From Sneathiella sp. (lineage in GTDB: Bacteria > Pseudomonadota > Alphaproteobacteria > Sneathiellales > Sneathiellaceae), in the NCBI RefSeq assembly GCF_002694385.1, contig NZ_NZMB01000011.1, positions 1 to 64,000 of the forward strand: DNA of 64,000 nucleotides. The letters run 5' to 3'. This document shows, one piece after another, positions 1 through 64,000 of the stretch; the first letter of the stretch is position 1, and each line of letters starts with the position of its first letter. A program made the position numbers and the translations under genes. The notes under the pieces were generated by a model. The model did no database searches and was not told where the DNA came from. It saw only the letters and a list, made by a program, of their open reading frames with translations.

Positions 1-97
1 GGGCGATCATCTGCTCAAGTTTGGTTGGGGTCGCTGATGGCGTTTTGGCATTGGCTGAACTTGTTGCCTTATGCCGGTTACGGTGTGGTGATTTGGG
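1..97 (-). pseudogene. DUF3489-like N-terminal fragment cut by the IS6 element
   Basis: The minus strand is open from about position 97 to the window edge. It reads a basic, Lys/Thr/Ser-rich stretch ending in TPTKLEQMIA. That layout (low-complexity basic leader, then K-x-x-x-MIA) matches the start of DUF3489 helix-turn-helix proteins as I know them. The frame runs into the IS6 left end at 98, so the gene appears to have lost its start to the insertion. The rest lies outside the window. Identification rests on about ten residues and is tentative. Confidence 0.3.
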
Positions 98-925
98 GGC
101 ACTGTCAGAAGAAAATAGCTTGTCGCCCAATCTATCGTTTTTTACTCTGCGTGAATGACAGAACATAATCCTTTCCGGTATTTCAAAACCTCACCTGAGA
201 TCATCCGCCTAGCCGTGATGATGTATGTCCGATTTCCGCTTTCCCTTCGCAATGTTGAAGACCTTCTTCATGAACGGGGTATCGATATTTGCCATGAGAC
301 TGTGCGTTATTGGTGGAACAAATTTGGCTTAATGTTCGCAAATGAAATCCGTAAGAAGCGGATCCATCCGTCTCACAATTATTCAAACTGGAAATGGCAC
401 CTTGATGAGGTCTTTGTGAAGATCAATGGTGAAACACACTATTTGTGGCGTGCCGTCGACCACGAGGGCGAAGTGCTGGAAGCCTATGTTTCCAAGCGCC
501 GCGATCGCAAGGCAGCAATTGTTTTCCTCAAGAAACTTATGAAACGGTATGGAAAACCTCATGTGATTGTAACGGACAGATTACGTTCTTACCGTGCCGC
601 TATGAAATCCATCGGAAATGCCGAAGTTCAAGAGTTAGGTCGGTGGAAGAATAATCGCTGTGAAAACTCTCATCTGCCGTTTCGACGACGAGAATACGCA
701 ATGCTGCAATTCAGGCGCTTGCAAAGCTTGCAGAAATTTGTCTCAATCCACTCATCAATCCATAACCACTTCAACCATGAACGCCACCTAACCAGCCGAG
801 GAGAATTCAAGCTTCAGAGAAATGCTGCATTGGTCGAGTGGCAGCAACTTAGTGCGGTATAATACGGGCGCCGCTACGCAATTTTACGCCATACAGAGAC
901 GACGTCGCATTAGTCTGACAGCACC
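98..925 (+). mobile_element. IS6-family insertion sequence
   Basis: An approximately 828-bp element of typical IS6/IS26 size holds a single transposase. The left end begins GGCACTGTCAGA (98-109) and the right end is TCTGACAGCACC (914-925), which is an inverted copy with 10 of 12 positions matching. No 8-bp target duplication is visible: GATTTGGG on the left against TTCGGGAT on the right. The flanks have therefore probably been rearranged since insertion, as is common for IS6 elements that resolve cointegrates. Confidence 0.8.
155..862 (+). CDS. IS6-family DDE transposase
   Basis: A 235-residue protein of normal IS6 length. The N-terminal helix-turn-helix region contains the family signature RNVEDLLHERG (about 32-42) followed by CHETVRYWWNKFG (46-58). 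The DDE RNase-H-like core has WHLDEVFVKI (first Asp near 84), VTDRLRSY (second Asp near 141) and NNRCENSH (Glu near 170). The reading frame is intact, so the enzyme may be active. Some Rhizobiales and plasmid IS6 members share the RRREYAMLQFR motif near the C-terminus. Confidence 0.93.
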   Translation: MTEHNPFRYFKTSPEIIRLAVMMYVRFPLSLRNVEDLLHERGIDICHETVRYWWNKFGLMFANEIRKKRIHPSHNYSNWKWHLDEVFVKINGETHYLWRAVDHEGEVLEAYVSKRRDRKAAIVFLKKLMKRYGKPHVIVTDRLRSYRAAMKSIGNAEVQELGRWKNNRCENSHLPFRRREYAMLQFRRLQSLQKFVSIHSSIHNHFNHERHLTSRGEFKLQRNAALVEWQQLSAV

Positions 926-1162
926 TTCGGGATTGTTGCTGGTGGATAGTACAAAAGTTGCCCCATTTTATATGAAAAACCATCAAACAAAGATGAACGA
1001 GCATCTTCAAATCGCAACGCTTGCAATCCCACAATGCCATCGCATAATATCAGCAACATGATGAGCGAAAACCTCACTCTGTTCAAACCAATACAAGCTT
1101 ATTTATTATGATGGTGGACATTGTAGTATGGGCTCTCCAAAATATACGAAATACATACGCCT
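926..1162. other. AT-rich leader between the IS and the glycan operon
   Basis: No convincing gene is present; the short frames have no recognisable content. The DNA is AT-rich and precedes a ten-gene co-directional operon, so it most likely contains that operon's promoter. No consensus -35/-10 pair stood out. A promoter reading outward from the IS end could also contribute. Confidence 0.5.
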
Positions 1163-2095
1163 ATGAAACTATCAATTGTATCGACCTTGTATAAATCGGC
1201 TGCTCATATTGCGGAGTTTCATGAACGCATCAGCAAGGCGGCTAAGGAATTGGTAGGTCAGGATTACGAAATAGTGCTGGTAAATGACGGTTCGCCTGAC
1301 GACAGCCTGGAACTTGCTATCGAGATTGCTGACAGGGATGATCATGTCTGTATTGTCGATCTGTCGCGTAATTTTGGTCACCACAAGGCAATGATGGCCG
1401 GACTTGCGCACTCCAAAGGTGACTATGTTTTTCTGATTGATAGTGATCTGGAAGAAGATCCTGATTGGCTCAGGGCTTTTTCAATACAAATGGCGGAGGA
1501 AAACTGCGATGTTGTCTATGGCATACAGAGCCAACGCAAGGGCGGATGGTTTGAGAGATGGTCCGGGAATTTATATTACAGGGTTTTCAAACTCCTGATA
1601 GATATTGATCATCCAACAAATATCACGACGGTCAGACTTATGACCCGGCGATATGTAGACGCTTTGTTGACCTATAAAGAACGGGCAATTGTTATTTCCG
1701 GTTTGTGGGTGTTAACGGGGTTTGATCAAAAACCGCGATTGGTGACAAAAAAGTCCAGCAGCCCGACGACCTATAGTTTGGTTCATAAGTTATCTCATGC
1801 GGTGAACGTTATTACGTCGTTTAGCAGCAGGCCCTTGATTTTCATTTTCTTTACGGGGCTGATTATTTTCTTATTATCAATGGCCTATGTGGTGTTTATT
1901 GTTCTCAATCGACTGCTGTTTATGACACCCCTCGATGGGTGGACATCTGTCATGGCATCAATTTGGCTGTTGGGGGGGATCATAATCTCGTTTATAGGAA
2001 TAATTGGAATCTATTTATCAAAGATTTTTATTGAAACTAAAGAACGTCCGAATGTGATTGTCAGGGGCCTTTATGGAAAACACGGCAGAGATTGA
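1163..2095 (+). CDS. GtrB/DPM1-like family 2 glycosyltransferase
   Basis: A 310-residue GT-A enzyme expected to transfer a sugar from a nucleotide donor to a polyprenyl phosphate on the cytoplasmic face of the membrane. The nucleotide-binding motif NDGSPD is at 41-46 and the metal-binding DSD at 93-95. FGHHKAMMAG (71-80) is typical of the GtrB/ArnC branch. Two C-terminal membrane helices (about 224-247 and 262-287) precede the family tail ETKERPNVIVR. It is first in the operon and overlaps the next gene by 23 bp. The operon ends in a GtrA flippase, the usual partner of GtrB. The sugar cannot be told from sequence. Confidence 0.88.
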   Translation: MKLSIVSTLYKSAAHIAEFHERISKAAKELVGQDYEIVLVNDGSPDDSLELAIEIADRDDHVCIVDLSRNFGHHKAMMAGLAHSKGDYVFLIDSDLEEDPDWLRAFSIQMAEENCDVVYGIQSQRKGGWFERWSGNLYYRVFKLLIDIDHPTNITTVRLMTRRYVDALLTYKERAIVISGLWVLTGFDQKPRLVTKKSSSPTTYSLVHKLSHAVNVITSFSSRPLIFIFFTGLIIFLLSMAYVVFIVLNRLLFMTPLDGWTSVMASIWLLGGIIISFIGIIGIYLSKIFIETKERPNVIVRGLYGKHGRD

Positions 2096-2765
2096 CGAGA
2101 GATACACCAAATTTTATGGCGATAGAAAGCATACAAAAGTTTATCCGACAGAGTTTGTTGTGCGGACATTGCTGGCCGATTACCCTGGTCTGAACTACCA
2201 AAAACCGCAGGCCGGAAATTCAATTCTGGATATGGCTTTTGGCGATGGACGAAATACTGCTTTTCTGTGTGATTTAGGGCTGGATGTATCTGGAATTGAA
2301 ATATCCCGTGGCATCATTGAACAGACAGGGGCCCGATTGAAATCGCTGGGGTACGCGCCTGAGTTGCGGGTCGGGCGAAACAGCAATATCCCTTTCGAGA
2401 ATGAAACCTTCGACTATATCCTCGCCTGTCACTGCTGCTACTATTGTGATGAGGGAGAAACTCTGCTCGATAACCTCAATGAATATCAACGTGTTATGAA
2501 GCCTGGCGGCGTGCTGATAGCCTCCGTTGCAGACAAAACATCATATATTTTCCGGAATGCCGAAGAGATGGGTGATGGCTCGATGCGAATAGCCGGAGAC
2601 CCCTATGGAAACCGGAATGGATATCGGCTCCACGGCTTTTCAGCAGAAAAGGATATCGAAGAATATTTTTCACAGTATTTTGGCAATTTTTCATTTGGAC
2701 ATGCGAACAATGATTATTACGGTCGGCGTGAAAAGTTATTTTGGATCGTTTGCCAAAAGAAATGA
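2073..2765 (+). CDS. class I SAM-dependent methyltransferase
   Basis: A 230-residue Rossmann-fold methyltransferase. Motif I is ILDMAFGDGRN (51-61), the acidic end of strand 2 is in SGIEIS (73-78), and the post-motif-III region MKPGGVLIA lies at 142-150. The ATG at 2073 has an AGGGG ribosome site six bases upstream and gives a 23-bp overlap with the glycosyltransferase gene; an upstream in-frame TTG at 2058 is less likely. A role methylating a sugar or its acyl substituent is inferred from context. The acceptor is unknown. Confidence 0.82.
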   Translation: MENTAEIDERYTKFYGDRKHTKVYPTEFVVRTLLADYPGLNYQKPQAGNSILDMAFGDGRNTAFLCDLGLDVSGIEISRGIIEQTGARLKSLGYAPELRVGRNSNIPFENETFDYILACHCCYYCDEGETLLDNLNEYQRVMKPGGVLIASVADKTSYIFRNAEEMGDGSMRIAGDPYGNRNGYRLHGFSAEKDIEEYFSQYFGNFSFGHANNDYYGRREKLFWIVCQKK

Positions 2766-3757
2766 GACGTATCAGTATGAAAAGCATGCCATATCGCTGC
2801 CCGGTCTGTAAAAGCGAGTTATCAATTGAAGCGGGTGTCGGGTTGCGGTGTTCAAACGCACATACATTCGAATTTGTAGAGGGCACCACCATTCCGTTAT
2901 TCGACAGCGAAAACAGCGATGCCAATGAATATACAATTTCTAATGCGGCGGAAATTCACGAAAACGCCTTGAGATGGGTCTTCAACACATACAGTACCAG
3001 TGAAGAAGAGCTCAGGGAAAACCTCTTGTCCAGATTACGGTTGGTGGCAGGGCAAAAGGTCCTGATAACCGGTGTCGGGGGAGGAAATGATTTGCCGTAT
3101 CTCGCGGGGAAAGTCGGGAAGAACGGCATTATTTTTGCCCAGGATTATGCCGGTGAGATGTTGCTGTCAGCCGTTGAGCGATCGGCTGACATTTATGGTT
3201 TGGCAGAATACAACATCGAATTTTCAATCAGTGACGCAACAAACCTGCCATTTCATGATGGCTATTTTGATGCTGTTTTCCATTTTGGGGGGTTGAATTT
3301 ATTTTCTGATGTTGCGGCAGGAATTTCAGAAATGGACCGGGTTGTCAAAGACGGCGGCAGGGTCGTGTTTGGCGATGAGGGGCTTGCTCCCTGGCTAAAA
3401 GATACAGATTATGGGCGTATGATCATAAATAACAATCCATTGTTGAATTTCTCGGCGCCGCTTGAACATATCCCGACGACGGCAAGACATCTGAATTTAT
3501 CCTGGGATCCAAGCTATTGTTTTTACATCATTGATTATACTGCGGCGAAAGAGCCTCTACCCCTAAACATTGATGTTCCCCATGTCGGCACCCGTGGCGG
3601 GTCGATCCGCACCCGATATTTTGGACAATTGGAAGGGGTGGACCCCGATCTCAAGGCGGCGCTGTATGCGGAAGCAAAAAAGCGGGGAATAGATAGGGTG
3701 TCGTTTCTTGAAGCGATTTTGCGGGACGGCCTGGAAAGAAAAGATGATAACGGATAA
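2762..3757 (+). CDS. methyltransferase with N-terminal zinc-finger-like domain
   Basis: A 331-residue protein. The N-terminus has a C-x2-C-x13-C-x3-H pattern (C13, C16, C30, H34), like the zinc ribbon of RlmA and Trm112-type methyltransferases. A SAM-binding Rossmann domain follows, with motif I VLITGVGGGND at 100-110 and a motif near DATNLPF typical of class I enzymes. The C-terminal roughly 100 residues match no family I recognise. The start at 2762 forms an ATGA overlap with the upstream stop; ATG 2777 is an alternative. The operon suggests a sugar or small-molecule acceptor rather than RNA. Confidence 0.78.
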   Translation: MRRISMKSMPYRCPVCKSELSIEAGVGLRCSNAHTFEFVEGTTIPLFDSENSDANEYTISNAAEIHENALRWVFNTYSTSEEELRENLLSRLRLVAGQKVLITGVGGGNDLPYLAGKVGKNGIIFAQDYAGEMLLSAVERSADIYGLAEYNIEFSISDATNLPFHDGYFDAVFHFGGLNLFSDVAAGISEMDRVVKDGGRVVFGDEGLAPWLKDTDYGRMIINNNPLLNFSAPLEHIPTTARHLNLSWDPSYCFYIIDYTAAKEPLPLNIDVPHVGTRGGSIRTRYFGQLEGVDPDLKAALYAEAKKRGIDRVSFLEAILRDGLERKDDNG

Positions 3758-4679
3758 ATTCAACTGGAAGAAAAAAGGTCTTTTGTTTGAACCGCCCATA
3801 TCCGGCTTTTCTCATGGGTCCCATCCATGCATCATCCACAAAAAAGGCAATGACTTTGTCGTGGCATTCACCTGTCGTGATGTAGAAAGACGATCTCATA
3901 TTTTCCTGTCGGATGCGGTTGTATCGGACGGAGAAATCAGACTTATGGGGCAGCCAAAACTGGTTCTGGCACCTGGGGATCCCGGATACTTCGATTGTGA
4001 TGGCGTCATTAGCGGGTGCTTTGTGGCGCATAGTGGGGTCTGTTACCTTTATTTTGTTGGATGGCAAAATCTGCCTGAAGGGCTTTGGATTTGCGATACT
4101 GGCAGAGCAATTGTAGATATTGAAAAGCTGGAGGCAAAAAAGGAATATCTGGGCCCTGTCTTGGGTAGGGATAAAACTAATCCGCTATTCGCCGCAGCTA
4201 CCGCGTTTCATATCGATAGTGGAGGGCGTTGGCACGCGTGGTTTAATTCTGGTATTCACTGGAAGAAAACCTCAGAAGGATGGAGCCATCGCTATGGCTT
4301 TCATCATGCGGAATCCGGTGACGGGGTTGACTGGATATGTGAAACCGAGATGTGCATACCATTTGCCGATGAATATGAATATGCGTTTGGACGGCCCAGT
4401 GTGGTTTATTGGGATAATTTATTTCATATGTGGTTTGCCCATCGCGCGACTAAGGATATTGACACGTATCGCATTGGTTTCGCGTCGTCGAAGGATGGCC
4501 TAAACTGGGAAAGGAATGATGCGATCGCAGGTATCGATGTGTCCAGTGAGGGGTGGGATTCCGAAATGATTTGCTATCCTTCCGTGTTCTTGCACCAAGG
4601 TCAAAAGTATATGCTTTATAACGGTAATGGCTATGGAAGTACGGGTTTTGGCTATGCTGTGATAGAGGATCAAAAATGA
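3744..4679 (+). CDS. five-bladed beta-propeller, GH43/GH32-like protein
   Basis: A 311-residue protein with repeated propeller blade signatures: SGDGVDW and SKDGLNW inside YGFHHAES and YRIGFASS contexts, plus YMLYNGNGYG at the end. These are typical of GH32/43/68/130-type five-bladed propellers. No signal peptide is visible, so it should act in the cytoplasm, which is unusual for a glycosidase in an export operon. It may hydrolyse, rearrange or bind a glycan intermediate. The ATG at 3744 follows a purine-rich site (GGAAAGAAAAG) and overlaps the methyltransferase gene by 14 bp. Catalytic residues could not be assigned. Confidence 0.68.
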   Translation: MITDKFNWKKKGLLFEPPISGFSHGSHPCIIHKKGNDFVVAFTCRDVERRSHIFLSDAVVSDGEIRLMGQPKLVLAPGDPGYFDCDGVISGCFVAHSGVCYLYFVGWQNLPEGLWICDTGRAIVDIEKLEAKKEYLGPVLGRDKTNPLFAAATAFHIDSGGRWHAWFNSGIHWKKTSEGWSHRYGFHHAESGDGVDWICETEMCIPFADEYEYAFGRPSVVYWDNLFHMWFAHRATKDIDTYRIGFASSKDGLNWERNDAIAGIDVSSEGWDSEMICYPSVFLHQGQKYMLYNGNGYGSTGFGYAVIEDQK

Positions 4680-5350
4680 AAAAAGTCATTTTAGCTGGAA
4701 ATGCCACAACCGCGGATATTCTGAACAGCTATCTCGCTCATGATGACCGGTACGAAGTCATAGGACTTGCTGTGGATGATGATTATGTGGAGCGGGGGAG
4801 CGTAACTGGATTTGAGTCGAGCATTACCTTGTCCAAATTAAAAGATACACATAGTCCGCGGGATTGCGTCATCATCATGGCCATGGGATATGATGATTTA
4901 AACAAAACAAGACAATCCATGTTTCAGCGTCTGAAGAAAACGGGGTACAGCATTGAAACCTATGTACACCCAGATGCAAATATTTATTCCGATCATCCAT
5001 TGGGAGAGGGATGCGTTATCCTCCCTTCCGCGGTGATTGAGCCGCATGTTCGAATAGGCGCAAACACAATGATCTGGAGTAATACGACACTCGCCCATCA
5101 TTGTAGCGTTGCAGAGAATTGCTGGATCGCGTCCGGCGCAGTTATTTCCGGGAAGGCCCATATCAAGGACAATTGCTTTATTGGCGTTAATGCAACAATC
5201 GTAAATGGCAAGACTGTTGGTGAATATTGTGTTATTGGCGGCGGGGTTTTAATCACAAAGGATACTAAACCTTCCTCGGTGCATTTGTCGCGATCAGGGG
5301 AGGAACTTCGTTTCACCTCTGAAGAATATGTGAAATTTTTTGGAATTTAA
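4676..5350 (+). CDS. NeuD/PglD-like sugar O/N-acyltransferase
   Basis: A 224-residue protein of the sialic-acid O-acetyltransferase NeuD / PglD type. An N-terminal Rossmann-like domain begins MKKVILAGNA. From about residue 110 it becomes a left-handed beta-helix of hexapeptide repeats (GEGCVILPSAVIEPHVRIGANTMI region, then ISGKAHIKDN and IGVNATIVNG). The His pair at 141-142 (LAHHCSV) sits where the catalytic His of PglD lies. It probably transfers an acyl group to an amino- or hydroxy-sugar. It overlaps the upstream gene by ATGA and ends one base before the ACP start. Confidence 0.8.
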   Translation: MKKVILAGNATTADILNSYLAHDDRYEVIGLAVDDDYVERGSVTGFESSITLSKLKDTHSPRDCVIIMAMGYDDLNKTRQSMFQRLKKTGYSIETYVHPDANIYSDHPLGEGCVILPSAVIEPHVRIGANTMIWSNTTLAHHCSVAENCWIASGAVISGKAHIKDNCFIGVNATIVNGKTVGEYCVIGGGVLITKDTKPSSVHLSRSGEELRFTSEEYVKFFGI

Positions 5351-5351
5351 A

Positions 5352-5591
5352 ATGAATGAGAAGTTGGTTTCAGTTCTAGCTGAAGTATTTAACTTGCAAC
5401 CGGATCAGATCGTACCTGAACTCACGAAAGAAAATGTGGGAAGCTGGGATTCGTTAAAGCAAATGGACCTTGTAATATCTCTTGAGCGGCAATATGGCGT
5501 AACTCTCCAGGTTGAGGATATTATTCAGCTGGTGTCCGTCGCAAAAATTGCGGAAGTACTGAAACGGAAGGGCGTCGATCTTGGAGATTAA
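5352..5591 (+). CDS. acyl carrier protein
   Basis: A 79-residue acidic helical carrier. The phosphopantetheine attachment serine is S34 in WDSLKQMDLV, the standard DSL motif. Family length is 75-90. The ATG at 5352 starts right after the upstream stop (5348-5350); a TTG at 5340 would overlap it. It is not next to fab genes but sits between an acyltransferase and a reductase, with an adenylation enzyme in the same operon. It is therefore likely a dedicated carrier for a specialised acyl or aminoacyl group rather than the fatty-acid ACP. Confidence 0.86.
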   Translation: MNEKLVSVLAEVFNLQPDQIVPELTKENVGSWDSLKQMDLVISLERQYGVTLQVEDIIQLVSVAKIAEVLKRKGVDLGD

Positions 5592-6321
5592 GGGGGCAGT
5601 CGCGTTAGTGACCGGCGGCGCCAATGGACTTGGGTTGGCAATCGCGACGTTTTTGAGTGAGCAGGGTGCGCATGTTGTCGTTGGCGATCTTGATGAAGAT
5701 GCGCTGTCCGGGCTTGGGGGAGAATTTGATCATCACGTGCTTGATGTAACCTGTCCCGATAACGTTACTAAAGTCGTAAATGATATTGTTAAGAAACACG
5801 GCCGTATTGACATTCTGGTCAATAATGCAGGGGTCATATTTAATGAGCCTCTGGTAAACATTATGAACCCAGAAGGCATGATCCATGACTATACGCGTTT
5901 TCGTAACTCAATCGCCGTCAATCTGGACTCAGTCTTCCTCATGACCGGAGCTGTCGTTGAGCATATGATCAAAGGCCGGACGAAGGGCTGTATCGTTAAT
6001 ATCAGCTCAATTAGCGCGCGCGGAAATGAAGGGCAAACTGCCTATTCGGCAGCAAAGAGCGGCGTTAATGCCATGACGGTTACTTGGTCGAAGGAACTCG
6101 GGAGAATGGGGATCAGATGTAACGCAATCGCGCCGGGATTCATCAATACCGGATCGACCAATTCCGCCCTTACCGAAACGACAATCAACCATATCGTAGC
6201 AAACACACCAGTTCGGCGTTTGGGGGAAGCCAAAGAAGTTGCACAGGCAGTTGTCAGTGTCATAAGCAATGATTTCATCAATGGCACAATCCTGGAGGTA
6301 AATGGCGGGATTACGATTTGA
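5581..6321 (+). CDS. SDR-family oxidoreductase (FabG-like)
   Basis: A 246-residue classical short-chain dehydrogenase. The NAD(P)-binding motif TGGANGLG is at 11-18 and NNAG at 81-84. The catalytic residues are S142, Y155 and K159 in the YSAAK context. The closing motif is VNGGITI. Classical length and the neighbouring ACP suggest reduction of a 3-oxoacyl or similar ACP-bound group, although a sugar substrate is also possible. The start must be the TTG at 5581: no ATG precedes the cofactor motif, and GGAAGGG (5566-5572) is a good ribosome site. It overlaps the ACP gene by 11 bp. Confidence 0.85.
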   Translation: MEIKGAVALVTGGANGLGLAIATFLSEQGAHVVVGDLDEDALSGLGGEFDHHVLDVTCPDNVTKVVNDIVKKHGRIDILVNNAGVIFNEPLVNIMNPEGMIHDYTRFRNSIAVNLDSVFLMTGAVVEHMIKGRTKGCIVNISSISARGNEGQTAYSAAKSGVNAMTVTWSKELGRMGIRCNAIAPGFINTGSTNSALTETTINHIVANTPVRRLGEAKEVAQAVVSVISNDFINGTILEVNGGITI

Positions 6322-6323
6322 CG

Positions 6324-7118
6324 ATGCGGCGGCTTGAAAAAAAAGACTACGGCCTTGTATATGAATTATACAAAGATCTTGACTATTTCTTTCCCCTTAT
6401 TGTCGCGGTCTTGCTGGATGAGCAAGAGGGCGCTGTTTTTGTCGATCACGTGAATTCGCCCTCTATGGCTTATGTTGAACATGCCTTCGGCTTTTCCCAG
6501 ATATTTGGCAACTCATCGAAATTAAACGGATTTCTGGAAAGTTGGACGTCTTGGCTGTTGCGAGAAAAACAGTTCCGTACCGAAAAAGTCCGGCTGTATT
6601 CCCCACCGCCGTCCGGATCGTTTCTAACGGAAACAAAAAGCGTCGCTCTTTCCGAGAGACAGCGGTTCTACCTCGATCCAGACCGGTTTTCGAAACAGCG
6701 GGAACGTTCCTGCAGCAACATCCCGGCTGATATCAAGGGGCGTAAACTGACAAAAGACGATCTCGATGACATTGAAAACACTTTTCACGTCGTCACGCGA
6801 TTTTGGAGAAACCCGGATGATTTCCTGGAGAAAGCAAATCCCTATTTGATAACCTATCAAAATAAATTCGCGTCACTATGCTATTCTGCGGCAACGGCGG
6901 ATGGATATGCCGAGATTGATGTTGTCACATTGCCGGAATACAGAAAACTGGGGTTGGCGCGTCATGCGGTGACAGGGTTTATAGAAAATTGCCACGAAGC
7001 CGGCATTTGTCCGCTTTGGGATTGCTTTACAAATAATGAGGGGTCAGTGGCTCTCGCCGCGGCGGTAGGGTTCATGCCTCGAAATCCGCCATATAATTTT
7101 TTCACAATTAACAAATGA
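6324..7118 (+). CDS. GNAT-family acyltransferase
   Basis: A 264-residue protein. Its C-terminal half carries the acyl-CoA binding core TLPEYRKLGLARHAV, with a QRxGxA-like loop, followed by WDCFTNNEGSVALAAAVGF, a typical GNAT strand-helix end. The N-terminal half is poorly conserved; overall it resembles two-domain GNAT_acetyltransf_2 proteins. It may transfer the group made on the adjacent carrier protein, but acetyl-CoA is the default donor for the family. The ATG at 6324 follows the SDR stop by two bases; a TTG at 6318 is an alternative start. Confidence 0.7.
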   Translation: MRRLEKKDYGLVYELYKDLDYFFPLIVAVLLDEQEGAVFVDHVNSPSMAYVEHAFGFSQIFGNSSKLNGFLESWTSWLLREKQFRTEKVRLYSPPPSGSFLTETKSVALSERQRFYLDPDRFSKQRERSCSNIPADIKGRKLTKDDLDDIENTFHVVTRFWRNPDDFLEKANPYLITYQNKFASLCYSAATADGYAEIDVVTLPEYRKLGLARHAVTGFIENCHEAGICPLWDCFTNNEGSVALAAAVGFMPRNPPYNFFTINK

Positions 7119-7195
7119 TATAGATTGCGTCTGCGTTTTCTATATGTACAGACTTTTGCCGTGCAACAATGGCCGCCACACAATGGACGTGGATT

Positions 7196-8740
7196 ATGAC
7201 AGAGTATTTTTATAATTTAGGCTTGTCGTTCTCAACTGCCGCAAAGACGCACGGCGCCTGCATTGCTTTGCGGTATCCGGACAAGCAATATAGCTATGCC
7301 GACTTGTTGGGCTGGGTCGAAAGCCTTGCGACGCGGTTGCTGGCCAATAATCTGCAACGAGGCGATGTTATTGCTATCGGCGGCAGTAAAAGCCCTCTTT
7401 CATATGCGTTGATGCTGGCTGCGTTGCGATTGGGTGTTGTGTATGTAAATCTGGATGTTGCCTCGCCCTTGTCGAGAAATTTACGCATAGTAAAGCTTAG
7501 CGGTGCGAAGCATATTTTCTACGACGATCCTGAATATTTTCCGGCTATGGAAGAGCTGGCACAAAGTAGTCATTGTAAAATATTATCTCTGGATTTTGAA
7601 GCTCTCCCGGAAGTAGCGTCTGCTGATCGGGAGTTACAGCATAACCTGATGCAAAAGGTGGATGGCGCGACCATCGCCTATGTGATGTTCACTTCTGGGT
7701 CTACGGGCGAGCCGAAAGGGGTTGCGGTTACGCATCAAAACGTCCTGCATTTTATCTCATGGGGTATTGCGCGTTTCCAGATTGGCAATCAGGATAATTT
7801 CGCCAATATCAGCCCGATGTATTTCGATAATTCGGTATTCGATTTTTATGTCGGCCTGTTTTCCGGGGCGTCGCTCACTCCGGTTTCACGCAAATTGCTA
7901 ACCAGCCCTTATGATCTGGTCGCGCATGTCGGAAACATGCAATGCACGATCTGGTTTTCTGTTCCGTCAATGCTGATTTATCTTATGGCAATGAAAGCGA
8001 TGACCCCAAAAGCACTGCCCCGCTTGCGGCGTATTATTTTTGGTGGTGAAGGTTATCCAAAGTCTGAATTAAAAAAGCTGTTTGACTTGTTTCACACGCA
8101 AGCAATTTTGGTCAATGTTTACGGCCCGACGGAATGCACCTGCATCTGCAGTGCCTATGATATCAGCAGTCATGACTTCACAGATCTGGAGGGACTGCCA
8201 CCGCTCGGGCAACTCAATCAAAATTTTGACTATCGCATTCTGGATGACCAGGACGAGGATGCTAAGGTTGGAGAACTTTGTCTGATCGGCCCTAATGTGG
8301 CGGCTGGTTACTTCAATGATCTACAGCGGACGACGTCTTCATTTTTTACTTTGGCCATTCCCCGGTTTTTCATGAAGCAAATGTACCGTACCGGGGACAT
8401 TGTCCGGGAGTCTGACGGAATACTCTATTTCAATGGGCGTAAAGATAACCAGATCAAGCACATGGGATACCGTATTGAGCTGGAGGAGATCGAGCATGCA
8501 TTGGCGAAGCTTCCCGGCGTCAACCAATCGGCTGTGATCTATCAAAGAACGAATGCCGCTTATGGCAAGCTGGTTGGCTTTATTGCAAGTGCGACGGAAA
8601 TTGATGAGAAAGATTTAAAAGAAAAGCTGGGCGATCTCCTGCCGGATTATATGATACCGAGTGTAATAATTGTCAGAACCGATCTGCCGAAAAATGCAAA
8701 TGGCAAGGTCGACAGGCAAAAACTCGGCACATTGATTTGA
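7196..8740 (+). CDS. amino-acid-type adenylation enzyme (DltA/NRPS A-domain-like)
   Basis: A 514-residue stand-alone ANL enzyme. Seen motifs: A3 FTSGSTGEPKG (165-175), A4-like YFDNSVFDFY (209-218), A5 NVYGPTEC (307-314), A7 YRTGD, A8 GRKDNQIKHMGYRIE, and A10 NANGKVDR with the catalytic Lys. The Asp in FDNS matches the residue that binds the alpha-amino group in NRPS and DltA enzymes, so an amino acid substrate is likely. Loading onto the ACP at 5352 is inferred, by analogy with DltA/DltC. ATG 7169 is an alternative start; 7196 fits the family N-terminus better. Confidence 0.85.
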   Translation: MTEYFYNLGLSFSTAAKTHGACIALRYPDKQYSYADLLGWVESLATRLLANNLQRGDVIAIGGSKSPLSYALMLAALRLGVVYVNLDVASPLSRNLRIVKLSGAKHIFYDDPEYFPAMEELAQSSHCKILSLDFEALPEVASADRELQHNLMQKVDGATIAYVMFTSGSTGEPKGVAVTHQNVLHFISWGIARFQIGNQDNFANISPMYFDNSVFDFYVGLFSGASLTPVSRKLLTSPYDLVAHVGNMQCTIWFSVPSMLIYLMAMKAMTPKALPRLRRIIFGGEGYPKSELKKLFDLFHTQAILVNVYGPTECTCICSAYDISSHDFTDLEGLPPLGQLNQNFDYRILDDQDEDAKVGELCLIGPNVAAGYFNDLQRTTSSFFTLAIPRFFMKQMYRTGDIVRESDGILYFNGRKDNQIKHMGYRIELEEIEHALAKLPGVNQSAVIYQRTNAAYGKLVGFIASATEIDEKDLKEKLGDLLPDYMIPSVIIVRTDLPKNANGKVDRQKLGTLI

Positions 8741-8759
8741 AATACGCGTAAAGTCTTTA

Positions 8760-9164
8760 ATGGTAAAATTTTCAGACATCTATCAAATCATTCGTTTTGG
8801 AATCGTAGGTGTGCTCAACAACTTGCTGGGCTACGTTATCTATCTGCTGCTCACCTATTTTTGGCTGGACCCAAAAGTCGCAGTTACAATTCTTTACCCT
8901 ATTGGGGTTCTGGTCGCTTATTTCAGTCATGCAAAATATTCTTTTGCGCATCAGGGAAAGCACATATGGGCAATCGGCCGGTTTTTTTCTTCCTATTTTC
9001 TCTGTTATTGGCTCAATTTATCGATGCTGTATCTATTTTCAGACAGGCTGGGCTTTCCCCATCAGATAGTTCAGGCATTCGCCATCGTTATGGTTGGCGG
9101 CGTTCTATACCTGTTGCTTAAATTCTTTGTGTTCTGGCGTCATTCGACAGAAGATGGTAAATGA
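8760..9164 (+). CDS. GtrA-family membrane protein (polyprenyl-sugar flippase type)
   Basis: A 134-residue protein with four hydrophobic segments (about 12-32, 40-58, 75-97 and 103-125) and the family pattern FGIVGVLNNLLGYVIY near the N-terminus. GtrA proteins move undecaprenyl-phosphate-linked sugars across the inner membrane. It closes the operon that opens with a GtrB-like transferase. No GtrC-type periplasmic transferase is present in the window, so the final acceptor is unknown. Confidence 0.85.
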   Translation: MVKFSDIYQIIRFGIVGVLNNLLGYVIYLLLTYFWLDPKVAVTILYPIGVLVAYFSHAKYSFAHQGKHIWAIGRFFSSYFLCYWLNLSMLYLFSDRLGFPHQIVQAFAIVMVGGVLYLLLKFFVFWRHSTEDGK

Positions 9165-9392
9165 TTTTGCTCTGAGATTTCGGGCGACGAAGGTGCTCGG
9201 ATATTTCTGAGTAAGGAATATCTATGAGACGCGGATATCAAGCAGGCAGGCTTTGTCATGTATGAACGGCTCCAATTTTGCAAGAGATAAATTGAAACAA
9301 CCGTAATCGAAGTGGTTGCGGTCATGTGTTTGGCCGACTTTATCAAAAGAAAACTGCTTGTTTGTCACTTTCTCGACTACTAGCTTCCGAGT

Positions 9393-9660
9393 ATGACACA
9401 AAAGAACCCATTCCGATATTTTAAACCTCATCTGAGATCAACTGCCTAGCGATCAGATTTGCACTTTACTCTTGGCAATGTTGAAAGTTTTCTTCGTGAA
9501 TGTAGCATAGATATTTGCCCTGAAACAGCTCGCTAATGGTGGAATAGATTTGGGTCGATGTTCGCTGTGAGATCCGGAAGAAACGGGCCATAGTCTAAAC
9601 AATCGCTGTGAAAACTCACACCTGCCATTTCGGTGACGAGAGCAGGCGATGCTGGTATTA
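9393..9660 (+). pseudogene. decayed IS6-family transposase, internally deleted
   Basis: The stretch from ATG 9393 follows the transposase at 155 base by base with many substitutions and small indels (the first codons encode TQKNPFRYF, like TEHNPFRYF). It has a premature stop in the CHETVRYWW region and several frameshifts. After about 9594 it jumps to the part matching the NNRCENSHLPF region (near 649 in the intact copy), so roughly 270-300 bp of the DDE core are missing. Similarity fades by about 9660. It lies in the same orientation as the intact IS6. Confidence 0.8.
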
Positions 9661-10126
9661 GGTGCCGAAGTTTTTTTGAGCCGATATTTGACGCAAACTC
9701 ATCATAAACCTTTACGGCATGGGTATTCAGCTTACGCCAGTGTTCAACCTGCATACCTGAAAGGCGTAGCTGCTTTTTCAGTTTCTGATGAACACTGCGG
9801 TGGGCTTGGGTGAGAACGTAGGCCAGATTTTCGATGACAGATCATTTTGCGAACTGAAGCGGCTGGGCGGATGAATGATCTCACTAGCTGAAAGCCTGCA
9901 TGTTTATCGGGGAGCATTTTCAAACGCAATATCGGGGGCGGTATTACTGCAAAGTCCAGAATTTAATGCGGCGGGTCCGGAAAAATACAAGGAGGCGCGG
10001 AAATAATTTGATCTCTTACTGGTTTCAACATTGCCAATTAAGGTGCAGAAAGTTCCGGGCTCTGACGCCCCCTCGCGGAATATGTGACCCACGCATTTAA
10101 GATGGTTGGTAATACATCGGCTTTTA
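9661..10126. other. gene graveyard at the island border
   Basis: No intact gene is present. Short frames in several phases carry protein-like stretches but are interrupted, including a plus-strand piece reading LLQSPEFNAAG that stops at about 10002 and that I cannot name. Together with the MarR-like and CoA-ligase fragments nearby, this looks like repeated insertion and deletion at the right junction of the foreign island. Confidence 0.55.
9728..9844 (-). pseudogene. MarR-like regulator N-terminal fragment
   Basis: The minus strand reads an uninterrupted stretch containing ENLAYVLTQAHRSVHQKL followed by a segment ending VEHWRKL. This matches the first helix and start of the winged helix of MarR proteins (LAYLLxxAHRxVxxxL...WRVL). 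Past 9728 towards lower coordinates the MarR pattern is lost, near the IS6 remnant. No start or downstream domain can be joined in frame. The identification comes from family pattern memory only. Confidence 0.4.
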
Positions 10127-10353
10127 ATTCCGGACGACAGGTTCGGCGAGGAAGTCTGCGCCTGGATCATCCCGCGAGATGGGCCGAGCTAACGGAGGGC
10201 ATGATAAAAGCATACTGTCAAAACCAGATTGCTCATTATAAGATCCCCAGATACGTCAGGGTGGTGTCGGAACTGCCTCTGACAGTCACCGGAAAGCTCC
10301 AGAAGTTTGTTATGCGGGATGAAATGTTGAAAATACTGGGCCAAAGTGACTAG
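10127..10353 (+). pseudogene. C-terminal fragment of an acyl-CoA synthetase, frameshifted
   Basis: From 10127 the frame reads IPDDRFGEEVCAWIIPRDG and then stops. A shift of frame near 10182 restores AELTEGMIKAYCQ, then IAHYKIPRYVRVV and LPLTVTGKLQKFVMRDEM, the end of an AMP-binding enzyme with its A10 lysine (TGKLQK). The N-terminal roughly 80% is absent. It ends 48 bp before an intact but unrelated-looking acyl-CoA synthetase. It probably belonged to the chromosome before the island arrived. Confidence 0.75.
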
Positions 10354-10401
10354 ACAGAATCAGCCGAGACCCTAAATTGGCTATTGGGAGGGGACAACGG
10401 G

Positions 10402-12036
10402 ATGGATTTACAGCAGCAGAATCGCGATTATCAAACCGCCAAATCGGAATACACCCTGCAAATTCCGGACAACTTCAATTTTGCCTTCGATGTTATCGAC
10501 CGGCGTGCGGCAGAGAGAGACGATGTTGCCGTGATTGCTGTTTCGCGCGGTGGATCCGAAATCGAAGAGCAGCAGTATTCGAAATTTTCCGAAAATTCCA
10601 ACCGGCTGGCGAATGCCCTCCGTGCGCTCGGCATTGCGAAAGGAGATTTTGGCTGTGTCATTATCGGGCGCGTACCGTCCTGGTACACTGTCTTGTTCGC
10701 CTGTATGAAAATCGGCGCTGTGTCGATGCCGGGCACCAATCTTCTGACGGCGAAGGATATCGCCTACCGGATACAGGCCTCTAAAGCACGGTTCCTGGTC
10801 GTCACCTCGGAACATTGCGCTAAATTTGAGGAGGTCCGCGACCAGTGTCCGACGATCGAACATTGTATCGTGGTGGACGGAACCTACCCGGGCTGGCTTT
10901 CGCTGGGAGACCTGCTGGAAAATGCTTCTCCGGTGCTTGATCGCGGTGATGCGGGCAATATCCAGTCCACCGACATGATGATGGCCTATTTTACCTCGGG
11001 CACGACATCGCTGCCCAAAATGGTACCACGGGATTTTGGTTATGCTCTGGCTCATGCTGCAACGGCGCTGTTCTGGATGGACCTGCGCGAAGGCGATGTC
11101 CATTGGACATTGACGGATACGGGATGGGCGAAGGCAGCATGGGGCCTTCTGTTTCCACCACTGCTCGCCGGGGCGAAGGTTGTTTTATATGATGGAGAAG
11201 GGGCGTTTGATCCGATTTTCCATCTCAAACTTCTCGAGAAGCTTGGCGTGTCGACTTTTTGCGCGCCGCCGACAGTTTACCGGCTTTTCGCGCAGCAAAA
11301 TCTCGACGGCTATGATTTTTCCTCGCTCCGCCGGTCTCTGGGCGCGGGAGAGCCGCTCAATCCGGAGGTTATCAGATATTGGGAAAAGCATACCGGCAAT
11401 GTCATCGCCGATGGTTATGGTCAGACTGAGACGATAAATATCGTCGGTAATTATCCGGGTGTTGAAGTCCGCTATGGATCAATGGGCATGCCGGTTCCGG
11501 GTTTCACCATTGATATTGTTGATGAGGATGGCAACCGCATGCCCGATAATGAAGTCGGGCATATAGCTGTTAAAACCGGAACGGCGGCATGGCCTCCCGG
11601 ATTATTCACGGGGTACTTTACGGGGGCAGAGCCGGATATGTCCGCTTTCCGCAATGGCTGGTATTACACCGGCGACACGGCGAAACGGGACGCGGACGGG
11701 TATTTCTGGTTTGAAGGCCGGGCCGACGATCTTATCAGTTCGGGCGGATACCGTATCAGCCCCTTTGAAGTCGAAAGCGCCCTCCTTGAGCATCCCGAAG
11801 TTGTCGAAAGCGCCGTCATCGGAATGCCCGATGAAACCAGGGGGCAGCTGGTCAAGGCCTATATAATTCTTAAAGATCCAAAAATGGCGAGTGATGCGCT
11901 TGTGGCCGAAATTCAGGATTTTTGCAAGAATCTGACAGCACCCTATAAATACCCGAGGAAAATCGAATTTGTTACGACATTGCCGAAGACAATCTCCGGT
12001 AAGATCAGGCGCGTTGAACTGCGCGAGGAAAACTGA
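10402..12036 (+). CDS. acyl-CoA synthetase (AMP-binding, medium-chain type)
   Basis: A 544-residue ANL enzyme that activates a carboxylic acid to its CoA thioester via an acyl-adenylate. Motifs: YFTSGTTSLPKM (P-loop, with Ser replacing the usual Gly after TT), ADGYGQTETINI, YYTGDTAKRD, GRADDLISSGGYRISPFE and PKTISGKIRR with the catalytic Lys. The overall pattern resembles ACSM-type medium-chain or benzoate ligases. The ATG at 10402 has a strong GGGAGGGGA site at 10386-10394; the TTG at 10384 lies ahead of it. Substrate unknown. Confidence 0.88.
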   Translation: MDLQQQNRDYQTAKSEYTLQIPDNFNFAFDVIDRRAAERDDVAVIAVSRGGSEIEEQQYSKFSENSNRLANALRALGIAKGDFGCVIIGRVPSWYTVLFACMKIGAVSMPGTNLLTAKDIAYRIQASKARFLVVTSEHCAKFEEVRDQCPTIEHCIVVDGTYPGWLSLGDLLENASPVLDRGDAGNIQSTDMMMAYFTSGTTSLPKMVPRDFGYALAHAATALFWMDLREGDVHWTLTDTGWAKAAWGLLFPPLLAGAKVVLYDGEGAFDPIFHLKLLEKLGVSTFCAPPTVYRLFAQQNLDGYDFSSLRRSLGAGEPLNPEVIRYWEKHTGNVIADGYGQTETINIVGNYPGVEVRYGSMGMPVPGFTIDIVDEDGNRMPDNEVGHIAVKTGTAAWPPGLFTGYFTGAEPDMSAFRNGWYYTGDTAKRDADGYFWFEGRADDLISSGGYRISPFEVESALLEHPEVVESAVIGMPDETRGQLVKAYIILKDPKMASDALVAEIQDFCKNLTAPYKYPRKIEFVTTLPKTISGKIRRVELREEN

Positions 12037-12232
12037 GCGAAATCTTGGATAGTTATGATTACGCCAGCTCTTCTTCGAATGGGTTCTTCCGCCGCCTGCG
12101 CGCAGATCATAGCCGCAGAATTTTAAGTCCATTCGCTTCATGCCGAGGCGAAGGAGCAGCAGCGACCATGTTTTCACCGATGTTGTATCCTATATGAAGA
12201 AAACGCGAAATCTGGGCCACAGTGAGGACAAC

Positions 12233-13063
12233 ATGAACAAGAAAATGACGCGGAGTGTTACACCGGAAGAAATAGCCACCTTTCAGAAAGATGGCGTTGT
12301 CTGTCTGCGCGGCTTTTTCAATAGTGACTGGGTGGAGCGGCTCCGCGATCTGATCGAGGAGGATATTGCGGCTCCGTCTGGCATGGTCAAGAGCATTGAC
12401 GCGGAAGGCGCAACAGGCTTTTTCTTTGGTGACACCTTTGTCTGTCATCATATCGAAGGGTTCAGGGATGCGGTTTTCAACTCCCCTGCGCCAGAGATCG
12501 CTGCCTCTGTTCTCAAGGCCGACAAAGTCAATTTATTGTTCGATCAGATTCTGGTGAAGGAGCCGGATACCTCGACCCCGACACCCTGGCATCAGGATTA
12601 CACATACTGGCCGGTGGCCGGGGATCAGGTCGCCACCCTGTGGCTGGCACTCGATCCTGTGACGTTTGAGAGTGGTGCGGTGGAATATTTACGCGGGTCT
12701 CACCGCTGGGGGCAGAAATTTCTCGCCATCAGTTTCGATCCTGGCCAGAAATATGAGGAGGAACTACCGGAGGTTCCGGATATTGAGAACAATCGCGGGA
12801 AATATGATATTGTTTCCTTTGAGCTGGAGCCAGGTGATTGCACCCTCCATCATGCTCTGACCCTGCATGGCGCACAACCGAACCGGCTCGCCAATGTGCG
12901 CCGCCGCGCCTATATCCAGCGCTGGACCGGCGATGATGTCACCTACAATCCGCGCCCAAATCTACAGAAGATGCTGCGCGACCCCATGATCCCGCCGGGG
13001 GCGCCGCTGGATAGCGACCTGTTCCCGGTCGTCTGGCGACGCGGGGCAAGCGCGCGTTTCTGA
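12233..13063 (+). CDS. PhyH-family Fe(II)/2-oxoglutarate dioxygenase
   Basis: A 276-residue cupin-fold oxygenase. The iron ligands are visible as H120 and D122 in PWHQDYTYWP and a distal His at 212 in TLHGAQPNR, with arginines (RRRAY, 223-227) placed to bind 2-oxoglutarate. The ATG at 12233 has a GTGAGGA site. It converges on the ectoine operon with only 19 bp between stops. Ectoine hydroxylase belongs to this superfamily, but the EctD signature around the HxD motif is not present, so hydroxyectoine synthesis is not supported. Substrate unknown. Confidence 0.82.
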   Translation: MNKKMTRSVTPEEIATFQKDGVVCLRGFFNSDWVERLRDLIEEDIAAPSGMVKSIDAEGATGFFFGDTFVCHHIEGFRDAVFNSPAPEIAASVLKADKVNLLFDQILVKEPDTSTPTPWHQDYTYWPVAGDQVATLWLALDPVTFESGAVEYLRGSHRWGQKFLAISFDPGQKYEEELPEVPDIENNRGKYDIVSFELEPGDCTLHHALTLHGAQPNRLANVRRRAYIQRWTGDDVTYNPRPNLQKMLRDPMIPPGAPLDSDLFPVVWRRGASARF

Positions 13064-13082
13064 TTTGAGTCCACACGCTTGT

Positions 13083-14585
13083 TCAGGCGGCGGATTTTTT
13101 GGCGTCGGGCAGGTCATAGCCCGTATCCTCGATAAGCGCCTTGTGCAGAAGTTCGACGGCCTCCGCATAGCTGCCGTCCGCAAAGGCAAGCTGGATATCG
13201 ACACCGCGCCCGGAAACATGCGTGGCAAGAAGTTCGAGATCGGAGCTTTCAATTGCTGAAATGGCATCGCCAAGGATGTTCTTTGCCCGCAGGTTGGCGC
13301 CGATTGCCGAGACAATATCGACTTTCCGGGTTTGAATCTCCGCGCCGGGCTGGTGCTTCTGGATATTCTCTATCACGCGGCGGAGCTGCTTCATCGGCGC
13401 AGAAACATAGAAGGTCATCGTATTGGCGTTCATGCTCCAGCTCACCAGCGGTACCTTGAAGCGCCGGAACGCGGTCAGGGCGATTTCTCCAGAGCCGGGG
13501 ATGCCGACCATATCCTGATCAAACACCTCGACTTCAAAGGCGTTTTCAAGACCGGTAATAATTTCGATGCGCGCCTCGTCCGGTGTCCAGCTCTCGTCAA
13601 TAACGGTGCCGGGATGGTTCGGCTCGAACGTATTCACGATCCGGAGCGGGATGCCCTGCTGGCGCAGGCCTTTTGCAGCGCGCGGGTGAATTGCTTCCAT
13701 ACCCATGTTGGAAAGCTGGTCGGCGACATCATAGTTGGTCCGGCCGATGGGTTGCACCTTGTCGGCGCCGACAATCCGGGGATCCGCGCTGGAGAGGTGG
13801 AATTCCTTGTGTATCACGGCCTCTTTCGCTCCGGTGGCGCAGGCGATTGCGGAGAATGTCACTTCTGAATATCCGCGTCCGTACAATCCCATCAGGCCGT
13901 CTGCGGCCTGGGTGTAACCGGTGACGATGGGCATCACGGTCTCGACATTAATATCGGCAAAGGCATCGTGGATGCGATCTTCAAGGCTCATGCTTTCGCT
14001 TTCTCGCCAGCCAGAAAGATCAACAAACTCGGCATTTACACCCCGACGGCGCAGCAGCAGCATTGTGTTATGGGCGCTGTGGGCTTCCCCGATGCCGCTG
14101 ATCATTTCCCGCACCGTCATCAGATGCTCCTTGAGCTTGAAATGCCCATAGCCGCAGATCCGCTGCAGATCGATCAGGCAGCTCCGCACGCCCTCAACCC
14201 GCTCCTGCACGAAGCGGTCCGCGAGCTTGCGATCCGCCTCGTCATCAAAAGCATCGGCGTTAAGCGCCAGCATATGGCTTTGCACCCTGGACAGGGCATC
14301 TCCCCACGCCCAGTCATTTTCCGACCCGGCATAAAGCGCATAAACGCCCGGTTCGCCCGTTTTCTTGTTTTCCAGCAGCATGTCCGTGATGCCGCCATAG
14401 GCGGAAACAACGAAAATCCGGTTATAAAGCGCATCCCCTTTTCTGTTGCCGATCAGGATATTATCGAACACCACCTCGATATTTGACATCGAGGTGCCGC
14501 CAATTTTATGAACGGTATGCGAGCCGCCACTCTGTGCAGCCTTCTCTGTTGTCCGGGTTTGGCTTGTTTTACTGTTACTGGTCAT
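13083..14585 (-). CDS. ask: ectoine-type aspartate kinase
   Basis: A 500-residue aspartokinase supplying aspartyl phosphate for ectoine. The kinase domain opens with HTVHKIGGTSMS, the hallmark of Ask_Ect enzymes, rather than the KFGGTS of housekeeping LysC. C-terminal ACT-like segments (LELLATHVSGRGVDIQ) follow. It is the last gene of ectABC-ask, 19 bp after ectC with a GGAA site. An upstream ATG at 14627 would overlap ectC. Specialised kinases of this group are thought to escape feedback inhibition so that flux can rise under salt stress. Confidence 0.92.
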   Translation of the reverse strand: MTSNSKTSQTRTTEKAAQSGGSHTVHKIGGTSMSNIEVVFDNILIGNRKGDALYNRIFVVSAYGGITDMLLENKKTGEPGVYALYAGSENDWAWGDALSRVQSHMLALNADAFDDEADRKLADRFVQERVEGVRSCLIDLQRICGYGHFKLKEHLMTVREMISGIGEAHSAHNTMLLLRRRGVNAEFVDLSGWRESESMSLEDRIHDAFADINVETVMPIVTGYTQAADGLMGLYGRGYSEVTFSAIACATGAKEAVIHKEFHLSSADPRIVGADKVQPIGRTNYDVADQLSNMGMEAIHPRAAKGLRQQGIPLRIVNTFEPNHPGTVIDESWTPDEARIEIITGLENAFEVEVFDQDMVGIPGSGEIALTAFRRFKVPLVSWSMNANTMTFYVSAPMKQLRRVIENIQKHQPGAEIQTRKVDIVSAIGANLRAKNILGDAISAIESSDLELLATHVSGRGVDIQLAFADGSYAEAVELLHKALIEDTGYDLPDAKKSAA

Positions 14586-14604
14586 TGGTTCCGTTTCCGC
14601 GTTG

Positions 14605-15009
14605 TCACGCGTTTTGTAGCGCTTCATCGTTCAATTTATAGGCACCGTCCGCATCATGGACCTCGCGGCCATTTAAGGGGGGATTAAAGGCGCAGGCGAG
14701 CTGCATATCCTCGGTCCCGCCGCGCAGGAGGTGCTGGTCATTCTTGTTCAGAATATAGACGGTGCCGGGCTCTATCTTGTAGACCTTGCCATCGCTGACG
14801 GTTTCCACTTCGCCATTGCCGGAAATGCAGTAAACCGTCTCGAAATGGTTTTTGTACCAGATCGGCGTTTCCGTTCCGGCGTAGATTGTCGTGATATGGA
14901 AGGAAAACCCCATGCCGTCGTCTGCCAGGGAAAGGCGGACGCTTTGCCAGGTATCTGTTTTTACGGTGCGGTTTGAGTTTTCACACTCTTTAAGCGTGCG
15001 AACGATCAT
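14605..15009 (-). CDS. ectC: L-ectoine synthase
   Basis: A 134-residue cupin closing N-gamma-acetyl-diaminobutyrate into ectoine. It starts [10 protein letters not shown], the family N-terminus, and keeps the cupin core [19 protein letters not shown] and [19 protein letters not shown], including the Glu, Tyr and His that hold iron and substrate. Length is normal. It lies between ectB (39 bp upstream) and ask. Confidence 0.97.
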
Positions 15010-15048
15010 ATTAGTCTCCTGAATGTCTGTCTGTTATCGTGCGGCTGT

Positions 15049-16380
15049 CTATTCGGCGGCGATCAGATCCGAATTTCCTGCGTTAATTGCGGCGGCAAAC
15101 GCTTGTTTGAGGATGTCCAGCCCGCGGGACAACTCCTCATCCGTAATGGTGAGGGAGGCAAGGCATTTGACAACTTCGCCATGTGCGCCGGACGTCTCGA
15201 TGACAAGGCCGCGCTTGAAGGATTCTTCGACAATACGCCCCGCAAGATCGCCGGAGTCAACGACAATCCCGCGCATCATGCCGCGGCCGCGCAGCTCGAC
15301 AACCTGTTCGGGGTAGTTTTTCTGGATTGCCTCAAAGCCTTTCCGCAGCTTGTCGCCCTTATCCTTGACGCCCTCTGCAAAGCGGTCATCTTTCCAGAAT
15401 TTTTCAATGGCGACCGTGGCGGTCACGAACGCATGATTATTGCCGCGAAACGTGCCGTTATGTTCGCCCGGCTCCCAGATATCCAGCGCGCGGTTGATGA
15501 GCGTGACGGCAAAGGGCAGGCCAAAGCCGGAAAGCGATTTCGACAGGGTGACCATATCCGGTTTGATGCCGGCCGGTTCGAAGCTGAAGAAGGTACCTGT
15601 CCGTCCGCAGCCCGCCTGAATATCATCGACGATCAGCAGGACATCATGCTTGCGGCATGTTTTTTCCAGATTTTGCAGCCATTCCATGCGGGCCGCGGTC
15701 AGTCCGCCTTCGCCCTGCACACATTCGACAATAACAGCCGCCGGAAGATCGACACCGCTGGACGGATCGCCCAGCACGCGATCGAGATATTCCGTGCTGT
15801 CCATATCCTGGCCGAGATAGCCGTCATAGGGCATGATGCTGCTGCCCGGCATATCCACGCCCGCGGCGCCGCGATGGTGTTCATTGCCCGTGGTCGCGAG
15901 GGCGCCGAGCGTCACCCCGTGGAAGCCGTTGGTGAAGCTGATGATATTGCTGCGCCCGGTTTTTTTACGGGCCAGCTTCAGCGCCGCCTCAACGGCATTT
16001 GCGCCGGTCGGGCCGGTAAATTGCAACACATAATCCATGTTGCGGGGTTCAAGGATATGTGTCTCGAAGGCGTTCAGGAAGGCTGCCTTCGCCCGGGTGT
16101 GCATATCAAGGCCATGGGTGATACCGCCAGAGCCGAGATATGCAACCAGCGCATCCCGCATGTCCGGGTCATTATGGCCATAGTTCAGGCTGCCTGCCCC
16201 GGCGAGGAAGTCGATATACTCTTTTCCGTCCTCGTCCGTGAGGGTGGCGCCCTGCGCCTTGTCAAATACGACAGGGAAGGACCTTGCGTAGCTTTGAACC
16301 TGTGATTCACGTCTTTCAAAAATAGAGATAACAACCTCACTTTGTTGTTGGGTTAAAAAAGCAGCCGTTTCATAAGCCAT
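15049..16380 (-). CDS. ectB: diaminobutyrate-2-oxoglutarate transaminase
   Basis: A class III PLP aminotransferase of 443 residues that converts aspartate semialdehyde to 2,4-diaminobutyrate. It shows the EctB start region IFERRESQVQSYARSFPVVF, FLAGAGSLNYGHN, IVDDIQAGCGRTGTFFSFE and the Schiff-base lysine in TLSKSLSGFGLP. The start at 16380 leaves a 65-bp gap after ectA. It adds about 20 residues before the conserved beginning, where no in-frame start codon is visible. A longer frame to 16506 would overlap ectA by 60 bp. Confidence 0.95.
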   Translation of the reverse strand: MAYETAAFLTQQQSEVVISIFERRESQVQSYARSFPVVFDKAQGATLTDEDGKEYIDFLAGAGSLNYGHNDPDMRDALVAYLGSGGITHGLDMHTRAKAAFLNAFETHILEPRNMDYVLQFTGPTGANAVEAALKLARKKTGRSNIISFTNGFHGVTLGALATTGNEHHRGAAGVDMPGSSIMPYDGYLGQDMDSTEYLDRVLGDPSSGVDLPAAVIVECVQGEGGLTAARMEWLQNLEKTCRKHDVLLIVDDIQAGCGRTGTFFSFEPAGIKPDMVTLSKSLSGFGLPFAVTLINRALDIWEPGEHNGTFRGNNHAFVTATVAIEKFWKDDRFAEGVKDKGDKLRKGFEAIQKNYPEQVVELRGRGMMRGIVVDSGDLAGRIVEESFKRGLVIETSGAHGEVVKCLASLTITDEELSRGLDILKQAFAAAINAGNSDLIAAE

Positions 16381-16445
16381 GACAGCGGGGTCCGCTTTTC
16401 GGATGATGTCCGCTTCAGGGGCTGAATGTTTGAGGGGCGCTGGCC

Positions 16446-16988
16446 TTATGCCGCGCTGCTGAGGGCTGACATGATATCCGCCCGCTTGAAGGGGCCGATA
16501 TTCCACAGCATTTCCGTGTCCTGCTGGCCGTCGAAATGCTCCTCTCCGTCGAACAGGACATCGCGATTTACCTGCGCGCCCATTTCCTGGGCTATGGAGT
16601 TGAAGACGCCGTGGGATGCCTTGTTATCCGGCGTAATTGTCGTCTTGATATATTTAACTTTTTTTGCGGAGGAACGGTGCAGGATGTCAAAGATCATCCG
16701 CTTGCCAAGCGAAAGGCCCCTGGCATCGGGCGAGACGGCAACCTGCCAGATGAACAGGCTTTCCTCGTCTTCCGGGATCCTGTAGCCGGATACGAATCCC
16801 GCTACGTCGCCATTGATTTCCGCGAGGGAGCAGGTTTCGCTGAAATGGGAGCACTGCAACAGGTTACAATAGACCGAATTCTCATCAAGAGGCTTGCACC
16901 GCTCGATAAGGTCATTGATCGCCGTTCCGTCTTCCGGAGTCGGCCGGCGCAGAGTAACTTTCAAATCACTGTCTTTCATTGCACTCAT
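16446..16988 (-). CDS. ectA: diaminobutyrate acetyltransferase
   Basis: A 180-residue GNAT enzyme acetylating 2,4-diaminobutyrate on N-gamma. It has the family opening LRRPTPEDGTAINDLIERC and the acetyl-CoA loop ARGLSLGKRM, then TTITPDNKASHGVFN. It is the first gene of the minus-strand ectABC-ask operon and diverges from the MarR-type gene at 17207. Confidence 0.96.
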   Translation of the reverse strand: MSAMKDSDLKVTLRRPTPEDGTAINDLIERCKPLDENSVYCNLLQCSHFSETCSLAEINGDVAGFVSGYRIPEDEESLFIWQVAVSPDARGLSLGKRMIFDILHRSSAKKVKYIKTTITPDNKASHGVFNSIAQEMGAQVNRDVLFDGEEHFDGQQDTEMLWNIGPFKRADIMSALSSAA

Positions 16989-17206
16989 TTTACTGCATTT
17001 CCCTTGTTATTAAATATATCAATTACCGATATAATATTCTTGCGTATGACGTAGCGAGAATGGCGGCGCATGTCAACCAAGTCGCCAAAATTTAATAATT
17101 TATTTTTATCATATGGTGTGAAATTTACGTTTTTGTCCGATTTTACAACCATAGGATAATAAAAATACATTGATATTTGATTTAAATTTCTCTATTTGAC
17201 GCATTA
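16989..17206. promoter_or_regulatory. divergent ectA / ectR control region
   Basis: 218 bp of AT-rich DNA between the ectoine operon (minus) and the MarR regulator (plus). On the minus strand a TTGACA (17076-17071) lies upstream of ectA. The hexamer 17 bases on, TACGTC, is a weak -10, so the promoter assignment is tentative. EctR-type MarR proteins usually bind over such a promoter. No clean palindromic operator was picked out by eye. Confidence 0.45.
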
Positions 17207-17770
17207 ATGAAGGATGATTCAGCAGTTTTGAGCTATGTATCTTTTGCGGACAGTGCCAAAGGCAAGCACGGGATATCGGATATGGAGCAACTCAATGAAG
17301 CGCTTGTCGCCATTCGCAAGATTTTGCGGGCGACGGAACTGCATGGAAAAGCCTTGCGGATTGCGACGGGTCTGAAGACATCGCAATTGATTGTTTTGCA
17401 GGCTCTTGATGAGTCGCCCGAATTGACGGTTGGTGAAATTACGGCGCAGGTGCATATGGCCCAAGCCACGGTGACGATGATCGTGAGCCGTCTCGAAAAG
17501 ATGGGGTATGTGTGCCGGACAAAGGGGACGAGTGATAAACGTAAAGTCTTCGTCAGCCTGACCAATGTCGGCAGGGAGGCGCTGGCCCAGGCGCCGGAAG
17601 CCCTGCATCAGCGATTTGCTGAAAAATTCGACCCCCTGGCGGTCTGGGAGAAAACAATGCTGATTGCGTCTCTTCAACGGGTTGCGGCAATGCTGGATGC
17701 CTCGGACATTGACGCCGCGCCTCTGCTGCAGCTGGGAGATGCGCATGTCCATGAGCCGGACGGCAGATAG
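17207..17770 (+). CDS. ectR: MarR-family regulator, EctR-type
   Basis: A 187-residue winged-helix protein. The recognition region is MAQATVTMIVSRLEKMGYV and the wing TKGTSDKRKVFVSLT, both typical of the EctR1 group that represses ectoine genes at low salinity. It is transcribed divergently from ectA, as in methylotrophs and many marine proteobacteria. Function is inferred from family plus position. Confidence 0.83.
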   Translation: MKDDSAVLSYVSFADSAKGKHGISDMEQLNEALVAIRKILRATELHGKALRIATGLKTSQLIVLQALDESPELTVGEITAQVHMAQATVTMIVSRLEKMGYVCRTKGTSDKRKVFVSLTNVGREALAQAPEALHQRFAEKFDPLAVWEKTMLIASLQRVAAMLDASDIDAAPLLQLGDAHVHEPDGR

Positions 17771-18141
17771 GCGCAGAGAGGCTGTATACCGGCCGACAGA
17801 TGTTTCGGGGGGTGCGCGATAATCAACTCGTCCATGCGCGGTCATAACGCCGATGGCGGTTTTTATCTCAAGCCCGTTTCCCGTAAAATCATGTTAAAAC
17901 ACGCCGGAGAGGGGGAATATTGTGCGTCCGCGATCCCCTGCCGAAGGCGGGGCCGAGGGAATCTATGATGCGGGCATGGCTGCTCTCATGTCGTCCCACC
18001 CTCTATTGAAATCATTCGCTTCGCATAGCTTTTGGGCTGGTAATTTCCAAAGATATTTGTAGAGTTTTATCAGATGGCGAAGCTCGACCTCGTGATCGGG
18101 TTGAGCAAGCAAAATCATATAACTAGAAAAGGGAGACAATA
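17771..18141. other. intergenic, no gene seen
   Basis: 371 bp between the ectR stop and the TRAP binding-protein start. The small minus-strand frame at 17963-18157 has no recognisable content. The 3' end carries an AAAAGGGAG ribosome site for the TRAP gene. No terminator-like hairpin or operator stood out. Confidence 0.4.
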
Positions 18142-19236
18142 ATGGATCGACGCTCATTCATTACCAAGGCCGGGGTTCTCGGCGTTGGTGCCGCCACAGC
18201 CAGCTTTGCGACACCGGCGATCGCCCAGGGTAATATCACCTGGCGCATGGTAACCACCTGGCCCAAGAATTTCCCGGGCCTGGGGGTTGGGGCACAGCGT
18301 CTTGCCGACCGTATCACCGCCGCGTCAGGCGGACGGTTGACCATACAGGTCTATTCCGCGGGCGAGCTTGTTCCGCCGTTGCAGTCGCTTGATGCGGTGA
18401 TTGACGGTACCGCCGAGATGAGCCATGGCGCGGCCTATTACTGGCAGAACAAGTCACCGGCGCTGTCGTTCTTTACCGGTGTTCCGTTTGGCATGACCTC
18501 GCGCGAATTGACCGCCTGGGTCCGCTATATGGGCGGCCAGGAAATCTGGGATGAAATCTATGACCAGTTCGGCGTTCAGGGCTTTCTGTCCGGGGATACC
18601 GGCACTCAGGCGGGGGGCTGGTTCAAGAACGAGCTGACCGGCGTCGATTCCGTCAAGGGCCTGCGCTTCCGCACGCCGGGCCTCGGCGGCCGGGTTTGGG
18701 AGAAGCTGGGCGTCACCGTCACCAATATGGCGGCCGGGGAGATTTTCCAGGCGCTGCAATCGGGCACGCTGGATGCCGCGGAATTTGTCGGGCCTTACAA
18801 CGATCTGGCGCTTGGCTTCTATCAGGTGGCCAAGAATTATTACTTCCCCAGCTTTGTCGAGCCGGGCCTTGCGACCGAACTGGTGGTCGACAAGAAGAAG
18901 TATCTTGATCTGCCTGCTGATCTTCAGGCGCTGATCAGGGATGTGGCCCAGGCCGAATATGATCAGGTCGCCTCGGACTTCTACGCCAATGACCCGCGTG
19001 CCCTGAAAACGCTGGTCGATGACCATGGCGTCAAAGTGCATCAATTCCCCGAGGATATTCTCAAGGCCGGGGCGGAGGCTGCCAAGGAAGTGATAAACGG
19101 GCTGCGTGATTCCAGTGATCCGCTGGTCAAGAAGACCACCGACAGCTTTATTGAGTCATTGAACATCCTGCGGACCCGGTCCGAAGGCACCGATGGCGCC
19201 TTCGTTCAGGCGCGTGAGAAGTATTTTAACATCTAA
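18142..19236 (+). CDS. TRAP transporter solute-binding protein (DctP, TakP-like)
   Basis: A 364-residue periplasmic binding protein with a twin-arginine signal (RRSFITKAGVLGVG) cleaved near ATPAIAQ. The mature part (TWPKNFPGLGVGAQRLADRI, GGWFKNELTGVDSVKGLRFRTPG) closely resembles TakP-type proteins that bind 2-oxo acids or lactate through a cation. Its membrane subunits lie just downstream on the opposite strand (19326-21289), an unusual split; coupling between them is inferred. It sits beside the ectoine operon but does not look like the ectoine binder TeaA. Confidence 0.9.
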   Translation: MDRRSFITKAGVLGVGAATASFATPAIAQGNITWRMVTTWPKNFPGLGVGAQRLADRITAASGGRLTIQVYSAGELVPPLQSLDAVIDGTAEMSHGAAYYWQNKSPALSFFTGVPFGMTSRELTAWVRYMGGQEIWDEIYDQFGVQGFLSGDTGTQAGGWFKNELTGVDSVKGLRFRTPGLGGRVWEKLGVTVTNMAAGEIFQALQSGTLDAAEFVGPYNDLALGFYQVAKNYYFPSFVEPGLATELVVDKKKYLDLPADLQALIRDVAQAEYDQVASDFYANDPRALKTLVDDHGVKVHQFPEDILKAGAEAAKEVINGLRDSSDPLVKKTTDSFIESLNILRTRSEGTDGAFVQAREKYFNI

Positions 19237-19260
19237 GCTCCGGCTTGGTGATAATGCGGA

Positions 19261-19290
19261 AAAGGCCCGGTCATTGACCGGGCCTTTCTT
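19261..19290 (+). terminator. rho-independent terminator
   Basis: A perfect 12-bp GC-rich stem, AAAGGCCCGGTC (19261-19272) with GACCGGGCCTTT (19276-19287), has a 3-nt loop and is followed by CTTGTT. It lies 24 bp after the TRAP binding-protein stop and before the convergent dctM stop. The A/T-ended stem should work in both directions. Confidence 0.85.
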
Positions 19291-19325
19291 GTTAGGACGC
19301 GCCGTTAATTCCTCTCCGGTCCGCG

Positions 19326-20717
19326 CTATCCCGCGACCACCTGCGGCAGCCAGGTGACGATTTCGGGAAAGATAAAGAGGGTCGCTATCGCCAGGATTTG
19401 CAGCGCCACAAAGGGTAAAATGCCCTTGTAGATTGCCGAGGTCGGCAAATCCGGCGGGGCCACGCCGCGCAGATAGAACAGGGCAAACCCGAACGGCGGC
19501 GTCAGGAAGGATGTTTGCAGGTTCACGCCGACAATCACGCCCAGCCAGATCGGATCAATATCCAGCGCCAGAAGGATCGGCGCGGTGATCGGGATGACAA
19601 TGAAGATGATTTCGAAAGTGTCCAGGATGAAGCCAAGGACAAACATGATTGTCATTACGACCGCCACCGCCGCCAGCGGACCGCCGGGCAGGTTGCTGAG
19701 AAATTCATGGACGAGATTATCGCCGCCCATCAGGCGGAACACGACCGAGAACACGGACGCGCCGAGCAGGATGATGAACACCATGCTGGTGATGGTGGCG
19801 GTGGCGACGGCGGTCTCATACAGCACCTTCAGCGATAGCCGCCATCTGAGGGCTGCAAGAACCATTGCGCCGACAGCGCCTACAGACGCCGCCTCAGTCG
19901 GAGTGGCAATCCCGCCAAGGATGGAGCCCAGAACCACCAGGATGAGCACGAGAGGCGGCACCAGCGCAACCAAGACCTCCCGCAGAAGGCTGCCCTTTTC
20001 TTCGGGCGGAACCGCCACCGCCGGGCATGACTCGGGATCGGAAAAAGCCTTGAAAATCATGAAGGCGAGATAGAGCCCGACCAGCAGGAGCCCGGGCAGA
20101 AGCGCTCCGGCGAACAGATCGCCGACCGAGACGGGGACGGGCGCGAAATTGCCCTTGGTCATCTGCACCTGGGCATTGATGCCCGACAGCATGTCGCCCA
20201 TGAAGATCAGAACTGTTGACGGCGGCACGATCTGCCCCAGCGTGCCGCTCGCGCAAATGACGCCGGTCGCCAGTTTCGGGTTGTATCCCGCCCGCAACAT
20301 GGCCGGGAGCGAGATCAACCCCATGGTGACGACGGTCGCGCCCACAACCCCGGTCGAGGCGGCGAGCAGAGCCCCCACAATGATGACGGAAATGCCCAGG
20401 CCGCTGCGCAGGCTGCCAAACAGCTTGCCCATGGTCATCAGCAGCTGTTCGGCAATATTGGATCGCTCCAGCATCACCCCCATGAAGATGAACAGCGGCA
20501 CCGCCACCAGCACCTCGTTGGTCATGAAACCGATATAGCGGTTTGGCAGGGCGCCGAAATTCGAAAGATCAAAAACGCCAAAGCTCAACCCGACCAGCCC
20601 GAACATCAGCGAGACCCCGGCCAGCGTGAACGCGACCGGAAAGCCCATCAGCAGGAAACCGATGATGCCAAAGAACATCAGGCCGGAAAGCACTTCTCCG
20701 ATTAAAACTGCATCCAT
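19326..20717 (-). CDS. TRAP transporter large permease (DctM)
   Basis: A 463-residue, very hydrophobic 12-13-helix protein, the Na+-coupled translocation subunit of a TRAP carrier. Family signatures include FPVAFTLAGV, LFIFMGVMLERS, PPSTVLIFMGDML and a conserved FGFALFYLRGVAPP near the end. Its start overlaps the stop of the small permease by one base. It belongs to the mannitol/chloroaromatic-type DctM branch that pairs with TakP-like binders. Confidence 0.93.
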   Translation of the reverse strand: MDAVLIGEVLSGLMFFGIIGFLLMGFPVAFTLAGVSLMFGLVGLSFGVFDLSNFGALPNRYIGFMTNEVLVAVPLFIFMGVMLERSNIAEQLLMTMGKLFGSLRSGLGISVIIVGALLAASTGVVGATVVTMGLISLPAMLRAGYNPKLATGVICASGTLGQIVPPSTVLIFMGDMLSGINAQVQMTKGNFAPVPVSVGDLFAGALLPGLLLVGLYLAFMIFKAFSDPESCPAVAVPPEEKGSLLREVLVALVPPLVLILVVLGSILGGIATPTEAASVGAVGAMVLAALRWRLSLKVLYETAVATATITSMVFIILLGASVFSVVFRLMGGDNLVHEFLSNLPGGPLAAVAVVMTIMFVLGFILDTFEIIFIVIPITAPILLALDIDPIWLGVIVGVNLQTSFLTPPFGFALFYLRGVAPPDLPTSAIYKGILPFVALQILAIATLFIFPEIVTWLPQVVAG

Positions 20718-21289
20718 CAGCTTTTCACCCCGACAGCCGCCCCGGTTTGTGGGGGATATTGCATTCGCGGCGGCACAAGGTCAGAGCGCCCGCCAAGAAC
20801 CAGCACCGACCGCAGGGCCATTGCCACCCCCTGCAGCGCCAGAATGGCGACAAAGCCGATGATGAAGGTCTTGAGAATGAAAAGCCCTGGCATGCCCCCG
20901 ACATTCGCCGATGCCTCGTGATAGGACCATGCGCGCTGGACGAATGGCAGGGAATAGATGAAAACCACCGCTGTAAAAGGCAGCAGAAATGCAAGAACCC
21001 CGATCAGATCGACCAGAGCCTTGCGGCGGTCGCTGGCCGGGCGATAATAGATATCGACACGCACATGATCGTCCCGCAGCAGGGCGAAACCGGCAACCGC
21101 CGTAAACATCGCGCCATTCAGCCAGATATAGAGATCCTGCATCCACACATAGCTGATGGCAAAGACGTAGCGCTGCACCACCACAGTAAAGCAGACGACG
21201 ACAATTGCGAGCGATAGCCAGGAAAACACCCGTCCAATCCAAAGATTGATCAGGCTGATGATATCAACAAGGAATGCGACCAGCCGCAT
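20717..21289 (-). CDS. TRAP transporter small permease (DctQ)
   Basis: A 190-residue protein with four membrane helices. Residues VWMQDLYIWLNGAMFTAVAGFALLRDDHVRVDI include the DctQ-domain pattern, E/Q...W..M.G...DHVRVD. It is the first gene of the minus-strand QM pair. Confidence 0.9.
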   Translation of the reverse strand: MRLVAFLVDIISLINLWIGRVFSWLSLAIVVVCFTVVVQRYVFAISYVWMQDLYIWLNGAMFTAVAGFALLRDDHVRVDIYYRPASDRRKALVDLIGVLAFLLPFTAVVFIYSLPFVQRAWSYHEASANVGGMPGLFILKTFIIGFVAILALQGVAMALRSVLVLGGRSDLVPPRMQYPPQTGAAVGVKS

Positions 21290-21368
21290 TGCGCCTACCC
21301 TCCCCAGAGTTTTTCAAAGACTTTCATACAGAACGCGTGACATTGCAACCTTTTGCAACAACATTGCG

Positions 21369-21419
21369 TGACCGGAATTGCTGCTGGCCCTTTGCTATCG
21401 CTGGAAATAATTCCGGTCA
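21369..21419. repeat. 11-bp perfect inverted repeat, TGACCGGAATT / AATTCCGGTCA
   Basis: Arms at 21369-21379 and 21409-21419 are exact inverted copies separated by 29 nt. They lie between dctQ (start 21289, minus) and the TetR gene. The spacing is long for a terminator hairpin and no T tract follows, so a protein-binding site pair or a looped operator is more likely. The centre is about 105 bp upstream of dctQ. Confidence 0.6.
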
Positions 21420-21573
21420 ATAGGTGGATTGATGGGCAAGAAGGGCTCCATCCGATCTGCCGCCCTCCGGATTGGACATGACGCCTGTAATTATTGCTGA
21501 ATGCCCGTTTCGTCTGCCCGCCGCCAAGTCCGCAACGTCAATGTGACAATGCCGTACTCGTAAATTGTCGCGC

Positions 21574-21619
21574 TTGACAACATACCCACTAGTCGGTATA
21601 TATAAACCTACTAGTGGGT
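21574..21619 (+). promoter_or_regulatory. TTGACA/TATATA promoter flanked by twin TetR-type palindromes
   Basis: TTGACA (21574-21579) and TATATA (21597-21602) are spaced by 17 bp. Two copies of the palindrome ACCnACTAGTnGGT lie at 21584-21597 (in the spacer) and 21606-21619 (over the start point), 22 bp apart centre to centre, i.e. on one face of the helix. The second copy touches the TetR start codon. The layout strongly implies tight autorepression of the downstream seven-gene operon. Confidence 0.8.
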
Positions 21620-22252
21620 ATGGAGCCAATGACGGATATTTCTCATCCATCTAAGACGAAGCTGCTGGAGGCGGCGCTGCAGGTGATCCGCGCCAAGGGG
21701 TATTCGGCGACGCGGATTGAGGATATCTGCGCGGCAGCAGGGGTAACCAAGGGCAGTTTCTTCCATCATTTCAAAAGCAAGGAAGATCTGGCGCTGGGGG
21801 CGGCGAATTACTGGTCCGCGATGACCAGCGAGCTGTTCGCCGCCGCGCCCTATCACGATCATGCCGATCCGCTTGATCGCGTGCTTGCCTATGTGGACTT
21901 TCGCAAGTCGTTACTGGAGGGTGAGGTCGAGGAATTCACCTGCCTTGTCGGGACCATGGTGCAGGAGACATTCGCGACCGATCCGGCGATCCGCGACGCC
22001 TGCGAGGCGAGTATCTCGGGACATGCCGCAACATTGGAGGATGATATCGCGGCGGCGATGGCGCTCTATGGAATTGCGGCGGACTGGACGGCGAAAAGCC
22101 TCGCGCTGCATACCCAGGCGGTGCTGCAGGGCGCCTTTATTCTCGCCAAGGCGAAGGGTGGGGCCGCCGTTGCCGCCGACAGCGTTGATCACCTGCATCG
22201 CTATATCACTCTCCTGTTTGCGCGGCCCGCTGCTTCGCAAGCCACGCATTGA
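21620..22252 (+). CDS. TetR-family regulator of the small-protein cassette
   Basis: A 210-residue repressor. The N-terminal helix-turn-helix reads IEDICAAAGVTKGSFFHHFKSKEDL, the most conserved TetR segment; the C-terminal ligand domain resembles TetR_C_6-type regulators. The predicted transcript begins only about 10-20 nt before the start, with ATG 21620 and ATG 21629 both possible. It very likely controls itself and the six genes behind it through the palindromes at 21584 and 21606. The inducing ligand is unknown. Confidence 0.88.
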   Translation: MEPMTDISHPSKTKLLEAALQVIRAKGYSATRIEDICAAAGVTKGSFFHHFKSKEDLALGAANYWSAMTSELFAAAPYHDHADPLDRVLAYVDFRKSLLEGEVEEFTCLVGTMVQETFATDPAIRDACEASISGHAATLEDDIAAAMALYGIAADWTAKSLALHTQAVLQGAFILAKAKGGAAVAADSVDHLHRYITLLFARPAASQATH

Positions 22253-22275
22253 CCCGTTTTTCGGAAGGAAAATCC

Positions 22276-22719
22276 ATGACCAGTGCATCGGAAATGACGA
22301 CGGATCGGGACGACATCCTGGCGCTCTGTGCGCGTCTCGGCCAGGCTCACATGGAAAAGGACGCGGATGCCATCGCCGCCTGCTATGCGGAGGAGGCGGT
22401 CATCTATGACATGGCGCCGCCTCTCGGCCGACGCGGAATAAATCGGGATACCGTCGCCGCATGGCTTGCGACCTGGCGCGGGCCGATCACCATCGATTCG
22501 ACGGATATCGACCTGCATATTGCCGATGACGTTGCTTATACCTCCGCCCTGAACCGGATGACCGGGCAGAAACGGGACGGGGAGGCAGTTGATCTCTGGT
22601 TTCGCACGACGATGATCTTTGCCCGCTCAAACGGGCGCTGGCGCATTGTGCATGATCATTCCTCCGTGCCGTTTCATATGGACGGAAGCTTGCGGGCCGC
22701 CGTGGATCTGCATCCCTAG
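22276..22719 (+). CDS. SnoaL-like / DUF4440 NTF2-fold protein
   Basis: A 147-residue protein of the NTF2-like cone fold. DILALCARLGQAHMEKDADAIAACYAEEAVIYDMAPP is the typical opening of SnoaL/YybH-type proteins, and WRIVHDHSSVPF the closing strand. The ATG at 22276 has a GGAAGGAAA site. Members bind or isomerise small organic molecules; no catalytic assignment is possible. Second gene of the TetR operon. Confidence 0.82.
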   Translation: MTSASEMTTDRDDILALCARLGQAHMEKDADAIAACYAEEAVIYDMAPPLGRRGINRDTVAAWLATWRGPITIDSTDIDLHIADDVAYTSALNRMTGQKRDGEAVDLWFRTTMIFARSNGRWRIVHDHSSVPFHMDGSLRAAVDLHP

Positions 22720-22783
22720 ACAGCAAGGACGAACGGCCACAATTTTTCACAAACAAATTTCAATACCAAGGGAGACATCACAA

Positions 22784-23206
22784 ATGGAACCGACGATCTA
22801 TCTGTTTTTTAAAGGCAATTGTCTTGAGGCAATGACGCATTATGCCGAAGTTCTGGGCGGCGAGATCGGCGGTGTGTTTCGTAACGGCGACGTCCCCGAC
22901 CCGGAAAGCCGCATGCCCGGCGGCGACGATATGGTCATGAATATGGCCATAACGCTTGGCAGCGCCACCGTGATGGCCTCCGACAATAGCGAAGATATGT
23001 ATGATAAGCCGCAAGGTTTTCGTATTTCCATCGCGCCGACATCACGCGCCGAGTTTGACCGCATCCATGCCGCCCTTGCCAAGGAGGCGCAATCGATCGA
23101 GATGGCGCCGGAGGAGACCTTCTGGGCGGAGCGGTTCGCCATGTTCACGGACCGGTATGGCACGCCCTGGATGCTGAATTTCACAGGCGCCAAGGCGCCA
23201 GACTAA
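22784..23206 (+). CDS. VOC-family protein (PhnB-like)
   Basis: A 140-residue paired beta-alpha-beta-beta-beta protein. YLFFKGNCLEAMTHYAEVLGGE at the start and WAERFAMFTDRYGTPWMLNF at the end are the PhnB/glyoxalase-like signatures. VOC proteins include metal-dependent dioxygenases, glyoxalases and drug-binding proteins. An AGGGAGA site at 22769 decides the start; the longer upstream frame lacks one. Third gene of the cassette. Confidence 0.85.
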   Translation: MEPTIYLFFKGNCLEAMTHYAEVLGGEIGGVFRNGDVPDPESRMPGGDDMVMNMAITLGSATVMASDNSEDMYDKPQGFRISIAPTSRAEFDRIHAALAKEAQSIEMAPEETFWAERFAMFTDRYGTPWMLNFTGAKAPD

Positions 23207-23218
23207 GGGAGAAATCAC

Positions 23219-23701
23219 ATGACGGAACTTGCTACATGCCTGTGGTTTGACCATGGCGAAGCGCGCAAGGCGGCTGAATTTTATGCGGCGACCTTTCCCG
23301 ATAGCCAGCTGGGCCGGGTGAATGCGGCGCCCGGCGATTTTCCGGGCGGCCAGGCAGGGGTTGAACTGACCGTCGAATTCACCGTGCTGGGGCGGCCGTT
23401 TATCGGGCTGAATGGCGGTCCGGTTTTCACGCCAAACGAGTCGGTCAGCTTCATGATTATCACCGAAAATCAGGAAGAGACGGACCGTTATTGGGAGGCA
23501 ATCATCACCAACGGTGGCAGGCCGAGTGACTGCGGCTGGTGCAAGGACCGATGGGGCTATTCCTGGCAGATCACGCCGCGACGGCTTCTTGAACTGACGA
23601 CCAGCGCCGACCGGCAGGAGGCCAAGCGCGCCTTCGATGCGATGATGACGATGCAGAAGATAGATATTGCCGCGCTCGATGCGGCGGTCCGGAAAAACTG
23701 A
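23219..23701 (+). CDS. VOC-family protein (3-demethylubiquinone methyltransferase-like fold)
   Basis: A 160-residue protein with [35 protein letters not shown] and [19 protein letters not shown], the pattern of the PhnB/'3-dmu-9_3-mt' VOC subgroup. Despite the Pfam name these are not methyltransferases. It follows another VOC gene by 12 bp but is clearly divergent from it, so this is not a recent duplication. Confidence 0.87.
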
Positions 23702-23713
23702 AGGAGGAATGAG

Positions 23714-24103
23714 ATGAGTTACATCGACGGATTTGTTATCGCTGTACCGACCGCGAATAAAGAGAAGTTCATCGCCCATGCCGAGACGGGCGACAGCGTT
23801 TTCATTGACCTGGGCGCAACGCGCATCATGGAATGCTGGGGCGATGATGTCCCGGACGGCAAGGTCACGGATTTTCGCAAGGCCGTGCAGGCCAAGGACG
23901 ATGAGACGGTCGTCTTTTCCTGGGTCGAATGGCCCGATAAGGCAACCCGCGATGCGGCCATGAAGACGATGACCGAGTGGATGGAAAATCCGGAAAAGGC
24001 CGACCCGCGCATGAACCCCGAAACCAATCCGATGCCGTTTGATGGCATGCGGCTGATCTATGGGGGCTTCGCCCCATTGGTCGAAGTTCGTTCGAAAGCG
24101 TAA
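23714..24103 (+). CDS. DUF1428 (YbaA-like) protein
   Basis: A 129-residue ferredoxin-fold protein. Y-I-DGFVIAVPTANKEKF, MECWGDDVPDGK and NPMPFDGMRLIYGGF are the DUF1428 hallmarks. The E. coli relative YbaA has no settled biochemical function. GGAGG precedes the ATG. It lies inside the TetR cassette, 12 bp after the VOC gene. Confidence 0.9.
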   Translation: MSYIDGFVIAVPTANKEKFIAHAETGDSVFIDLGATRIMECWGDDVPDGKVTDFRKAVQAKDDETVVFSWVEWPDKATRDAAMKTMTEWMENPEKADPRMNPETNPMPFDGMRLIYGGFAPLVEVRSKA

Positions 24104-24119
24104 AAGAAGGAGAAATAAC

Positions 24120-24563
24120 ATGCCCAAGAAAGTCACCCTGCACCGCGTCTTGACCGCCAAGCCGGAGAAGGTCTATCGCGCCTTCCTTGAGCCCGACGCC
24201 GTGGCAAGCTGGCTGCCGCCCTTCGGCTTCATCTGCACGGTACATGAGCTTGAAGGGGTCGAAGGCGGCAGGCACCGTATGTCTTTTCGCAATTTTACGA
24301 CGGGGGACAGCCATTCCTTCGGCGGCACCTATCTGAAACTCGTCCCCGGCGAGACGCTCGTCTATACGGACAGGTTTGACGATCCGAACCTGCCGGGCGA
24401 GATGACGGTGACCGTAACTCTGAAGGCGGTGTCGGTCGGCACGGAGATGACGGTGGTTCAGGAAGGAATACCCGATGTGATCCCGGAGGAGGCCTGTTAT
24501 CTCGGCTGGCAGGAATCGCTCCGTAAACTCGCGAAGCTGGTAGAGCCGGACATTACCCAATAG
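24120..24563 (+). CDS. SRPBCC / AHSA1-domain protein
   Basis: A 147-residue START-like fold with a large hydrophobic cavity. LHRVLTAKPEKVYRAFLEPDAVASWLPP is the AHSA1 opening and LGWQESLRKLAKLVE the closing helix. It begins 16 bp after the DUF1428 stop, with a GAAGGAG site. Possible roles are ligand binding or non-enzymatic protection; none is shown. Confidence 0.87.
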   Translation: MPKKVTLHRVLTAKPEKVYRAFLEPDAVASWLPPFGFICTVHELEGVEGGRHRMSFRNFTTGDSHSFGGTYLKLVPGETLVYTDRFDDPNLPGEMTVTVTLKAVSVGTEMTVVQEGIPDVIPEEACYLGWQESLRKLAKLVEPDITQ

Positions 24564-24606
24564 CTTGCCCATCTGCTGACTTCTATGGGAAATGAGGGAG
24601 ACTGAC

Positions 24607-25035
24607 ATGCCCAGCCCGCAAATAACAATTGACGTTACAATTGCCGCGCCTGCCCGCGAGACGTGGAAAGCCTATACAACAGCCGCTGACATCACGCAGT
24701 GGAACTTTGCCTCTGACGACTGGTGTTGCCCCAGCGCCGAGGTTGATCTGAAAACGGGCGGCCTCTATAAGGCGCGGATGGAGGCCAAAGACGGCAGTTT
24801 CGGCTTTGACTTCGAAGCGGTCTATGAGGAAGTGGATCAGGACAGGGCGATTACTCTCGCCATGCTCGATGGTCGCAAGGCGCGCACAACGTTCGAGCCC
24901 GTCGGCGGCGGCACCCGGGTGACGACCGTCTTCGATGCCGAGGATCAAAATTCGATCGACATGCAGCGGAGCGGCTGGCAGGCAATCCTGGACAACTTCA
25001 AAAAATATGTCGAGGCGCAAAGCCGCGCCGCATGA
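24607..25035 (+). CDS. second SRPBCC / AHSA1-domain protein
   Basis: A 142-residue START-fold protein opening ITIDVTIAAPARETWKAYTTAADITQWNF and ending GWQAILDNFKKYVEA. It is only distantly similar to the preceding AHSA1 protein. It starts at ATG 24607 (GAGGGAG site) and is the last gene of the TetR cassette. Downstream, a weak GC hairpin (GGGGCA/TGCCCC near 25058-25075) may end the transcript. Confidence 0.86.
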   Translation: MPSPQITIDVTIAAPARETWKAYTTAADITQWNFASDDWCCPSAEVDLKTGGLYKARMEAKDGSFGFDFEAVYEEVDQDRAITLAMLDGRKARTTFEPVGGGTRVTTVFDAEDQNSIDMQRSGWQAILDNFKKYVEAQSRAA

Positions 25036-25116
25036 CAGAGGGGGCATGACACAGGGGGGCAGGGCCTTGCCCCCTCCCCTCATGCCGGATGACACCACAG
25101 GTCGCCGCGCCCGATT

Positions 25117-25599
25117 TTAGGCAGTCGGCCCGACCAGCTCCTGTAAATGTTCGCGGGCCCGGGAAAGCCGGGAACGGACAGTGCCAACGGCAATGCCCAG
25201 GCAGTCGGCCACTTCCTGATAGCTCATCCCCTGGATACAGATCATGATCAGGACTTCCTGATGGGTGGGGGAGAGCTTGCGCATCGCCTCATTGACGGCA
25301 TTCAATTCGATCTGCCGTTCCTGGGACGCATTGATCGATCCATGTTCAAGGCAGCATTCCGGATCAAATTTGGTCTCATATTTGATCTTGCGGCGATAGT
25401 CGGACGCGAACTGATTATACATGATCTTCGATGTCCATTTGAAAAGGTCGGTGCTTTCCTGAAACAGATGCTTTTTTTCAATCGCCCTTAAAAGAGTGTA
25501 TTGAAGCAAATCATCCGCTTCATGCGGGTTCCGCGTCAGGCGTCGCGCAAAATTCCTCAAGCCGGGCATCTCTGTTGTCAGTTCTTGATTGTTGAACAT
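25117..25599 (-). CDS. EcfG-like ECF sigma factor
   Basis: A 160-residue two-domain sigma factor. Region 2 is LRNFARRLTRNPHEADDLLQYTLLRAIEK and region 4 LSPTHQEVLIMICIQGMSYQEVADCLGIAVGTVRSRLSRAREHL, close to the EcfG general-stress group of alphaproteobacteria. No NepR or PhyR gene is in the window, so it is probably a secondary EcfG paralogue. A GAAAC-N16-CGTT element lies about 100 bp upstream, and an exact GGAAC-N16-CGTT precedes the neighbouring stress operon. Confidence 0.85.
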   Translation of the reverse strand: MFNNQELTTEMPGLRNFARRLTRNPHEADDLLQYTLLRAIEKKHLFQESTDLFKWTSKIMYNQFASDYRRKIKYETKFDPECCLEHGSINASQERQIELNAVNEAMRKLSPTHQEVLIMICIQGMSYQEVADCLGIAVGTVRSRLSRAREHLQELVGPTA

Positions 25600-25701
25600 T
25601 TGCTGTCTTCCTTATTGCTGTTAATGCGCGGAACCTGCAATGTGAACCACCCTGGCGTGCCGGTGACGGGCTGGTCTGAATTCTGCGGCTATAGCCGGAC
25701 G

Positions 25702-25726
25702 AACGTCCGGTAGGTTATGCCGTTTC
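25702..25726 (-). promoter_or_regulatory. EcfG-type promoter candidate for the sigma gene
   Basis: On the minus strand GAAAC (25726-25722) and CGTT (25705-25702) are spaced by exactly 16 bp. This is one mismatch from the EcfG consensus GGAAC-N16/17-CGTT. It lies 103 bp upstream of the sigma start, so autoregulation is plausible. Confidence 0.5.
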
Positions 25727-26089
25727 TGCTGGCTTCGGCTGGCGGGAGTTGCCGATGGACCCTGGCGGGGTTCCGTGATCCGGCGGTATAAACATGCTTT
25801 CGCAACCGATGGCGGCGAAAAGAAGAGAAAACCGGAAAAAGCCATATGCCTTGAAATAGGCGTGGATGATTATTTGGCTAATCATTTTTTTACTTTATCA
25901 AATATAGGCGCGCATCATGGCGTTCTTATGGCACGCCGGGGAAGTGGCACGCTCGCCGCCCTCCGTTTAATAGGGGAGAGCCGGATTATGCGGGGTGACA
26001 TTCCGTTGTTTCTTCCGGACAGCGGGTATCGGACAGTGCCTGTAAATGACGGGCCGCCCGGATATTTTTTCTCATCGCGTGATTATTTT
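25727..26089. other. intergenic, no supported gene
   Basis: The region between the sigma gene and the DUF883 operon. A 113-codon plus-strand frame (25775-26116) shows no domain or signal I recognise, has no good ribosome site and runs over the EcfG-type promoter, so it is not called. The DNA is less GC-rich than the coding regions. Confidence 0.45.
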
Positions 26090-26114
26090 GGAACTTTTGT
26101 CTGTTCCGTTCGTT
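26090..26114 (+). promoter_or_regulatory. EcfG-type promoter GGAAC-N16-CGTT
   Basis: GGAAC at 26090-26094 and CGTT at 26111-26114 are exactly 16 bp apart. This is a full match to the consensus used by EcfG sigma factors in alphaproteobacteria. The predicted start point falls near 26120, 33 bp before the DUF883 ATG. It links that operon to the general stress response. Confidence 0.82.
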
Positions 26115-26152
26115 AGTGGGGGATACGCAAGATCAACATGGAGTTTACTTTA

Positions 26153-26440
26153 ATGAACAAATCAACCGAATCCTATCCTGAAATCAATGAATTGAAGGAA
26201 GATCTGGCCTCGCTTAAGAAGCATGTGTCCGAATTGACGGCCGCTCTCAAAAAAGACGGCTATGAGGAAGCGGACAGGCTCGGCGCGAAGGCCAGGGAAA
26301 AGCTGGACGAGTTGAAAGGCCGCGGCCATGAGGGCCTCCACCACATCGAGGATCATGTGCGGCAGAAGCCGGGACAGAGCATTGCGATTGCCTTTGCCGT
26401 CGGGTTCCTTGCGAGCCTGCTGCTGCGAAACAGGGGGTAA
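26153..26440 (+). CDS. DUF883-family (ElaB/YqjD) membrane-anchored protein
   Basis: A 95-residue protein: an amphipathic helical region (about 8-70) followed by a C-terminal membrane anchor, QKPGQSIAIAFAVGFLASLLLRNRG, the DUF883 signature. E. coli homologues YqjD and ElaB tether ribosomes to the membrane in stationary phase. ATG 26153 has GGAG nine bases upstream; ATG 26138 is an alternative. First gene behind the EcfG-type promoter. Confidence 0.88.
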   Translation: MNKSTESYPEINELKEDLASLKKHVSELTAALKKDGYEEADRLGAKAREKLDELKGRGHEGLHHIEDHVRQKPGQSIAIAFAVGFLASLLLRNRG

Positions 26441-26443
26441 TCC

Positions 26444-26875
26444 GTGAATTCTTTCACGCAGATTGTGCAGCAGATCATCACGAACAGTCTGCTGCCGCGA
26501 AAGTCCGATATTCTGCAACGGGGGATGATCGGAGTGTCGGCCATGGCGTTGATCGCCGTGCTGTCATTCATCACGATCCTGTTTCTCGCGCTGGCATTTT
26601 ATAGCTGGATGGGCGTCTATATGGCGCCACCGCTGGCGGCGTTGGCGACCGCAGGCGCCGCCTTGCTGATAAGTCTTGTGGTGGCCCTGATCACCTATGT
26701 TGCGTTGCGGCGAAAACCGCAAGCGCCGCCCCAGTCGGATGAGCTTTCGCAAATCATGACGGCGGCGTCGGTGGCGGCTGAAGAATTCGGCAAATCAATG
26801 GAAAGCAACCCGAAGACGACGTTGCTGCTGGCCGGAATAGCCGGCTTTGCCGCCGCTAAATACCTACAGAAATAG
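26444..26875 (+). CDS. YqjE-like / putative Actinobacterial-type holin superfamily III protein
   Basis: A 143-residue protein with two long membrane helices (about 33-57 and 60-88) and a C-terminal amphipathic and hydrophobic tail (LLLAGIAGFAAAKYLQK). It matches the YqjE-type family often encoded beside DUF883 genes. The start is GTG 26444, three bases after the DUF883 stop. No phage genes lie nearby, so a lytic role is unlikely; an envelope-stress role is inferred from the operon. Confidence 0.8.
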   Translation: MNSFTQIVQQIITNSLLPRKSDILQRGMIGVSAMALIAVLSFITILFLALAFYSWMGVYMAPPLAALATAGAALLISLVVALITYVALRRKPQAPPQSDELSQIMTAASVAAEEFGKSMESNPKTTLLLAGIAGFAAAKYLQK

Positions 26876-26938
26876 ACGGGTTCCTGCCTGGACGCCTGCG
26901 TCCGGGATGGATGCCCTTACTCAATGATGGAGAGATTA

Positions 26939-27088
26939 ATGCTTTTAATTCAGAAACAGTTCCGATTTCTTGTCCTCGCGATCTTTGCCGTTTCCGCGCT
27001 GTCGCTGACCGCTTGCGAAACAATGGAAGGCGCAGGCAAGGATATCGAAAAGGCGGGCGAGGCAATCCAGGACGAGGCCGATGACTAG
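26939..27088 (+). CDS. entericidin-family lipoprotein
   Basis: A 49-residue small lipoprotein. A hydrophobic signal (about 8-22) ends in the lipobox LTAC, with Cys26 as the lipidation site. The mature part ETMEGAGKDIEKAGEAIQDEA matches the entericidin A/B core almost exactly. GGAGAG precedes the ATG. It probably shares the EcfG-type promoter 0.8 kb upstream. Entericidin B in enterobacteria is induced by RpoS and linked to envelope stress and lysis. Confidence 0.88.
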   Translation: MLLIQKQFRFLVLAIFAVSALSLTACETMEGAGKDIEKAGEAIQDEADD

Positions 27089-27108
27089 GCTTTGGTTGCC
27101 AAAACCTT

Positions 27109-27141
27109 TATCCCGGGGCAGTTTGTTCTGCCCTGGGTATA
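27109..27141 (+). terminator. hairpin terminator after the entericidin gene
   Basis: TATCCCGGGGCAG (27109-27121) pairs with CTGCCCTGGGTATA (27128-27141) around a TTTGTT loop, with one internal mismatch. It lies 20 bp after the entericidin stop. There is no long T tract, so efficiency is uncertain. Confidence 0.65.
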
Positions 27142-27309
27142 ATTGAGCAGGGAAAGCCTTCTAAATCAGGTGGTGCGCCGCCTCATCGGGCGTTCTGCTG
27201 TTTGCCGCCGCCGCAGATGATTGCCGGGCAGGCTTCGGCGGGTATGATGAATGCAGGTATGATGGGATTGAGGGCCCGGGGGATATGCCTCGGCGCACAG
27301 AGGGCGCGT

Positions 27310-28077
27310 TTACTGGTCTTCCATGATATCGACGACCAGCTTGCTTGAAAAGCGGTTGAAAAACCGTTCGCCCGCCTTGTCCATATGGTGCCGCCAGTGC
27401 TTCTCGGCGCCCTCCGCATCCCCTTGTGCAATCAGATCCGCCAGCTTTTCCTGCGATAGCAGGTTTTTCTGCTGCCGTTGCTTGCTGGGAACATCCGCAA
27501 TTGACTTTCCATATGCCATCCTGTGGTGCCGCGCGACGATCCCGGCGAGGGTATAGGCGACAATGGCCAGCGTCTGGTTGCCGCATTCTTCAACCAGGAT
27601 GGTATGAAATTCGGCGTTGTGATCGGGGATATGGTCCGCCACCGCCAGCGCAACGCGCCCTTTCTCGATATGTTTGTAGAGAACGGCAGAGGCCTCCGCC
27701 GGTCGCCGCTGGGCGGCAAGGCTTGCGGCCATGGGCTCCAGCATTTTACGGGCGTCATAGATATCGCCAAGGGTGACCTTGTATCCCTGAAGGGAGAGCC
27801 CCATGGCGCGGGTGGCGAAGGACAGGGATCTGTCGTTGATGCTCGCGCCGCCGTGGGAGCCGCGGGAGACGCTGATCAGCTCCTCAAATTCAAGAATGCG
27901 AAGCGCCTCGCGGATCGTCGGCCGGGATACCTCGAACTGCTCGATCAGCTGCGCTTCTGTCGGGAGATTATGGCCGGGGGGGAATTCGCCGGTGATGATC
28001 TGACGCCGGATCGTCGCCGCAACAATTTCTGCTATTTTTGGAATTCTAACTTTCCGAGATATTGTCTTGTTTAGCAT
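27310..28077 (-). CDS. GntR-family regulator (FadR/FCD subfamily)
   Basis: A 255-residue regulator. The N-terminal winged helix contains GHNLPTEAQLIEQFEVSRPTIREALRILEFEELI. The C-terminal FCD domain has metal-ligand positions in ARKMLEP, DHNAEFHTIL and RHHRMAYG (Asp/His pattern). FCD regulators sense carboxylic acids. It diverges from the crotonase/CaiB operon, and AT-rich palindromes in the divergent regions at 28350 and 35944 are good candidates for its operators. ATG 28077 is preceded by GGGCGAG. Confidence 0.9.
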   Translation of the reverse strand: MLNKTISRKVRIPKIAEIVAATIRRQIITGEFPPGHNLPTEAQLIEQFEVSRPTIREALRILEFEELISVSRGSHGGASINDRSLSFATRAMGLSLQGYKVTLGDIYDARKMLEPMAASLAAQRRPAEASAVLYKHIEKGRVALAVADHIPDHNAEFHTILVEECGNQTLAIVAYTLAGIVARHHRMAYGKSIADVPSKQRQQKNLLSQEKLADLIAQGDAEGAEKHWRHHMDKAGERFFNRFSSKLVVDIMEDQ

Positions 28078-28565
28078 TTTCTCGCCCAACTCATTCTTCC
28101 TTCCTGGAATCCGCAGAACTCTTGCCGTCGACTGGGTTGTCTGAGCTCCCGGAAATGTTTAGCAACTACTTTCACGCATTACCAGTTTTCTGTTTGATCG
28201 TGACATCTTAAAGCTGTTCTTCCATCTGTTGCGGTCGGCGGGGATCACCGGACGGACATGCCGCAGGTCGCCAGATGCAAGGCGTGGCGGCCGGACTTTT
28301 CAAGGCTGTGTTCATGGCCGCATAATAGGCTTGATCCTTCCCGTCAAAAGATATAACTTATATACATGATTAAAGATAGGTAGCGCAATATAAAGCGCCT
28401 GCCGCTCAAGAATGAATAGCGATAATCCGTCGTGTGCTAACCCGTTGTCTTTCTTCTTCGCCGTGACTTTGAACGAGGGATACCGGGGAATTTTATGTGG
28501 CCCAATTAATAAAAACCGCAGTCAAGGGCGGTTTTGGGCTTTGGTTAAGTGGAGTTTGTTGCCTG
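28078..28565. other. divergent control region, gntR / crotonase operon
   Basis: 488 bp without a supported gene. It contains the AT palindrome described separately at 28350 and, near the plus-strand end, a GGAG site 11 bp before the crotonase ATG. The in-frame extension of the crotonase to 28497 has no ribosome site and is not called. Confidence 0.5.
28350..28371. promoter_or_regulatory. candidate GntR operator (ATATAA-C-TTATAT, TTATATACATGATT)
   Basis: ATATAACTTATAT (28351-28363) is a 13-bp palindrome around a central C. It runs into TTATATACATGATT (28358-28371), a 14-mer repeated exactly at 35951-35964. It lies 273 bp upstream of gntR and 195 bp upstream of the crotonase start. Assignment to this GntR protein is inferred from position and repetition. 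Confidence 0.55.
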
Positions 28566-29303
28566 ATGATTAATGTTGACTATATCGACACGGTTGCCGT
28601 GGTGACCCTGTCACGCGCCCCTGTCAATGCCATGAACCGGCAATTCATGGAGCAGGTGACGACAACATTCGAAATGCTGGGCGACAATCCTGACGCGAAA
28701 TGCATTCTGCTGAAATCGGATATGCGATGTTTTTGCGCCGGGGCCGATGTCAAACAAAGAGGCACCTCTGTCTCCGGGGAATATGGCGCGCGCGCCGGGC
28801 ATAATCGTGTGGCGCGGGCAATGTTCAATGCAATTGCCGATTGCCCGAAGCCGGTCATCGCCGCCGTGCATGGGGCGGCGCTGGGCAGCGGCCTTGCTAT
28901 TGTTGCCTGCTGCGACATCATCGTCGCGGCGGAAAGCGCCTTCTTCGGGCTTCCGGAAGTGACGATCGGCCTCTTGGGCGGGGCGCGGCATGCAATGCGG
29001 ATTTTACCGCACTCACTGCTGCGGGAGGTCGCCTTTACCGGCGCGACCGTTCCGGCGGCATATCTGCATCAAATCGGCGTCATCCGGCATTATTGCCCCG
29101 ATGACAAGCTGGCGGCGGAGAGTATGGAGCTGGCCAGGGCGATTGTCGCGAATTCGGGCGTTGCGCTTTGCAAGGCGAAAACATCTCTCAACACCATTGA
29201 GAATATGAGCGTGGCCGATGGCTACCGGTTTGAACAGAAAATGACCAATGACCTGATGGATACCGATGCCGGAAAGGCGGCCTTCAGGACCACCGGTCTC
29301 TAG
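28566..29303 (+). CDS. enoyl-CoA hydratase/isomerase family protein
   Basis: A 245-residue crotonase-fold protein. The oxyanion-hole segments are CFCAGADVKQ (56-64 region) and HGAALGSGLAIVACCD (102-117). Of the two acidic residues of classical hydratases, the one equivalent to Glu164 is kept (E131 in GLPEVTIG), but the Glu144 position is Ala111. An isomerase, hydrolase or lyase of the superfamily is thus more likely than a standard hydratase. It starts the operon continued by the CaiB gene 51 bp downstream. Confidence 0.85.
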   Translation: MINVDYIDTVAVVTLSRAPVNAMNRQFMEQVTTTFEMLGDNPDAKCILLKSDMRCFCAGADVKQRGTSVSGEYGARAGHNRVARAMFNAIADCPKPVIAAVHGAALGSGLAIVACCDIIVAAESAFFGLPEVTIGLLGGARHAMRILPHSLLREVAFTGATVPAAYLHQIGVIRHYCPDDKLAAESMELARAIVANSGVALCKAKTSLNTIENMSVADGYRFEQKMTNDLMDTDAGKAAFRTTGL

Positions 29304-29354
29304 GCCGATCACGGCAGACAAATAAAAACACTAAAAAGCTGGAGATGAGGATCA

Positions 29355-30569
29355 ATGCGGCCTCTTGAGGGAATAAGAATTCTGGATTTATCCCGCGTTT
29401 TCGCCGGGCCCTGGGCGACGCAGATGCTGGGCGACCTCGGGGCCGAGGTGATCAAGGTTGAACGGCCGGGCGGCGTCGGTGACGAGATGCGGGCCTATGG
29501 CCCTCCCTTTTTGCGGGACAGGGAGGGAAAGGATACCAATGAATCCCCGCAATATCTTGCCGCGAACCGGAACAAGAAGTCCATCACGATCGATTTCTCC
29601 AATCCCAAAGGCCGGGATATCATTCTCGATCTTGCCAAGGGCTCCGATGTTCTGGTCGAAAACTACAAGGTTGGCGATCTGGCCCGCTTCGAGCTTGATT
29701 ACGACTCTGTATCGGCGCTCTGCCCGAACCTGATCTATCTGTCGCTGAGCGGGTTCGGGCAGACGGGGCCGCGGGCGACCTCTCCGGCGCTTGACGGGCT
29801 GATGCAGGCGTTCAGCGGCATCATGAGCGTGACGGGCGAGCCGGACGGCATGCCGCAGCGTGTCGGCACCATCGTCAATGATTTCAGCGCGGGCATGTAT
29901 GCCGTCGTTGGCATTCTGGCGGCGCTGCGTCACCGCGATACGCATGGCGGCGGCGGGCAGTTTATTGATCTCTCCCTGATGGAGGCGTCCATCGCCCTGG
30001 TCTCTCCCATGACAATGGTGCATCTGGCCACCGACAGCCTGCCGGAGCGGACGGGGAATGTGTCCTATGGCTCGGCCCCGGCGCAGACGTTTGAATGCGC
30101 GGATGGCTATATGAGCGTGCAGGCGGGCAGCGATGATCAGTTCCGGCGCCTCTGCGGTGCGCTGGATGTGGAAGAACTGCTGCAAAATCCGCTGTTGAAA
30201 ACGCGGCCCTTGCGATTTACCCACCGGGATAAATTCATCCCGATGCTGGAGAAGATTTTTCTGGAAAAACCGGCGGCGCACTGGATTGATATCCTGAACC
30301 GGGCCGGGGTCATGAATTCGAAGGTGAATAATGTCCGTGAGGCGCTGGAGGATGAGCAGGTCCGGCACAGGGGCACGGTGCTGGAGGTGGATCATCCGCT
30401 GTCCGGCTCCCTGAAAATCATCCGCAACCCGCTCAGATTTTCCGAAACGCCCCTCGATGACTATACCGCGCCGCCCTATTCCGGGCAGCATACGAGAGAA
30501 GTGCTTCGCGATATTCTTTCCCTGAAGGAGGAAGAGATCGACGAACTGATCGCCTCGGGCGCCGTGTAA
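29355..30569 (+). CDS. CaiB/BaiF-family (class III) CoA-transferase
   Basis: A 404-residue intertwined-dimer CoA-transferase. N-terminal LDLSRVFAGPWATQMLGDLGAEVIKVE is the family start. The catalytic Asp is D177 in VNDFSAGMYAVVGILAAL, matching Asp169 of formyl-CoA transferase. It would activate a carboxylic acid using a donor CoA ester such as succinyl-CoA. GGAGATGAGG precedes the ATG. It is paired with a crotonase and near acyl-CoA dehydrogenases and transporters. Confidence 0.93.
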   Translation: MRPLEGIRILDLSRVFAGPWATQMLGDLGAEVIKVERPGGVGDEMRAYGPPFLRDREGKDTNESPQYLAANRNKKSITIDFSNPKGRDIILDLAKGSDVLVENYKVGDLARFELDYDSVSALCPNLIYLSLSGFGQTGPRATSPALDGLMQAFSGIMSVTGEPDGMPQRVGTIVNDFSAGMYAVVGILAALRHRDTHGGGGQFIDLSLMEASIALVSPMTMVHLATDSLPERTGNVSYGSAPAQTFECADGYMSVQAGSDDQFRRLCGALDVEELLQNPLLKTRPLRFTHRDKFIPMLEKIFLEKPAAHWIDILNRAGVMNSKVNNVREALEDEQVRHRGTVLEVDHPLSGSLKIIRNPLRFSETPLDDYTAPPYSGQHTREVLRDILSLKEEEIDELIASGAV

Positions 30570-30618
30570 CCGCTCTCCGCCTCTCTCGGGGGGCGACCGG
30601 CTCCGCCTCTCTTTCCAT

Positions 30619-30650
30619 AAAAAAATCGGCAGGGCTGGTGCCCTGCCGAC
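30619..30650 (-). terminator. rho-independent terminator of the dehydrogenase/TRAP operon
   Basis: TCGGCAGGGC (30626-30635) pairs perfectly with GCCCTGCCGA (30640-30649) around TGGT. On the minus strand it is followed by a run of T (A tract at 30619-30625). It sits 17 bp after the minus-strand stop at 30666 and also closes the convergent CaiB transcript. Confidence 0.88.
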
Positions 30651-30665
30651 AGTTCCTGCGGATGT

Positions 30666-32993
30666 CTACTCTTCGCGTTCCGCCGTTTTGACAAGCCGCA
30701 TGAGATGATGATCCGTATCGCCGAACAGCTTGTCAATCGCGGTCAGGCGCTTGAGATAATGGCCGATATAGAATTCATCGGTGATGGCGATGGCGCCGTG
30801 CAGTTGAACGGCCTGCTCGCCGACCATCCGCCCGGCGTCGCCAATATAGGCTTTGGCCAGGCTGAGGGCATGATCGCTTTCCTCATCGCGCCCCTGATCC
30901 AGAGTCTCCGCCGCCCAGCGGCCGAGCGCGCGGGCTTCTTCGGCGGCAATAAACATATCAACCAGCCGATGCTGCAACACCTGAAGGGCGGCCAATGGCT
31001 TGCCGAATTGTACGCGCGTATTCAGATGCTCTTTCGTGAGCGTGACCGCCGCCTCCATTGCGCCGATGGCCTCGCCAATGGCGGCGAGGGTTGCCTGGCG
31101 CAGCACTTTGGCCATGTCCTGATCACTCTTTCCGGGGCCCGAACCCAGCAGCTCGGCCACCGCGCCGTCCAGATGAATGTCGGCGGCCGCGCGGCCGTCA
31201 ATGGTCGGGTAGGCGGTCAGGGTGACGCCTTTTGCCTGTGCATCAACCGCAAAGACGGCGGTTTCCCCCGCCGTGTCGTCGCATGTTGCGGTAACCAGCA
31301 GTGTTTCGGCCGTCGCCGCGCCGAGGACAATGGATTTATGGCCGCTGAGGCGCCATTTGCCGTCCTTCCGGCGGGCGCGCGTTGTCACGGGGCCGGGGTC
31401 ATATCCTGATTGCGGTTCTGCATAGGCAAAGGCCAGTTTGCGACGGCCCTCGAACAGGGGGGGCAGCAGGCGTTCTTTCTGATCTTCGGTTGCGGTGGCG
31501 GCGACAATGCCGCCGCCCAGCACCACCGATCCAAGATAGGGTTCATTGACAAGGCTGGCGCCAAAAGCCTCCGACAGCAACAGCAGATCGAGGGCGGTTC
31601 CATCAAGCCCGCCGTCCGCTTCGGCGAACGGCAGCGCCAGCCAGCCCATCTCGGCGAAGTCTGACCAGATCTTTTCGCGGTATCCGTCGCCGGATTGCAT
31701 GGCTTTCCGGCGGTCGGTGAAGCCATACTCCTCCCGCAGGAAGCGACGGCTTGTTTCCTGAAGCATTTTCTGCTCTTCGGAGAGGCCCTGAACATCGGCG
31801 GAGAAGTCAGACGATAACAGCGACTTGGCGATGATGTTGCGCTGAACCTCATTCGTCCCCGCCGAGATGGATGCCTTGCGCCAGAAGAAATAGAAGGGCG
31901 TCGGGGTGGCGCAATAGTCCGGCCCTACGGGGTCCGACGGCCAGCCACTTGACAGCACGTCCCGATGATAGGGCAGGGCATAGGGGCCCAGCGCATCGCT
32001 CGTCTCACGGCTGATATCCTGCTGCAATTCGGTGCCGCGGATTTTCAGCAGGGAGGATTCCGGCCGCAGCGCCAGCGCGGGATCGTTGATCACCCGCATG
32101 ACGCAGAGTTCCAGCGCCTTCACCCGGACAGCAAAGCGGGCAACGGTCATGGCGAAGGGAAGATGCGAGAGGAGCGGCGCGCCGTAACGTGTTTCACGCG
32201 CGGCGATATGACGGAGGCGATGCAGCAGCATCTTGGACCGTCCGACATCGGCATTCAGGACCCGTTCATGCCCGATGGTCGATTTCAGAAGCGTCCAGCC
32301 TTCGCCTTCCTCCCCGACCCGTTGCGTCACGGGGACGCGGACATCTTCGAAAAACACCTGATTGAGAACATGCAGACCGTCGAGGGAGGGCAGGGGCCGC
32401 ACCGTAATCCCCGGACTTTTCATATCGACCAGCAGGACGGTAATGCCCTTCTGCCGCGGCCCGTCACTGGAGGTGCGGACCAGCAGTTCGCACCAGTCGG
32501 CCCATTGCGCATGGGTGGTCCAGATTTTACTGCCAGTGACAATATAATCATCGCCATCCCGCACGGCCTTGCATCGCAAGGCTGCCAGATCGGATCCGGC
32601 CTCGGGCTCGGAAAAGCCCTGGCACCAGACTTCCTCCCCCTTCAAGATCGGCGGCAGATAGCGCGCCTTTTGTTCCTCGGAGGCATAGGCGATCAGCAGC
32701 GGCGCGACGGTAATCAGCCCCATGGGAATGAGCTGGGGCGCATGGCCCCGCGCGCATTCTTCCTCAAAAACATACTTCTGCGCCTCCGACCAGCCGGGCC
32801 CGCCATATGCCTCCGGCCAGCCCGGCGCGGCCCAGCCTCTGGCGTAGAGGCATTTGTGCCAGTCCAGCAGCTCGTTTTTATTGAGCTCATAGCCGCCCTT
32901 GACCTTTGCGGCTATGTCAGAGGGCAGATTTTCCGCGAGAAACTGCCGCACCTCTTGGCGGAACTCATCAATGTCTTGCGTTTCTGTCATCAT
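30666..32993 (-). CDS. fused double acyl-CoA dehydrogenase
   Basis: A 775-residue protein made of two complete acyl-CoA dehydrogenase domains, about 1-388 and 395-775. Domain 1 has CQGFSEPEAGSDLAAL, WTTHAQWADW and the end ISAGTNEVQRNIIA. Domain 2 starts EEQKMLQETSRRFLREEYG and ends QLHGAIAITDEFYIGHYLKRLTAIDKLFGD. Single ACADs have about 380-400 residues. Neither C-terminal motif has the Glu of the MCAD YEGT motif. The layout recalls two-gene alpha2beta2 steroid-side-chain dehydrogenases (FadE pairs) joined in one chain. It is last in an operon with a TRAP transporter. Confidence 0.9.
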   Translation of the reverse strand: MMTETQDIDEFRQEVRQFLAENLPSDIAAKVKGGYELNKNELLDWHKCLYARGWAAPGWPEAYGGPGWSEAQKYVFEEECARGHAPQLIPMGLITVAPLLIAYASEEQKARYLPPILKGEEVWCQGFSEPEAGSDLAALRCKAVRDGDDYIVTGSKIWTTHAQWADWCELLVRTSSDGPRQKGITVLLVDMKSPGITVRPLPSLDGLHVLNQVFFEDVRVPVTQRVGEEGEGWTLLKSTIGHERVLNADVGRSKMLLHRLRHIAARETRYGAPLLSHLPFAMTVARFAVRVKALELCVMRVINDPALALRPESSLLKIRGTELQQDISRETSDALGPYALPYHRDVLSSGWPSDPVGPDYCATPTPFYFFWRKASISAGTNEVQRNIIAKSLLSSDFSADVQGLSEEQKMLQETSRRFLREEYGFTDRRKAMQSGDGYREKIWSDFAEMGWLALPFAEADGGLDGTALDLLLLSEAFGASLVNEPYLGSVVLGGGIVAATATEDQKERLLPPLFEGRRKLAFAYAEPQSGYDPGPVTTRARRKDGKWRLSGHKSIVLGAATAETLLVTATCDDTAGETAVFAVDAQAKGVTLTAYPTIDGRAAADIHLDGAVAELLGSGPGKSDQDMAKVLRQATLAAIGEAIGAMEAAVTLTKEHLNTRVQFGKPLAALQVLQHRLVDMFIAAEEARALGRWAAETLDQGRDEESDHALSLAKAYIGDAGRMVGEQAVQLHGAIAITDEFYIGHYLKRLTAIDKLFGDTDHHLMRLVKTAEREE

Positions 32994-34291
32994 AGCAGCA
33001 GCGAGGGTAAATAGAGCGAAAGCTGCGGGAAGATAATGAGCATGGCAATCACAAAGACTTCCGCAATCAGGAACGGCACGATGCCGACAATGCAGTCCTG
33101 CATGCGCGCGCCCTTTGTGGAGCCGACGGTGACAAACAGGTTCAGCCCCATCGGCGGCGTCACCAGTCCGATTTCAATCGTCTTGGTCAGGATGATGCCG
33201 AACCAGATCGGATCGTAACCGAGGTCCATGATCAGCGGGAAGGTCAGCGGCAGCGTCAGGATAATGATTGCCAGCTGATCAATGAAGCACCCCAGCAGCA
33301 CATAGATGGCGATCAGGATGACGAAGATCATCCACGGTTCCATCGACAGGGAGGCGACCGAGGCGACGAGCGTCTGCGGGGCCTGCGTCATGGCGAGGAA
33401 GACCCCGAAGATCGTGGCGCCGATGACAATGCCGAAGATCATCGCCGTTGTGCGGACGGTCGCCTTCATCGAGTTGACGAAGCCATCCCATTTCATGCCG
33501 CCATGGGTGAGGCTGATGATCAGGGCGCCTAACGCGCCGACGGCCCCGGCCTCCGTGGCGGCGATGGCCCCGGAATAGATTCCCGTCGCGACGAAGATGA
33601 TCAGCAACAGGGCGGACCAGATGGGAAAGACGGCGCGCCAGCGCTCTTTCCAGTTTACGCTCTCGCTCGGCGGAGCAATATTGGGGCGCAGCCGGACCCA
33701 GACGGCGATGGTCACCATATAGGCGACGCCGGTCATGATGCCGGGGATAACGCCCGCCAGGAACAGCTTGCCGATGGAGACTTCCGTCAGGATGCCATAC
33801 ATGATCAGCGCCAGGCTCGGCGGGATCATGATCGACAGCGTGCCCGCGATGGCGACGGTGGCGAGGGACAGGCGGTCGTCATAGCCGTGACGCTGCATTT
33901 CCGGCACGGATATGCGCGCCATCGCCGCAGAGGCTGCCGTGCTGGATCCCGACAGGGCGGCAAATCCGACATTTGCCAATACCGCCGCCTGGGCCAGCCC
34001 GCCGCGCATATGACCCATCCAGCGCTGGGCAAACTCGAACAGGTAATGAACGATCCGCCCGTGCGACAGAAATTCGGCCATCAGGATGAACATGGGCACG
34101 GTGCTGAGCAGATATTCCGAACCCGTCCGGTAGGGCGCCGTTTTCAGCACGCCGAACAGGGCGTCCCATCCGGCGATCTGCCAGATGCCGACGGCGCCCG
34201 CAACAGCGGTGGCAAAGGCGATGGGCATGCCCGCGAAAATCAGGATCAGCAGCACGATGCCGACGATGATGCAAAGGGTGGTGGCAATCAT
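32990..34291 (-). CDS. TRAP transporter large permease (DctM)
   Basis: A 433-residue polytopic protein with DctM signatures GMPIAFATAVAG, MFILMAEFLSHG, SSTAASAAMA, IPPSLALIMYGILTEVS and TPPMGLNLFVT. Its stop overlaps the dehydrogenase start by four bases, so import and beta-oxidation genes are translationally coupled. It is clearly different in sequence from the DctM at 19326, implying a different solute. Confidence 0.93.
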   Translation of the reverse strand: MIATTLCIIVGIVLLILIFAGMPIAFATAVAGAVGIWQIAGWDALFGVLKTAPYRTGSEYLLSTVPMFILMAEFLSHGRIVHYLFEFAQRWMGHMRGGLAQAAVLANVGFAALSGSSTAASAAMARISVPEMQRHGYDDRLSLATVAIAGTLSIMIPPSLALIMYGILTEVSIGKLFLAGVIPGIMTGVAYMVTIAVWVRLRPNIAPPSESVNWKERWRAVFPIWSALLLIIFVATGIYSGAIAATEAGAVGALGALIISLTHGGMKWDGFVNSMKATVRTTAMIFGIVIGATIFGVFLAMTQAPQTLVASVASLSMEPWMIFVILIAIYVLLGCFIDQLAIIILTLPLTFPLIMDLGYDPIWFGIILTKTIEIGLVTPPMGLNLFVTVGSTKGARMQDCIVGIVPFLIAEVFVIAMLIIFPQLSLYLPSLLL

Positions 34292-34842
34292 TCCGGTCGT
34301 GCCTCCTGCGGCTCAATATATTCCCTGCCGAGCAGACAGAGCGTTAGCTGGACGGCCAGGCGAAGACAGAAATAGCCAAGCCCCAGGACAACGACGACCC
34401 AGGACGGGCCGAGCGGCAGGGGAACCGTCCCCCCCTCCATCCGGCCGGCCATCAGATGGTCCACCGCCAGATAGCCTGCCGAGACGGCGGCGACGCCAAA
34501 CACCGCGAGAGCGGACCCCATGAAGATCACGTCCAGCCACCTTTTTGCTTTGTCAGGTAAAAGTTCGAAAATCAGGAGGATTCGCACATGCCCGCCAACC
34601 CGCTGCAGCAGCCCGAATCCGAGAAAGACGATTGTCGGCATCAGATAGAGCTCGACAATTTCATAGACGCCCTCGATCGGCGAATTGAAGATATAGCGCC
34701 CTGTTACGTCGACCGAAATCAACAGCATCAGCACAAAAAGCGCGAGGCAGGACAGAAAGCTGAACCCCTTGTCCAGCCCGCGCAAAACCGAAAGAACAGC
34801 CCCCGTGCCCGGGTGCTGTTCCTCCTGTGATCCGTTTGTCAT
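34288..34842 (-). CDS. TRAP transporter small permease (DctQ)
   Basis: A 184-residue four-helix subunit (YEIVELYLMPTIVFLGFGLLQRVGGHVRI is the conserved core). ATG 34842 forms an ATGA overlap with the DctP stop and has a GCGGAAA site; a longer frame to 34866 would run inside dctP. It overlaps dctM by four bases. Confidence 0.9.
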   Translation of the reverse strand: MTNGSQEEQHPGTGAVLSVLRGLDKGFSFLSCLALFVLMLLISVDVTGRYIFNSPIEGVYEIVELYLMPTIVFLGFGLLQRVGGHVRILLIFELLPDKAKRWLDVIFMGSALAVFGVAAVSAGYLAVDHLMAGRMEGGTVPLPLGPSWVVVVLGLGYFCLRLAVQLTLCLLGREYIEPQEARPE

Positions 34843-35876
34843 TTTCCGCTTACCAGCTTGGACCATTCGTCATACAGCGTATCGGCCGGCAGGCCATCCG
34901 CCTTGTTCTTCTTGATCCACTCATCGCGCACGGCGTTGGTGGCTTCCTGCCATGCGGTGTAGTCCGCCCCGGTCATTTCAACGGGCTTGATCTTGTCCTT
35001 GTATTTTTCCACATTGGCGGCGGCGTCATCGTCTGAAAACTGCGCCGTTTTTATGGACGCTTCGCGCGCGGTTTCCTGAAGGATTTTCTGCAAATCCGGC
35101 TCCAGCGAATCCCAGACCGATTTGTTGATCGTATAGACAATCGGGTAGGAGCCGAGATTGGCGTTGGTCGTCGAATAACCGATCACCTCATCCAGCTTGT
35201 AAATCGGCACGCTATAGAAGGAGAACAGTGCGCCATCAACCGTCTTGCGTTGCAGGGCGGTGTATGTTTCCGGGGCCGAGATGGAGACCGGCACGGCGCC
35301 AAGGGCCTTTACCGTGTCGCCCTGAACCCCGCCGGCGCTGCGAATCTTGAGGCCGGCCATATCGCTTTTGCCGACAACTTCCTTCTGCACCGTCATGATT
35401 TCATATTGCGGCGTCAGAATGGCCATCAGCGGCACAATGCCGAGGTCCGACAGCTCAACGTCATAGAGGGTGCCCTGCAGCAGGTTGAGATAGGCTTCGG
35501 TGAGCTGCACCGCGCCGCCGGACAGGCCGGGCAGGGCCGGGACGGCGGACAGGGCCAGTCGGCTCGCTTCACGCAAGGGGGGAGTATAGGCGATATCGAC
35601 CGTGCCGCTCAGCAGCAGATCAAGGCTGTCCTTCGCGCCGACGATCTGTCCGCCCGGAAAATACTGGATTTTCAGGCGGCCGTCAGAGCGGGCCTCCACC
35701 GTTTCGGTCCATTCTTTCATGGTTTTTGCGAGCGAGCTTGCCGCCGGCAGCGTATCCCCCATACGCAGGGTGCGCGTTTCCGCCGCCGTGGCAACGGATG
35801 CCGACGCGGAAAAGAGACCGATTGCCATCGTGGCAAGGGCCATGTTTCTCACATTTCTGAAGCTGATACTCTTCAT
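34839..35876 (-). CDS. TRAP transporter solute-binding protein (DctP)
   Basis: A 345-residue periplasmic binder with a Sec signal (hydrophobic 12-28, cleavage near ATAAE). The mature part begins TRTLRMGDTLPAASSLAKTMKEW and keeps the DctP substrate-binding arginine region MAGLKIRSAGG. GGAGGAT precedes ATG 35876; an upstream frame to 36017 is rejected. First gene of the dctPQM-dehydrogenase operon, presumably taking up the acid degraded by this cluster. Confidence 0.92.
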   Translation of the reverse strand: MKSISFRNVRNMALATMAIGLFSASASVATAAETRTLRMGDTLPAASSLAKTMKEWTETVEARSDGRLKIQYFPGGQIVGAKDSLDLLLSGTVDIAYTPPLREASRLALSAVPALPGLSGGAVQLTEAYLNLLQGTLYDVELSDLGIVPLMAILTPQYEIMTVQKEVVGKSDMAGLKIRSAGGVQGDTVKALGAVPVSISAPETYTALQRKTVDGALFSFYSVPIYKLDEVIGYSTTNANLGSYPIVYTINKSVWDSLEPDLQKILQETAREASIKTAQFSDDDAAANVEKYKDKIKPVEMTGADYTAWQEATNAVRDEWIKKNKADGLPADTLYDEWSKLVSGK

Positions 35877-35927
35877 CCGATCCTCCCGTAGGTTGGTTTG
35901 ATTGCCGAATTTCCGGTCATCATTCGT

Positions 35928-35964
35928 TTGACACATCTTAATCGTATATATTATATACATGATT
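35928..35964. promoter_or_regulatory. promoter with palindromic operator between dctP and acyl-CoA dehydrogenase
   Basis: TTGACA (35928-35933) is followed after 18 bp by TATATA (35952-35957), reading towards the dehydrogenase at 36140. A palindrome with 7-bp arms, GTATATA-T-TATATAC (35944-35958), sits over the -10, and TTATATACATGATT (35951-35964) repeats a 14-mer found at 28358. A regulator bound here would block the promoter; the GntR protein at 27310 is the obvious candidate. Confidence 0.6.
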
Positions 35965-36139
35965 GTTTTTCCAAACATCAAGTGAATTTCGTGGGATGAA
36001 GCAGGTTCATAAAACAAAATTGCCGGGTCTCATGCCGCCCTTCACCCCATAAACATCTGATTCCAGAATATTTTCCGGAATACCCTGACAAATGGACACA
36101 GCCGGGCGGGTCGGCGCATAAATCAAAAGGGAGAGATAA

Positions 36140-37375
36140 ATGACGGCCATAGCCTATGAATATGATGCGGAAATAGAAGCCCTGCGCGATGGTCTTGGCG
36201 TCTTTATCCGCAATGTCGTCATCCCGCTGCATGTCAAGCATGCCGATGTTTTTGAGGATGAGCGGCGCAAATACCGCCCCGACGGCGGCTATAGCGATGA
36301 GCTGCTTGGCCTGATGCGCGAGGTGCGCATGAAATCCGCCGAGGCCGGATATTACACCATGTGCGTTCCCGAACATATGGGCGGCGCGGGGCTCGGGCAT
36401 GTCGCCTATTTTGCGGCGTGGGAGAAGATTTTCCATAGCTGCGGCGCGAAATATTTTCTCACCAGCAGCATCGTCGCCCATTGGGCCCGGGGTCCGAGCG
36501 CGGTGCTGGAGCATCTGTCGCCGCGCCTCAAATCAGAAATCCTGCCCGGCATTCAATTGGGGGACAAGACGATCTGTTTTGCCCTGTCCGAGCCCGGGGC
36601 GGGCAGCGATGCCTCGCAGATTAAAACCAGCGCCCGCCGCGATACAGGCGGCTGGCGGATCAATGGCGAGAAAATCTGGGTCACCAACAGCCCCTATGCC
36701 GATTACGCCATTGTCTTCGCGGTGACCGATCCGGAGCTTGCGGCGGCGCGCAAGGGCGGCATCACCGGCTTTGTCGTTCCGACGGACACGGAAGGGTTCA
36801 AGGTGGAGCGGCTGATCAAGATGTTCGGCCAGACCCATACGGATGAGGCGCTGCTGCATTTCAACGATGTCTATGTGGCCGATGATCAGGTTCTGGGAGA
36901 GGTCGGCCAGGGCTTTAAAACGGCGATGCGGGGCTCCGGCCTTGGCCGTATCTATAATGTCGCGCGATGCGTCGGCATGGGGCGCTGGGCGCTGGAAATC
37001 GCCTTCGATTATATCAAGGTGCGCAAGACATTTGGCAAAACCCTGGCGGAGCGTCAGGGCGTGACCTTCCCCCTTGTCGAAAGCGCGACGCAAATTCACG
37101 CCGCCCATTTGATGAGCCTGAATGTGGCGCAGCTTCTCGATAAAGGCCAGTCGGCCGCCAAGGAGCTGGCCATGGTGAAGGCCTATTGCGGCGAAGTCGG
37201 CCCGCGGGCGCTGGACCGGGTGATCCAGTTCCATGGCGCCATGGGGTTCACCAATGAAATGCAGCTGTTCGAAGCCTATATTTCAATGCGCAAGATCGGC
37301 ATGGCGGACGGCTCGGTTGAAATCATGCGCCATCTGGCCGCCAGAAAAATGCTCGAAGGCGATATGGATCTGTAA
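36140..37375 (+). CDS. acyl-CoA dehydrogenase
   Basis: A 411-residue single-domain ACAD. FAD/substrate motifs are CFALSEPGAGSDASQIKT and INGEKIWVTNSPYADY; the C-terminal flavin-loop region reads KIGMADGSVEIMRHLAARK, with Asp-Gly in place of the usual Glu-Gly-Thr. GGGAGAG precedes the ATG. It is divergent from dctP and probably shares its operator region. It likely oxidises a CoA ester different from that handled by the fused enzyme. Confidence 0.92.
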   Translation: MTAIAYEYDAEIEALRDGLGVFIRNVVIPLHVKHADVFEDERRKYRPDGGYSDELLGLMREVRMKSAEAGYYTMCVPEHMGGAGLGHVAYFAAWEKIFHSCGAKYFLTSSIVAHWARGPSAVLEHLSPRLKSEILPGIQLGDKTICFALSEPGAGSDASQIKTSARRDTGGWRINGEKIWVTNSPYADYAIVFAVTDPELAAARKGGITGFVVPTDTEGFKVERLIKMFGQTHTDEALLHFNDVYVADDQVLGEVGQGFKTAMRGSGLGRIYNVARCVGMGRWALEIAFDYIKVRKTFGKTLAERQGVTFPLVESATQIHAAHLMSLNVAQLLDKGQSAAKELAMVKAYCGEVGPRALDRVIQFHGAMGFTNEMQLFEAYISMRKIGMADGSVEIMRHLAARKMLEGDMDL

Positions 37376-37585
37376 CCATCGGGCGCGGGCCACTCCCGCC
37401 CCCGCTCCCCGGCGCTGCTCCCCGCCCGGGCGCCATGGCATCGCCCGGTGCATGATATTGTCCTGATGTTATATATATCACTAATGGTTGTATTTTGGCG
37501 ATCCGTGCTGTATAATAATGGCCTAATTTAAAAAACAGCATTTCCACACAATTTCAGATATTTTTATGAGAGTTTCTTCAACGCG

Positions 37586-37644
37586 GCGGCATTTTGCGCC
37601 GTTTGCGGGGTATTTCACATTGTTTCTGCGGCATTTGCGCCGTT
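37586..37644. repeat. two direct repeats GCGGCATTT(T)GCGCCGTT
   Basis: GCGGCATTTTGCGCCGTT at 37586-37603 and GCGGCATTTGCGCCGTT at 37628-37644, 42 bp apart start to start (four helical turns). They differ by one T. They lie in non-coding DNA, so conservation by coding constraint is not the reason for their similarity. Confidence 0.65.
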
Positions 37645-37687
37645 AATCGAGAGAATCCGGCGGCTGGATGTCGCCCACCTATATTTT

Positions 37688-37735
37688 TAACAAAACGATT
37701 ATTTCTAACAAAACCACCGTTTTTCTAACAAAACC
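37688..37735. repeat. three direct repeats TAACAAAAC(C)
   Basis: Copies at 37688-37696, 37706-37715 and 37726-37735, spaced 18 and 20 bp; the last two extend to TTCTAACAAAACC. The near two-turn spacing resembles tandem regulator sites. They lie about 600 bp upstream of the livJ start. Confidence 0.65.
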
Positions 37736-38282
37736 AATGTTGCCCTTTCCGCGCCCTCGCGCGGAGATCCGAAATCTCGTCGATCAACAGCGAAAGGAGG
37801 CGTTTAGCCGTGCGGCAGGGTTGCCGTCTATCCCGGCCATTTCCCGATGACGAGACCCCTTTGAACAGAGGAGGCATTTTCACCAGAAACATACATTTCG
37901 AAGAACAGCAGATCGACGCTTTGCGCGGTGACGTGATTTTTGTCCGCACGCCTCCGCTCCCTTTGTCATGCCCGGATGGAATCGCGTCCGCCGGGCGCGG
38001 AGTTAAATCGCGGGCCGGACCCGTCAGGCGAGGCTTTTGGAATAACGGGAGGGGGAATAAGGAAGGGGCGTTGCCATGGCAGGCGCGGGAAAAGGAGGCC
38101 GCAAGGGAAGCGGTTTATGCCATCCCGCCAGCGGATCAGGGGCGGGTTTCCCTTCGCCGGGGGCACTGTGGCGCTGCCGCCCGCATACACCAGAGACGAT
38201 TTCGGTAAAATTTTATAGGCCGCCTCCCGGCGCAACTCTCAAGTTGACAGCGGGAGCAAAAGACACCATTCTGGGTGGAAGA

Positions 38283-38309
38283 AAAATCAATAAAATCAAC
38301 AAAAATCAA
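38283..38309 (+). repeat. A-rich tandem repeat AAAATCAA in the livJ leader
   Basis: Three copies at 38283-38290, 38292-38299 and 38302-38309 lie just before the ribosome site of the binding-protein gene (ATG 38329). An unstructured A-rich leader of this kind could favour translation or bind a small RNA or Hfq. No consensus for a known riboswitch was seen. Confidence 0.55.
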
Positions 38310-38328
38310 CAACAAACAGGGTGTCACA

Positions 38329-39471
38329 ATGCAAAAGATGAAAAACCTATTTGCTGCCTTTTCGGTCCTCGCCTGTCTTGGACTGCTGGTGCCGGGGGCG
38401 GCGTCCGCCAAGGATCATACAATCGGCGCACTTTTCCCGTTGAGCGGGCCGAACGCGACCTATGGCGATGTGTTCATGTCCGGCTCCGATCTGGCCGTGG
38501 AGCATATCAATGCGGACAAGATGCTGAGCGGGCCGATGTCCATCGCCTATGAAGACAGCCAGGGCCTGCCGCAGCCGGCGGTCGTCGGGATGACAAAGCT
38601 GGTGAATGTGACGAATGTGCCTTATGTCCTGTCGGCCTTTACCGGCGTGTCGAAGGCGATTTCCACACTCGGCACCCGCAATGAGGTGGTTGCCGTGAAT
38701 GGCGGCGGCGTCGGGCCGGATCTTGCCGCGCTCGGCGAATATTTCTGGAATGTCATTCCGCTGGTCAATCTCGAAGTCCGCGCCGTGATGCCCTATCTGG
38801 TGAAAGAGAAAGACATCAAGCGCGTCGTGCTGATCTATATTGATGACCCGTTCGGCAATTCCATCCTGGATGAGCTGAAAACCACGCTGAATGACGCGGG
38901 CGGCGAACTGGCGGAGGCCATGTCCGTACCGACGACCGCGCAGCAGTTTTCGGGGATCGCCGCCAAAGTGCGGGCGGCAAATCCGGATGCGGTCTATATC
39001 GCGAGCTATGGCGCGCAGCAGATCCAGATCGTCAAGCAGCTCCGCGACAATGGCGTCGATCAGCAGCTGATCACCTATTCCGGCTATCTGGTGCCGGACG
39101 CGCTCGCCCTGCCGGAAACGGAAGGCATCATTGCGACGGGACAGGGCGTGAATTACGAATCCGAAGACCCGATCACCAAGCGTTTCGTCACCGATTACAA
39201 GGCGAAATACAACCGCGACCCGACGGCCTATAACGTCAATTATTACAATGCCACGCTGCTGTATGCGATTCTCGCCCAGGCGTTGGAGGCCGAAGGCAAG
39301 GAAGTGACCGGCGCCAACCTGCTGGCGAAGCGCCAGGAGATGGAAAGCTTCAATCTTGTCGGCGGGACGGTTTCCTTCCAGAGCAACGGCACGCTGCTGT
39401 TCCCCATTCAGGTAAAGGTCGTCAAGAACGGCCAGCTTGAAGTTCTGGATACGATTGATTTCGGCAAGTAA
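38329..39471 (+). CDS. LIV-type ABC transporter substrate-binding protein
   Basis: A 380-residue periplasmic type I binding protein with a Sec signal cleaved near GAASAKD. HTIGALFPLSGPNATYGDVFMSGSDLAVEHIN is the LivJ-like opening. First gene of a five-gene livJHMGF operon that ends in a CoA ligase, so the ligand is more likely an aliphatic or aromatic carboxylate than a branched-chain amino acid. An AGGGTG site supports ATG 38329. Confidence 0.92.
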   Translation: MQKMKNLFAAFSVLACLGLLVPGAASAKDHTIGALFPLSGPNATYGDVFMSGSDLAVEHINADKMLSGPMSIAYEDSQGLPQPAVVGMTKLVNVTNVPYVLSAFTGVSKAISTLGTRNEVVAVNGGGVGPDLAALGEYFWNVIPLVNLEVRAVMPYLVKEKDIKRVVLIYIDDPFGNSILDELKTTLNDAGGELAEAMSVPTTAQQFSGIAAKVRAANPDAVYIASYGAQQIQIVKQLRDNGVDQQLITYSGYLVPDALALPETEGIIATGQGVNYESEDPITKRFVTDYKAKYNRDPTAYNVNYYNATLLYAILAQALEAEGKEVTGANLLAKRQEMESFNLVGGTVSFQSNGTLLFPIQVKVVKNGQLEVLDTIDFGK

Positions 39472-39494
39472 ACAAAAAACAGAATAGGTAGCAG

Positions 39495-40364
39495 ATGCTC
39501 GCGTTACAGCTGACGATCACCGGTCTTCAGACCGGTGCTCTCTACGCGCTTACCGCCGTGGGGTTCTCGTTGATTTTCGGATCAACCCGGATTTTTCATT
39601 TTGCGCATGGGGCAACCTTCATCATTGCCGCATATCTTTTTTACTACATGAATGTATCCGGCTATGGCCTGATTGCGGGCATCGCCGCCGCCACGGCGGG
39701 GGCCATCGCCTTCGGGTTGCTGCTGAACCGCTTTGTCTATGTGCCGATCCAGCGTGACGAAGGCTCTTTCTTTACGGTCTTCGTCGCCTCCTTCGGCATT
39801 GGCATCGTGGTGCAGAATGTGGTCGGGATGATTTTCGGCCGCGGCTATGTGACGGTCAGCACGCCGCTGTCCTTCTCCGTCGAGATAATGGAGGGGCTGT
39901 ATGTCGCCCCGATCGCCTGGATATCCATGCTCTGTGCGGCGGTTTTCTTCGGTATTCTGTGGGGCTTCCTGAAATACAGCCAGATGGGCAAGGCGCTCCG
40001 GGCGCTGGCTGATAATCCCGAACTGGTGCGGGTTTTCGGTCTGAACCCGCGCTTTATTGCGGCCTCTGCCTTTACCATCGGCTCCATTCTGGTGGTTCCG
40101 GCGGCGATTATCTCGGGGGCGACGTCGGGGCTGAACCCGGCCATGGGGCATCATGTCATGCTGATTTCGCTGGCGGCGACGATTGTCGGCGGCATCGGCA
40201 GTGTGCCGGGAACGCTGCTGGCGGGCCTGGCGCTCGGTCTCGCGGAAAGCCTGGCGCTGCTGTATGTGGATTCGCAATGGACCGAGGCGGTCACCTTCGC
40301 CATCCTGTTCCTGTTCATCATCATCCGTCCGTCCGGCCTGCTGGGCCGTTCCGCGGCGCATTGA
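39495..40364 (+). CDS. LIV-type ABC permease, LivH-like
   Basis: A 289-residue membrane subunit with about eight helices. GLQTGALYALTAVGFSLIFGSTRIFHFAHGA is the LivH N-terminal signature, and the EAA-like loop is GSVPGTLLAGLALGLAESL. It follows the binding-protein gene by 23 bp. Confidence 0.93.
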   Translation: MLALQLTITGLQTGALYALTAVGFSLIFGSTRIFHFAHGATFIIAAYLFYYMNVSGYGLIAGIAAATAGAIAFGLLLNRFVYVPIQRDEGSFFTVFVASFGIGIVVQNVVGMIFGRGYVTVSTPLSFSVEIMEGLYVAPIAWISMLCAAVFFGILWGFLKYSQMGKALRALADNPELVRVFGLNPRFIAASAFTIGSILVVPAAIISGATSGLNPAMGHHVMLISLAATIVGGIGSVPGTLLAGLALGLAESLALLYVDSQWTEAVTFAILFLFIIIRPSGLLGRSAAH

Positions 40365-40377
40365 GAAGGAGGGCGCT

Positions 40378-41268
40378 GTGGAAGCCTATCTGCTGAACCT
40401 GTTCATTCTCATTTCCATCTATTCGATCCTTGGGGTCACCCTCAATTTCATCATGGGCTATGCAGGCATTTATTCGCTGGCCCATGCGGTGTTCTTCGGC
40501 GTCGGCGCCTATGCGGGATCCTTCATGGCGATGCATTTCAATGCGTCGATCTTTGTGACCCTGCCGGTGGCCATGGTGGCGGGGGGGCTGCTGTCGCTCA
40601 TCCTCGCCCTACCGGCGCTGCGGGTGCGGGGGGAGTATTTCGTTGCCGCCTCCCTCGGGTTGCAGGTGCTGGCCGTCACCATTTTTTCCGAATGGAAAGG
40701 GGTCACCGGCGGCATCGGCGGACTGATTGGCATCCCGCCGCTGGATATTGCCGGGTTTGAGATTTTCAAGCCCAGCCAGTTCATTTTCGTGACGGTGGTG
40801 GCGCTGGTGATCATCTTGTTCATCATCAACCGGCTTGTGCATTCCAGTTTCGGGCGCAGCCTGCGGGCCATCCGCGACAGTGAAAGCGCGGCGGCGGCCT
40901 TCGGCAAGAATGTGCCGCTCATCAAAACCATTTCGGTGGTCATCTCGTCCGCCCTCACGGCGGTGGCCGGGGTGCTGTACGCGAGCTATCTCAGCTTCAT
41001 CAATGTGGAAAGCTTCATGCTGGATACCTCCGTCCTGATCATGGCGATGGTCATCATCGGCGGCACGGGAACGCAGGCGGGGCCCATTGTCGGCGCGGCG
41101 CTGCTGCTGATCCTGCCCAGCCTGATCAGCTATCTCGACTTCCTGCCGCAGACGGAAATCGGCTCCATCCAGCAGATCATCTATGGTCTCGGCATGGCGC
41201 TGCTGATGATTTACCGGCCGGGCGGCATCGTGGGCCGTAAGAAGCATTCCGAAACAGGAAAAGAATAA
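40378..41268 (+). CDS. LIV-type ABC permease, LivM-like
   Basis: A 296-residue permease. ILGVTLNFIMGYAGIYSLAHAVFFGVGAY is the LivM hallmark; the coupling loop is GTGTQAGPIVGAALLLILP. The start is GTG 40378 behind a strong GAAGGAGGG site. Longer frames reach back into livH and are rejected. One-base overlap with the ATPase gene. Confidence 0.92.
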   Translation: MEAYLLNLFILISIYSILGVTLNFIMGYAGIYSLAHAVFFGVGAYAGSFMAMHFNASIFVTLPVAMVAGGLLSLILALPALRVRGEYFVAASLGLQVLAVTIFSEWKGVTGGIGGLIGIPPLDIAGFEIFKPSQFIFVTVVALVIILFIINRLVHSSFGRSLRAIRDSESAAAAFGKNVPLIKTISVVISSALTAVAGVLYASYLSFINVESFMLDTSVLIMAMVIIGGTGTQAGPIVGAALLLILPSLISYLDFLPQTEIGSIQQIIYGLGMALLMIYRPGGIVGRKKHSETGKE

Positions 41269-42032
41269 TGGTTGCATCACACACGGGCACACAGGATGTC
41301 CTGATGGAAATCCGTAATGTTGACAAGGCGTTCGGCGGCGTCAAGGCCGTCGATGATGTGTCGATGGACCTTCGGGCCGGGATCATTACCACCCTTGTCG
41401 GGCCGAATGGCGCCGGAAAGACGACGCTGTTCAACGTCATCACCGGGGAGCTGGCGAAAGACAGCGGGTCCATCAAATGGCTCGGCAATCCGATCAACAG
41501 GATCAAGCCCTATCAGGCGGCGCGCGCGGGGATCCTCCGGACTTTTCAGGATTTGCGCCTGTTCAGTGAAATGTCGGTTGAGGATAATATCCTGACGGCG
41601 GTTGAGAATAATTCCCTCCCCCTTCCTGTGGGCAGGGCGCAGCGGACGGCACGTCTTGAACGGGTTGAATATGCCCTTGACCGCACGGGCCTTTCGTCCA
41701 AGCGCAAGATCCGGGCCAAGGATCTCGCCTATGCGGAGCGGAAATTCCTCTCCATGGCGCGCGTGATGGCGACGGAGGCGCGGCTCTGGCTGTTGGATGA
41801 ACCGGCGTCGGGGCTCGACCCCAATTCCTACGAAAAATTTCTCGAAATCCTGCGCGAAGAGGTGAAACAGGGCGTCACCGTCTGCATTATCGAACATAAC
41901 CTCGACATCGTGATCGGGATTTCCGACCGGATCGCCTTTCTCGACCGGGGCAAGCTGCTGGCGGATGACGAGCCGCAGAAGGTTCTCAATGATCCCGCGC
42001 TGAGAGCGATTTATTTTGGAGAGCGCACATGA
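41268..42032 (+). CDS. LIV-type ABC ATPase, LivG-like
   Basis: A 254-residue ATPase. Walker A is GPNGAGKTT, Walker B LWLLDEPASGLD, and the switch His lies in IIEHNLD. The ABC signature is degenerate: KDLAYAERKFLSMARVM replaces the usual LSGGQ, with AYAER in its place. Residues after Walker A (FNVITGEL) are typical of LivG. It overlaps livF by four bases. Confidence 0.92.
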   Translation: MVASHTGTQDVLMEIRNVDKAFGGVKAVDDVSMDLRAGIITTLVGPNGAGKTTLFNVITGELAKDSGSIKWLGNPINRIKPYQAARAGILRTFQDLRLFSEMSVEDNILTAVENNSLPLPVGRAQRTARLERVEYALDRTGLSSKRKIRAKDLAYAERKFLSMARVMATEARLWLLDEPASGLDPNSYEKFLEILREEVKQGVTVCIIEHNLDIVIGISDRIAFLDRGKLLADDEPQKVLNDPALRAIYFGERT

Positions 42033-42745
42033 GCAAATCTGTCGTTCTGGCCGCGCATAATATCACCGCCGGATATGGCGGGCATCCGGCCATAAATGAT
42101 ATCTCCGTCGAACTCCGGGAAGATGAGGTGCTGTGCCTGATCGGCCATAACGGGGCGGGCAAATCCACCCTGATGAAATGCCTGTTCGGGCTGCTCGCGT
42201 CGGAGGCGGGAAGCATCACCATTGACGGGGAGGAAACCACGAAGGAAACGGCGCGGCAGGTCGCGGACCGCGGCGTCGCCATGGTGCCGGAAGGGCGCGG
42301 GGTGTTTCCGAGCCTCAGCGTGCGGGATATCTTCTCCCTCGGCATGCATGCGGCGGGCATCCCGAAGAAAGAGCGGGCGGATCGCGTTGACTGGGTGCTG
42401 GATATCCTGCCGGCCATCAAGGAATTCATGAACCGGCCCGCGGGCACCCTGTCCGGCGGGCAGCAGCAGATGGTCTCCATCGGCCGGGCGCTGCTCAACC
42501 GGCCGCGCATTCTGCTGATGGATGAACCGTCCATCGGCCTCGCGCCCAAGCTGTTTCAGGATCTGCTGGCGCCGATCCGCGCGTTGCAGCAGCGCGAAAA
42601 ACTCTCGATCCTGCTGGTCGAGCAGAATGTGCGGGAGGCATTGAAAATATCCGATCGCGCCGTTGTCATGAAATCCGGCTCCATGATCTGGGAGGGGATG
42701 CCGGAAGAGTTGCATGATAATGAACGGCTGATGGAGCTGTATTGA
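42029..42745 (+). CDS. LIV-type ABC ATPase, LivF-like
   Basis: A 238-residue ATPase. Walker A is GHNGAGKST, the signature LSGGQQQ, Walker B ILLMDEPSIGL. VPEGRGVFPSLSVRDI is the LivF-specific stretch. Its stop overlaps the ligase start (TGATG). Confidence 0.93.
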   Translation: MSKSVVLAAHNITAGYGGHPAINDISVELREDEVLCLIGHNGAGKSTLMKCLFGLLASEAGSITIDGEETTKETARQVADRGVAMVPEGRGVFPSLSVRDIFSLGMHAAGIPKKERADRVDWVLDILPAIKEFMNRPAGTLSGGQQQMVSIGRALLNRPRILLMDEPSIGLAPKLFQDLLAPIRALQQREKLSILLVEQNVREALKISDRAVVMKSGSMIWEGMPEELHDNERLMELY

Positions 42746-44355
42746 TGGCGTTCACGGAGCTTACCTTCGACAGCGCCCTCGCGGACCGGATCGCGTGGGA
42801 AAAGGCGGGCGATGCCCGTCCCATTTTCGTGACGGAGGAGGGGGCGGAGATATCGCCGTCCGCCTTTGAGAAGATGGTCGCGGCAAATGCCGCCTGGCTG
42901 GCCTCCCGCGGGGTCGGGGACGGGGACCGGGTCGCGATCTGGCTGTCCAACAAAATCGAATGGATGACGCTGCTGTTCGCCTGCGCCCGCCTCGGCGCGA
43001 TTGCCGCGGCGGTCAATACCCGATATCGCACGGCCGACCTGCACCATATCCTGAAATCAAGCGGCGCCCGGATGCTAATCTTCGAAGGGCGGAACGAATA
43101 TACGGATTTCTATAAGCTGATCTCGGAGCTGGAGTTCACGGACCTGCCGGAGCTGCAAACGCTTGTCTGCCTTGATCATAAAGGCGCGGCGCTGCCGCCG
43201 ATCCATGGGATGCCCATCGACAGCTTTGTGATGGACGACAGCCTGCCCGCCCCGACGGCGGCCGGCACGCCGGACAGCCCGATCCTGCTGTTCACCACCT
43301 CCGGCACCACCAGCGCGCCGAAGCTTGTGGTGCATATCCAGCGGGCGGTGGCTATCCACGCCAATAATTGCGCGACGGCGCTGGGCTTCGATAAAGCGGG
43401 CGCGCGGCTTCTGGCGGTGATGCCCTTTTGCGGGGTGTTCGGCTTAAGCCCGACGCTGGCCGCCATTGCGGGCGGCGCGCCGGTCTATCTCAATACCCGG
43501 TTTGACATTGATCTGTTGATTCGCACGGCAAAAGCCCATGCCATCACGCATCTGTTCGGCAGCGACGAGATGTATCAGCAGATTTGGCGCACGGACCGGA
43601 GCGCCCTTGACCATGCGCGGATATGCGGTTTTGCCTCCTTCACCCCGGGGATGGAGGAAAAGCTGCGCCAGATGGCGACGTCCGGCGTGCCGCTGGTCGG
43701 TTTGTACGGAGCCAGTGAACTGCACGCTATTCTGTCAACGCAGTCCCTGTCTTTGCCGATCGAGCAGCGGTTGCAGGGCGGCGGGGAGTTTGCGGGCGCA
43801 ACGGAAATCCGGGTGCGGAATACGGAAACGGGCGCATTATGCGCCGTCAATGAAGTGGGCGTTCTGGAATTCCGCGCGCCGACGAATTTTATCGGTTACT
43901 TCCGCAATGCGGAGGCCACGAAAAAGGCCATTGATGACGAGGGATATTTCCACAGCAGCGATGTGGGCTTCCTGCGGGAGGATGGCAGTTTTGTCTATAT
44001 GGCCCGCAACGGCGATTTCCTGCGTCTGTCCGGCTTCCTCACCGATCCGAAGGAAATCGAGGAGGTGATCGAGCGGGAGGCGGCGGTTGAAAAATGCCAG
44101 GTGGTCGGCATTGAACATGGCGGCAAGACGCGCCCTGTCGCCTTCGTCATCGCCGCGGAGGGGGCAAGCCCGCCGGACGGAGAGGAGATCATCCGCAATG
44201 CGGCGGCCGTGCTGGCCCATTACAAGGTGCCGCTCGCGGTGATTGCCCTTGACGCCTTTCCGACCACGGAAAGCGCCAACGGCCTGAAAATCCAGAAGAC
44301 GAAACTGCGCGATCTGGCGATCCGCCATTGCCGGGAGAATTTGCCCGCAAGCTGA
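42745..44355 (+). CDS. acyl-CoA synthetase coupled to the liv operon
   Basis: A 536-residue ANL ligase. P-loop FTTSGTTSAPKLVVH is normal. Later motifs are divergent: LYGASELH replaces the GxTE loop, HSSDVGFLREDG the TGD motif, and the C-terminal lysine region reads SANGLKIQKTKL, with an extra Leu inside the usual G-K. The substrate pocket is therefore likely unusual. Translation is coupled to livF by TGATG, suggesting that imported acid is immediately converted to its CoA ester. Confidence 0.87.
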   Translation: MAFTELTFDSALADRIAWEKAGDARPIFVTEEGAEISPSAFEKMVAANAAWLASRGVGDGDRVAIWLSNKIEWMTLLFACARLGAIAAAVNTRYRTADLHHILKSSGARMLIFEGRNEYTDFYKLISELEFTDLPELQTLVCLDHKGAALPPIHGMPIDSFVMDDSLPAPTAAGTPDSPILLFTTSGTTSAPKLVVHIQRAVAIHANNCATALGFDKAGARLLAVMPFCGVFGLSPTLAAIAGGAPVYLNTRFDIDLLIRTAKAHAITHLFGSDEMYQQIWRTDRSALDHARICGFASFTPGMEEKLRQMATSGVPLVGLYGASELHAILSTQSLSLPIEQRLQGGGEFAGATEIRVRNTETGALCAVNEVGVLEFRAPTNFIGYFRNAEATKKAIDDEGYFHSSDVGFLREDGSFVYMARNGDFLRLSGFLTDPKEIEEVIEREAAVEKCQVVGIEHGGKTRPVAFVIAAEGASPPDGEEIIRNAAAVLAHYKVPLAVIALDAFPTTESANGLKIQKTKLRDLAIRHCRENLPAS

Positions 44356-44364
44356 CGGGGGAAT

Positions 44365-45591
44365 TTATCGGATGCCGAGATACTGCGCGATGCCGTCCGC
44401 CGCGACGGCGCCGGTGGCGAAGCAGCCCTGCAACAGGTAGCCGCCTGTCGGCGCCTCCCAATTCAGCATTTCGCCCGCGACGAAATGCCCTGCCGTGCCC
44501 CTGATCATCAGATCGTCGGTGAGATTGGCGAATTTCACGCCACCGGCGGAGGAAATGGCGCGGGCGATGCCCTGCATGCCGGTGAGCGGGACGGGAAGCG
44601 CCTTGATGAGCCTGCCCAGCCGGTTGGCGTCATCGAAATCGGATTTATCGGCAAATTCATGCAAGAGCGCGATGTGCAGCGGCGACAGATTGAGCATCTT
44701 GCGCAGGAAATTGGCGCGGGACATTTTTCCGCGCGGGCGGGAAAGCTGACCAATTATGTCGTCTGCGGACGCGGCGGGCTTCAGATCCAGCGTCACGGCA
44801 ACGGGGGCGGCGGTTGCCAGCGCCTCGCGCAGCGGCTTGCTGAGCGCATATATCGCCCCGCCCTCAAGCCCCGCCCGGGTTACGACCAGATCGCCGGGGA
44901 TTGATCGCCGGTCAAAGGAAATCGCGATATTCTTGAGCGGGCTGCCTTCGAACTTACCGAGGAAGAAATCACTCCAACCCACAGTGAAGCCGCAATTGCT
45001 GGGGGCGAGGGGGGCGATGTCGAGACCGCGCGCGGCCAGCGGCGAAATCCATGCCGCGTCGGAGCCGAGATGGGCATAACTGCCACCGCCCATGGCGTAG
45101 AGAATGGCGTCCGCCGCAAATTCACTCTGGCTGTTGCCATCGGTGCGGAATATGAGGCGGTTGGTATCTGTGGTGCCGATCCATGAATGACGCAGGTGAA
45201 ATTGCACCTGCCGCTGATCAAGAAGCCGGAGCCAGGCCCGCAGCAGCGGCGTTGCCTTCAGCCCCACGGGAAAGACCCGCCCGCTGGAGCCCTTGAAGGT
45301 CTCAATGCCGAGCGAGGTGGCCCAGCCGATCATATCGTCCGGTGAAAAGCGCTTCAGATATGTCGCAAAACGGGCGGAATTCTCCGCATATTTTTCGGCG
45401 AAGCCTGCGATATTTTCCGAATGGGTCAGGTTCAGCCCGCCGCGCCCCGCAATCAGGAATTTTCGGGCGACAGACGGCTTGTGATCAAACACATGAACAG
45501 CCAGACCGGCATGCGTGCTCAAGGTTTCGGCGGCCATCAACCCGGCCGGTCCGGCCCCGACAATGGCCACGGTTTTTCTGCGGTCTGTCAC
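44365..45591 (-). CDS. HI0933/BaiN-like flavoprotein
   Basis: A 408-residue NAD(P)/FAD-dependent oxidoreductase. The FAD-binding motif is IVGAGPAGLMAAETLS near residue 10, followed by the BaiN/HI0933 motif KFLIAGRGGLNLTHSE. The C-terminal GEMLNWEAPTGGYLLQGCFATG closes the FAD domain. Relatives reduce C=C bonds of bile acids or have no known substrate. It stands alone, converging with the ligase gene at a 9-bp gap. Confidence 0.9.
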   Translation of the reverse strand: MTDRRKTVAIVGAGPAGLMAAETLSTHAGLAVHVFDHKPSVARKFLIAGRGGLNLTHSENIAGFAEKYAENSARFATYLKRFSPDDMIGWATSLGIETFKGSSGRVFPVGLKATPLLRAWLRLLDQRQVQFHLRHSWIGTTDTNRLIFRTDGNSQSEFAADAILYAMGGGSYAHLGSDAAWISPLAARGLDIAPLAPSNCGFTVGWSDFFLGKFEGSPLKNIAISFDRRSIPGDLVVTRAGLEGGAIYALSKPLREALATAAPVAVTLDLKPAASADDIIGQLSRPRGKMSRANFLRKMLNLSPLHIALLHEFADKSDFDDANRLGRLIKALPVPLTGMQGIARAISSAGGVKFANLTDDLMIRGTAGHFVAGEMLNWEAPTGGYLLQGCFATGAVAADGIAQYLGIR

Positions 45592-45702
45592 TGGCGCGCC
45601 CTGTCTGTGTGGTGTGTGCAGGAGTGTTATCGTGAAAGGGGCGGGCGATCAAGGCGGAATGATGCCGGGCATCCCCGGCGGCTAATTAATGCAGACAGGA
45701 TA

Positions 45703-45730
45703 ACAGGCGCGACCCGAAAGCCGCGCCTGT
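45703..45730 (-). terminator. hairpin after the DUF4394 gene
   Basis: ACAGGCGCG (45703-45711) pairs with CGCGCCTGT (45722-45730), 9 bp, loop of 10 nt. It lies 17 bp past the minus-strand stop at 45747. No clear T tract, so the terminator role is likely but not certain. Confidence 0.6.
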
Positions 45731-45746
45731 CGGTAGAGACCCGTCT

Positions 45747-46526
45747 TTACATCTTCGGCAGAACGGTAATATCGCGGATTTCCCCGGGGGCACCCGTGAC
45801 CATGCCGGTGCTTGTCGCCTTGCCGGTTTCCAGATCCACGCTGTAGAGCGTATTCTGGTTGACGAGCCAGGCCATATTCTTCATGTCCTTCGTTGTCTGA
45901 ACATCAAAGGCATAGGCGCCGGAGCCTTCAAAGCCGAACTTGCCGATGGCGGCCAGGGTGCCGTCGTTGGGCGATGTCTGACGGATCAGCGCGCCGATCG
46001 TGGCATCCACATCATACATGGCGGTCTTTTCCGGCTTGCCATAGCTGTTGATATAGGCGGCGGCAACGATTTCCGGCATTTCCCCCTTGTGCATATCGCC
46101 TTCCTGATAGGCGAGGCTGCCATCAACCGTGACGGCACCTGTATCGACATCAACGCGGTGGTTTGTCGTGCCGGTCATATAGCGGAGTTTATCCGCGGCC
46201 GGATTGAAATCGACGATGACGGCCTTGCCATCCATGGGCAGCGGCTTGTCCATCTTGGAAAGCTCGGTCGCGGCGCCGGATTTCATGTCGATGGTGACAA
46301 CAACGTTATCCGGGGTGACGCCGATCAGGGTCCAGTTGGACGGGCGCACATCAATGCCGACCAGGCTGTCGACGCCGGTTACCTCCATGGTGGCGGAGAC
46401 GGCAAGTGTGTCCGTATCGAACATCACCAGCGTCTTGTCGCCCACCAGCCCGACCGCGGGCGCGGCGGCGGCGGCGGAAATTGAAGCGGCGAGAGCGGCG
46501 GACGTTGCAATTGTCATACGTAACAT
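45747..46526 (-). CDS. exported DUF4394 protein
   Basis: A 259-residue protein with a signal peptide (cleavage near AAAAAP). Repeated beta-rich segments (VGLVGDKTLVMFDTDT, GIDVRPSNWTLIGVT, VDFNPAADKLRYMTG, HRVDVDTGAVTVDGSLAY) form the DUF4394 propeller-like pattern. It is divergent from an ECF sigma/anti-sigma pair, a neighbourhood in which DUF4394 genes commonly occur, and may be its target. Function unknown. Confidence 0.87.
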   Translation of the reverse strand: MLRMTIATSAALAASISAAAAAPAVGLVGDKTLVMFDTDTLAVSATMEVTGVDSLVGIDVRPSNWTLIGVTPDNVVVTIDMKSGAATELSKMDKPLPMDGKAVIVDFNPAADKLRYMTGTTNHRVDVDTGAVTVDGSLAYQEGDMHKGEMPEIVAAAYINSYGKPEKTAMYDVDATIGALIRQTSPNDGTLAAIGKFGFEGSGAYAFDVQTTKDMKNMAWLVNQNTLYSVDLETGKATSTGMVTGAPGEIRDITVLPKM

Positions 46527-46715
46527 GTGAGAACCTTTCTATCGTTCAGTTGTTATCATGAAGAGCGACACATTCGGGCGGCTCTGATGGGAAGACACGG
46601 CAGGGACGGATTTGGATGCAAAAAAAATAAAAATTTATTTTTTCTTGAAATTTTAGGACCATTTAAGGGCATACTGATGTTGAACTGAATAAGCTCTCCA
46701 ACCCGGGATAATGAT
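46527..46715. promoter_or_regulatory. divergent region, DUF4394 / ECF sigma
   Basis: 189 bp. An all-AT hairpin lies near 46622-46643 (AAAAAATAAA / TTTATTTTTT). The sigma start is GTG 46716. Sigma-specific promoter motifs could not be assigned with confidence. Confidence 0.4.
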
Positions 46716-47279
46716 GTGACCGACGCCGCCAGTTCTGAAATCTGCTCCGTTGAGGAGGCTGTCGGCATGTGCGCGGCAGGCGATAAACGCGGCATTGACA
46801 GGCTCCTCGGTGAGGAAGGCGGGCGCCTGCTCGGCGTTGCCATGCGCATGCTGACGCGCCGGGACCTGGCGGAAGAGGCCGTGCAGGACACAATGGTGCA
46901 GGTGTGGCGCAAGGCGGCGCAATACCGGGCCGATACCGGCTCGGCCAAAGGGTGGCTCTATGCCATCTTGCGCAACCGGTGCCGCAATATTCTGCGCGAT
47001 GAGGCCCGCCTGATGACCTTGTCCCCGGATGAATTGACGGCCGTGCAGGATGCCCGGCAGGAGAGTGTGCCGCTGGAAGGCTGGGAAATGCTGTCCGGGC
47101 CGACGAAGCTGAAGGATTGTCTGGCCCTGCTGGATGCCTCCGGACGGGAGGCGATATTGCTGGCGCATGTCGCTGGCTTCACCCATGGCGAAATATCGGC
47201 GCGGCTGAAAGTGCCGCTCGGGACGGTGAAATCCTGGGTCCGGCGCAGCCTTGTGTCCTTGCGGGGGTGCCTGTCATGA
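46716..47279 (+). CDS. ECF sigma factor (RpoE/SigK type)
   Basis: A 187-residue sigma factor. Region 2 is DLAEEAVQDTMVQVWRKAAQYRADTGSAKGWLYAILRNRCRN and region 4 ILLAHVAGFTHGEISARLKVPLGTVKSWVRRSL. Its stop overlaps the anti-sigma start (ATGA). The GTG start at 46716 is the first in-frame start after the AT-rich leader. Confidence 0.92.
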   Translation: MTDAASSEICSVEEAVGMCAAGDKRGIDRLLGEEGGRLLGVAMRMLTRRDLAEEAVQDTMVQVWRKAAQYRADTGSAKGWLYAILRNRCRNILRDEARLMTLSPDELTAVQDARQESVPLEGWEMLSGPTKLKDCLALLDASGREAILLAHVAGFTHGEISARLKVPLGTVKSWVRRSLVSLRGCLS

Positions 47280-47995
47280 ACATGGACAAAGACAATCTCG
47301 CCCGCCTCGCCGATGAATATGTGCTCGGCCTGCTGGAACCGCTGGAGGCAGAAGCGGTTGAAACCGAGATGCAGACGAATATCGAGCTGGCAAAGGCGGT
47401 CGGACACGCGCGGGATCGCTTCCTGCCGCTCGATATGACCGCCCCGGAGGCGGTGCTGCGGGACGGTTTTGCAGAGACGGTGAAGCAGTCCCTCGACGCC
47501 GATCCTGGTCCGGAGACCCGCGCGCCGAAAGTGGTGCCCATGACAACGCGCGGGAAAAAATCCTCCTGGCTGTCGCGGCAGGTGTTCTGGCCAGCGGCGG
47601 CCGCGGCGGCAATCGGCATCATCATCGGCAGCTATCTGCCGTTCAACAAGCCCGATCCGGTCGTGGTGGCCGTGCTGCTGGATGCGAACGGCGTCGCCCA
47701 GGCAATTGTCGAGGATTACGGAAACTCAACGGCGCAAATCAGGTTCGTCTCGGATGTTGACGTCCCGGCCGACAAGACATTGCAGCTCTGGACCCTGCCG
47801 TCGCCGGAAACGGGGCCGGTCTCGCTCGGTATTCTGCCGGGGGTCAGGCCTGCGGTCGTGGACGGGCCGGATCTGCCGCAGCCGAAGCCGCAGCAGCTTT
47901 ACGAGGTGACGCTGGAACCGCTTGGCGGCTCTCCCACCGGCAAGCCGACCGGTCCCATCCTTGGCAAGGGACTGGCGGTATTGCAGAAGAGCTGA
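47276..47995 (+). CDS. RskA-type membrane anti-sigma factor
   Basis: A 239-residue protein. The N-terminal sigma-binding segment is LARLADEYVLGLLEPLEAEAVETEM, without the zinc-binding HxxxCxxC of classic ZAS domains. One membrane helix lies at about 102-122. The periplasmic RskA domain (DVPADKTLQLWTLP, LGILPGVRP, YEVTLEPLGGSPTGKPTGPI) is followed by the C-terminus. It should hold the partner sigma inactive at the membrane. Confidence 0.92.
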   Translation: MNMDKDNLARLADEYVLGLLEPLEAEAVETEMQTNIELAKAVGHARDRFLPLDMTAPEAVLRDGFAETVKQSLDADPGPETRAPKVVPMTTRGKKSSWLSRQVFWPAAAAAAIGIIIGSYLPFNKPDPVVVAVLLDANGVAQAIVEDYGNSTAQIRFVSDVDVPADKTLQLWTLPSPETGPVSLGILPGVRPAVVDGPDLPQPKPQQLYEVTLEPLGGSPTGKPTGPILGKGLAVLQKS

Positions 47996-48008
47996 GCGGC
48001 GTTCCCGA

Positions 48009-48722
48009 TCAGAAACCGATGGTGAGGGAAACGCCGAGGCTGGCGCGCCAGACATCCTCGATTTCATAGGGATTGATAGAGGTCACGCCAAGGTTTCCGC
48101 TTCTTGTATTGCCGGTTTTAAAGTCCCCGGAATAGGCAAACAGGGCGTCCAGCCCCAAAGCGATATTGTCGCGGGCATGATAGCGGAGCCCGGCGCCAAT
48201 CTGCGCAACGGGGCTGATTTTTGTCTCGTCCTGCACATCGGAAATAAAAACTCCCGATGGATTATCGGTTTCGGTGATACCTGACAAGCTGTTGAACGTC
48301 AGCCCGAGCCCCAGCGTGCCCCGGACGGCGAGCCTATTCGACAGCGGATGGTCATAGGCGATGTTGCCCATCACCACATTGCTGATGGCAGTTCCCTCAT
48401 ATTTCGAGGAACCGCCAAACAGCGGGAAATCCGCTGTCCAGCTTATGTCGCCCCGGATATGCTGATAGCTGAGAGAAGTTGATACGGCCGGGGTGAACCG
48501 GTAGCCGACATGACCGCCCGCGCCGATTGTGTTGCCGAAATCGACATCATGGGCAACGCCGCCCCCGGCAACGGGCGCGCCGCCATTGGTGGTATCGGAT
48601 GATCCCCCCGCCACGCCGCCGAGCACATCCAGACCGGCAAAAAAGCCCGTCTCATCCGCCAGCACCGCCGCCGGAGAGGTCACTAAAAACATAAAAACCG
48701 AAAGGGACAGAAACCGTTTCAT
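48009..48722 (-). CDS. outer-membrane beta-barrel protein (Msp4/OMP-like)
   Basis: A 237-residue exported protein with a signal peptide (cleavage near VLADE). Alternating strands typical of an eight-stranded barrel are seen, such as GGHVGYRFTPAVSTSLSYQHIRGDISW, NIALGLDALFAYSGDF and a terminal SLGVSLTIGF ending in Phe, the barrel-assembly signal. It converges on the anti-sigma gene with 13 bp between stops. Possibly a surface antigen or small porin. Confidence 0.82.
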   Translation of the reverse strand: MKRFLSLSVFMFLVTSPAAVLADETGFFAGLDVLGGVAGGSSDTTNGGAPVAGGGVAHDVDFGNTIGAGGHVGYRFTPAVSTSLSYQHIRGDISWTADFPLFGGSSKYEGTAISNVVMGNIAYDHPLSNRLAVRGTLGLGLTFNSLSGITETDNPSGVFISDVQDETKISPVAQIGAGLRYHARDNIALGLDALFAYSGDFKTGNTRSGNLGVTSINPYEIEDVWRASLGVSLTIGF

Positions 48723-48789
48723 CACAACACCTGATCGTATGATCTGTGATAAGCCTCCCATTTTAATGTTAATGAGCCCTTAAAAACCG

Positions 48790-48815
48790 TAAAAAATCAC
48801 CCTCCATGAGGAGGG
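48790..48815 (-). terminator. terminator after the second liv operon
   Basis: CCCTCC-ATGA-GGAGGG (48800-48815) is followed, on the minus strand, by TGATTTTTTAC (A run at 48791-48796). Position: 100 bp past the binding-protein stop at 48916. Confidence 0.75.
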
Positions 48816-48860
48816 CAGATCCCGTTACGCAGATCAAGTATCAAGTTTCCGGATTGTCGC

Positions 48861-48899
48861 GCCGGTCTCCATCCGCAGAGGCGGCGGACGGAGACCGGC
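48861..48899. repeat. strong 16-bp hairpin
   Basis: GCCGGTCTCCATCCGC (48861-48876) pairs with GCGGACGGAGACCGGC (48884-48899) with one mismatch (a G-U pair when read in RNA) around a 7-nt loop. It starts 17 bp past the stop of the minus-strand binding-protein gene, ahead of the T-tailed terminator at 48790. It may stabilise the 3' end of the mRNA or act as a first terminator. Confidence 0.7.
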
Positions 48900-48915
48900 G
48901 CACGGATGTTGTGTA

Positions 48916-50082
48916 TCAGAAGTCTGTCAGGGGGACAAATTTCTTGTTGGCGACATCGCTCATGATCATGCGCACTTGCTGGTTCGTGAAGCGGACGCCC
49001 TTTCCAAAGGAAACCGGCCCCATCAGACCGCCGGTATCAAAGTCCTTGATCTCCTCCATCTTGGCAATAAAGCACTCGCGGGTAAGATCATCGCCGCAGT
49101 TTCGGATCGCCTCGAAAGTCAGCTGCATGCCGACATAGGAGCTGACTGAGTATCTGTTGAGCTTTTCAATCTGCTCGGCGCTCAGGTATTTTTTGGCCTT
49201 TTCAACGAAGGCCTGACCGGCGGGTTCATCCAGGGTGGCGACATAATCCACCGTGATCAGACCTTGACCCGCTTCGCCCACAAGATCCTGGACAATGGGC
49301 AGCCGCCCTGTCCATAAAGTGCCCGCATAAATATCAAGGCCAAGCTTATGTGCCTCCTTGGCCATGGCGACCACTTCAGAGATGATCCCGCCGTTCAGCA
49401 TGGCCGTCGCCCCGGCCTCTTTCACCCGCAGCATCTCAGCCGAGAAATCCTTCTGGCCCCGCTTGTATTTAAGCTGGACAACCGTTTCCAGACCCATCTC
49501 TTCGGCGACGGCATCATAGCCTGTCCGAAGCTCCGTGCCATATTCGTCGTCCTGCGTGACGGTTGCCCATTTTGCGCCCTTCTTCTGGGTTGCCATATAG
49601 CGGATCATCTCCCGGACGCCGTTCGTATAGCTTTGCCCGACGACAAAGACGTTATGGCGTGGCGGGGTATATTGGGCGGTCGCGGGCGCATGGGCGTTGA
49701 CGAGGGGAATATTATCCTCTCCCAGAACCTCCATGACGGCAAGGGTATGGGATGTGCCCGAGCTGTTGGTGAAGGCAAAGACATTATCGACATTGATCAG
49801 CTTGATCGCCGCCTGCACGGATCTTGATGGAACATAGCCATCATCTTCGCGGATAACGGCAATTTTCCGGCCGTTGATGCCGCCCGCCGCGTTGACTTCC
49901 TCGACGGCGATGACGGAGCCGAGCATCTCAGCAATCCCGATCAAGCTTGGCGGCCCGGTCAGGGGAACCACCTCCCCCAGGGTTATCGTGTCATCCGTCA
50001 CGCCCGGTGTATCGGCCCAGCTATTGGGTGCGGTCAAGAGTGCGCTTGCCGCGGCAAGGGCAATAAGCAGCTTTTTCCTCAT
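48916..50082 (-). CDS. LIV-type ABC transporter substrate-binding protein
   Basis: A 388-residue binder with a signal peptide cleaved near NSWADT. VTDDTITLGEVVPLTGPPSLIGIAEMLGSVIAVEEVNAAGGING is the type I opening. Last gene of the second liv operon. GGGAG supports ATG 50082. Clearly different from the binder at 38329, so the ligand differs. Confidence 0.92.
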   Translation of the reverse strand: MRKKLLIALAAASALLTAPNSWADTPGVTDDTITLGEVVPLTGPPSLIGIAEMLGSVIAVEEVNAAGGINGRKIAVIREDDGYVPSRSVQAAIKLINVDNVFAFTNSSGTSHTLAVMEVLGEDNIPLVNAHAPATAQYTPPRHNVFVVGQSYTNGVREMIRYMATQKKGAKWATVTQDDEYGTELRTGYDAVAEEMGLETVVQLKYKRGQKDFSAEMLRVKEAGATAMLNGGIISEVVAMAKEAHKLGLDIYAGTLWTGRLPIVQDLVGEAGQGLITVDYVATLDEPAGQAFVEKAKKYLSAEQIEKLNRYSVSSYVGMQLTFEAIRNCGDDLTRECFIAKMEEIKDFDTGGLMGPVSFGKGVRFTNQQVRMIMSDVANKKFVPLTDF

Positions 50083-50147
50083 CTCAAATCTCCCTGTTGT
50101 TAACCTGTTTGCGGCCCCCACATTCGGTGCCCCGGGGTATCCGCGCA

Positions 50148-51194
50148 TCAATGGGAAAGCGGCCAGTTAAGCCAATACCGTTTGATATCACGCCACTTCC
50201 CTACTATTCCGTCGGGTTCGTAACGGAGGAACACAACAATCACCAGGCCATAGATGACCCCTTTAATCTCCAGCGCGTTCGTGGACAGCAAATTCTTGAG
50301 CGTGCCGCCCAGGACATCGAACATGATCCGGGCAATCTCCGGCAGGGCGACCATGAAGGCGGTGCCGAGCAGCGATCCGGCGATGGTGCCGAGCCCGCCG
50401 ACGATAATCATGGAGATGGATTCGATGCTCAGCAGAAAGTCGAAATTATCGACATTGATGAAGCGGACCCGGTAGGAAAACAGAGCCCCCGCGACGCCGA
50501 TATAAAAAGAACTCAGCATGAACGCGAGAAGCTTGTAGCGCACCAGATCCACGCCCATGGCCTTCGCCGCAATGTCATGCTGGCGAATGGCGTTGAAGGC
50601 CCGCCCGATCCGGCTGCGCATGATGTTGATTGTGGCGAGGGTGAACAGGGCGGCAAAGCCCAGCATCAGATAATAGAGCGATATTTCCGATTTGAAGGTA
50701 TAGCCAAAAATGGCGGCGCGGCTGACAAGGATCCCGGCGGAACCATGGGTCAGCCATTCCATCTCCAGAATCACCTGGTTTATGATGACCGAGAAAGCCA
50801 GCGTGGTAATGGCGAGATAAAGCCCCTTGAGGCGCAGCGACGGGATGCCGACCAGCAGGCTGACGGCGGCGGCCATCAAGCCGGAACATATGATTGCCCC
50901 GAGGGTCGGCCAGCCGTAATCCGAGACAAGAATGGCATTCGTATAGGCCCCGACGGCAAGAAATCCGGAGAAGCCGAGAGAAATCAACCCGGCGTTTCCG
51001 GTCAGCATATTCAGCCCCAGGACGCCAATCGCCATGATGCAGATCATCACGCCGAAAGAGAGAACATATGTATTGACCATGAACGGAAAGGCAATCAATG
51101 CCATGATCAGGACCAGTGTGGCGAACATCACCAGACGCGAATCCGTCATCGCCAGAAGCTGGCTGTATGTCTCTTTGTAATTACCGCTGCGCAT
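50148..51194 (-). CDS. LIV-type ABC permease, LivM-like
   Basis: A 348-residue permease. GVLGLNMLTGNAGLISLGFSGFLAVGAYTNAIL is the LivM signature, the coupling loop is GGLGTIAGSLLGTAFMVALPEI, and FLRYEPDGIVGKWRDIKRYW ends the chain. One-base overlap with livH. Confidence 0.92.
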   Translation of the reverse strand: MRSGNYKETYSQLLAMTDSRLVMFATLVLIMALIAFPFMVNTYVLSFGVMICIMAIGVLGLNMLTGNAGLISLGFSGFLAVGAYTNAILVSDYGWPTLGAIICSGLMAAAVSLLVGIPSLRLKGLYLAITTLAFSVIINQVILEMEWLTHGSAGILVSRAAIFGYTFKSEISLYYLMLGFAALFTLATINIMRSRIGRAFNAIRQHDIAAKAMGVDLVRYKLLAFMLSSFYIGVAGALFSYRVRFINVDNFDFLLSIESISMIIVGGLGTIAGSLLGTAFMVALPEIARIMFDVLGGTLKNLLSTNALEIKGVIYGLVIVVFLRYEPDGIVGKWRDIKRYWLNWPLSH

Positions 51195-52066
51195 CAGACT
51201 CTTTCTATTTCTGGTTCGCCAAACAAGCCGTAGGGTCGCACCATCAGAACCAGAATGATGACGACAAATCCGGAAACGCTTTTCAGGCCGGTGCTCAGAT
51301 ATCCGCCCGTCAGATTTTCCACGACGCCGATAATCAGCCCGCCAAATCCCGAGCCCAGAACCGAATCCAACCCACCCAGGATTGCGGCGGGAAACGCATT
51401 GAGACCCATGGCGGAAATTGTCGGATCGAGATCATAAATGCTGGCGAACAGGACCCCGGCGATCCCGGCGATGATGGAGGACAAAGCCCATGCCACGGCA
51501 TACACATGCTTGATGCGGATGCCCATCAGCAGCGCGACCGTTTCCTTGTTGGCGACGGCGCGCATGGCGATGCCGATACGCGAATACCGGAAGAAACTCC
51601 AGAAGGCGGCCATCAGCACAAGATAGGTGATGAACGCGACGATCTGCGAGGGGTAGAGACGGATGCCGCTTATCTCGATGACCTGCTCGGACAGGCTGGT
51701 GACAAATTCATGGGGAAAGGCATCCCACAGCAGCACGACGAGCGAGCGGATAAAGACGGCGAGGCCAATGGTCACCATGACGGTTGCGAAGACCGGCTCG
51801 CCAATCATCGGCCGGATGAACAGGAACTCTACGATCAGGCCGACAATCATGCCGATCATGATCGTCGCCGGGATCAGCAGCCAGAACGGCATGTCGATCA
51901 GCGTGGTCAGCGTGTAGGCGATATAGGCGACGAGCATCAACACTTCGCCCTGTGCGAAATTGACGACGCCGGTGGCCTTGTAAATCATGGCAAAGCCCAT
52001 GGCGATAATACCGTAGAGCGCGCCCACCATGAGCCCGGAGATGACAAGATCCAGGAAATAATCCAT
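51194..52066 (-). CDS. LIV-type ABC permease, LivH-like
   Basis: A 290-residue permease. GLMVGALYGIIAMGFAMIYKATGVVNFAQGEVLML is the LivH start and GLDSVLGSGFGGLIIGVVENL the coupling loop. Single-base overlaps on both sides place it between livM and the ligase in one transcript. Confidence 0.93.
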   Translation of the reverse strand: MDYFLDLVISGLMVGALYGIIAMGFAMIYKATGVVNFAQGEVLMLVAYIAYTLTTLIDMPFWLLIPATIMIGMIVGLIVEFLFIRPMIGEPVFATVMVTIGLAVFIRSLVVLLWDAFPHEFVTSLSEQVIEISGIRLYPSQIVAFITYLVLMAAFWSFFRYSRIGIAMRAVANKETVALLMGIRIKHVYAVAWALSSIIAGIAGVLFASIYDLDPTISAMGLNAFPAAILGGLDSVLGSGFGGLIIGVVENLTGGYLSTGLKSVSGFVVIILVLMVRPYGLFGEPEIERV

Positions 52067-53925
52067 CAGGTCCCCTTCCCGTAAATTGATAAAATTTCCT
52101 CGGAGAATTTCTTTTCAATGGTGCTGCGCCGGACTTTCTGCGTCGCGGTCAGCTCGCCGTCGTCATGGTCGAGTTCCTTTTTCAGAATGCGAAATTCCCG
52201 GACATTCTCGACCCGGGCAAACAGGGCGTTGACCCGTTTCACCTCGACCGCAACCAGATCACGCACCTCCTGCAGGGCGGCGAGGGAGGTGTAGGTGGTA
52301 TAGGCGAGATGCTGGCCCTGCGCCCATTTGCCGACGGTTTCATAATCAATCTGGATGAGAGCCGAGAGGAAATGCCGCCCGTCGCCGATGATAATGGCTT
52401 CGCGGATATACAGGCTGTCCTTCAGGGCATTTTCTATTTCCGAGGGGGCGATATTCTTGCCCCCGCTGGTGATGATGATGGCTTTCTTGCGGTCCACCAC
52501 CATCAGCTCCCCGCCGGGGTGATACTCAACCACATCGCCGGTGTGAAGCCAGCCATCGGTGATTGTTTTCGCCGTTGCCTCGGGATCATCCAGATAGCCC
52601 TTGAAGACGCCCCTGGATTTGAGAAGGAGCTCACCATCTGCCTCGATACGGCTGTCAACGCCGGGGTGCGGCACGCCGACGCAGCCGATTTCACAGCTTC
52701 CCGGTTTTTGCATGAAGGCGACGCCGCCCACTTCGGTCATGCCATAAACCTGAAAGACCGGCAGTCCCAGAACATCAAAAAAGCGGAGGGTTTCGGGCGA
52801 GACCGAGGCGCCGCCGCAAAATCTCTGGCGTGTCCGGTTCAACCCGAGAAAGCGCTGCAAGCTTCGGAACATGACAAGCCACAAGAGGAAGAACAGTGCC
52901 CTGTCCGCAAGGCCGGTCTTGCCGTCATTTTTACTCCGCCGCGCACTAATTCCGTAACCAAGCCGCAGGCAGATTTCAAACAAGCGTTGCTGAAACGGGG
53001 TGGCGTCCCGAATGCCGATCAGGATGTTCTGCTGCAGCTTTTCCCAAATGCGGGGCACCCCCAGCATGACGGTCGGCGCGATTTCCCGCAGATTGATCGC
53101 AATGGTATCGACGGATTCGGCGAAATTAACCTCCCCGCCGGTAATCAGATGCATCGCCATTGAATAGATGCGCTCCGCCACATGGCAAAGTGGCAGATAG
53201 CAGACGACGGTGAAGTTTTTCGCGTCCATGCCAAATTCGCGGCAGATTTCATGGGAGGGGTCGATCAGGTTGCGGTGCGACAGCATCGCGCCCTTCGGCG
53301 GGCCGGTCGTGCCCGATGTGTACACCAGCATGCAGACCTGGTCCGGATCGCCCTCATCAACTGTTCGCTCGAAGGTTTCAAGGGCGCCGGGATTTTCGAG
53401 AATATGCTGCTCTCCCGTTGCAACGACATCGGCAAAGGAAATCAGCCGGTCATTGCGATAGTGGCGCATGCCCTTCATATCGACGCAGATGATCCATTCA
53501 AGATGGGGCAGCCCGTCGCCGTCATTCAGGGCATCCTGCACCTTGTCGAATTGTTCCTGATCGCCGCAGACGATAAAGCGGCAGCGGGAATGGGCAACGA
53601 TATATTTCAGCTCCGGCCAGGGGTTTGTCGGGTAAATGCCCACGACTTCCCCCTTGATCGACTGGGCGCCAAGGTCGCTGTACATCCATTCGGGCGTATC
53701 CTCGCTGGCAATGGCCAGCCGGTCGCCTTCCGTGAAGCCGAGCGCCTGAAGGCCCAGCGCGAAGGCGCGAACGGTGTTGTAATAATGCGCCCAGCTATAG
53801 CGGTTCCAGATACCGATATCCTTCTCCCGCAGGGCGAGCTTGTCCGGCGTTGTTTGCGCCCAATATCGCAGCAACCGCGGAAATGTGGTGTTTCCTTCTG
53901 TGACCAGATCAATTTCCCGTACCAT
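52066..53925 (-). CDS. long-chain-type acyl-CoA synthetase inside the liv operon
   Basis: A 619-residue FAA1/ACSBG-like ligase. Motifs: LVYTSGTTGPPKGAMLSHRN, QVYGMTEVGG, WLHTGDVVEYHPGGELMVVDRKKAIIITSGGKNIAPSEIE, all canonical. Its gene is sandwiched between livG and livH with one-base overlaps. This arrangement implies uptake of an acid followed by CoA activation. Side-chain or medium/long-chain acids are plausible substrates. Confidence 0.93.
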   Translation of the reverse strand: MVREIDLVTEGNTTFPRLLRYWAQTTPDKLALREKDIGIWNRYSWAHYYNTVRAFALGLQALGFTEGDRLAIASEDTPEWMYSDLGAQSIKGEVVGIYPTNPWPELKYIVAHSRCRFIVCGDQEQFDKVQDALNDGDGLPHLEWIICVDMKGMRHYRNDRLISFADVVATGEQHILENPGALETFERTVDEGDPDQVCMLVYTSGTTGPPKGAMLSHRNLIDPSHEICREFGMDAKNFTVVCYLPLCHVAERIYSMAMHLITGGEVNFAESVDTIAINLREIAPTVMLGVPRIWEKLQQNILIGIRDATPFQQRLFEICLRLGYGISARRSKNDGKTGLADRALFFLLWLVMFRSLQRFLGLNRTRQRFCGGASVSPETLRFFDVLGLPVFQVYGMTEVGGVAFMQKPGSCEIGCVGVPHPGVDSRIEADGELLLKSRGVFKGYLDDPEATAKTITDGWLHTGDVVEYHPGGELMVVDRKKAIIITSGGKNIAPSEIENALKDSLYIREAIIIGDGRHFLSALIQIDYETVGKWAQGQHLAYTTYTSLAALQEVRDLVAVEVKRVNALFARVENVREFRILKKELDHDDGELTATQKVRRSTIEKKFSEEILSIYGKGT

Positions 53926-54731
53926 CAGGAGGGCCTCGTTTCGCGGGGTTCGGGATCCGAGCCTTTATCCGCCGCGCCGAGATAGGCGCTGATGACGGCC
54001 GGATCATTGGAAATTTCTGCGGGGGTTCCCTCGGCAATTTTTTCACCGAAATTCAGAACGCAGATGCGATCTGAAATATCCATGACAATGCCCATGTCAT
54101 GCTCAACCATCAGAATTGAGATGTTGAGCTGTTCCTTGATATCGAGGATGAAGCGGGCGATATCCTCCGTCTCTTCGCTGTTCATTCCCGACACCATTTC
54201 GTCGAGCAGCAGCAGTTTCGGCTCTATCGCGAGGGCGCGGCCAAGCTCGACCCGCTTTTGCAGGCCGTAAGAGAGGGTTCCCACCTTTTGATCGCGGATT
54301 TCCTCGATCTCCAGAAAGTCGATAATCTCTTCGACCTTGCGCCTGTGCCGCAATTCCTCGCGCCGCGCCGGGCCGAGGAAGAAAGCGCCCGTGAAAACAT
54401 TGGTGCGCATATGGCAGTGCCGCCCGACCATCAGGTTCTGCACGACCGTTGCATCCTTGAACACCGCCAGATTCTGAAATGTCCGGCCGATGCCGAGTTT
54501 TGCGAGGCGGTGCGTCCGTAATCGGTTGACAGGCTGGCCGGCAAAGAAAATCTGTCCTTCGCTCGGCGGGAAAAGACCGCTTATCAGGTTGAAAAGCGTT
54601 GTTTTTCCGGCGCCGTTTGGGCCAATGACGCTGTAGATTTCATTATGCCCGACGGTGAGGCTGACGTTCGACACGGCGCGCACGCCGCCAAAGCTTCGGG
54701 ATAGCCCGTGAATTTCAAGCAGGTTGCTCAT
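53925..54731 (-). CDS. LIV-type ABC ATPase, LivG-like
   Basis: A 268-residue ATPase. Walker A is GPNGAGKTT, the signature LSYGLQKRVELGRAL (LSYG in place of LSGG, common in LivG), Walker B LLLLDEMVSGM, and the switch His is in MVEHDMG. ATG 54731 overlaps the livF stop. Confidence 0.92.
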   Translation of the reverse strand: MSNLLEIHGLSRSFGGVRAVSNVSLTVGHNEIYSVIGPNGAGKTTLFNLISGLFPPSEGQIFFAGQPVNRLRTHRLAKLGIGRTFQNLAVFKDATVVQNLMVGRHCHMRTNVFTGAFFLGPARREELRHRRKVEEIIDFLEIEEIRDQKVGTLSYGLQKRVELGRALAIEPKLLLLDEMVSGMNSEETEDIARFILDIKEQLNISILMVEHDMGIVMDISDRICVLNFGEKIAEGTPAEISNDPAVISAYLGAADKGSDPEPRETRPS

Positions 54732-55600
54732 GACAGCCACCGCTTGCGACGCTTGTAATGTTTGACATCGCGCATGTTCTTGCGGGCGCCGGCGTCGGAA
54801 AAACCGAGATAGAATTCGCAGATATCGTCATTCCGTAACAGCCGTTCCGGCGTGTCATCGAGCACCACACGACCGTTTTCCATGATGTATCCGTAATCGG
54901 CGACAGAAAGAGCCAGCTGCGCATTCTGTTCGACAAGCAGCACGGTGGTGCCCTCCTCCCGGACCAGGGCGCTGATTGTCGAAAAAATCTCTTCGATTAT
55001 CTGCGGTGCAAGCCCGAGGGTTGGCTCGTCCAGCATCAAAAGCTTCGGTTTGGACATCAGGGCGCGACCGAGCGCCACCATTTGCTGCTCCCCTCCCGAC
55101 AGGTATCCGGAGACGCTATGCCGTCGGCCCGTCAGAGCGGGAAACATGTCGTATATGCGCTCCAGCGCCTCGGCGGCGTTCCGCTGGGTTGTCGTGTAAC
55201 CGCCCATGATCAGATTTTCTTCTACCGTCAAGGTATCGAAAAGCTGCCGCCCTTCCGGCACCAGCACAATGCCGGAACGGACAATCTCATCGGGCTCCAT
55301 CGCGGCGATATTCTTCCCGTCGAACTCGATTGTTCCGCCCTCAACGGTTCCGTCCTCGGGGAAAAGGATTCCGGAAATCGCCTTCAGCACGGTGGTTTTT
55401 CCGGCGCCATTCGCCCCCAGTAAGGCGACCAGACTGCCTTTTTTCACCGACAGTGATACATCCCGCACGGCTTCGATTGCCTTGTCGTAGAAAATCTGGA
55501 CATTTGTCAGCTCCAGCAAGGCGGAAGACGTTGCCGTCATCCCCTCGGCGGTCGTTGAAGCCGGATCTGTCTCTCTTCCGCGGGGCGGTGCGCCGGACAT
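54728..55600 (-). CDS. LIV-type ABC ATPase, LivF-like
   Basis: A 290-residue ATPase. Walker A is GANGAGKTT, LSGGEQQMVALGRAL the signature and LLMLDEPTLGLAP Walker B. It has about 25-30 extra N-terminal residues rich in Gly, Pro and Thr; ATG 55600 with AGGAAGGG is used here, though ATG 55540 would give a family-length protein. First gene of the second liv operon. Confidence 0.9.
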   Translation of the reverse strand: MSGAPPRGRETDPASTTAEGMTATSSALLELTNVQIFYDKAIEAVRDVSLSVKKGSLVALLGANGAGKTTVLKAISGILFPEDGTVEGGTIEFDGKNIAAMEPDEIVRSGIVLVPEGRQLFDTLTVEENLIMGGYTTTQRNAAEALERIYDMFPALTGRRHSVSGYLSGGEQQMVALGRALMSKPKLLMLDEPTLGLAPQIIEEIFSTISALVREEGTTVLLVEQNAQLALSVADYGYIMENGRVVLDDTPERLLRNDDICEFYLGFSDAGARKNMRDVKHYKRRKRWLS

Positions 55601-55687
55601 GCTGTCAACCCTTCCTTCTATGGTTATCGAGAACCAGGCCGTGAAAAAATCTCGCAAATCTGCGTATTGCGGGGGTTTTCAAAAGAC

Positions 55688-56557
55688 TCATGAAACAACC
55701 GATCGCAGTATCCGCTCGGCATTTTTCCGGTGCGGCATATCAATCATCTGACCGTTCAGCTCCGCCACGCCGTTATCGGCGTGATCCAGCAGCGCAATGA
55801 CCTGCCGCGCCCAGGCCGCTTGCTCCTCACTTGGGGTAAAGGCCTTGTTGATGGTCGGAACCTGCGCCGGGTGGATTGCGATTTTGCCATCGAAGCCCGC
55901 CTTGTAGGAGGCGGCGCATTCGGCGGCGAAGCGGGGCTGATCCTTGAAATCGACAAAGGCGGTATCAATGGCGTCCACGCGGGCCTCCCGCGCGGCCAGC
56001 AGGCAGATATCGCGGGCGAGCTGATAGACGCCGGTGTAGACGCCATTCTCATCGCGATTGCCGAAGGAGCCAATATCCGCGGCGATATCTTCGGCGCCCC
56101 ATGTCAGGCCGGTCAGGCGGGGGTGCGACCAGTCGGAGCGCATGAGATTCCTGACGGCCCTCGCGGTTTCGGTCGCAACAGGGAGAATGCGCACCGTCCC
56201 GATGGCGTGCCCCCTGTCCGCTTCGAGCTGATCCAGCTTATCGCTCAGGCGCTGAATATCGCACTGCGATTCACATTTCGGCAAAACAATAGCTTCCGGC
56301 GGCGTGTGCATTATGGCGTCGAGATCTTCATCGATCAGGCCCGTATTGAGCCCGTTGACACGTACAAATTTCCGGCTGTCGAACGGCTGTCCAAGTATTT
56401 TCCCGAGTAGTTTCCGCGCGGCAGGCTTGCCGGATGCCGGAACCGAATCCTCAAGATCGAAAATCAGGATATCGGCTTGGCAATCCTGCGATTTTTCGAT
56501 TTTTCGCTCACTGTCGCCGGGAACGAAAAGCAGGGAACGGCATGGAAGCTGTTGCAT
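55688..56557 (-). CDS. CitE-like HpcH/HpaI-family CoA lyase
   Basis: A 289-residue TIM-barrel protein of the CitE/CLYBL group. RSLLFVPGDSERKIEKSQ is the start, DILIFDLEDSVP carries the acidic Mg ligand region, IVLPKCES and LTGLTWGAEDIAADIG are conserved. Such enzymes cleave citryl-, citramalyl- or beta-methylmalyl-CoA. No citD or citF gene is present, so citrate lyase is unlikely. It overlaps the MaoC gene by one base, suggesting sequential hydration and cleavage of the same acyl-CoA. Confidence 0.88.
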   Translation of the reverse strand: MQQLPCRSLLFVPGDSERKIEKSQDCQADILIFDLEDSVPASGKPAARKLLGKILGQPFDSRKFVRVNGLNTGLIDEDLDAIMHTPPEAIVLPKCESQCDIQRLSDKLDQLEADRGHAIGTVRILPVATETARAVRNLMRSDWSHPRLTGLTWGAEDIAADIGSFGNRDENGVYTGVYQLARDICLLAAREARVDAIDTAFVDFKDQPRFAAECAASYKAGFDGKIAIHPAQVPTINKAFTPSEEQAAWARQVIALLDHADNGVAELNGQMIDMPHRKNAERILRSVVS

Positions 56558-57009
56558 TATTTTGGCTTCTTGTGCATCAGCGCGGTTCGTTCACAGCTCG
56601 CCACCCGATCCCCTTTGTGATTGAAGGCTTCATGGAAAAAAACCACAATGCCGTTGGACGGGCGTGATTTGCTCTCCCGCTTGGCACGGACCGTTGTTCG
56701 CGCGCTGATCGTATCGCCGTGAAAGACAGGGTGGGGGAAGGCCACATCGGTCATGCCGAGATTGCCGACCGTGGTGCCGAGCGTTGTTTCGGAAACCCCC
56801 ATGCCGATCATGAGACCGAGGGTAAAGACGCTGTTGACAATGGGCTGGCCAAATTCGGTTTTTGAGGCGGCATGAAAGTCGATATGCAGGGGCTGCGGGT
56901 TGAGGGTCGCATTGCAAAAGGACATATTATCCGTCTCGGTGACCGTGCGCTTCATTGCGTGATCAAAAACCATTCCTTCTTCGAATTCCTCAAACCATAA
57001 GCCAGCCAT
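56557..57009 (-). CDS. MaoC-family dehydratase/hydratase
   Basis: A 150-residue hot-dog protein. FEEFEEGMVFDHAMKRTVTETDN opens the fold and LNPQPLHIDFHAASKTEFGQPIVNS holds the hydratase site (His/Asp region). It resembles the small mesaconyl-CoA hydratase/MaoC group. It lies between a lyase and an acyl-CoA dehydrogenase, so it probably hydrates the enoyl-CoA in this pathway. Confidence 0.9.
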   Translation of the reverse strand: MAGLWFEEFEEGMVFDHAMKRTVTETDNMSFCNATLNPQPLHIDFHAASKTEFGQPIVNSVFTLGLMIGMGVSETTLGTTVGNLGMTDVAFPHPVFHGDTISARTTVRAKRESKSRPSNGIVVFFHEAFNHKGDRVASCERTALMHKKPK

Positions 57010-57084
57010 TTTCCATTCTCCTGTTATTCTAAAGACGCATTTTTCCTGGTCAGGCAGGGCCTGCGCCCCGCCGTTCTTTTTGTT

Positions 57085-58302
57085 TTACATGTCCCTGAGC
57101 AGTTCGCGGGCGATGATGGATTTGCGCACTTCCGTTGTCCCTGCGCCGATTTCCAGCAGCTTGATGGAACGGAACAGCCGGTTGATCTCACTTTCCCAGA
57201 TGTAACCGGTGCCGCCATGCACCTGCACGGCATTGTCGAGCACCGCGTGACAGGAATTCGCCGCATACATGACGGCGGCGGCTGTCAGCTTATGGATATC
57301 GCCACGGCCGCCGCCACCGATTTCCAGAGGGGCGGTTGCGGCCAGGCTGTGGTAGGTAAAGGCGCGCATGGTTTCGACCGCGACATACATATCCGCCAGC
57401 ATGGATTGCACCATCTGGAAGGAACCGATGGGTTTGTTGAACTGCTTGCGCGTCTGCGCATATTCTATGGAAAGCTCCAGCGCGCGCTCGGCTATGCCGA
57501 GGCTGACCGGCGCAATCATTGCCCGCTCGATATCCAGGCCGCTCATGACGACCGCGACCCCTTCGTTTTCCGTGCCGATCAGGTTTTCAGCCGGAACCCG
57601 GCAATCATCAAAAACCAGCTCCGCCGTCTGGCTGCCGCGAAAGCCCATTTTCGTCAGCTTCTGGGCGACCTTGAAACCGGGGAAGCTGCTCTCAACGATA
57701 AATGCCGAAATGCCATGCGCGCCCCGATCCGGCGCCGTTTTGGCATAGACCAGCAATGTGTCGGCAATCGTTCCATTGGTAATGAAAAGCTTGCTGCCAT
57801 TGAGAATATAATGGCTCCCGTCCCGCCGCGCCGTGGTCCGCATCGAGCCGAGGGCGTCCGATCCGGCGCCCGGTTCCGTCAGGCCCAGGGCGCCGACTTT
57901 CCGGCCCGCGCATAAATCGGGGACGTAGCGCTGCCGCTGATCGTTGTTGGCGTTGCGATAGATGTTGTTCAGGCAGATATTGTCATGCACCACATAGCTT
58001 AATGCCACGGCATGGTTCCACCGGGCAAAGGCCTGGGCGACAACGCCCGCCGCGATCAGATCGAGACCGACGCCGCCATATTCTTCGGGAATTGTTATGC
58101 CGCAGAATCCGGCCTCTGCAATTTTTGGAAATGTGTCCTCCGGCCACCATTCTTCGGCGTCCATACGCTCGGCAAGCGGATAAAGCTCATTTCGCGCGAA
58201 ACGATCCGCATGATCGAGGATTGCGCGATGATCGGCGCCAAGTTCGAAGGGCATCGCCCCATTATCATTGGTCCCGTGAGACAAATTTCCACCCTGCGCC
58301 AT
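57085..58302 (-). CDS. isovaleryl-CoA-dehydrogenase-like acyl-CoA dehydrogenase
   Basis: A 405-residue ACAD. LTEPGAGSDALGSM and LNGSKLFITNGTIADTLLVYAKT are FAD/substrate motifs. The catalytic Glu is at 259 in MSGLDIERAMIA, the position used by isovaleryl-CoA dehydrogenase (Glu254 in the human enzyme) rather than the C-terminal Glu of MCAD, and the end KLLEIGAGTTEVRKSIIAREL is IVD-like. ATG 58302 follows GGGAGG. First gene of the minus-strand lyase operon, divergent from TetR and the carboxylase. Confidence 0.9.
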   Translation of the reverse strand: MAQGGNLSHGTNDNGAMPFELGADHRAILDHADRFARNELYPLAERMDAEEWWPEDTFPKIAEAGFCGITIPEEYGGVGLDLIAAGVVAQAFARWNHAVALSYVVHDNICLNNIYRNANNDQRQRYVPDLCAGRKVGALGLTEPGAGSDALGSMRTTARRDGSHYILNGSKLFITNGTIADTLLVYAKTAPDRGAHGISAFIVESSFPGFKVAQKLTKMGFRGSQTAELVFDDCRVPAENLIGTENEGVAVVMSGLDIERAMIAPVSLGIAERALELSIEYAQTRKQFNKPIGSFQMVQSMLADMYVAVETMRAFTYHSLAATAPLEIGGGGRGDIHKLTAAAVMYAANSCHAVLDNAVQVHGGTGYIWESEINRLFRSIKLLEIGAGTTEVRKSIIARELLRDM

Positions 58303-58716
58303 TGAAAGCCTCCCTGTTCCCGACAATCGCCCTGCCAACGCATATTGATTTATCAAATTATCAAAGGCAGCGATTGTTTGCGCAGGTTAAATGAATATGA
58401 CTCATTACGTCAAGGCAAAATATTATGCATAGTAAATATACATTATCATATTGATTTATAAATATAAAAATTGAAATTAAAAATTTCAATTTAAATACGT
58501 CAGAAATTATTTTGGATATATTGACATTTTAATGATTTGTATTCACTTTAGGAATCAAAGGATATAAGGTGGCGTCCAGAGCGCATAAAGCATCATTGCG
58601 AAGGGGGCGGGATGCGGCAATACAATCGCAAAAGAGCCGGAAATTATGTAATTTTCCGGATGTCTATCTAAGATTGCCAATCCGCAACCGACGCATATGA
58701 ATGGAGATACACAGCG
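58303..58716. promoter_or_regulatory. AT-rich divergent control region with an 11-bp palindrome
   Basis: 414 bp between the acyl-CoA dehydrogenase and TetR genes, much richer in A+T than its surroundings. It contains the inverted repeat AAATTGAAATT (58468-58478) / AATTTCAATTT (58482-58492), perfect over 11 bp with a 3-nt centre. This is the likely operator of the adjacent TetR protein, controlling both divergent transcripts. A TTGACA (58523-58528) precedes the TetR gene. Confidence 0.6.
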
Positions 58717-59448
58717 ATGTCAGATGATCTGGATAACGTGACGGGAAGCCCGAAGGCCGTGTCCCCGCAAAAGAAAGGACCAGTGCGTCAGTCGCGCGAG
58801 ATACGGATGCGCCAGATTGAGGCGGCGGCCCGCGACGTGTTTGCGCAGAAGGGCTATGCGGCGACGTCCATGTCCGAAATCGCGGCGATGGCAGGCATCG
58901 TCGAAGGGACGATATACCGATATTACGAAAATAAGCGTGTCTTGCTGCTCTCCGTTCTTCATGCCTGGTATGAGGGAATGTATGCCAAGAATATCGAGAA
59001 GATTTCCGGCATAGAAGGGACGCGCGCGCGCTTTCAGGCGCTGATCTGGCAGCATCTTGAATCAATCCGCGCGAACCCTGATCTTTGTCGGTTGTTTTTC
59101 TCCGAGGTCAGAAGCTCGCCGGACTATCGCCACAGCAAACTGCATATCCTGAACCGGGCGATCACCAATGTTTTGATGGATATCGTCAAGGAAGGAATCG
59201 AAAAGGGCGAATTGCGCGCCGATATCTCGATAACCCTGGTGCGTGATCTCGCCTTTGGCGGCATCGAACATCATGTTTCGTCCTTTCTCGCGCATCATGG
59301 CGAGCTGGATCACGATGCTGTCGCGCGGCAGCTCACCGACATCGTGCTGTCCGGTATCTGCAAGGCGGAAACCACAGTTGAGTCTCTTGATAAAGTCGCG
59401 GACCGGCTGGAAAAGATTTCGGCGCGGCTTGATATGCAGACGGGTTGA
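58717..59448 (+). CDS. TetR-family regulator of the carboxylase/dehydrogenase cluster
   Basis: A 243-residue regulator with a 25-residue basic leader. Helix-turn-helix: MSEIAAMAGIVEGTIYRYYENKRVLL. The C-terminal domain ends in a predicted coiled segment (VESLDKVADRLEKISARL). It is followed 84 bp later by the carboxylase genes and faces the dehydrogenase operon, which suggests control of both by an acyl-CoA intermediate. Confidence 0.9.
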   Translation: MSDDLDNVTGSPKAVSPQKKGPVRQSREIRMRQIEAAARDVFAQKGYAATSMSEIAAMAGIVEGTIYRYYENKRVLLLSVLHAWYEGMYAKNIEKISGIEGTRARFQALIWQHLESIRANPDLCRLFFSEVRSSPDYRHSKLHILNRAITNVLMDIVKEGIEKGELRADISITLVRDLAFGGIEHHVSSFLAHHGELDHDAVARQLTDIVLSGICKAETTVESLDKVADRLEKISARLDMQTG

Positions 59449-59532
59449 CCGATGATTCCGCGTCTCAACAGGTTTCATTCAAGGGGTGAGAATGAAGTCG
59501 GTGGGCGCCCAACAGCAAAAGACGGGATAACA

Positions 59533-61023
59533 ATGACGATAAACTCTCCTGCGTTCACAAAGGTTCTGGTTGCCAATCGCGGCGAAATTGCCTGCCGGAT
59601 TATCCGTGCGCTTTCTGAAATGGGCATCGCGTCGGTTGCGATTTATCATATCAGCGAGCGGCGCGCCCGGCATGTGACGATGGCTGACGAGGCCTTCGAA
59701 ATCTCAGGTGATACGCCGGTGGCCGCGCATCTTGACGGAGAGCAAATAGTCGCGCTGGCCGTGCAATCGGAGGCCGCCGCCATTCATCCCGGCTACGGCT
59801 TCCTGTCCGAAAATGCCGGATTTGCGCGCCGCGTTCTTGCCGCAAAGCTTGCCTTTATCGGGCCCGATCCGGAAACGATTGAGTTGATGGGAGACAAGAT
59901 CGCGTCGCGGCAGTTTGCGGCAACGCATGGCATTCCCGTCGCGCCTTCCGTTATGCCGACCGGAGATCTGGCGGCCTTTACGGCGGCGGCCGAGAAAATC
60001 GGCTTTCCGATTCTGATCAAGGCATCTGCGGGCGGCGGGGGAAAGGGCATGTCCATTGTCCGCTCCGCTGCAGAAGTTGCCGACCGCGCCGCCATTGCAG
60101 CGAGTGAGGCGGAACGGTATTTTTCCGACAACCGCATCTATGCCGAACGGTATATCGACCAGCCCCGGCATATCGAAGTGCAGGTGTTCGGCGATGGGGA
60201 AGGTGGCGCGCTTCACCTGTATGAACGGGAATGTTCTATCCAGCGGCGCTTCCAGAAGATCGTTGAGGAAGCCCCCGCCGCCAACCTGCCCGAAAGCCTG
60301 CGCGCAGAGATTTGCGACGCCGCCGTGCGCCTGACGAAAGCGGCCAGATATCGAAATGCGGGGACGGTCGAATTTATTCTTGCGCCGGATGGAAGTTTTT
60401 ACTTCCTGGAGATGAACACCCGCCTGCAAGTGGAACACCCTGTCACGGAAGCGGTGACCGGGTTGGACCTGGTTCAGATGCAAATTATGGCGGCGGCGGG
60501 TCATCCGTTGCCGCTGAAACAGGAAGACATCACGGTTTCGGGCCATGCGATCGAGTGCCGTATTTGCGCCGAAGATCCCGAGCAGGACTTTTTCCCCGAA
60601 ACCGGCGCGGTTCTTGCGATGACGCCCCCTCATTCATCCCGCATCCGTCTCGATCACGGCCTTGCGGAGGGGCAGGCGGTTACCTCAAATTTTGATTCCA
60701 TGCTTGCCAAGCTGATTACGCATGGCGACAGCCGGGAGGCGGCAATCGAGTTAAGCATTGCGGCGTTACAGGAGCTTACCCTGCTGGGTGTTGTGACAAA
60801 TATCGACTATTTGGCGCGGCTGATTGATCATCCCGATTTTCGCGCGGGCAGAATACATACGGGCTTTGTGACAGAACATGCGGCGGATCTCGCCTTGCCC
60901 TCTGCGGCTCTTGAAGACAGGGACGCTGCCATTATCGCGGCGGCGCTCTCCTCGCGGGAATTCAGGGCGCTTGCCTTTGATATTCCCGAACCCTACGCAT
61001 CCATTGGCGGCTGGAGGAATTGA
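59533..61023 (+). CDS. biotin carboxylase subunit of an acyl-CoA carboxylase
   Basis: A 496-residue ATP-grasp enzyme carboxylating biotin. KVLVANRGEIACRIIRALSEMG is the start. The glycine-rich lid is KASAGGGGKGMSIV, and EMNTRLQVEHPVTE and the N-terminal ATP contacts are intact. It stops after the biotin carboxylase domains: the BT linker and biotinyl domain that end methylcrotonyl- or propionyl-CoA carboxylase alpha chains are instead encoded by the next gene. ATG 59533 is chosen; the frame to 59452 overlaps nothing but lacks a ribosome site. Confidence 0.92.
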   Translation: MTINSPAFTKVLVANRGEIACRIIRALSEMGIASVAIYHISERRARHVTMADEAFEISGDTPVAAHLDGEQIVALAVQSEAAAIHPGYGFLSENAGFARRVLAAKLAFIGPDPETIELMGDKIASRQFAATHGIPVAPSVMPTGDLAAFTAAAEKIGFPILIKASAGGGGKGMSIVRSAAEVADRAAIAASEAERYFSDNRIYAERYIDQPRHIEVQVFGDGEGGALHLYERECSIQRRFQKIVEEAPAANLPESLRAEICDAAVRLTKAARYRNAGTVEFILAPDGSFYFLEMNTRLQVEHPVTEAVTGLDLVQMQIMAAAGHPLPLKQEDITVSGHAIECRICAEDPEQDFFPETGAVLAMTPPHSSRIRLDHGLAEGQAVTSNFDSMLAKLITHGDSREAAIELSIAALQELTLLGVVTNIDYLARLIDHPDFRAGRIHTGFVTEHAADLALPSAALEDRDAAIIAAALSSREFRALAFDIPEPYASIGGWRN

Positions 61024-61025
61024 CC

Positions 61026-61541
61026 GTGACAGTCAGATTTGTTGTCGAAGATAAAGAGTATCCGGTTGACATTATTGCCCGCACGCCCGTTCTTGTCGTG
61101 GCGATTGACGGGCGGCAGTATGAGGTTGTCGATCACGGCGCCCATAAAAACCGGCGGAAGATCGAGATCAACGGGCAGGCACATGACTTTATGCTGGCGC
61201 ATGATGGCAATATCGCGCATCTCAAGTCAAAAAACCGGAGCTGGACAGTCAGCCTTCTGGATCCCCGGCAGGCGACGGAACAGACCGCCGCGAACTCCGA
61301 TGAAATAAGGGCGCCCATGCCCGGCGTTGTCGTCAGTATCGCAAAGAAAGAGGGCGATACCGTCGCCCGCGGCGAGACGGTTCTAACGATCGAGAGCATG
61401 AAGCTGCAAACCAATCTGACGGCGCTTCGCGACGGTGTGATCGGGAAAATTCACAAGCCTCAGGACGCCTTGTTCGACAAGGGCGAGGTGATTGCCTCGC
61501 TGGTGCCCGAAACCTCGCAGAACAGTTCCCCGACGGAGTAG
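61026..61541 (+). CDS. biotin carboxyl carrier subunit
   Basis: A 171-residue protein. The last 75 residues form the biotinyl domain, with the biotin lysine in ESMKLQTN (MKL rather than the usual MKM). The N-terminal roughly 95 residues are a beta-rich region resembling the BT-like part of split carboxylases. GTG 61026 lies seven bases after GGAGG; a TTG at 61020 would sit too close to that site. It follows the biotin carboxylase stop by two bases. Confidence 0.9.
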   Translation: MTVRFVVEDKEYPVDIIARTPVLVVAIDGRQYEVVDHGAHKNRRKIEINGQAHDFMLAHDGNIAHLKSKNRSWTVSLLDPRQATEQTAANSDEIRAPMPGVVVSIAKKEGDTVARGETVLTIESMKLQTNLTALRDGVIGKIHKPQDALFDKGEVIASLVPETSQNSSPTE

Positions 61542-61544
61542 CAA

Positions 61545-63152
61545 ATGCACAGGATCAACTCATCCATCAATACGGCGAGCGATGATTTTCGCGCCAATGA
61601 TGCCCATAACCGAAAATTAATTGCGGAGTTTCGCGAACGGCAGGAGGCGGCGCGGCATGCCCGTCCGGCGCGCGATCTCGCCCGCCTCGAAAAGCATGGT
61701 AAAATGCTCCCCCGTCAACGGATCGACATGCTGCTGGATCCGGGAACGCCGTTCCTCGAACTATCGACGCTGGCCGCAAATATGGAATATGACGGCAATG
61801 CGCCGGGCGCGAGCATCATCACGGGGATCGGCATTGTCTCAGGGCGTGAGGTTATTATCCATGCGGATGATTCCTCGATCAAGGGCGGCGCCTGGTACCC
61901 CCTGTCGATCAAAAAGATTGTCCGCTGTCTGGATATCGCCGTTGAAAACAGATTGCCGGTTATTCATTGCTGCGATTCGGCTGGCGGGTTTCTGCCGCTG
62001 CAAAGCGATGTTTTCGCCGACCGGCATATGGCGGGGCGAATGTTCCGCAATCAATGCCTGCTGTCAAAAATGGGCGTCAAGCAGCTTGCTCTGGTGTTCG
62101 GTCATTGCACGGCGGGTGGCGCCTACATTCCGGCCCTCGCCGATTACAGCGTGATTGTCCGGGGAACGGGCGGTGTTTTTCTTGGCGGCCCGCCCCTGGT
62201 CAAGGCGGCGACGGGGGAAGAGGTCAGCGCCGAGGCGCTGGGTGGCGCCGACATGCATACCAGCATCAGCGGCACCTGTGATTATCCCGCCGCTTCCGAG
62301 GCGGACGCGATTGCCATCGGCCGCGAAATAGTCGCGCAGTGGGAAAAGCCGACGAAATGGGCCTGTCAGCGCGAAGAGGCTGCGCCGCCCTATTACGATC
62401 CGGAAGAACTCTACGGCATCATTCCCAATGACATCAAAAAGGGCTTTGATATGCGCGAGGTGATCGCCCGTATTGTCGATGGCAGCCGGTTCCATGAGTA
62501 TCAGCCGAACTACGGGCAAACCCTGATCGCGGGATTTGCCAATATCTGGGGCTGGAAGGTCGGGATTGTCGCCAATAACGGCGTATTGTTCAATGATTCC
62601 TCTCTCAAGGCCGCGCATTTCATCGAGCTGTGCAACCAGAACAACACCCCGCTCGTGTTCCTGCAGAATATCACCGGCTATATGGTGGGCGAGACCTATG
62701 AACGGCAGGGTATAACCAAAGACGGCGCCAAGATGATCATGGCGCAGGCCTGTTCTCACGTGCCGAAATTTACGGTGATGTGTAACGGCTCCTTCGGCGC
62801 CGGAAATTATGGCATGTGCGGCCGCGCCTTCGATGCGCGGTTCCTGTTTGGCTGGCCGAATAACCAGATCGGCACGATGGGCGGAGAGCAGGCGGTTAAA
62901 ACACTGGTTGAGGTGAAATCCAAACAACTGGAACGCAATGGTGAAGCACTGGACCCGGCAATCCTGAATGAGGTAAAGGAGAAAACCGAGGCGGCCTATA
63001 TGGAGCAGCTCTCGGCCTATTACTCGACCTCGCAGATATGGGACGACGGCATTCTTGATCCCGTCGATACCCGCAATTCACTCGGAATGGCGATCACCGC
63101 TTCCCTGAACGCCCCGCTAGGTGACACCGGATACGGCGTTTTCAGACTCTAA
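61545..63152 (+). CDS. acyl-CoA carboxylase carboxyltransferase (methylcrotonyl/geranyl type)
   Basis: A 535-residue crotonase-superfamily carboxyltransferase carrying both N and C domains, the length of MccB/AtuC. HGKMLPRQRIDMLLDPGTPFLELS, HCTAGGAYIPALADYSVIV and GGPPLVKAATGEEVSAEALGGADMHT are the class signatures; later VFLQNITGYMVG, GSFGAGNYGMCGRAFD match. It resembles methylcrotonyl- or geranyl-CoA carboxylase more than propionyl- or acetyl-CoA carboxylase, so gamma-carboxylation of a branched enoyl-CoA is likely. It starts three bases after the BCCP stop. Confidence 0.9.
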   Translation: MHRINSSINTASDDFRANDAHNRKLIAEFRERQEAARHARPARDLARLEKHGKMLPRQRIDMLLDPGTPFLELSTLAANMEYDGNAPGASIITGIGIVSGREVIIHADDSSIKGGAWYPLSIKKIVRCLDIAVENRLPVIHCCDSAGGFLPLQSDVFADRHMAGRMFRNQCLLSKMGVKQLALVFGHCTAGGAYIPALADYSVIVRGTGGVFLGGPPLVKAATGEEVSAEALGGADMHTSISGTCDYPAASEADAIAIGREIVAQWEKPTKWACQREEAAPPYYDPEELYGIIPNDIKKGFDMREVIARIVDGSRFHEYQPNYGQTLIAGFANIWGWKVGIVANNGVLFNDSSLKAAHFIELCNQNNTPLVFLQNITGYMVGETYERQGITKDGAKMIMAQACSHVPKFTVMCNGSFGAGNYGMCGRAFDARFLFGWPNNQIGTMGGEQAVKTLVEVKSKQLERNGEALDPAILNEVKEKTEAAYMEQLSAYYSTSQIWDDGILDPVDTRNSLGMAITASLNAPLGDTGYGVFRL

Positions 63153-63183
63153 CGGTTCGCAGTGATTCCGATGGGACGTCCCG

Positions 63184-63825
63184 CTACCACCGTAAAAACT
63201 TGCTGCCGAGAATGCCTCCGATGACAGACAGCATTAGAATAGGTAGGCCATAGTAGGCAGAGATGTAGGATGCGGTATCCTTGTCGCAATGGAGGCCATA
63301 GGCGGTTGCGGCGAGGCAGCCGGCGCCGAACCCGGACAGCATGCCGAGCAGGGCGGGACGCGGGGAGGCCGTTCTGCTGTGCCAGAATTTCCACGTAAGG
63401 CCCATGATCGCGCCGCCGCCAATCGATATGACCGACAGGCATAAAAAGGCGGATCTGTCCAGCAGGCTGTCCAGCAGGAACCCTGGTGGGTAGCGGGTCA
63501 TCTGGAAACTGAACTGCCAGATCAGGAGGGCCGCCGCCAGCAGCAGGGGGGCCAAATGCCCCCATTTAACGCGTCCGCCTGGTCTTGAAATATCCGTGAC
63601 CAGAAAGATGGTGCCGAGCGCGGCAAGGAAAAACAGTCCCGGCTTCCAAAACATGGCACCGGTTTCAACCGCACGGGCGTAATCATGGCGCAATCCCAGA
63701 ACACTGAGGATCAGGATCAGGATCACAAACAGGCAACCCGCGCAGTATAGCCATAGCCTGTGGTTGGCCAGAGGCGTGACCGGGTTGAGATCGGCGACAA
63801 GCTGATCTATCAGATTATCCTTCAT
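63184..63825 (-). CDS. NrsF-type (DUF1109) membrane anti-sigma factor
   Basis: A 213-residue protein with six hydrophobic helices (about 25-45, 60-77, 89-106, 125-145, 157-176, 188-208). A short cytoplasmic N-terminus (LIDQLVADLNPVTPL) is typical of NrsF, the regulator of SigF in Caulobacter. The start overlaps the sigma gene by 11 bp. Confidence 0.87.
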   Translation of the reverse strand: MKDNLIDQLVADLNPVTPLANHRLWLYCAGCLFVILILILSVLGLRHDYARAVETGAMFWKPGLFFLAALGTIFLVTDISRPGGRVKWGHLAPLLLAAALLIWQFSFQMTRYPPGFLLDSLLDRSAFLCLSVISIGGGAIMGLTWKFWHSRTASPRPALLGMLSGFGAGCLAATAYGLHCDKDTASYISAYYGLPILMLSVIGGILGSKFLRW

Positions 63826-64000
63826 CCTGCATCTCCTGCACGGCGGTCTTCATCTTTTTTATGCCGCGGTGCACCATGATTTTGACCGAAGACGGGCTGT
63901 GCCCTGTCTTTTCGCTTACTTCCCGAACGCTCATTTCCTGTAACTTGACCATTTCAATCACTTCCGCCTGCGCAGGCGGAATGAGATTGAGCAGGGTTCG
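63815..64000 (-). CDS. SigF-type ECF sigma factor, 3' end only
   Basis: The last 61 residues of a sigma factor whose start lies beyond the window edge. Region 4 is visible: LIPPAQAEVIEMVKLQEMSVREVSEKTGHSPSSVKIMVHRGIKKM. Coupling to the NrsF gene by overlap identifies it as the SigF-like member of the pair. Such systems respond to metal or oxidative stress in Caulobacter. Confidence 0.87.
   Translation of the reverse strand, partial: RTLLNLIPPAQAEVIEMVKLQEMSVREVSEKTGHSPSSVKIMVHRGIKKMKTAVQEMQDEG

Follow-up and report, generated by a model that had tools for sequence, protein, structure and literature searches.

The ten-gene operon at one end of the Sneathiella DNA analysed here (a stretch of 64,000 nucleotides, hereafter the window) fairly probably encodes an N-capped aminoacyl-carrier line that decorates a dTDP-4-amino-4,6-dideoxyhexose, with the product then being loaded on a lipid and flipped for use at the surface. 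The observations behind this model are gene content and order, conservation, catalytic motifs, an invariant adenylation code, the exclusive exchange of capping enzymes and the loss of a sister cassette, and we infer each reaction, the identity of the amino acid, the order of the steps and the final acceptor. Under the model, the adenylation enzyme would activate one dedicated amino acid and pass it to the operon's own carrier protein (ACP), where the short-chain dehydrogenase/reductase (SDR) would alter its oxidation state or stereochemistry and the GNAT would acetylate its free amine. Transfer of the capped group to the 4-amine of the dTDP-sugar would then fall to the NeuD-like transferase; the sugar would come from RmlA, RmlB and a WecE-type aminotransferase, whose genes would lie elsewhere, and one or both methyltransferases would methylate the sugar or the acyl group. 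Finally, GT2 would hand the product to undecaprenyl phosphate, GtrA would flip it, and the sugar would be placed on a surface acceptor by a polytopic transferase that the operon does not encode.

Operon layout and conservation

The operon (1163-9164) consists of ten co-directional + strand genes with overlaps or gaps of less than 80 bp (Table 1) and has a GC content of 0.462, compared with 0.575 in the part of the window that lies beyond 10 kb. A profile search against Pfam assigned the genes to a GT2, two class-I methyltransferases, a weak GH130-type propeller, a hexapeptide (NeuD-like) transferase, a PP-binding ACP, an adh_short_C2 SDR, a PF12746 GNAT, an AMP-binding enzyme with its C-terminal domain, and GtrA. 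Hence, the ten-gene, co-directional, low-GC set (46% vs. 57%) described by an earlier, sequence-only reading was recovered in full by Pfam, coordinates and GC content. Starts at 5352 for the ACP and 2073 for MT1 are more likely than the program-listed ORF starts. The sugar-making genes lie outside the operon, elsewhere in the genome. The transposase adjoining the operon is possibly linked to its acquisition; pattern matches to IS6-type end repeats around the operon were not above chance, and promoter and terminator scans were uninformative, the sites found not exceeding those in shuffled sequences.

Table 1. Genes of the operon and the adjoining transposase (positions in the window)
Feature	Position	Strand	Basis
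IS6/IS240-type DDE transposase (outside the pathway)	155..862	+	PF13610 DDE_Tnp_IS240, E 4e-43
GT2 glycosyltransferase (GtrB/ArnC/PgfS-like)	1163..2095	+	PF00535, E 2e-27
SAM methyltransferase 1 (MT1)	2073..2765	+	PF08241, E 8e-14
SAM methyltransferase 2 (MT2), N-terminal zinc-ribbon-like segment	2786..3757	+	PF13649, E 7e-14
Five-bladed propeller, GH43/GH130/GH137-like fold	3744..4679	+	AF2 pLDDT 94; Foldseek
NeuD/PglD/PerB-like left-handed beta-helix N-acyltransferase	4676..5350	+	TIGR03570, 157.9 bits
Dedicated acyl/peptidyl carrier protein (ACP), phosphopantetheine Ser in WDSL	5352..5591	+	PF00550, E 1e-8
FabG-like SDR, Ser-Tyr-Lys triad, NAD(H)-type Asp	5581..6321	+	PF13561, E 2e-49
PF12746 GNAT	6318..7118	+	Pfam match; nearest structure PamZ
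Stand-alone NRPS/DltA-type adenylation enzyme, code DNFFIGVCIK	7196..8740	+	PF00501, E 2e-70
GtrA-type small membrane protein, predicted flippase	8760..9164	+	PF04138, 66.7 bits vs. cut-off 26.1

The operon is not a chance cluster, since the ten genes recur in the same order in a second Sneathiella genome (71-89% amino acid identity), as do nine of them in a Dongia genome (40-67%), and for every gene the two Sneathiella copies show a low dN/dS (0.04-0.13, a rough estimate because dS is near saturation). Fifty core loci (48 distinct, from nine phyla) encode an adenylation enzyme of at least 40% identity, and 32 loci made up the background. The SDR, ACP and NeuD-like transferase were each present in 47 core loci and the propeller in 46, as opposed to two, one, one and zero background loci, respectively; core loci missing a partner are partly cut contigs. 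MT1 was found in 30 of the 50 core loci, and MT2 in 38 of them and in 0 of 32 background loci. Conserved co-occurrence of the ACP, SDR, GNAT and adenylation genes, proposed as a check by the sequence-only reading, was thus strongly positive across the nine phyla, which supports its claim that a dedicated ACP-bound group is made, sharpened here from a generic acyl group to an N-capped amino acid. No orthologous module was found in 5,426 E. coli genomes (blastn with the Legionella copy as query, of limited sensitivity), on plasmids at E 1e-80 or in viral contigs; the phage matches listed are NRPS-like enzymes about 30% identical.

A probable amino acid on a dedicated carrier

The adenylation enzyme scores above the cut-offs of both PF00501 and PF13193 and, in an alignment of 49 loci, has the A3, A5 and A8 motifs and the equivalents of Asp235 and Lys517, as expected of amino-acid adenylation enzymes of the NRPS/DltA type; Asp235 binds the alpha-amine of the amino acid substrate. 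Its relatives of solved structure belong to the NRPS and DltA types (top PDB relative, LgrA), and the specificity code D-N-F-F-x-G-V-C-I-K is identical in 48 of the 49 loci apart from position 299. These relatives, the two equivalent residues and the near-constant code argue for an amino acid rather than a fatty acid, and because the code is almost invariant, the substrate is probably one single amino acid. The nearest textbook codes (Ile and Val) have about half of their positions in common with it. The carrier is conserved as well, with the WDS motif in 47/47 ACP orthologues.

The best-scoring named family for the adenylation enzyme is DltA (310 bits), and a stand-alone adenylation enzyme with a small carrier in the same operon resembles DltA/DltC. 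However, it is highly improbable that the operon is a Dlt-like system that, at the membrane, passes the amino acid from its carrier to a glycan, either lipid-linked or periplasmic: the DltA scores fall far below the cut-offs (300 vs. 559.85 bits for TIGR01734 and 310 vs. 476 for NF003417), DltB (MBOAT) and DltD are absent from the operon and the flanking genes examined, and 47/50 loci encode a soluble NeuD-like acyltransferase. On the low scores and missing partners we reject Dlt-type D-alanylation, and the Dlt pathway invoked in the sequence-only reading serves as an analogy only.

The SDR has S142, Y155, K159 and D36 in 47/47 orthologues and is FabG-like by sequence, yet it misses the cut-off of the FabG equivalog TIGR01830 (193 vs. 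297.75 bits). Its predicted substrate is the carrier-bound group, and its NAD(H)-type Asp, shared by all 47 SDRs, fits oxidation or epimerisation as well as reduction; therefore, of the earlier statement that the ACP-bound group is reduced or methylated, the reduction is doubtful.

Probable exchangeable caps for one amine

Exactly one of three candidate amine-capping enzymes is encoded in 43 of the 50 core loci, namely a PF12746 GNAT (28), a RimJ-type GNAT (8) or a formyltransferase that retains the Asn-His-Asp residues (7); two were never found together in the 50 core loci, and none was found in the 32 background loci. Seven core loci have none of the three (two of these are truncated). The formyltransferase label requires at least six changes on the adenylation tree. 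Most likely, to judge from these patterns, the three enzymes are alternative caps for one amine, and since the caps swap while the adenylation code stays constant, the carrier-bound group would be an N-capped amino acid.

dTDP-4-amino sugars are substrates of sugar formyltransferases and of GNATs such as WecD, and WecD appears low among the structural matches of the PF12746 GNAT; it is nonetheless rather improbable that the caps act on a second amine of the sugar itself. The only predicted sugar amine is the 4-amine, the target of the NeuD-like enzyme, and the nearest structure to the GNAT, PamZ, is an N-terminal-amine acetyltransferase, i.e., it acetylates the terminal amine of an amino acid. 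Further, the capping gene lies between the SDR and adenylation genes in most group I loci, an argument that is weaker in group II, where several kb separate the capping and adenylation genes.

Alternatively, the ligase might activate a short hydroxy or fatty acid, to be reduced by the SDR on the ACP and transferred by NeuD, comparable to 3-hydroxybutanoyl groups. The FabG-like sequence of the SDR is in line with such a "liposugar" pathway, as are the enterobacterial flagellin glycosylation islands (Acp, FabG, CaiC, NeuD, DegT, Fmt), which reportedly combine genes for an ACP, a FabG, a ligase, a NeuD, an aminotransferase and a methyltransferase and have been read as possibly making a liposugar (PMC4875605). 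The islands show a gene-type mix similar to that of the operon; this likeness is one of gene types, and the function proposed there is putative too. We consider this alternative unlikely, given that the adenylation enzyme falls among the NRPS/DltA enzymes and has retained the Asp that binds the alpha-amine, every SDR has the NAD(H)-type Asp, the operon has no ketoacyl synthase, and the capping enzyme of 43/50 loci would be left without a role.

The probable sugar acceptor and the sister cassette

The NeuD-like transferase has hexapeptide repeats and matches TIGR03570 (NeuD/PglB/VioB) over nearly its full length, just below the cut-off of 160.8 bits, and its PDB relatives are perosamine and bacillosamine N-acetyltransferases, which act on 4-amino sugar nucleotides. 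It is predicted to transfer the group from the ACP to the 4-amine of the sugar; NeuD enzymes use acetyl-CoA, and an aminoacyl-ACP is here assumed as the donor. Genes for a WecE-type aminotransferase and WbqC adjoin many core loci, with aminotransferase homologues in 39/50, and the aminotransferases, including that of the window's own genome, exceed the cut-off of the dTDP-4-amino-4,6-dideoxygalactose transaminase model. From these relatives, scores and counts, we consider the 4-amino group of a soluble dTDP-4-amino-4,6-dideoxyhexose the most likely acceptor, and acylation would therefore precede lipid linkage. Consequently, of the earlier proposal that the group is placed on a lipid-linked sugar, the hand-over of the sugar to a lipid carrier stands, but the order is likely the reverse. 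The window's own genome encodes an RmlB homologue (60% identical, at C18:327809); RmlA was not found within 12 kb around it.

On another contig of this genome, the WecE-type aminotransferase and WbqC genes adjoin a decayed sister cassette. Two Sneathiella genomes have this cassette (WbqC-GT2-MT-NeuD-propeller-GtrA) in intact form; here its genes are frameshifted or stopped, with three stops in the propeller, and in the other operon-bearing Sneathiella genome, a MAG, the genes between WbqC and MT are missing. WbqC and the aminotransferase are kept in both operon-bearing genomes, and the operon appears to have taken the place of the sister cassette. Sequencing error was considered as the source of the damage; given the lack of ambiguous bases in this stretch, the three propeller stops and the missing genes in the MAG, real decay is favoured, although single homopolymer indels may be errors. 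Sister cassettes (Rhizobium, Peteryoungia, Azospirillum, other Sneathiella) lie near WbqC and often dTDP-4-amino-sugar genes and share with the operon homologous GT2, NeuD and propeller genes and usually a GtrA-/EamA-type protein, but are without the ACP, SDR, GNAT and adenylation enzyme; their NeuD falls outside group I NeuD in the tree and presumably uses acetyl-CoA. The propeller, whose AF2 model best matches BT_0996 in Foldseek (TM 0.76), is thus also found in cassettes without the ACP line.

The GT2, predicted to load the finished sugar on undecaprenyl phosphate, has PgfS and ArnC as its best NCBIfam relatives (both far below cut-offs), and its orthologues are the first gene in nearly all group I operons. 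That the product is a small glycosylated metabolite for secretion would be consistent with the NRPS-like enzymes and with lincosamides, in which an amino acid is joined to an amino sugar via adenylation and carrier parts (PMC4351081). We find this exceedingly unlikely in view of the GT2 and GtrA, WbqC, the dTDP-sugar genes, the wide conservation and the replacement of a sister glycan cassette.

Relation to known systems

The single enzymes are of known kinds. The sequence-only reading knew of no described pathway with exactly this set, and we found none in the searchable literature, which leaves most subscription papers outside (terms covered WbqC, N-acetylglycyl, viosamine with ACP, and aminoacyl-ACP O-antigen genes), and the assembly is apparently undescribed there. 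The LgrA initiation module (F-A-PCP) of linear gramicidin synthase formylates carrier-bound valine, a logic that the formyltransferase variants resemble, although LgrA is one multidomain protein making a peptide, without a sugar. The viosamine of P. syringae and the anthrose of B. anthracis are, like the proposed product, N-acylated, O-methylated (dTDP-)4-amino-4,6-dideoxy sugars, but with 3-hydroxyacyl groups, and we know of no amino-acid adenylation or amine-capping enzyme in their pathways. In lincosamide synthetase, too, a stand-alone A-domain (LmbC) and a carrier (LmbN) activate an amino acid, which is finally joined to an amino sugar by an amide bond (PMC4351081); this system differs in its condensing proteins and antibiotic product, and no NeuD, GtrA or GT2 is described there. 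None of the operon gene annotations is a condensing protein of the LmbD/LmbV/LmbE type.

Many bacterial surface sugars bear N-linked amino acids, often N-acetylated, and we found no described enzymes attaching them in the searchable literature. A portable carrier line present in nine phyla, with a fixed adenylation code and acetyl or formyl caps that can replace each other, would offer a route of this kind, connect NRPS-style chemistry with surface glycans and explain changes of surface epitopes by cassette swapping; direct tests with purified proteins become possible.

A definite and testable guess, of rather low probability, is that the amino acid is threonine, with the line making threonine-derived N-acyl groups on amino sugars. 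On this reading, Thr-S-ACP would be N-acetylated and its beta-hydroxyl oxidised by the NAD-type SDR; the ketone would then either be reduced again, giving allothreonine, or undergo attack by the methyl group of the acetamide, giving a 3-hydroxy-3-methyl-5-oxoprolyl ring, and prior C-methylation would give the 2,3-dimethyl ring. We know of no explanation for the biosynthesis of such groups. Amino sugars carrying N-acetyl-L-allothreonyl, 3-hydroxy-3-methyl-5-oxoprolyl and 3-hydroxy-2,3-dimethyl-5-oxoprolyl occur in Vibrio cholerae O43, V. cholerae O5 and Plesiomonas shigelloides O74, respectively (PMC10609480). Compared with textbook codes, the adenylation code does not resemble that for Thr. 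As a separate observation, nothing was found that links the module to these three strains. If true, the threonine reading would let one enzyme set cover three odd structures and would explain the SDR, the GNAT and a methyltransferase together.

The operon and its conservation

The ten-gene operon proposed in the sequence-only reading was confirmed in full, with all ten genes on one strand and overlaps or gaps below 80 bp, in the order GT2, two methyltransferases, propeller, NeuD-like transferase, ACP, SDR, PF12746 GNAT, adenylation enzyme and GtrA. Its GC content is 0.462 vs. 0.575 in the window beyond 10 kb. All ten genes recur in identical order in a Sneathiella MAG (PAKP01000003.1; 71-89% identity), and nine of them, without GtrA, in a Dongia MAG (40-67% identity), while dN/dS values of 0.04-0.13, read with dS close to saturation, indicate purifying selection on every gene of the operon. 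No intact gene was evident directly downstream.

Features discussed, with their coordinates in the window or in the named region
Feature	Region	Coordinates	Strand	Remark
IS6/IS240-type transposase	window	155-862		upstream of operon
Ten-gene operon	window	1163-9164	+	
Segment lacking an evident intact gene	window	9165-10353		downstream of operon
ORF	window	10084-10353		resembles C-terminus of decayed acyl-CoA ligase
Decayed sister cassette	L029 (contig C17 of the same genome)	10619-14160		
690-aa protein	L029	16268-18340		about 11 predicted membrane segments; no Pfam match
Many scattered single N bases	L029	1-1674; 17765-19831		
FemAB-like GNAT (PF13480), ~300 aa	L078 (group II locus)	3148-4077		

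Distribution of the gene set

A scan for the adenylation enzyme in a single genome per species yielded 79 loci, and a cut-off of at least 40% identity defined 50 core loci (48 distinct), a count that includes the window itself and two genomes that each appear twice; the 47 core loci of the scan represent nine phyla. ACP, SDR and NeuD each occur in 47/50 core loci, compared to 1, 2 and 1, respectively, of the 32 background loci below the cut-off. Similar differences were observed for the propeller (46/50 vs. 0/32), methyltransferase 2 (38/50 vs. 0/32), WbqC (31/50 vs. 0/32) and an aminotransferase (39/50 vs. 1/32). The set is rare, being found in 2 of 385 sampled alphaproteobacterial genomes (the source genome of the window included), where the PF12746 GNAT is similarly rare. 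The core loci show two architectures: GT2 and GtrA are usually present in group I, which comprises mainly Proteobacteria and Thermodesulfobacteriota; in group II (Eremiobacterota, Verrucomicrobiota, Acidobacteriota and others) both are mostly absent, which argues that the acyl line is independent of the lipid step.

Loci L060, L061 and L067 (Roseomonas, Bosea and an Acetobacteraceae MAG) begin with the adenylation gene and end with the GNAT, and no GT2 or GtrA homologue was detected in them. The FemAB-like GNAT recurs near the module in group II (also in L069, L074, L076, L077, L079, L081, L083 and L098), several of these loci also carrying a TylF-type methyltransferase.

Exchange of predicted capping enzymes and the adenylation code

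The strongest new evidence is the exchange of capping enzymes, i.e., those predicted to modify the amine of the carrier-bound amino acid. In most group I loci the PF12746 GNAT sits between the SDR and adenylation genes, a slot taken by a formyltransferase in Labrenzia, Roseibium, Thiocapsa, one Desulfovibrionaceae and Sulfurimonas. Among the 50 core loci, 28 encode the GNAT, eight a RimJ-type acetyltransferase, seven a formyltransferase and seven none; no core locus has two, no background locus (0/32) has any, and the formyltransferase label requires at least six changes on the adenylation-enzyme tree. All three families include members that modify alpha-amines: Fmt acts on carrier-bound methionine and RimJ on the protein N-terminus, and the structure nearest to the GNAT model is PamZ (TM 0.81; profile E 5e-25), which acts on an N-terminal amine. 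The argument is weaker for group II, where the capping gene lies several kb from the adenylation gene.

Mapping the textbook positions onto the alignment gave the ten-residue code D-N-F-F-x-G-V-C-I-K, variable at position 299 and otherwise departed from only in locus L073. This near-constancy points to one conserved substrate, which the equivalents of Asp235 and Lys517 suggest is an alpha-amino acid. A code that stays constant while the cap changes fits one amino acid capped differently among loci. The nearest textbook codes, those for isoleucine and valine, share about half of the positions, too few to name the amino acid. The ACP WDS motif, the SDR Ser-Tyr-Lys and an SDR Asp typical of NAD(H) use are each present in 47/47.

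Proposed pathway and its precedents

Beyond gene content and motifs, we infer the following steps. The adenylation enzyme would activate an amino acid and load it on the carrier; the SDR would alter the bound group and the capping enzyme would N-cap its amine, in either order; and NeuD would move the product onto dTDP-4-amino-4,6-dideoxyhexose, with methylation, loading on undecaprenyl phosphate, flipping and export to follow. On chemical grounds, the amino acid could be threonine, Thr-S-ACP leading to the odd N-acyl groups of Vibrio cholerae O43 and O5 and Plesiomonas shigelloides O74 sugars; we consider this unlikely but retain it, as it would account for the SDR, the acetyltransferase and a methyltransferase in one scheme.

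The operon enzymes all belong to familiar types. Amino sugars bearing N-linked amino acids have been described chemically (PMC10609480, PMC3210612), and in lincosamide synthetase an A-domain and a carrier serve to join the two (PMC4351081). A similar mix of gene types (ACP, FabG, ligase, NeuD, formyltransferase) occurs in enterobacterial flagellin islands, which have been interpreted as loci for a possible liposugar (PMC4875605). No described pathway with this gene set was found in the open-access literature searched; subscription papers on O-antigen genetics were outside the search, and the novelty of the assembled pathway is thus provisional.

Sugar genes and a decayed sister cassette

The operon has no aminotransferase gene; in the same genome, the genes for WbqC and a WecE-type transaminase lie on a second contig and that for an RmlB homologue on a third, with no RmlA found within 12 kb around the latter. 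At the transaminase locus lies a sister cassette (GT2-MT-NeuD-propeller-GtrA), whose propeller indicates that this protein is not confined to operons with the ACP line. The cassette is intact in two other Sneathiella genomes; here frameshifts disrupt GT2, NeuD and GtrA, and three stops interrupt the propeller, whereas the reading frames of WbqC, of both methyltransferases and of the transaminase are still open. In the operon-bearing Sneathiella MAG the five cassette genes are absent from the stretch that separates WbqC from the second methyltransferase. The most parsimonious explanation is that the operon, once acquired, assumed the task of the sister cassette. The 690-aa membrane protein, which three Sneathiella genomes conserve close to their sugar genes, is a possible candidate for the final transferase, perhaps of the GT-C type.
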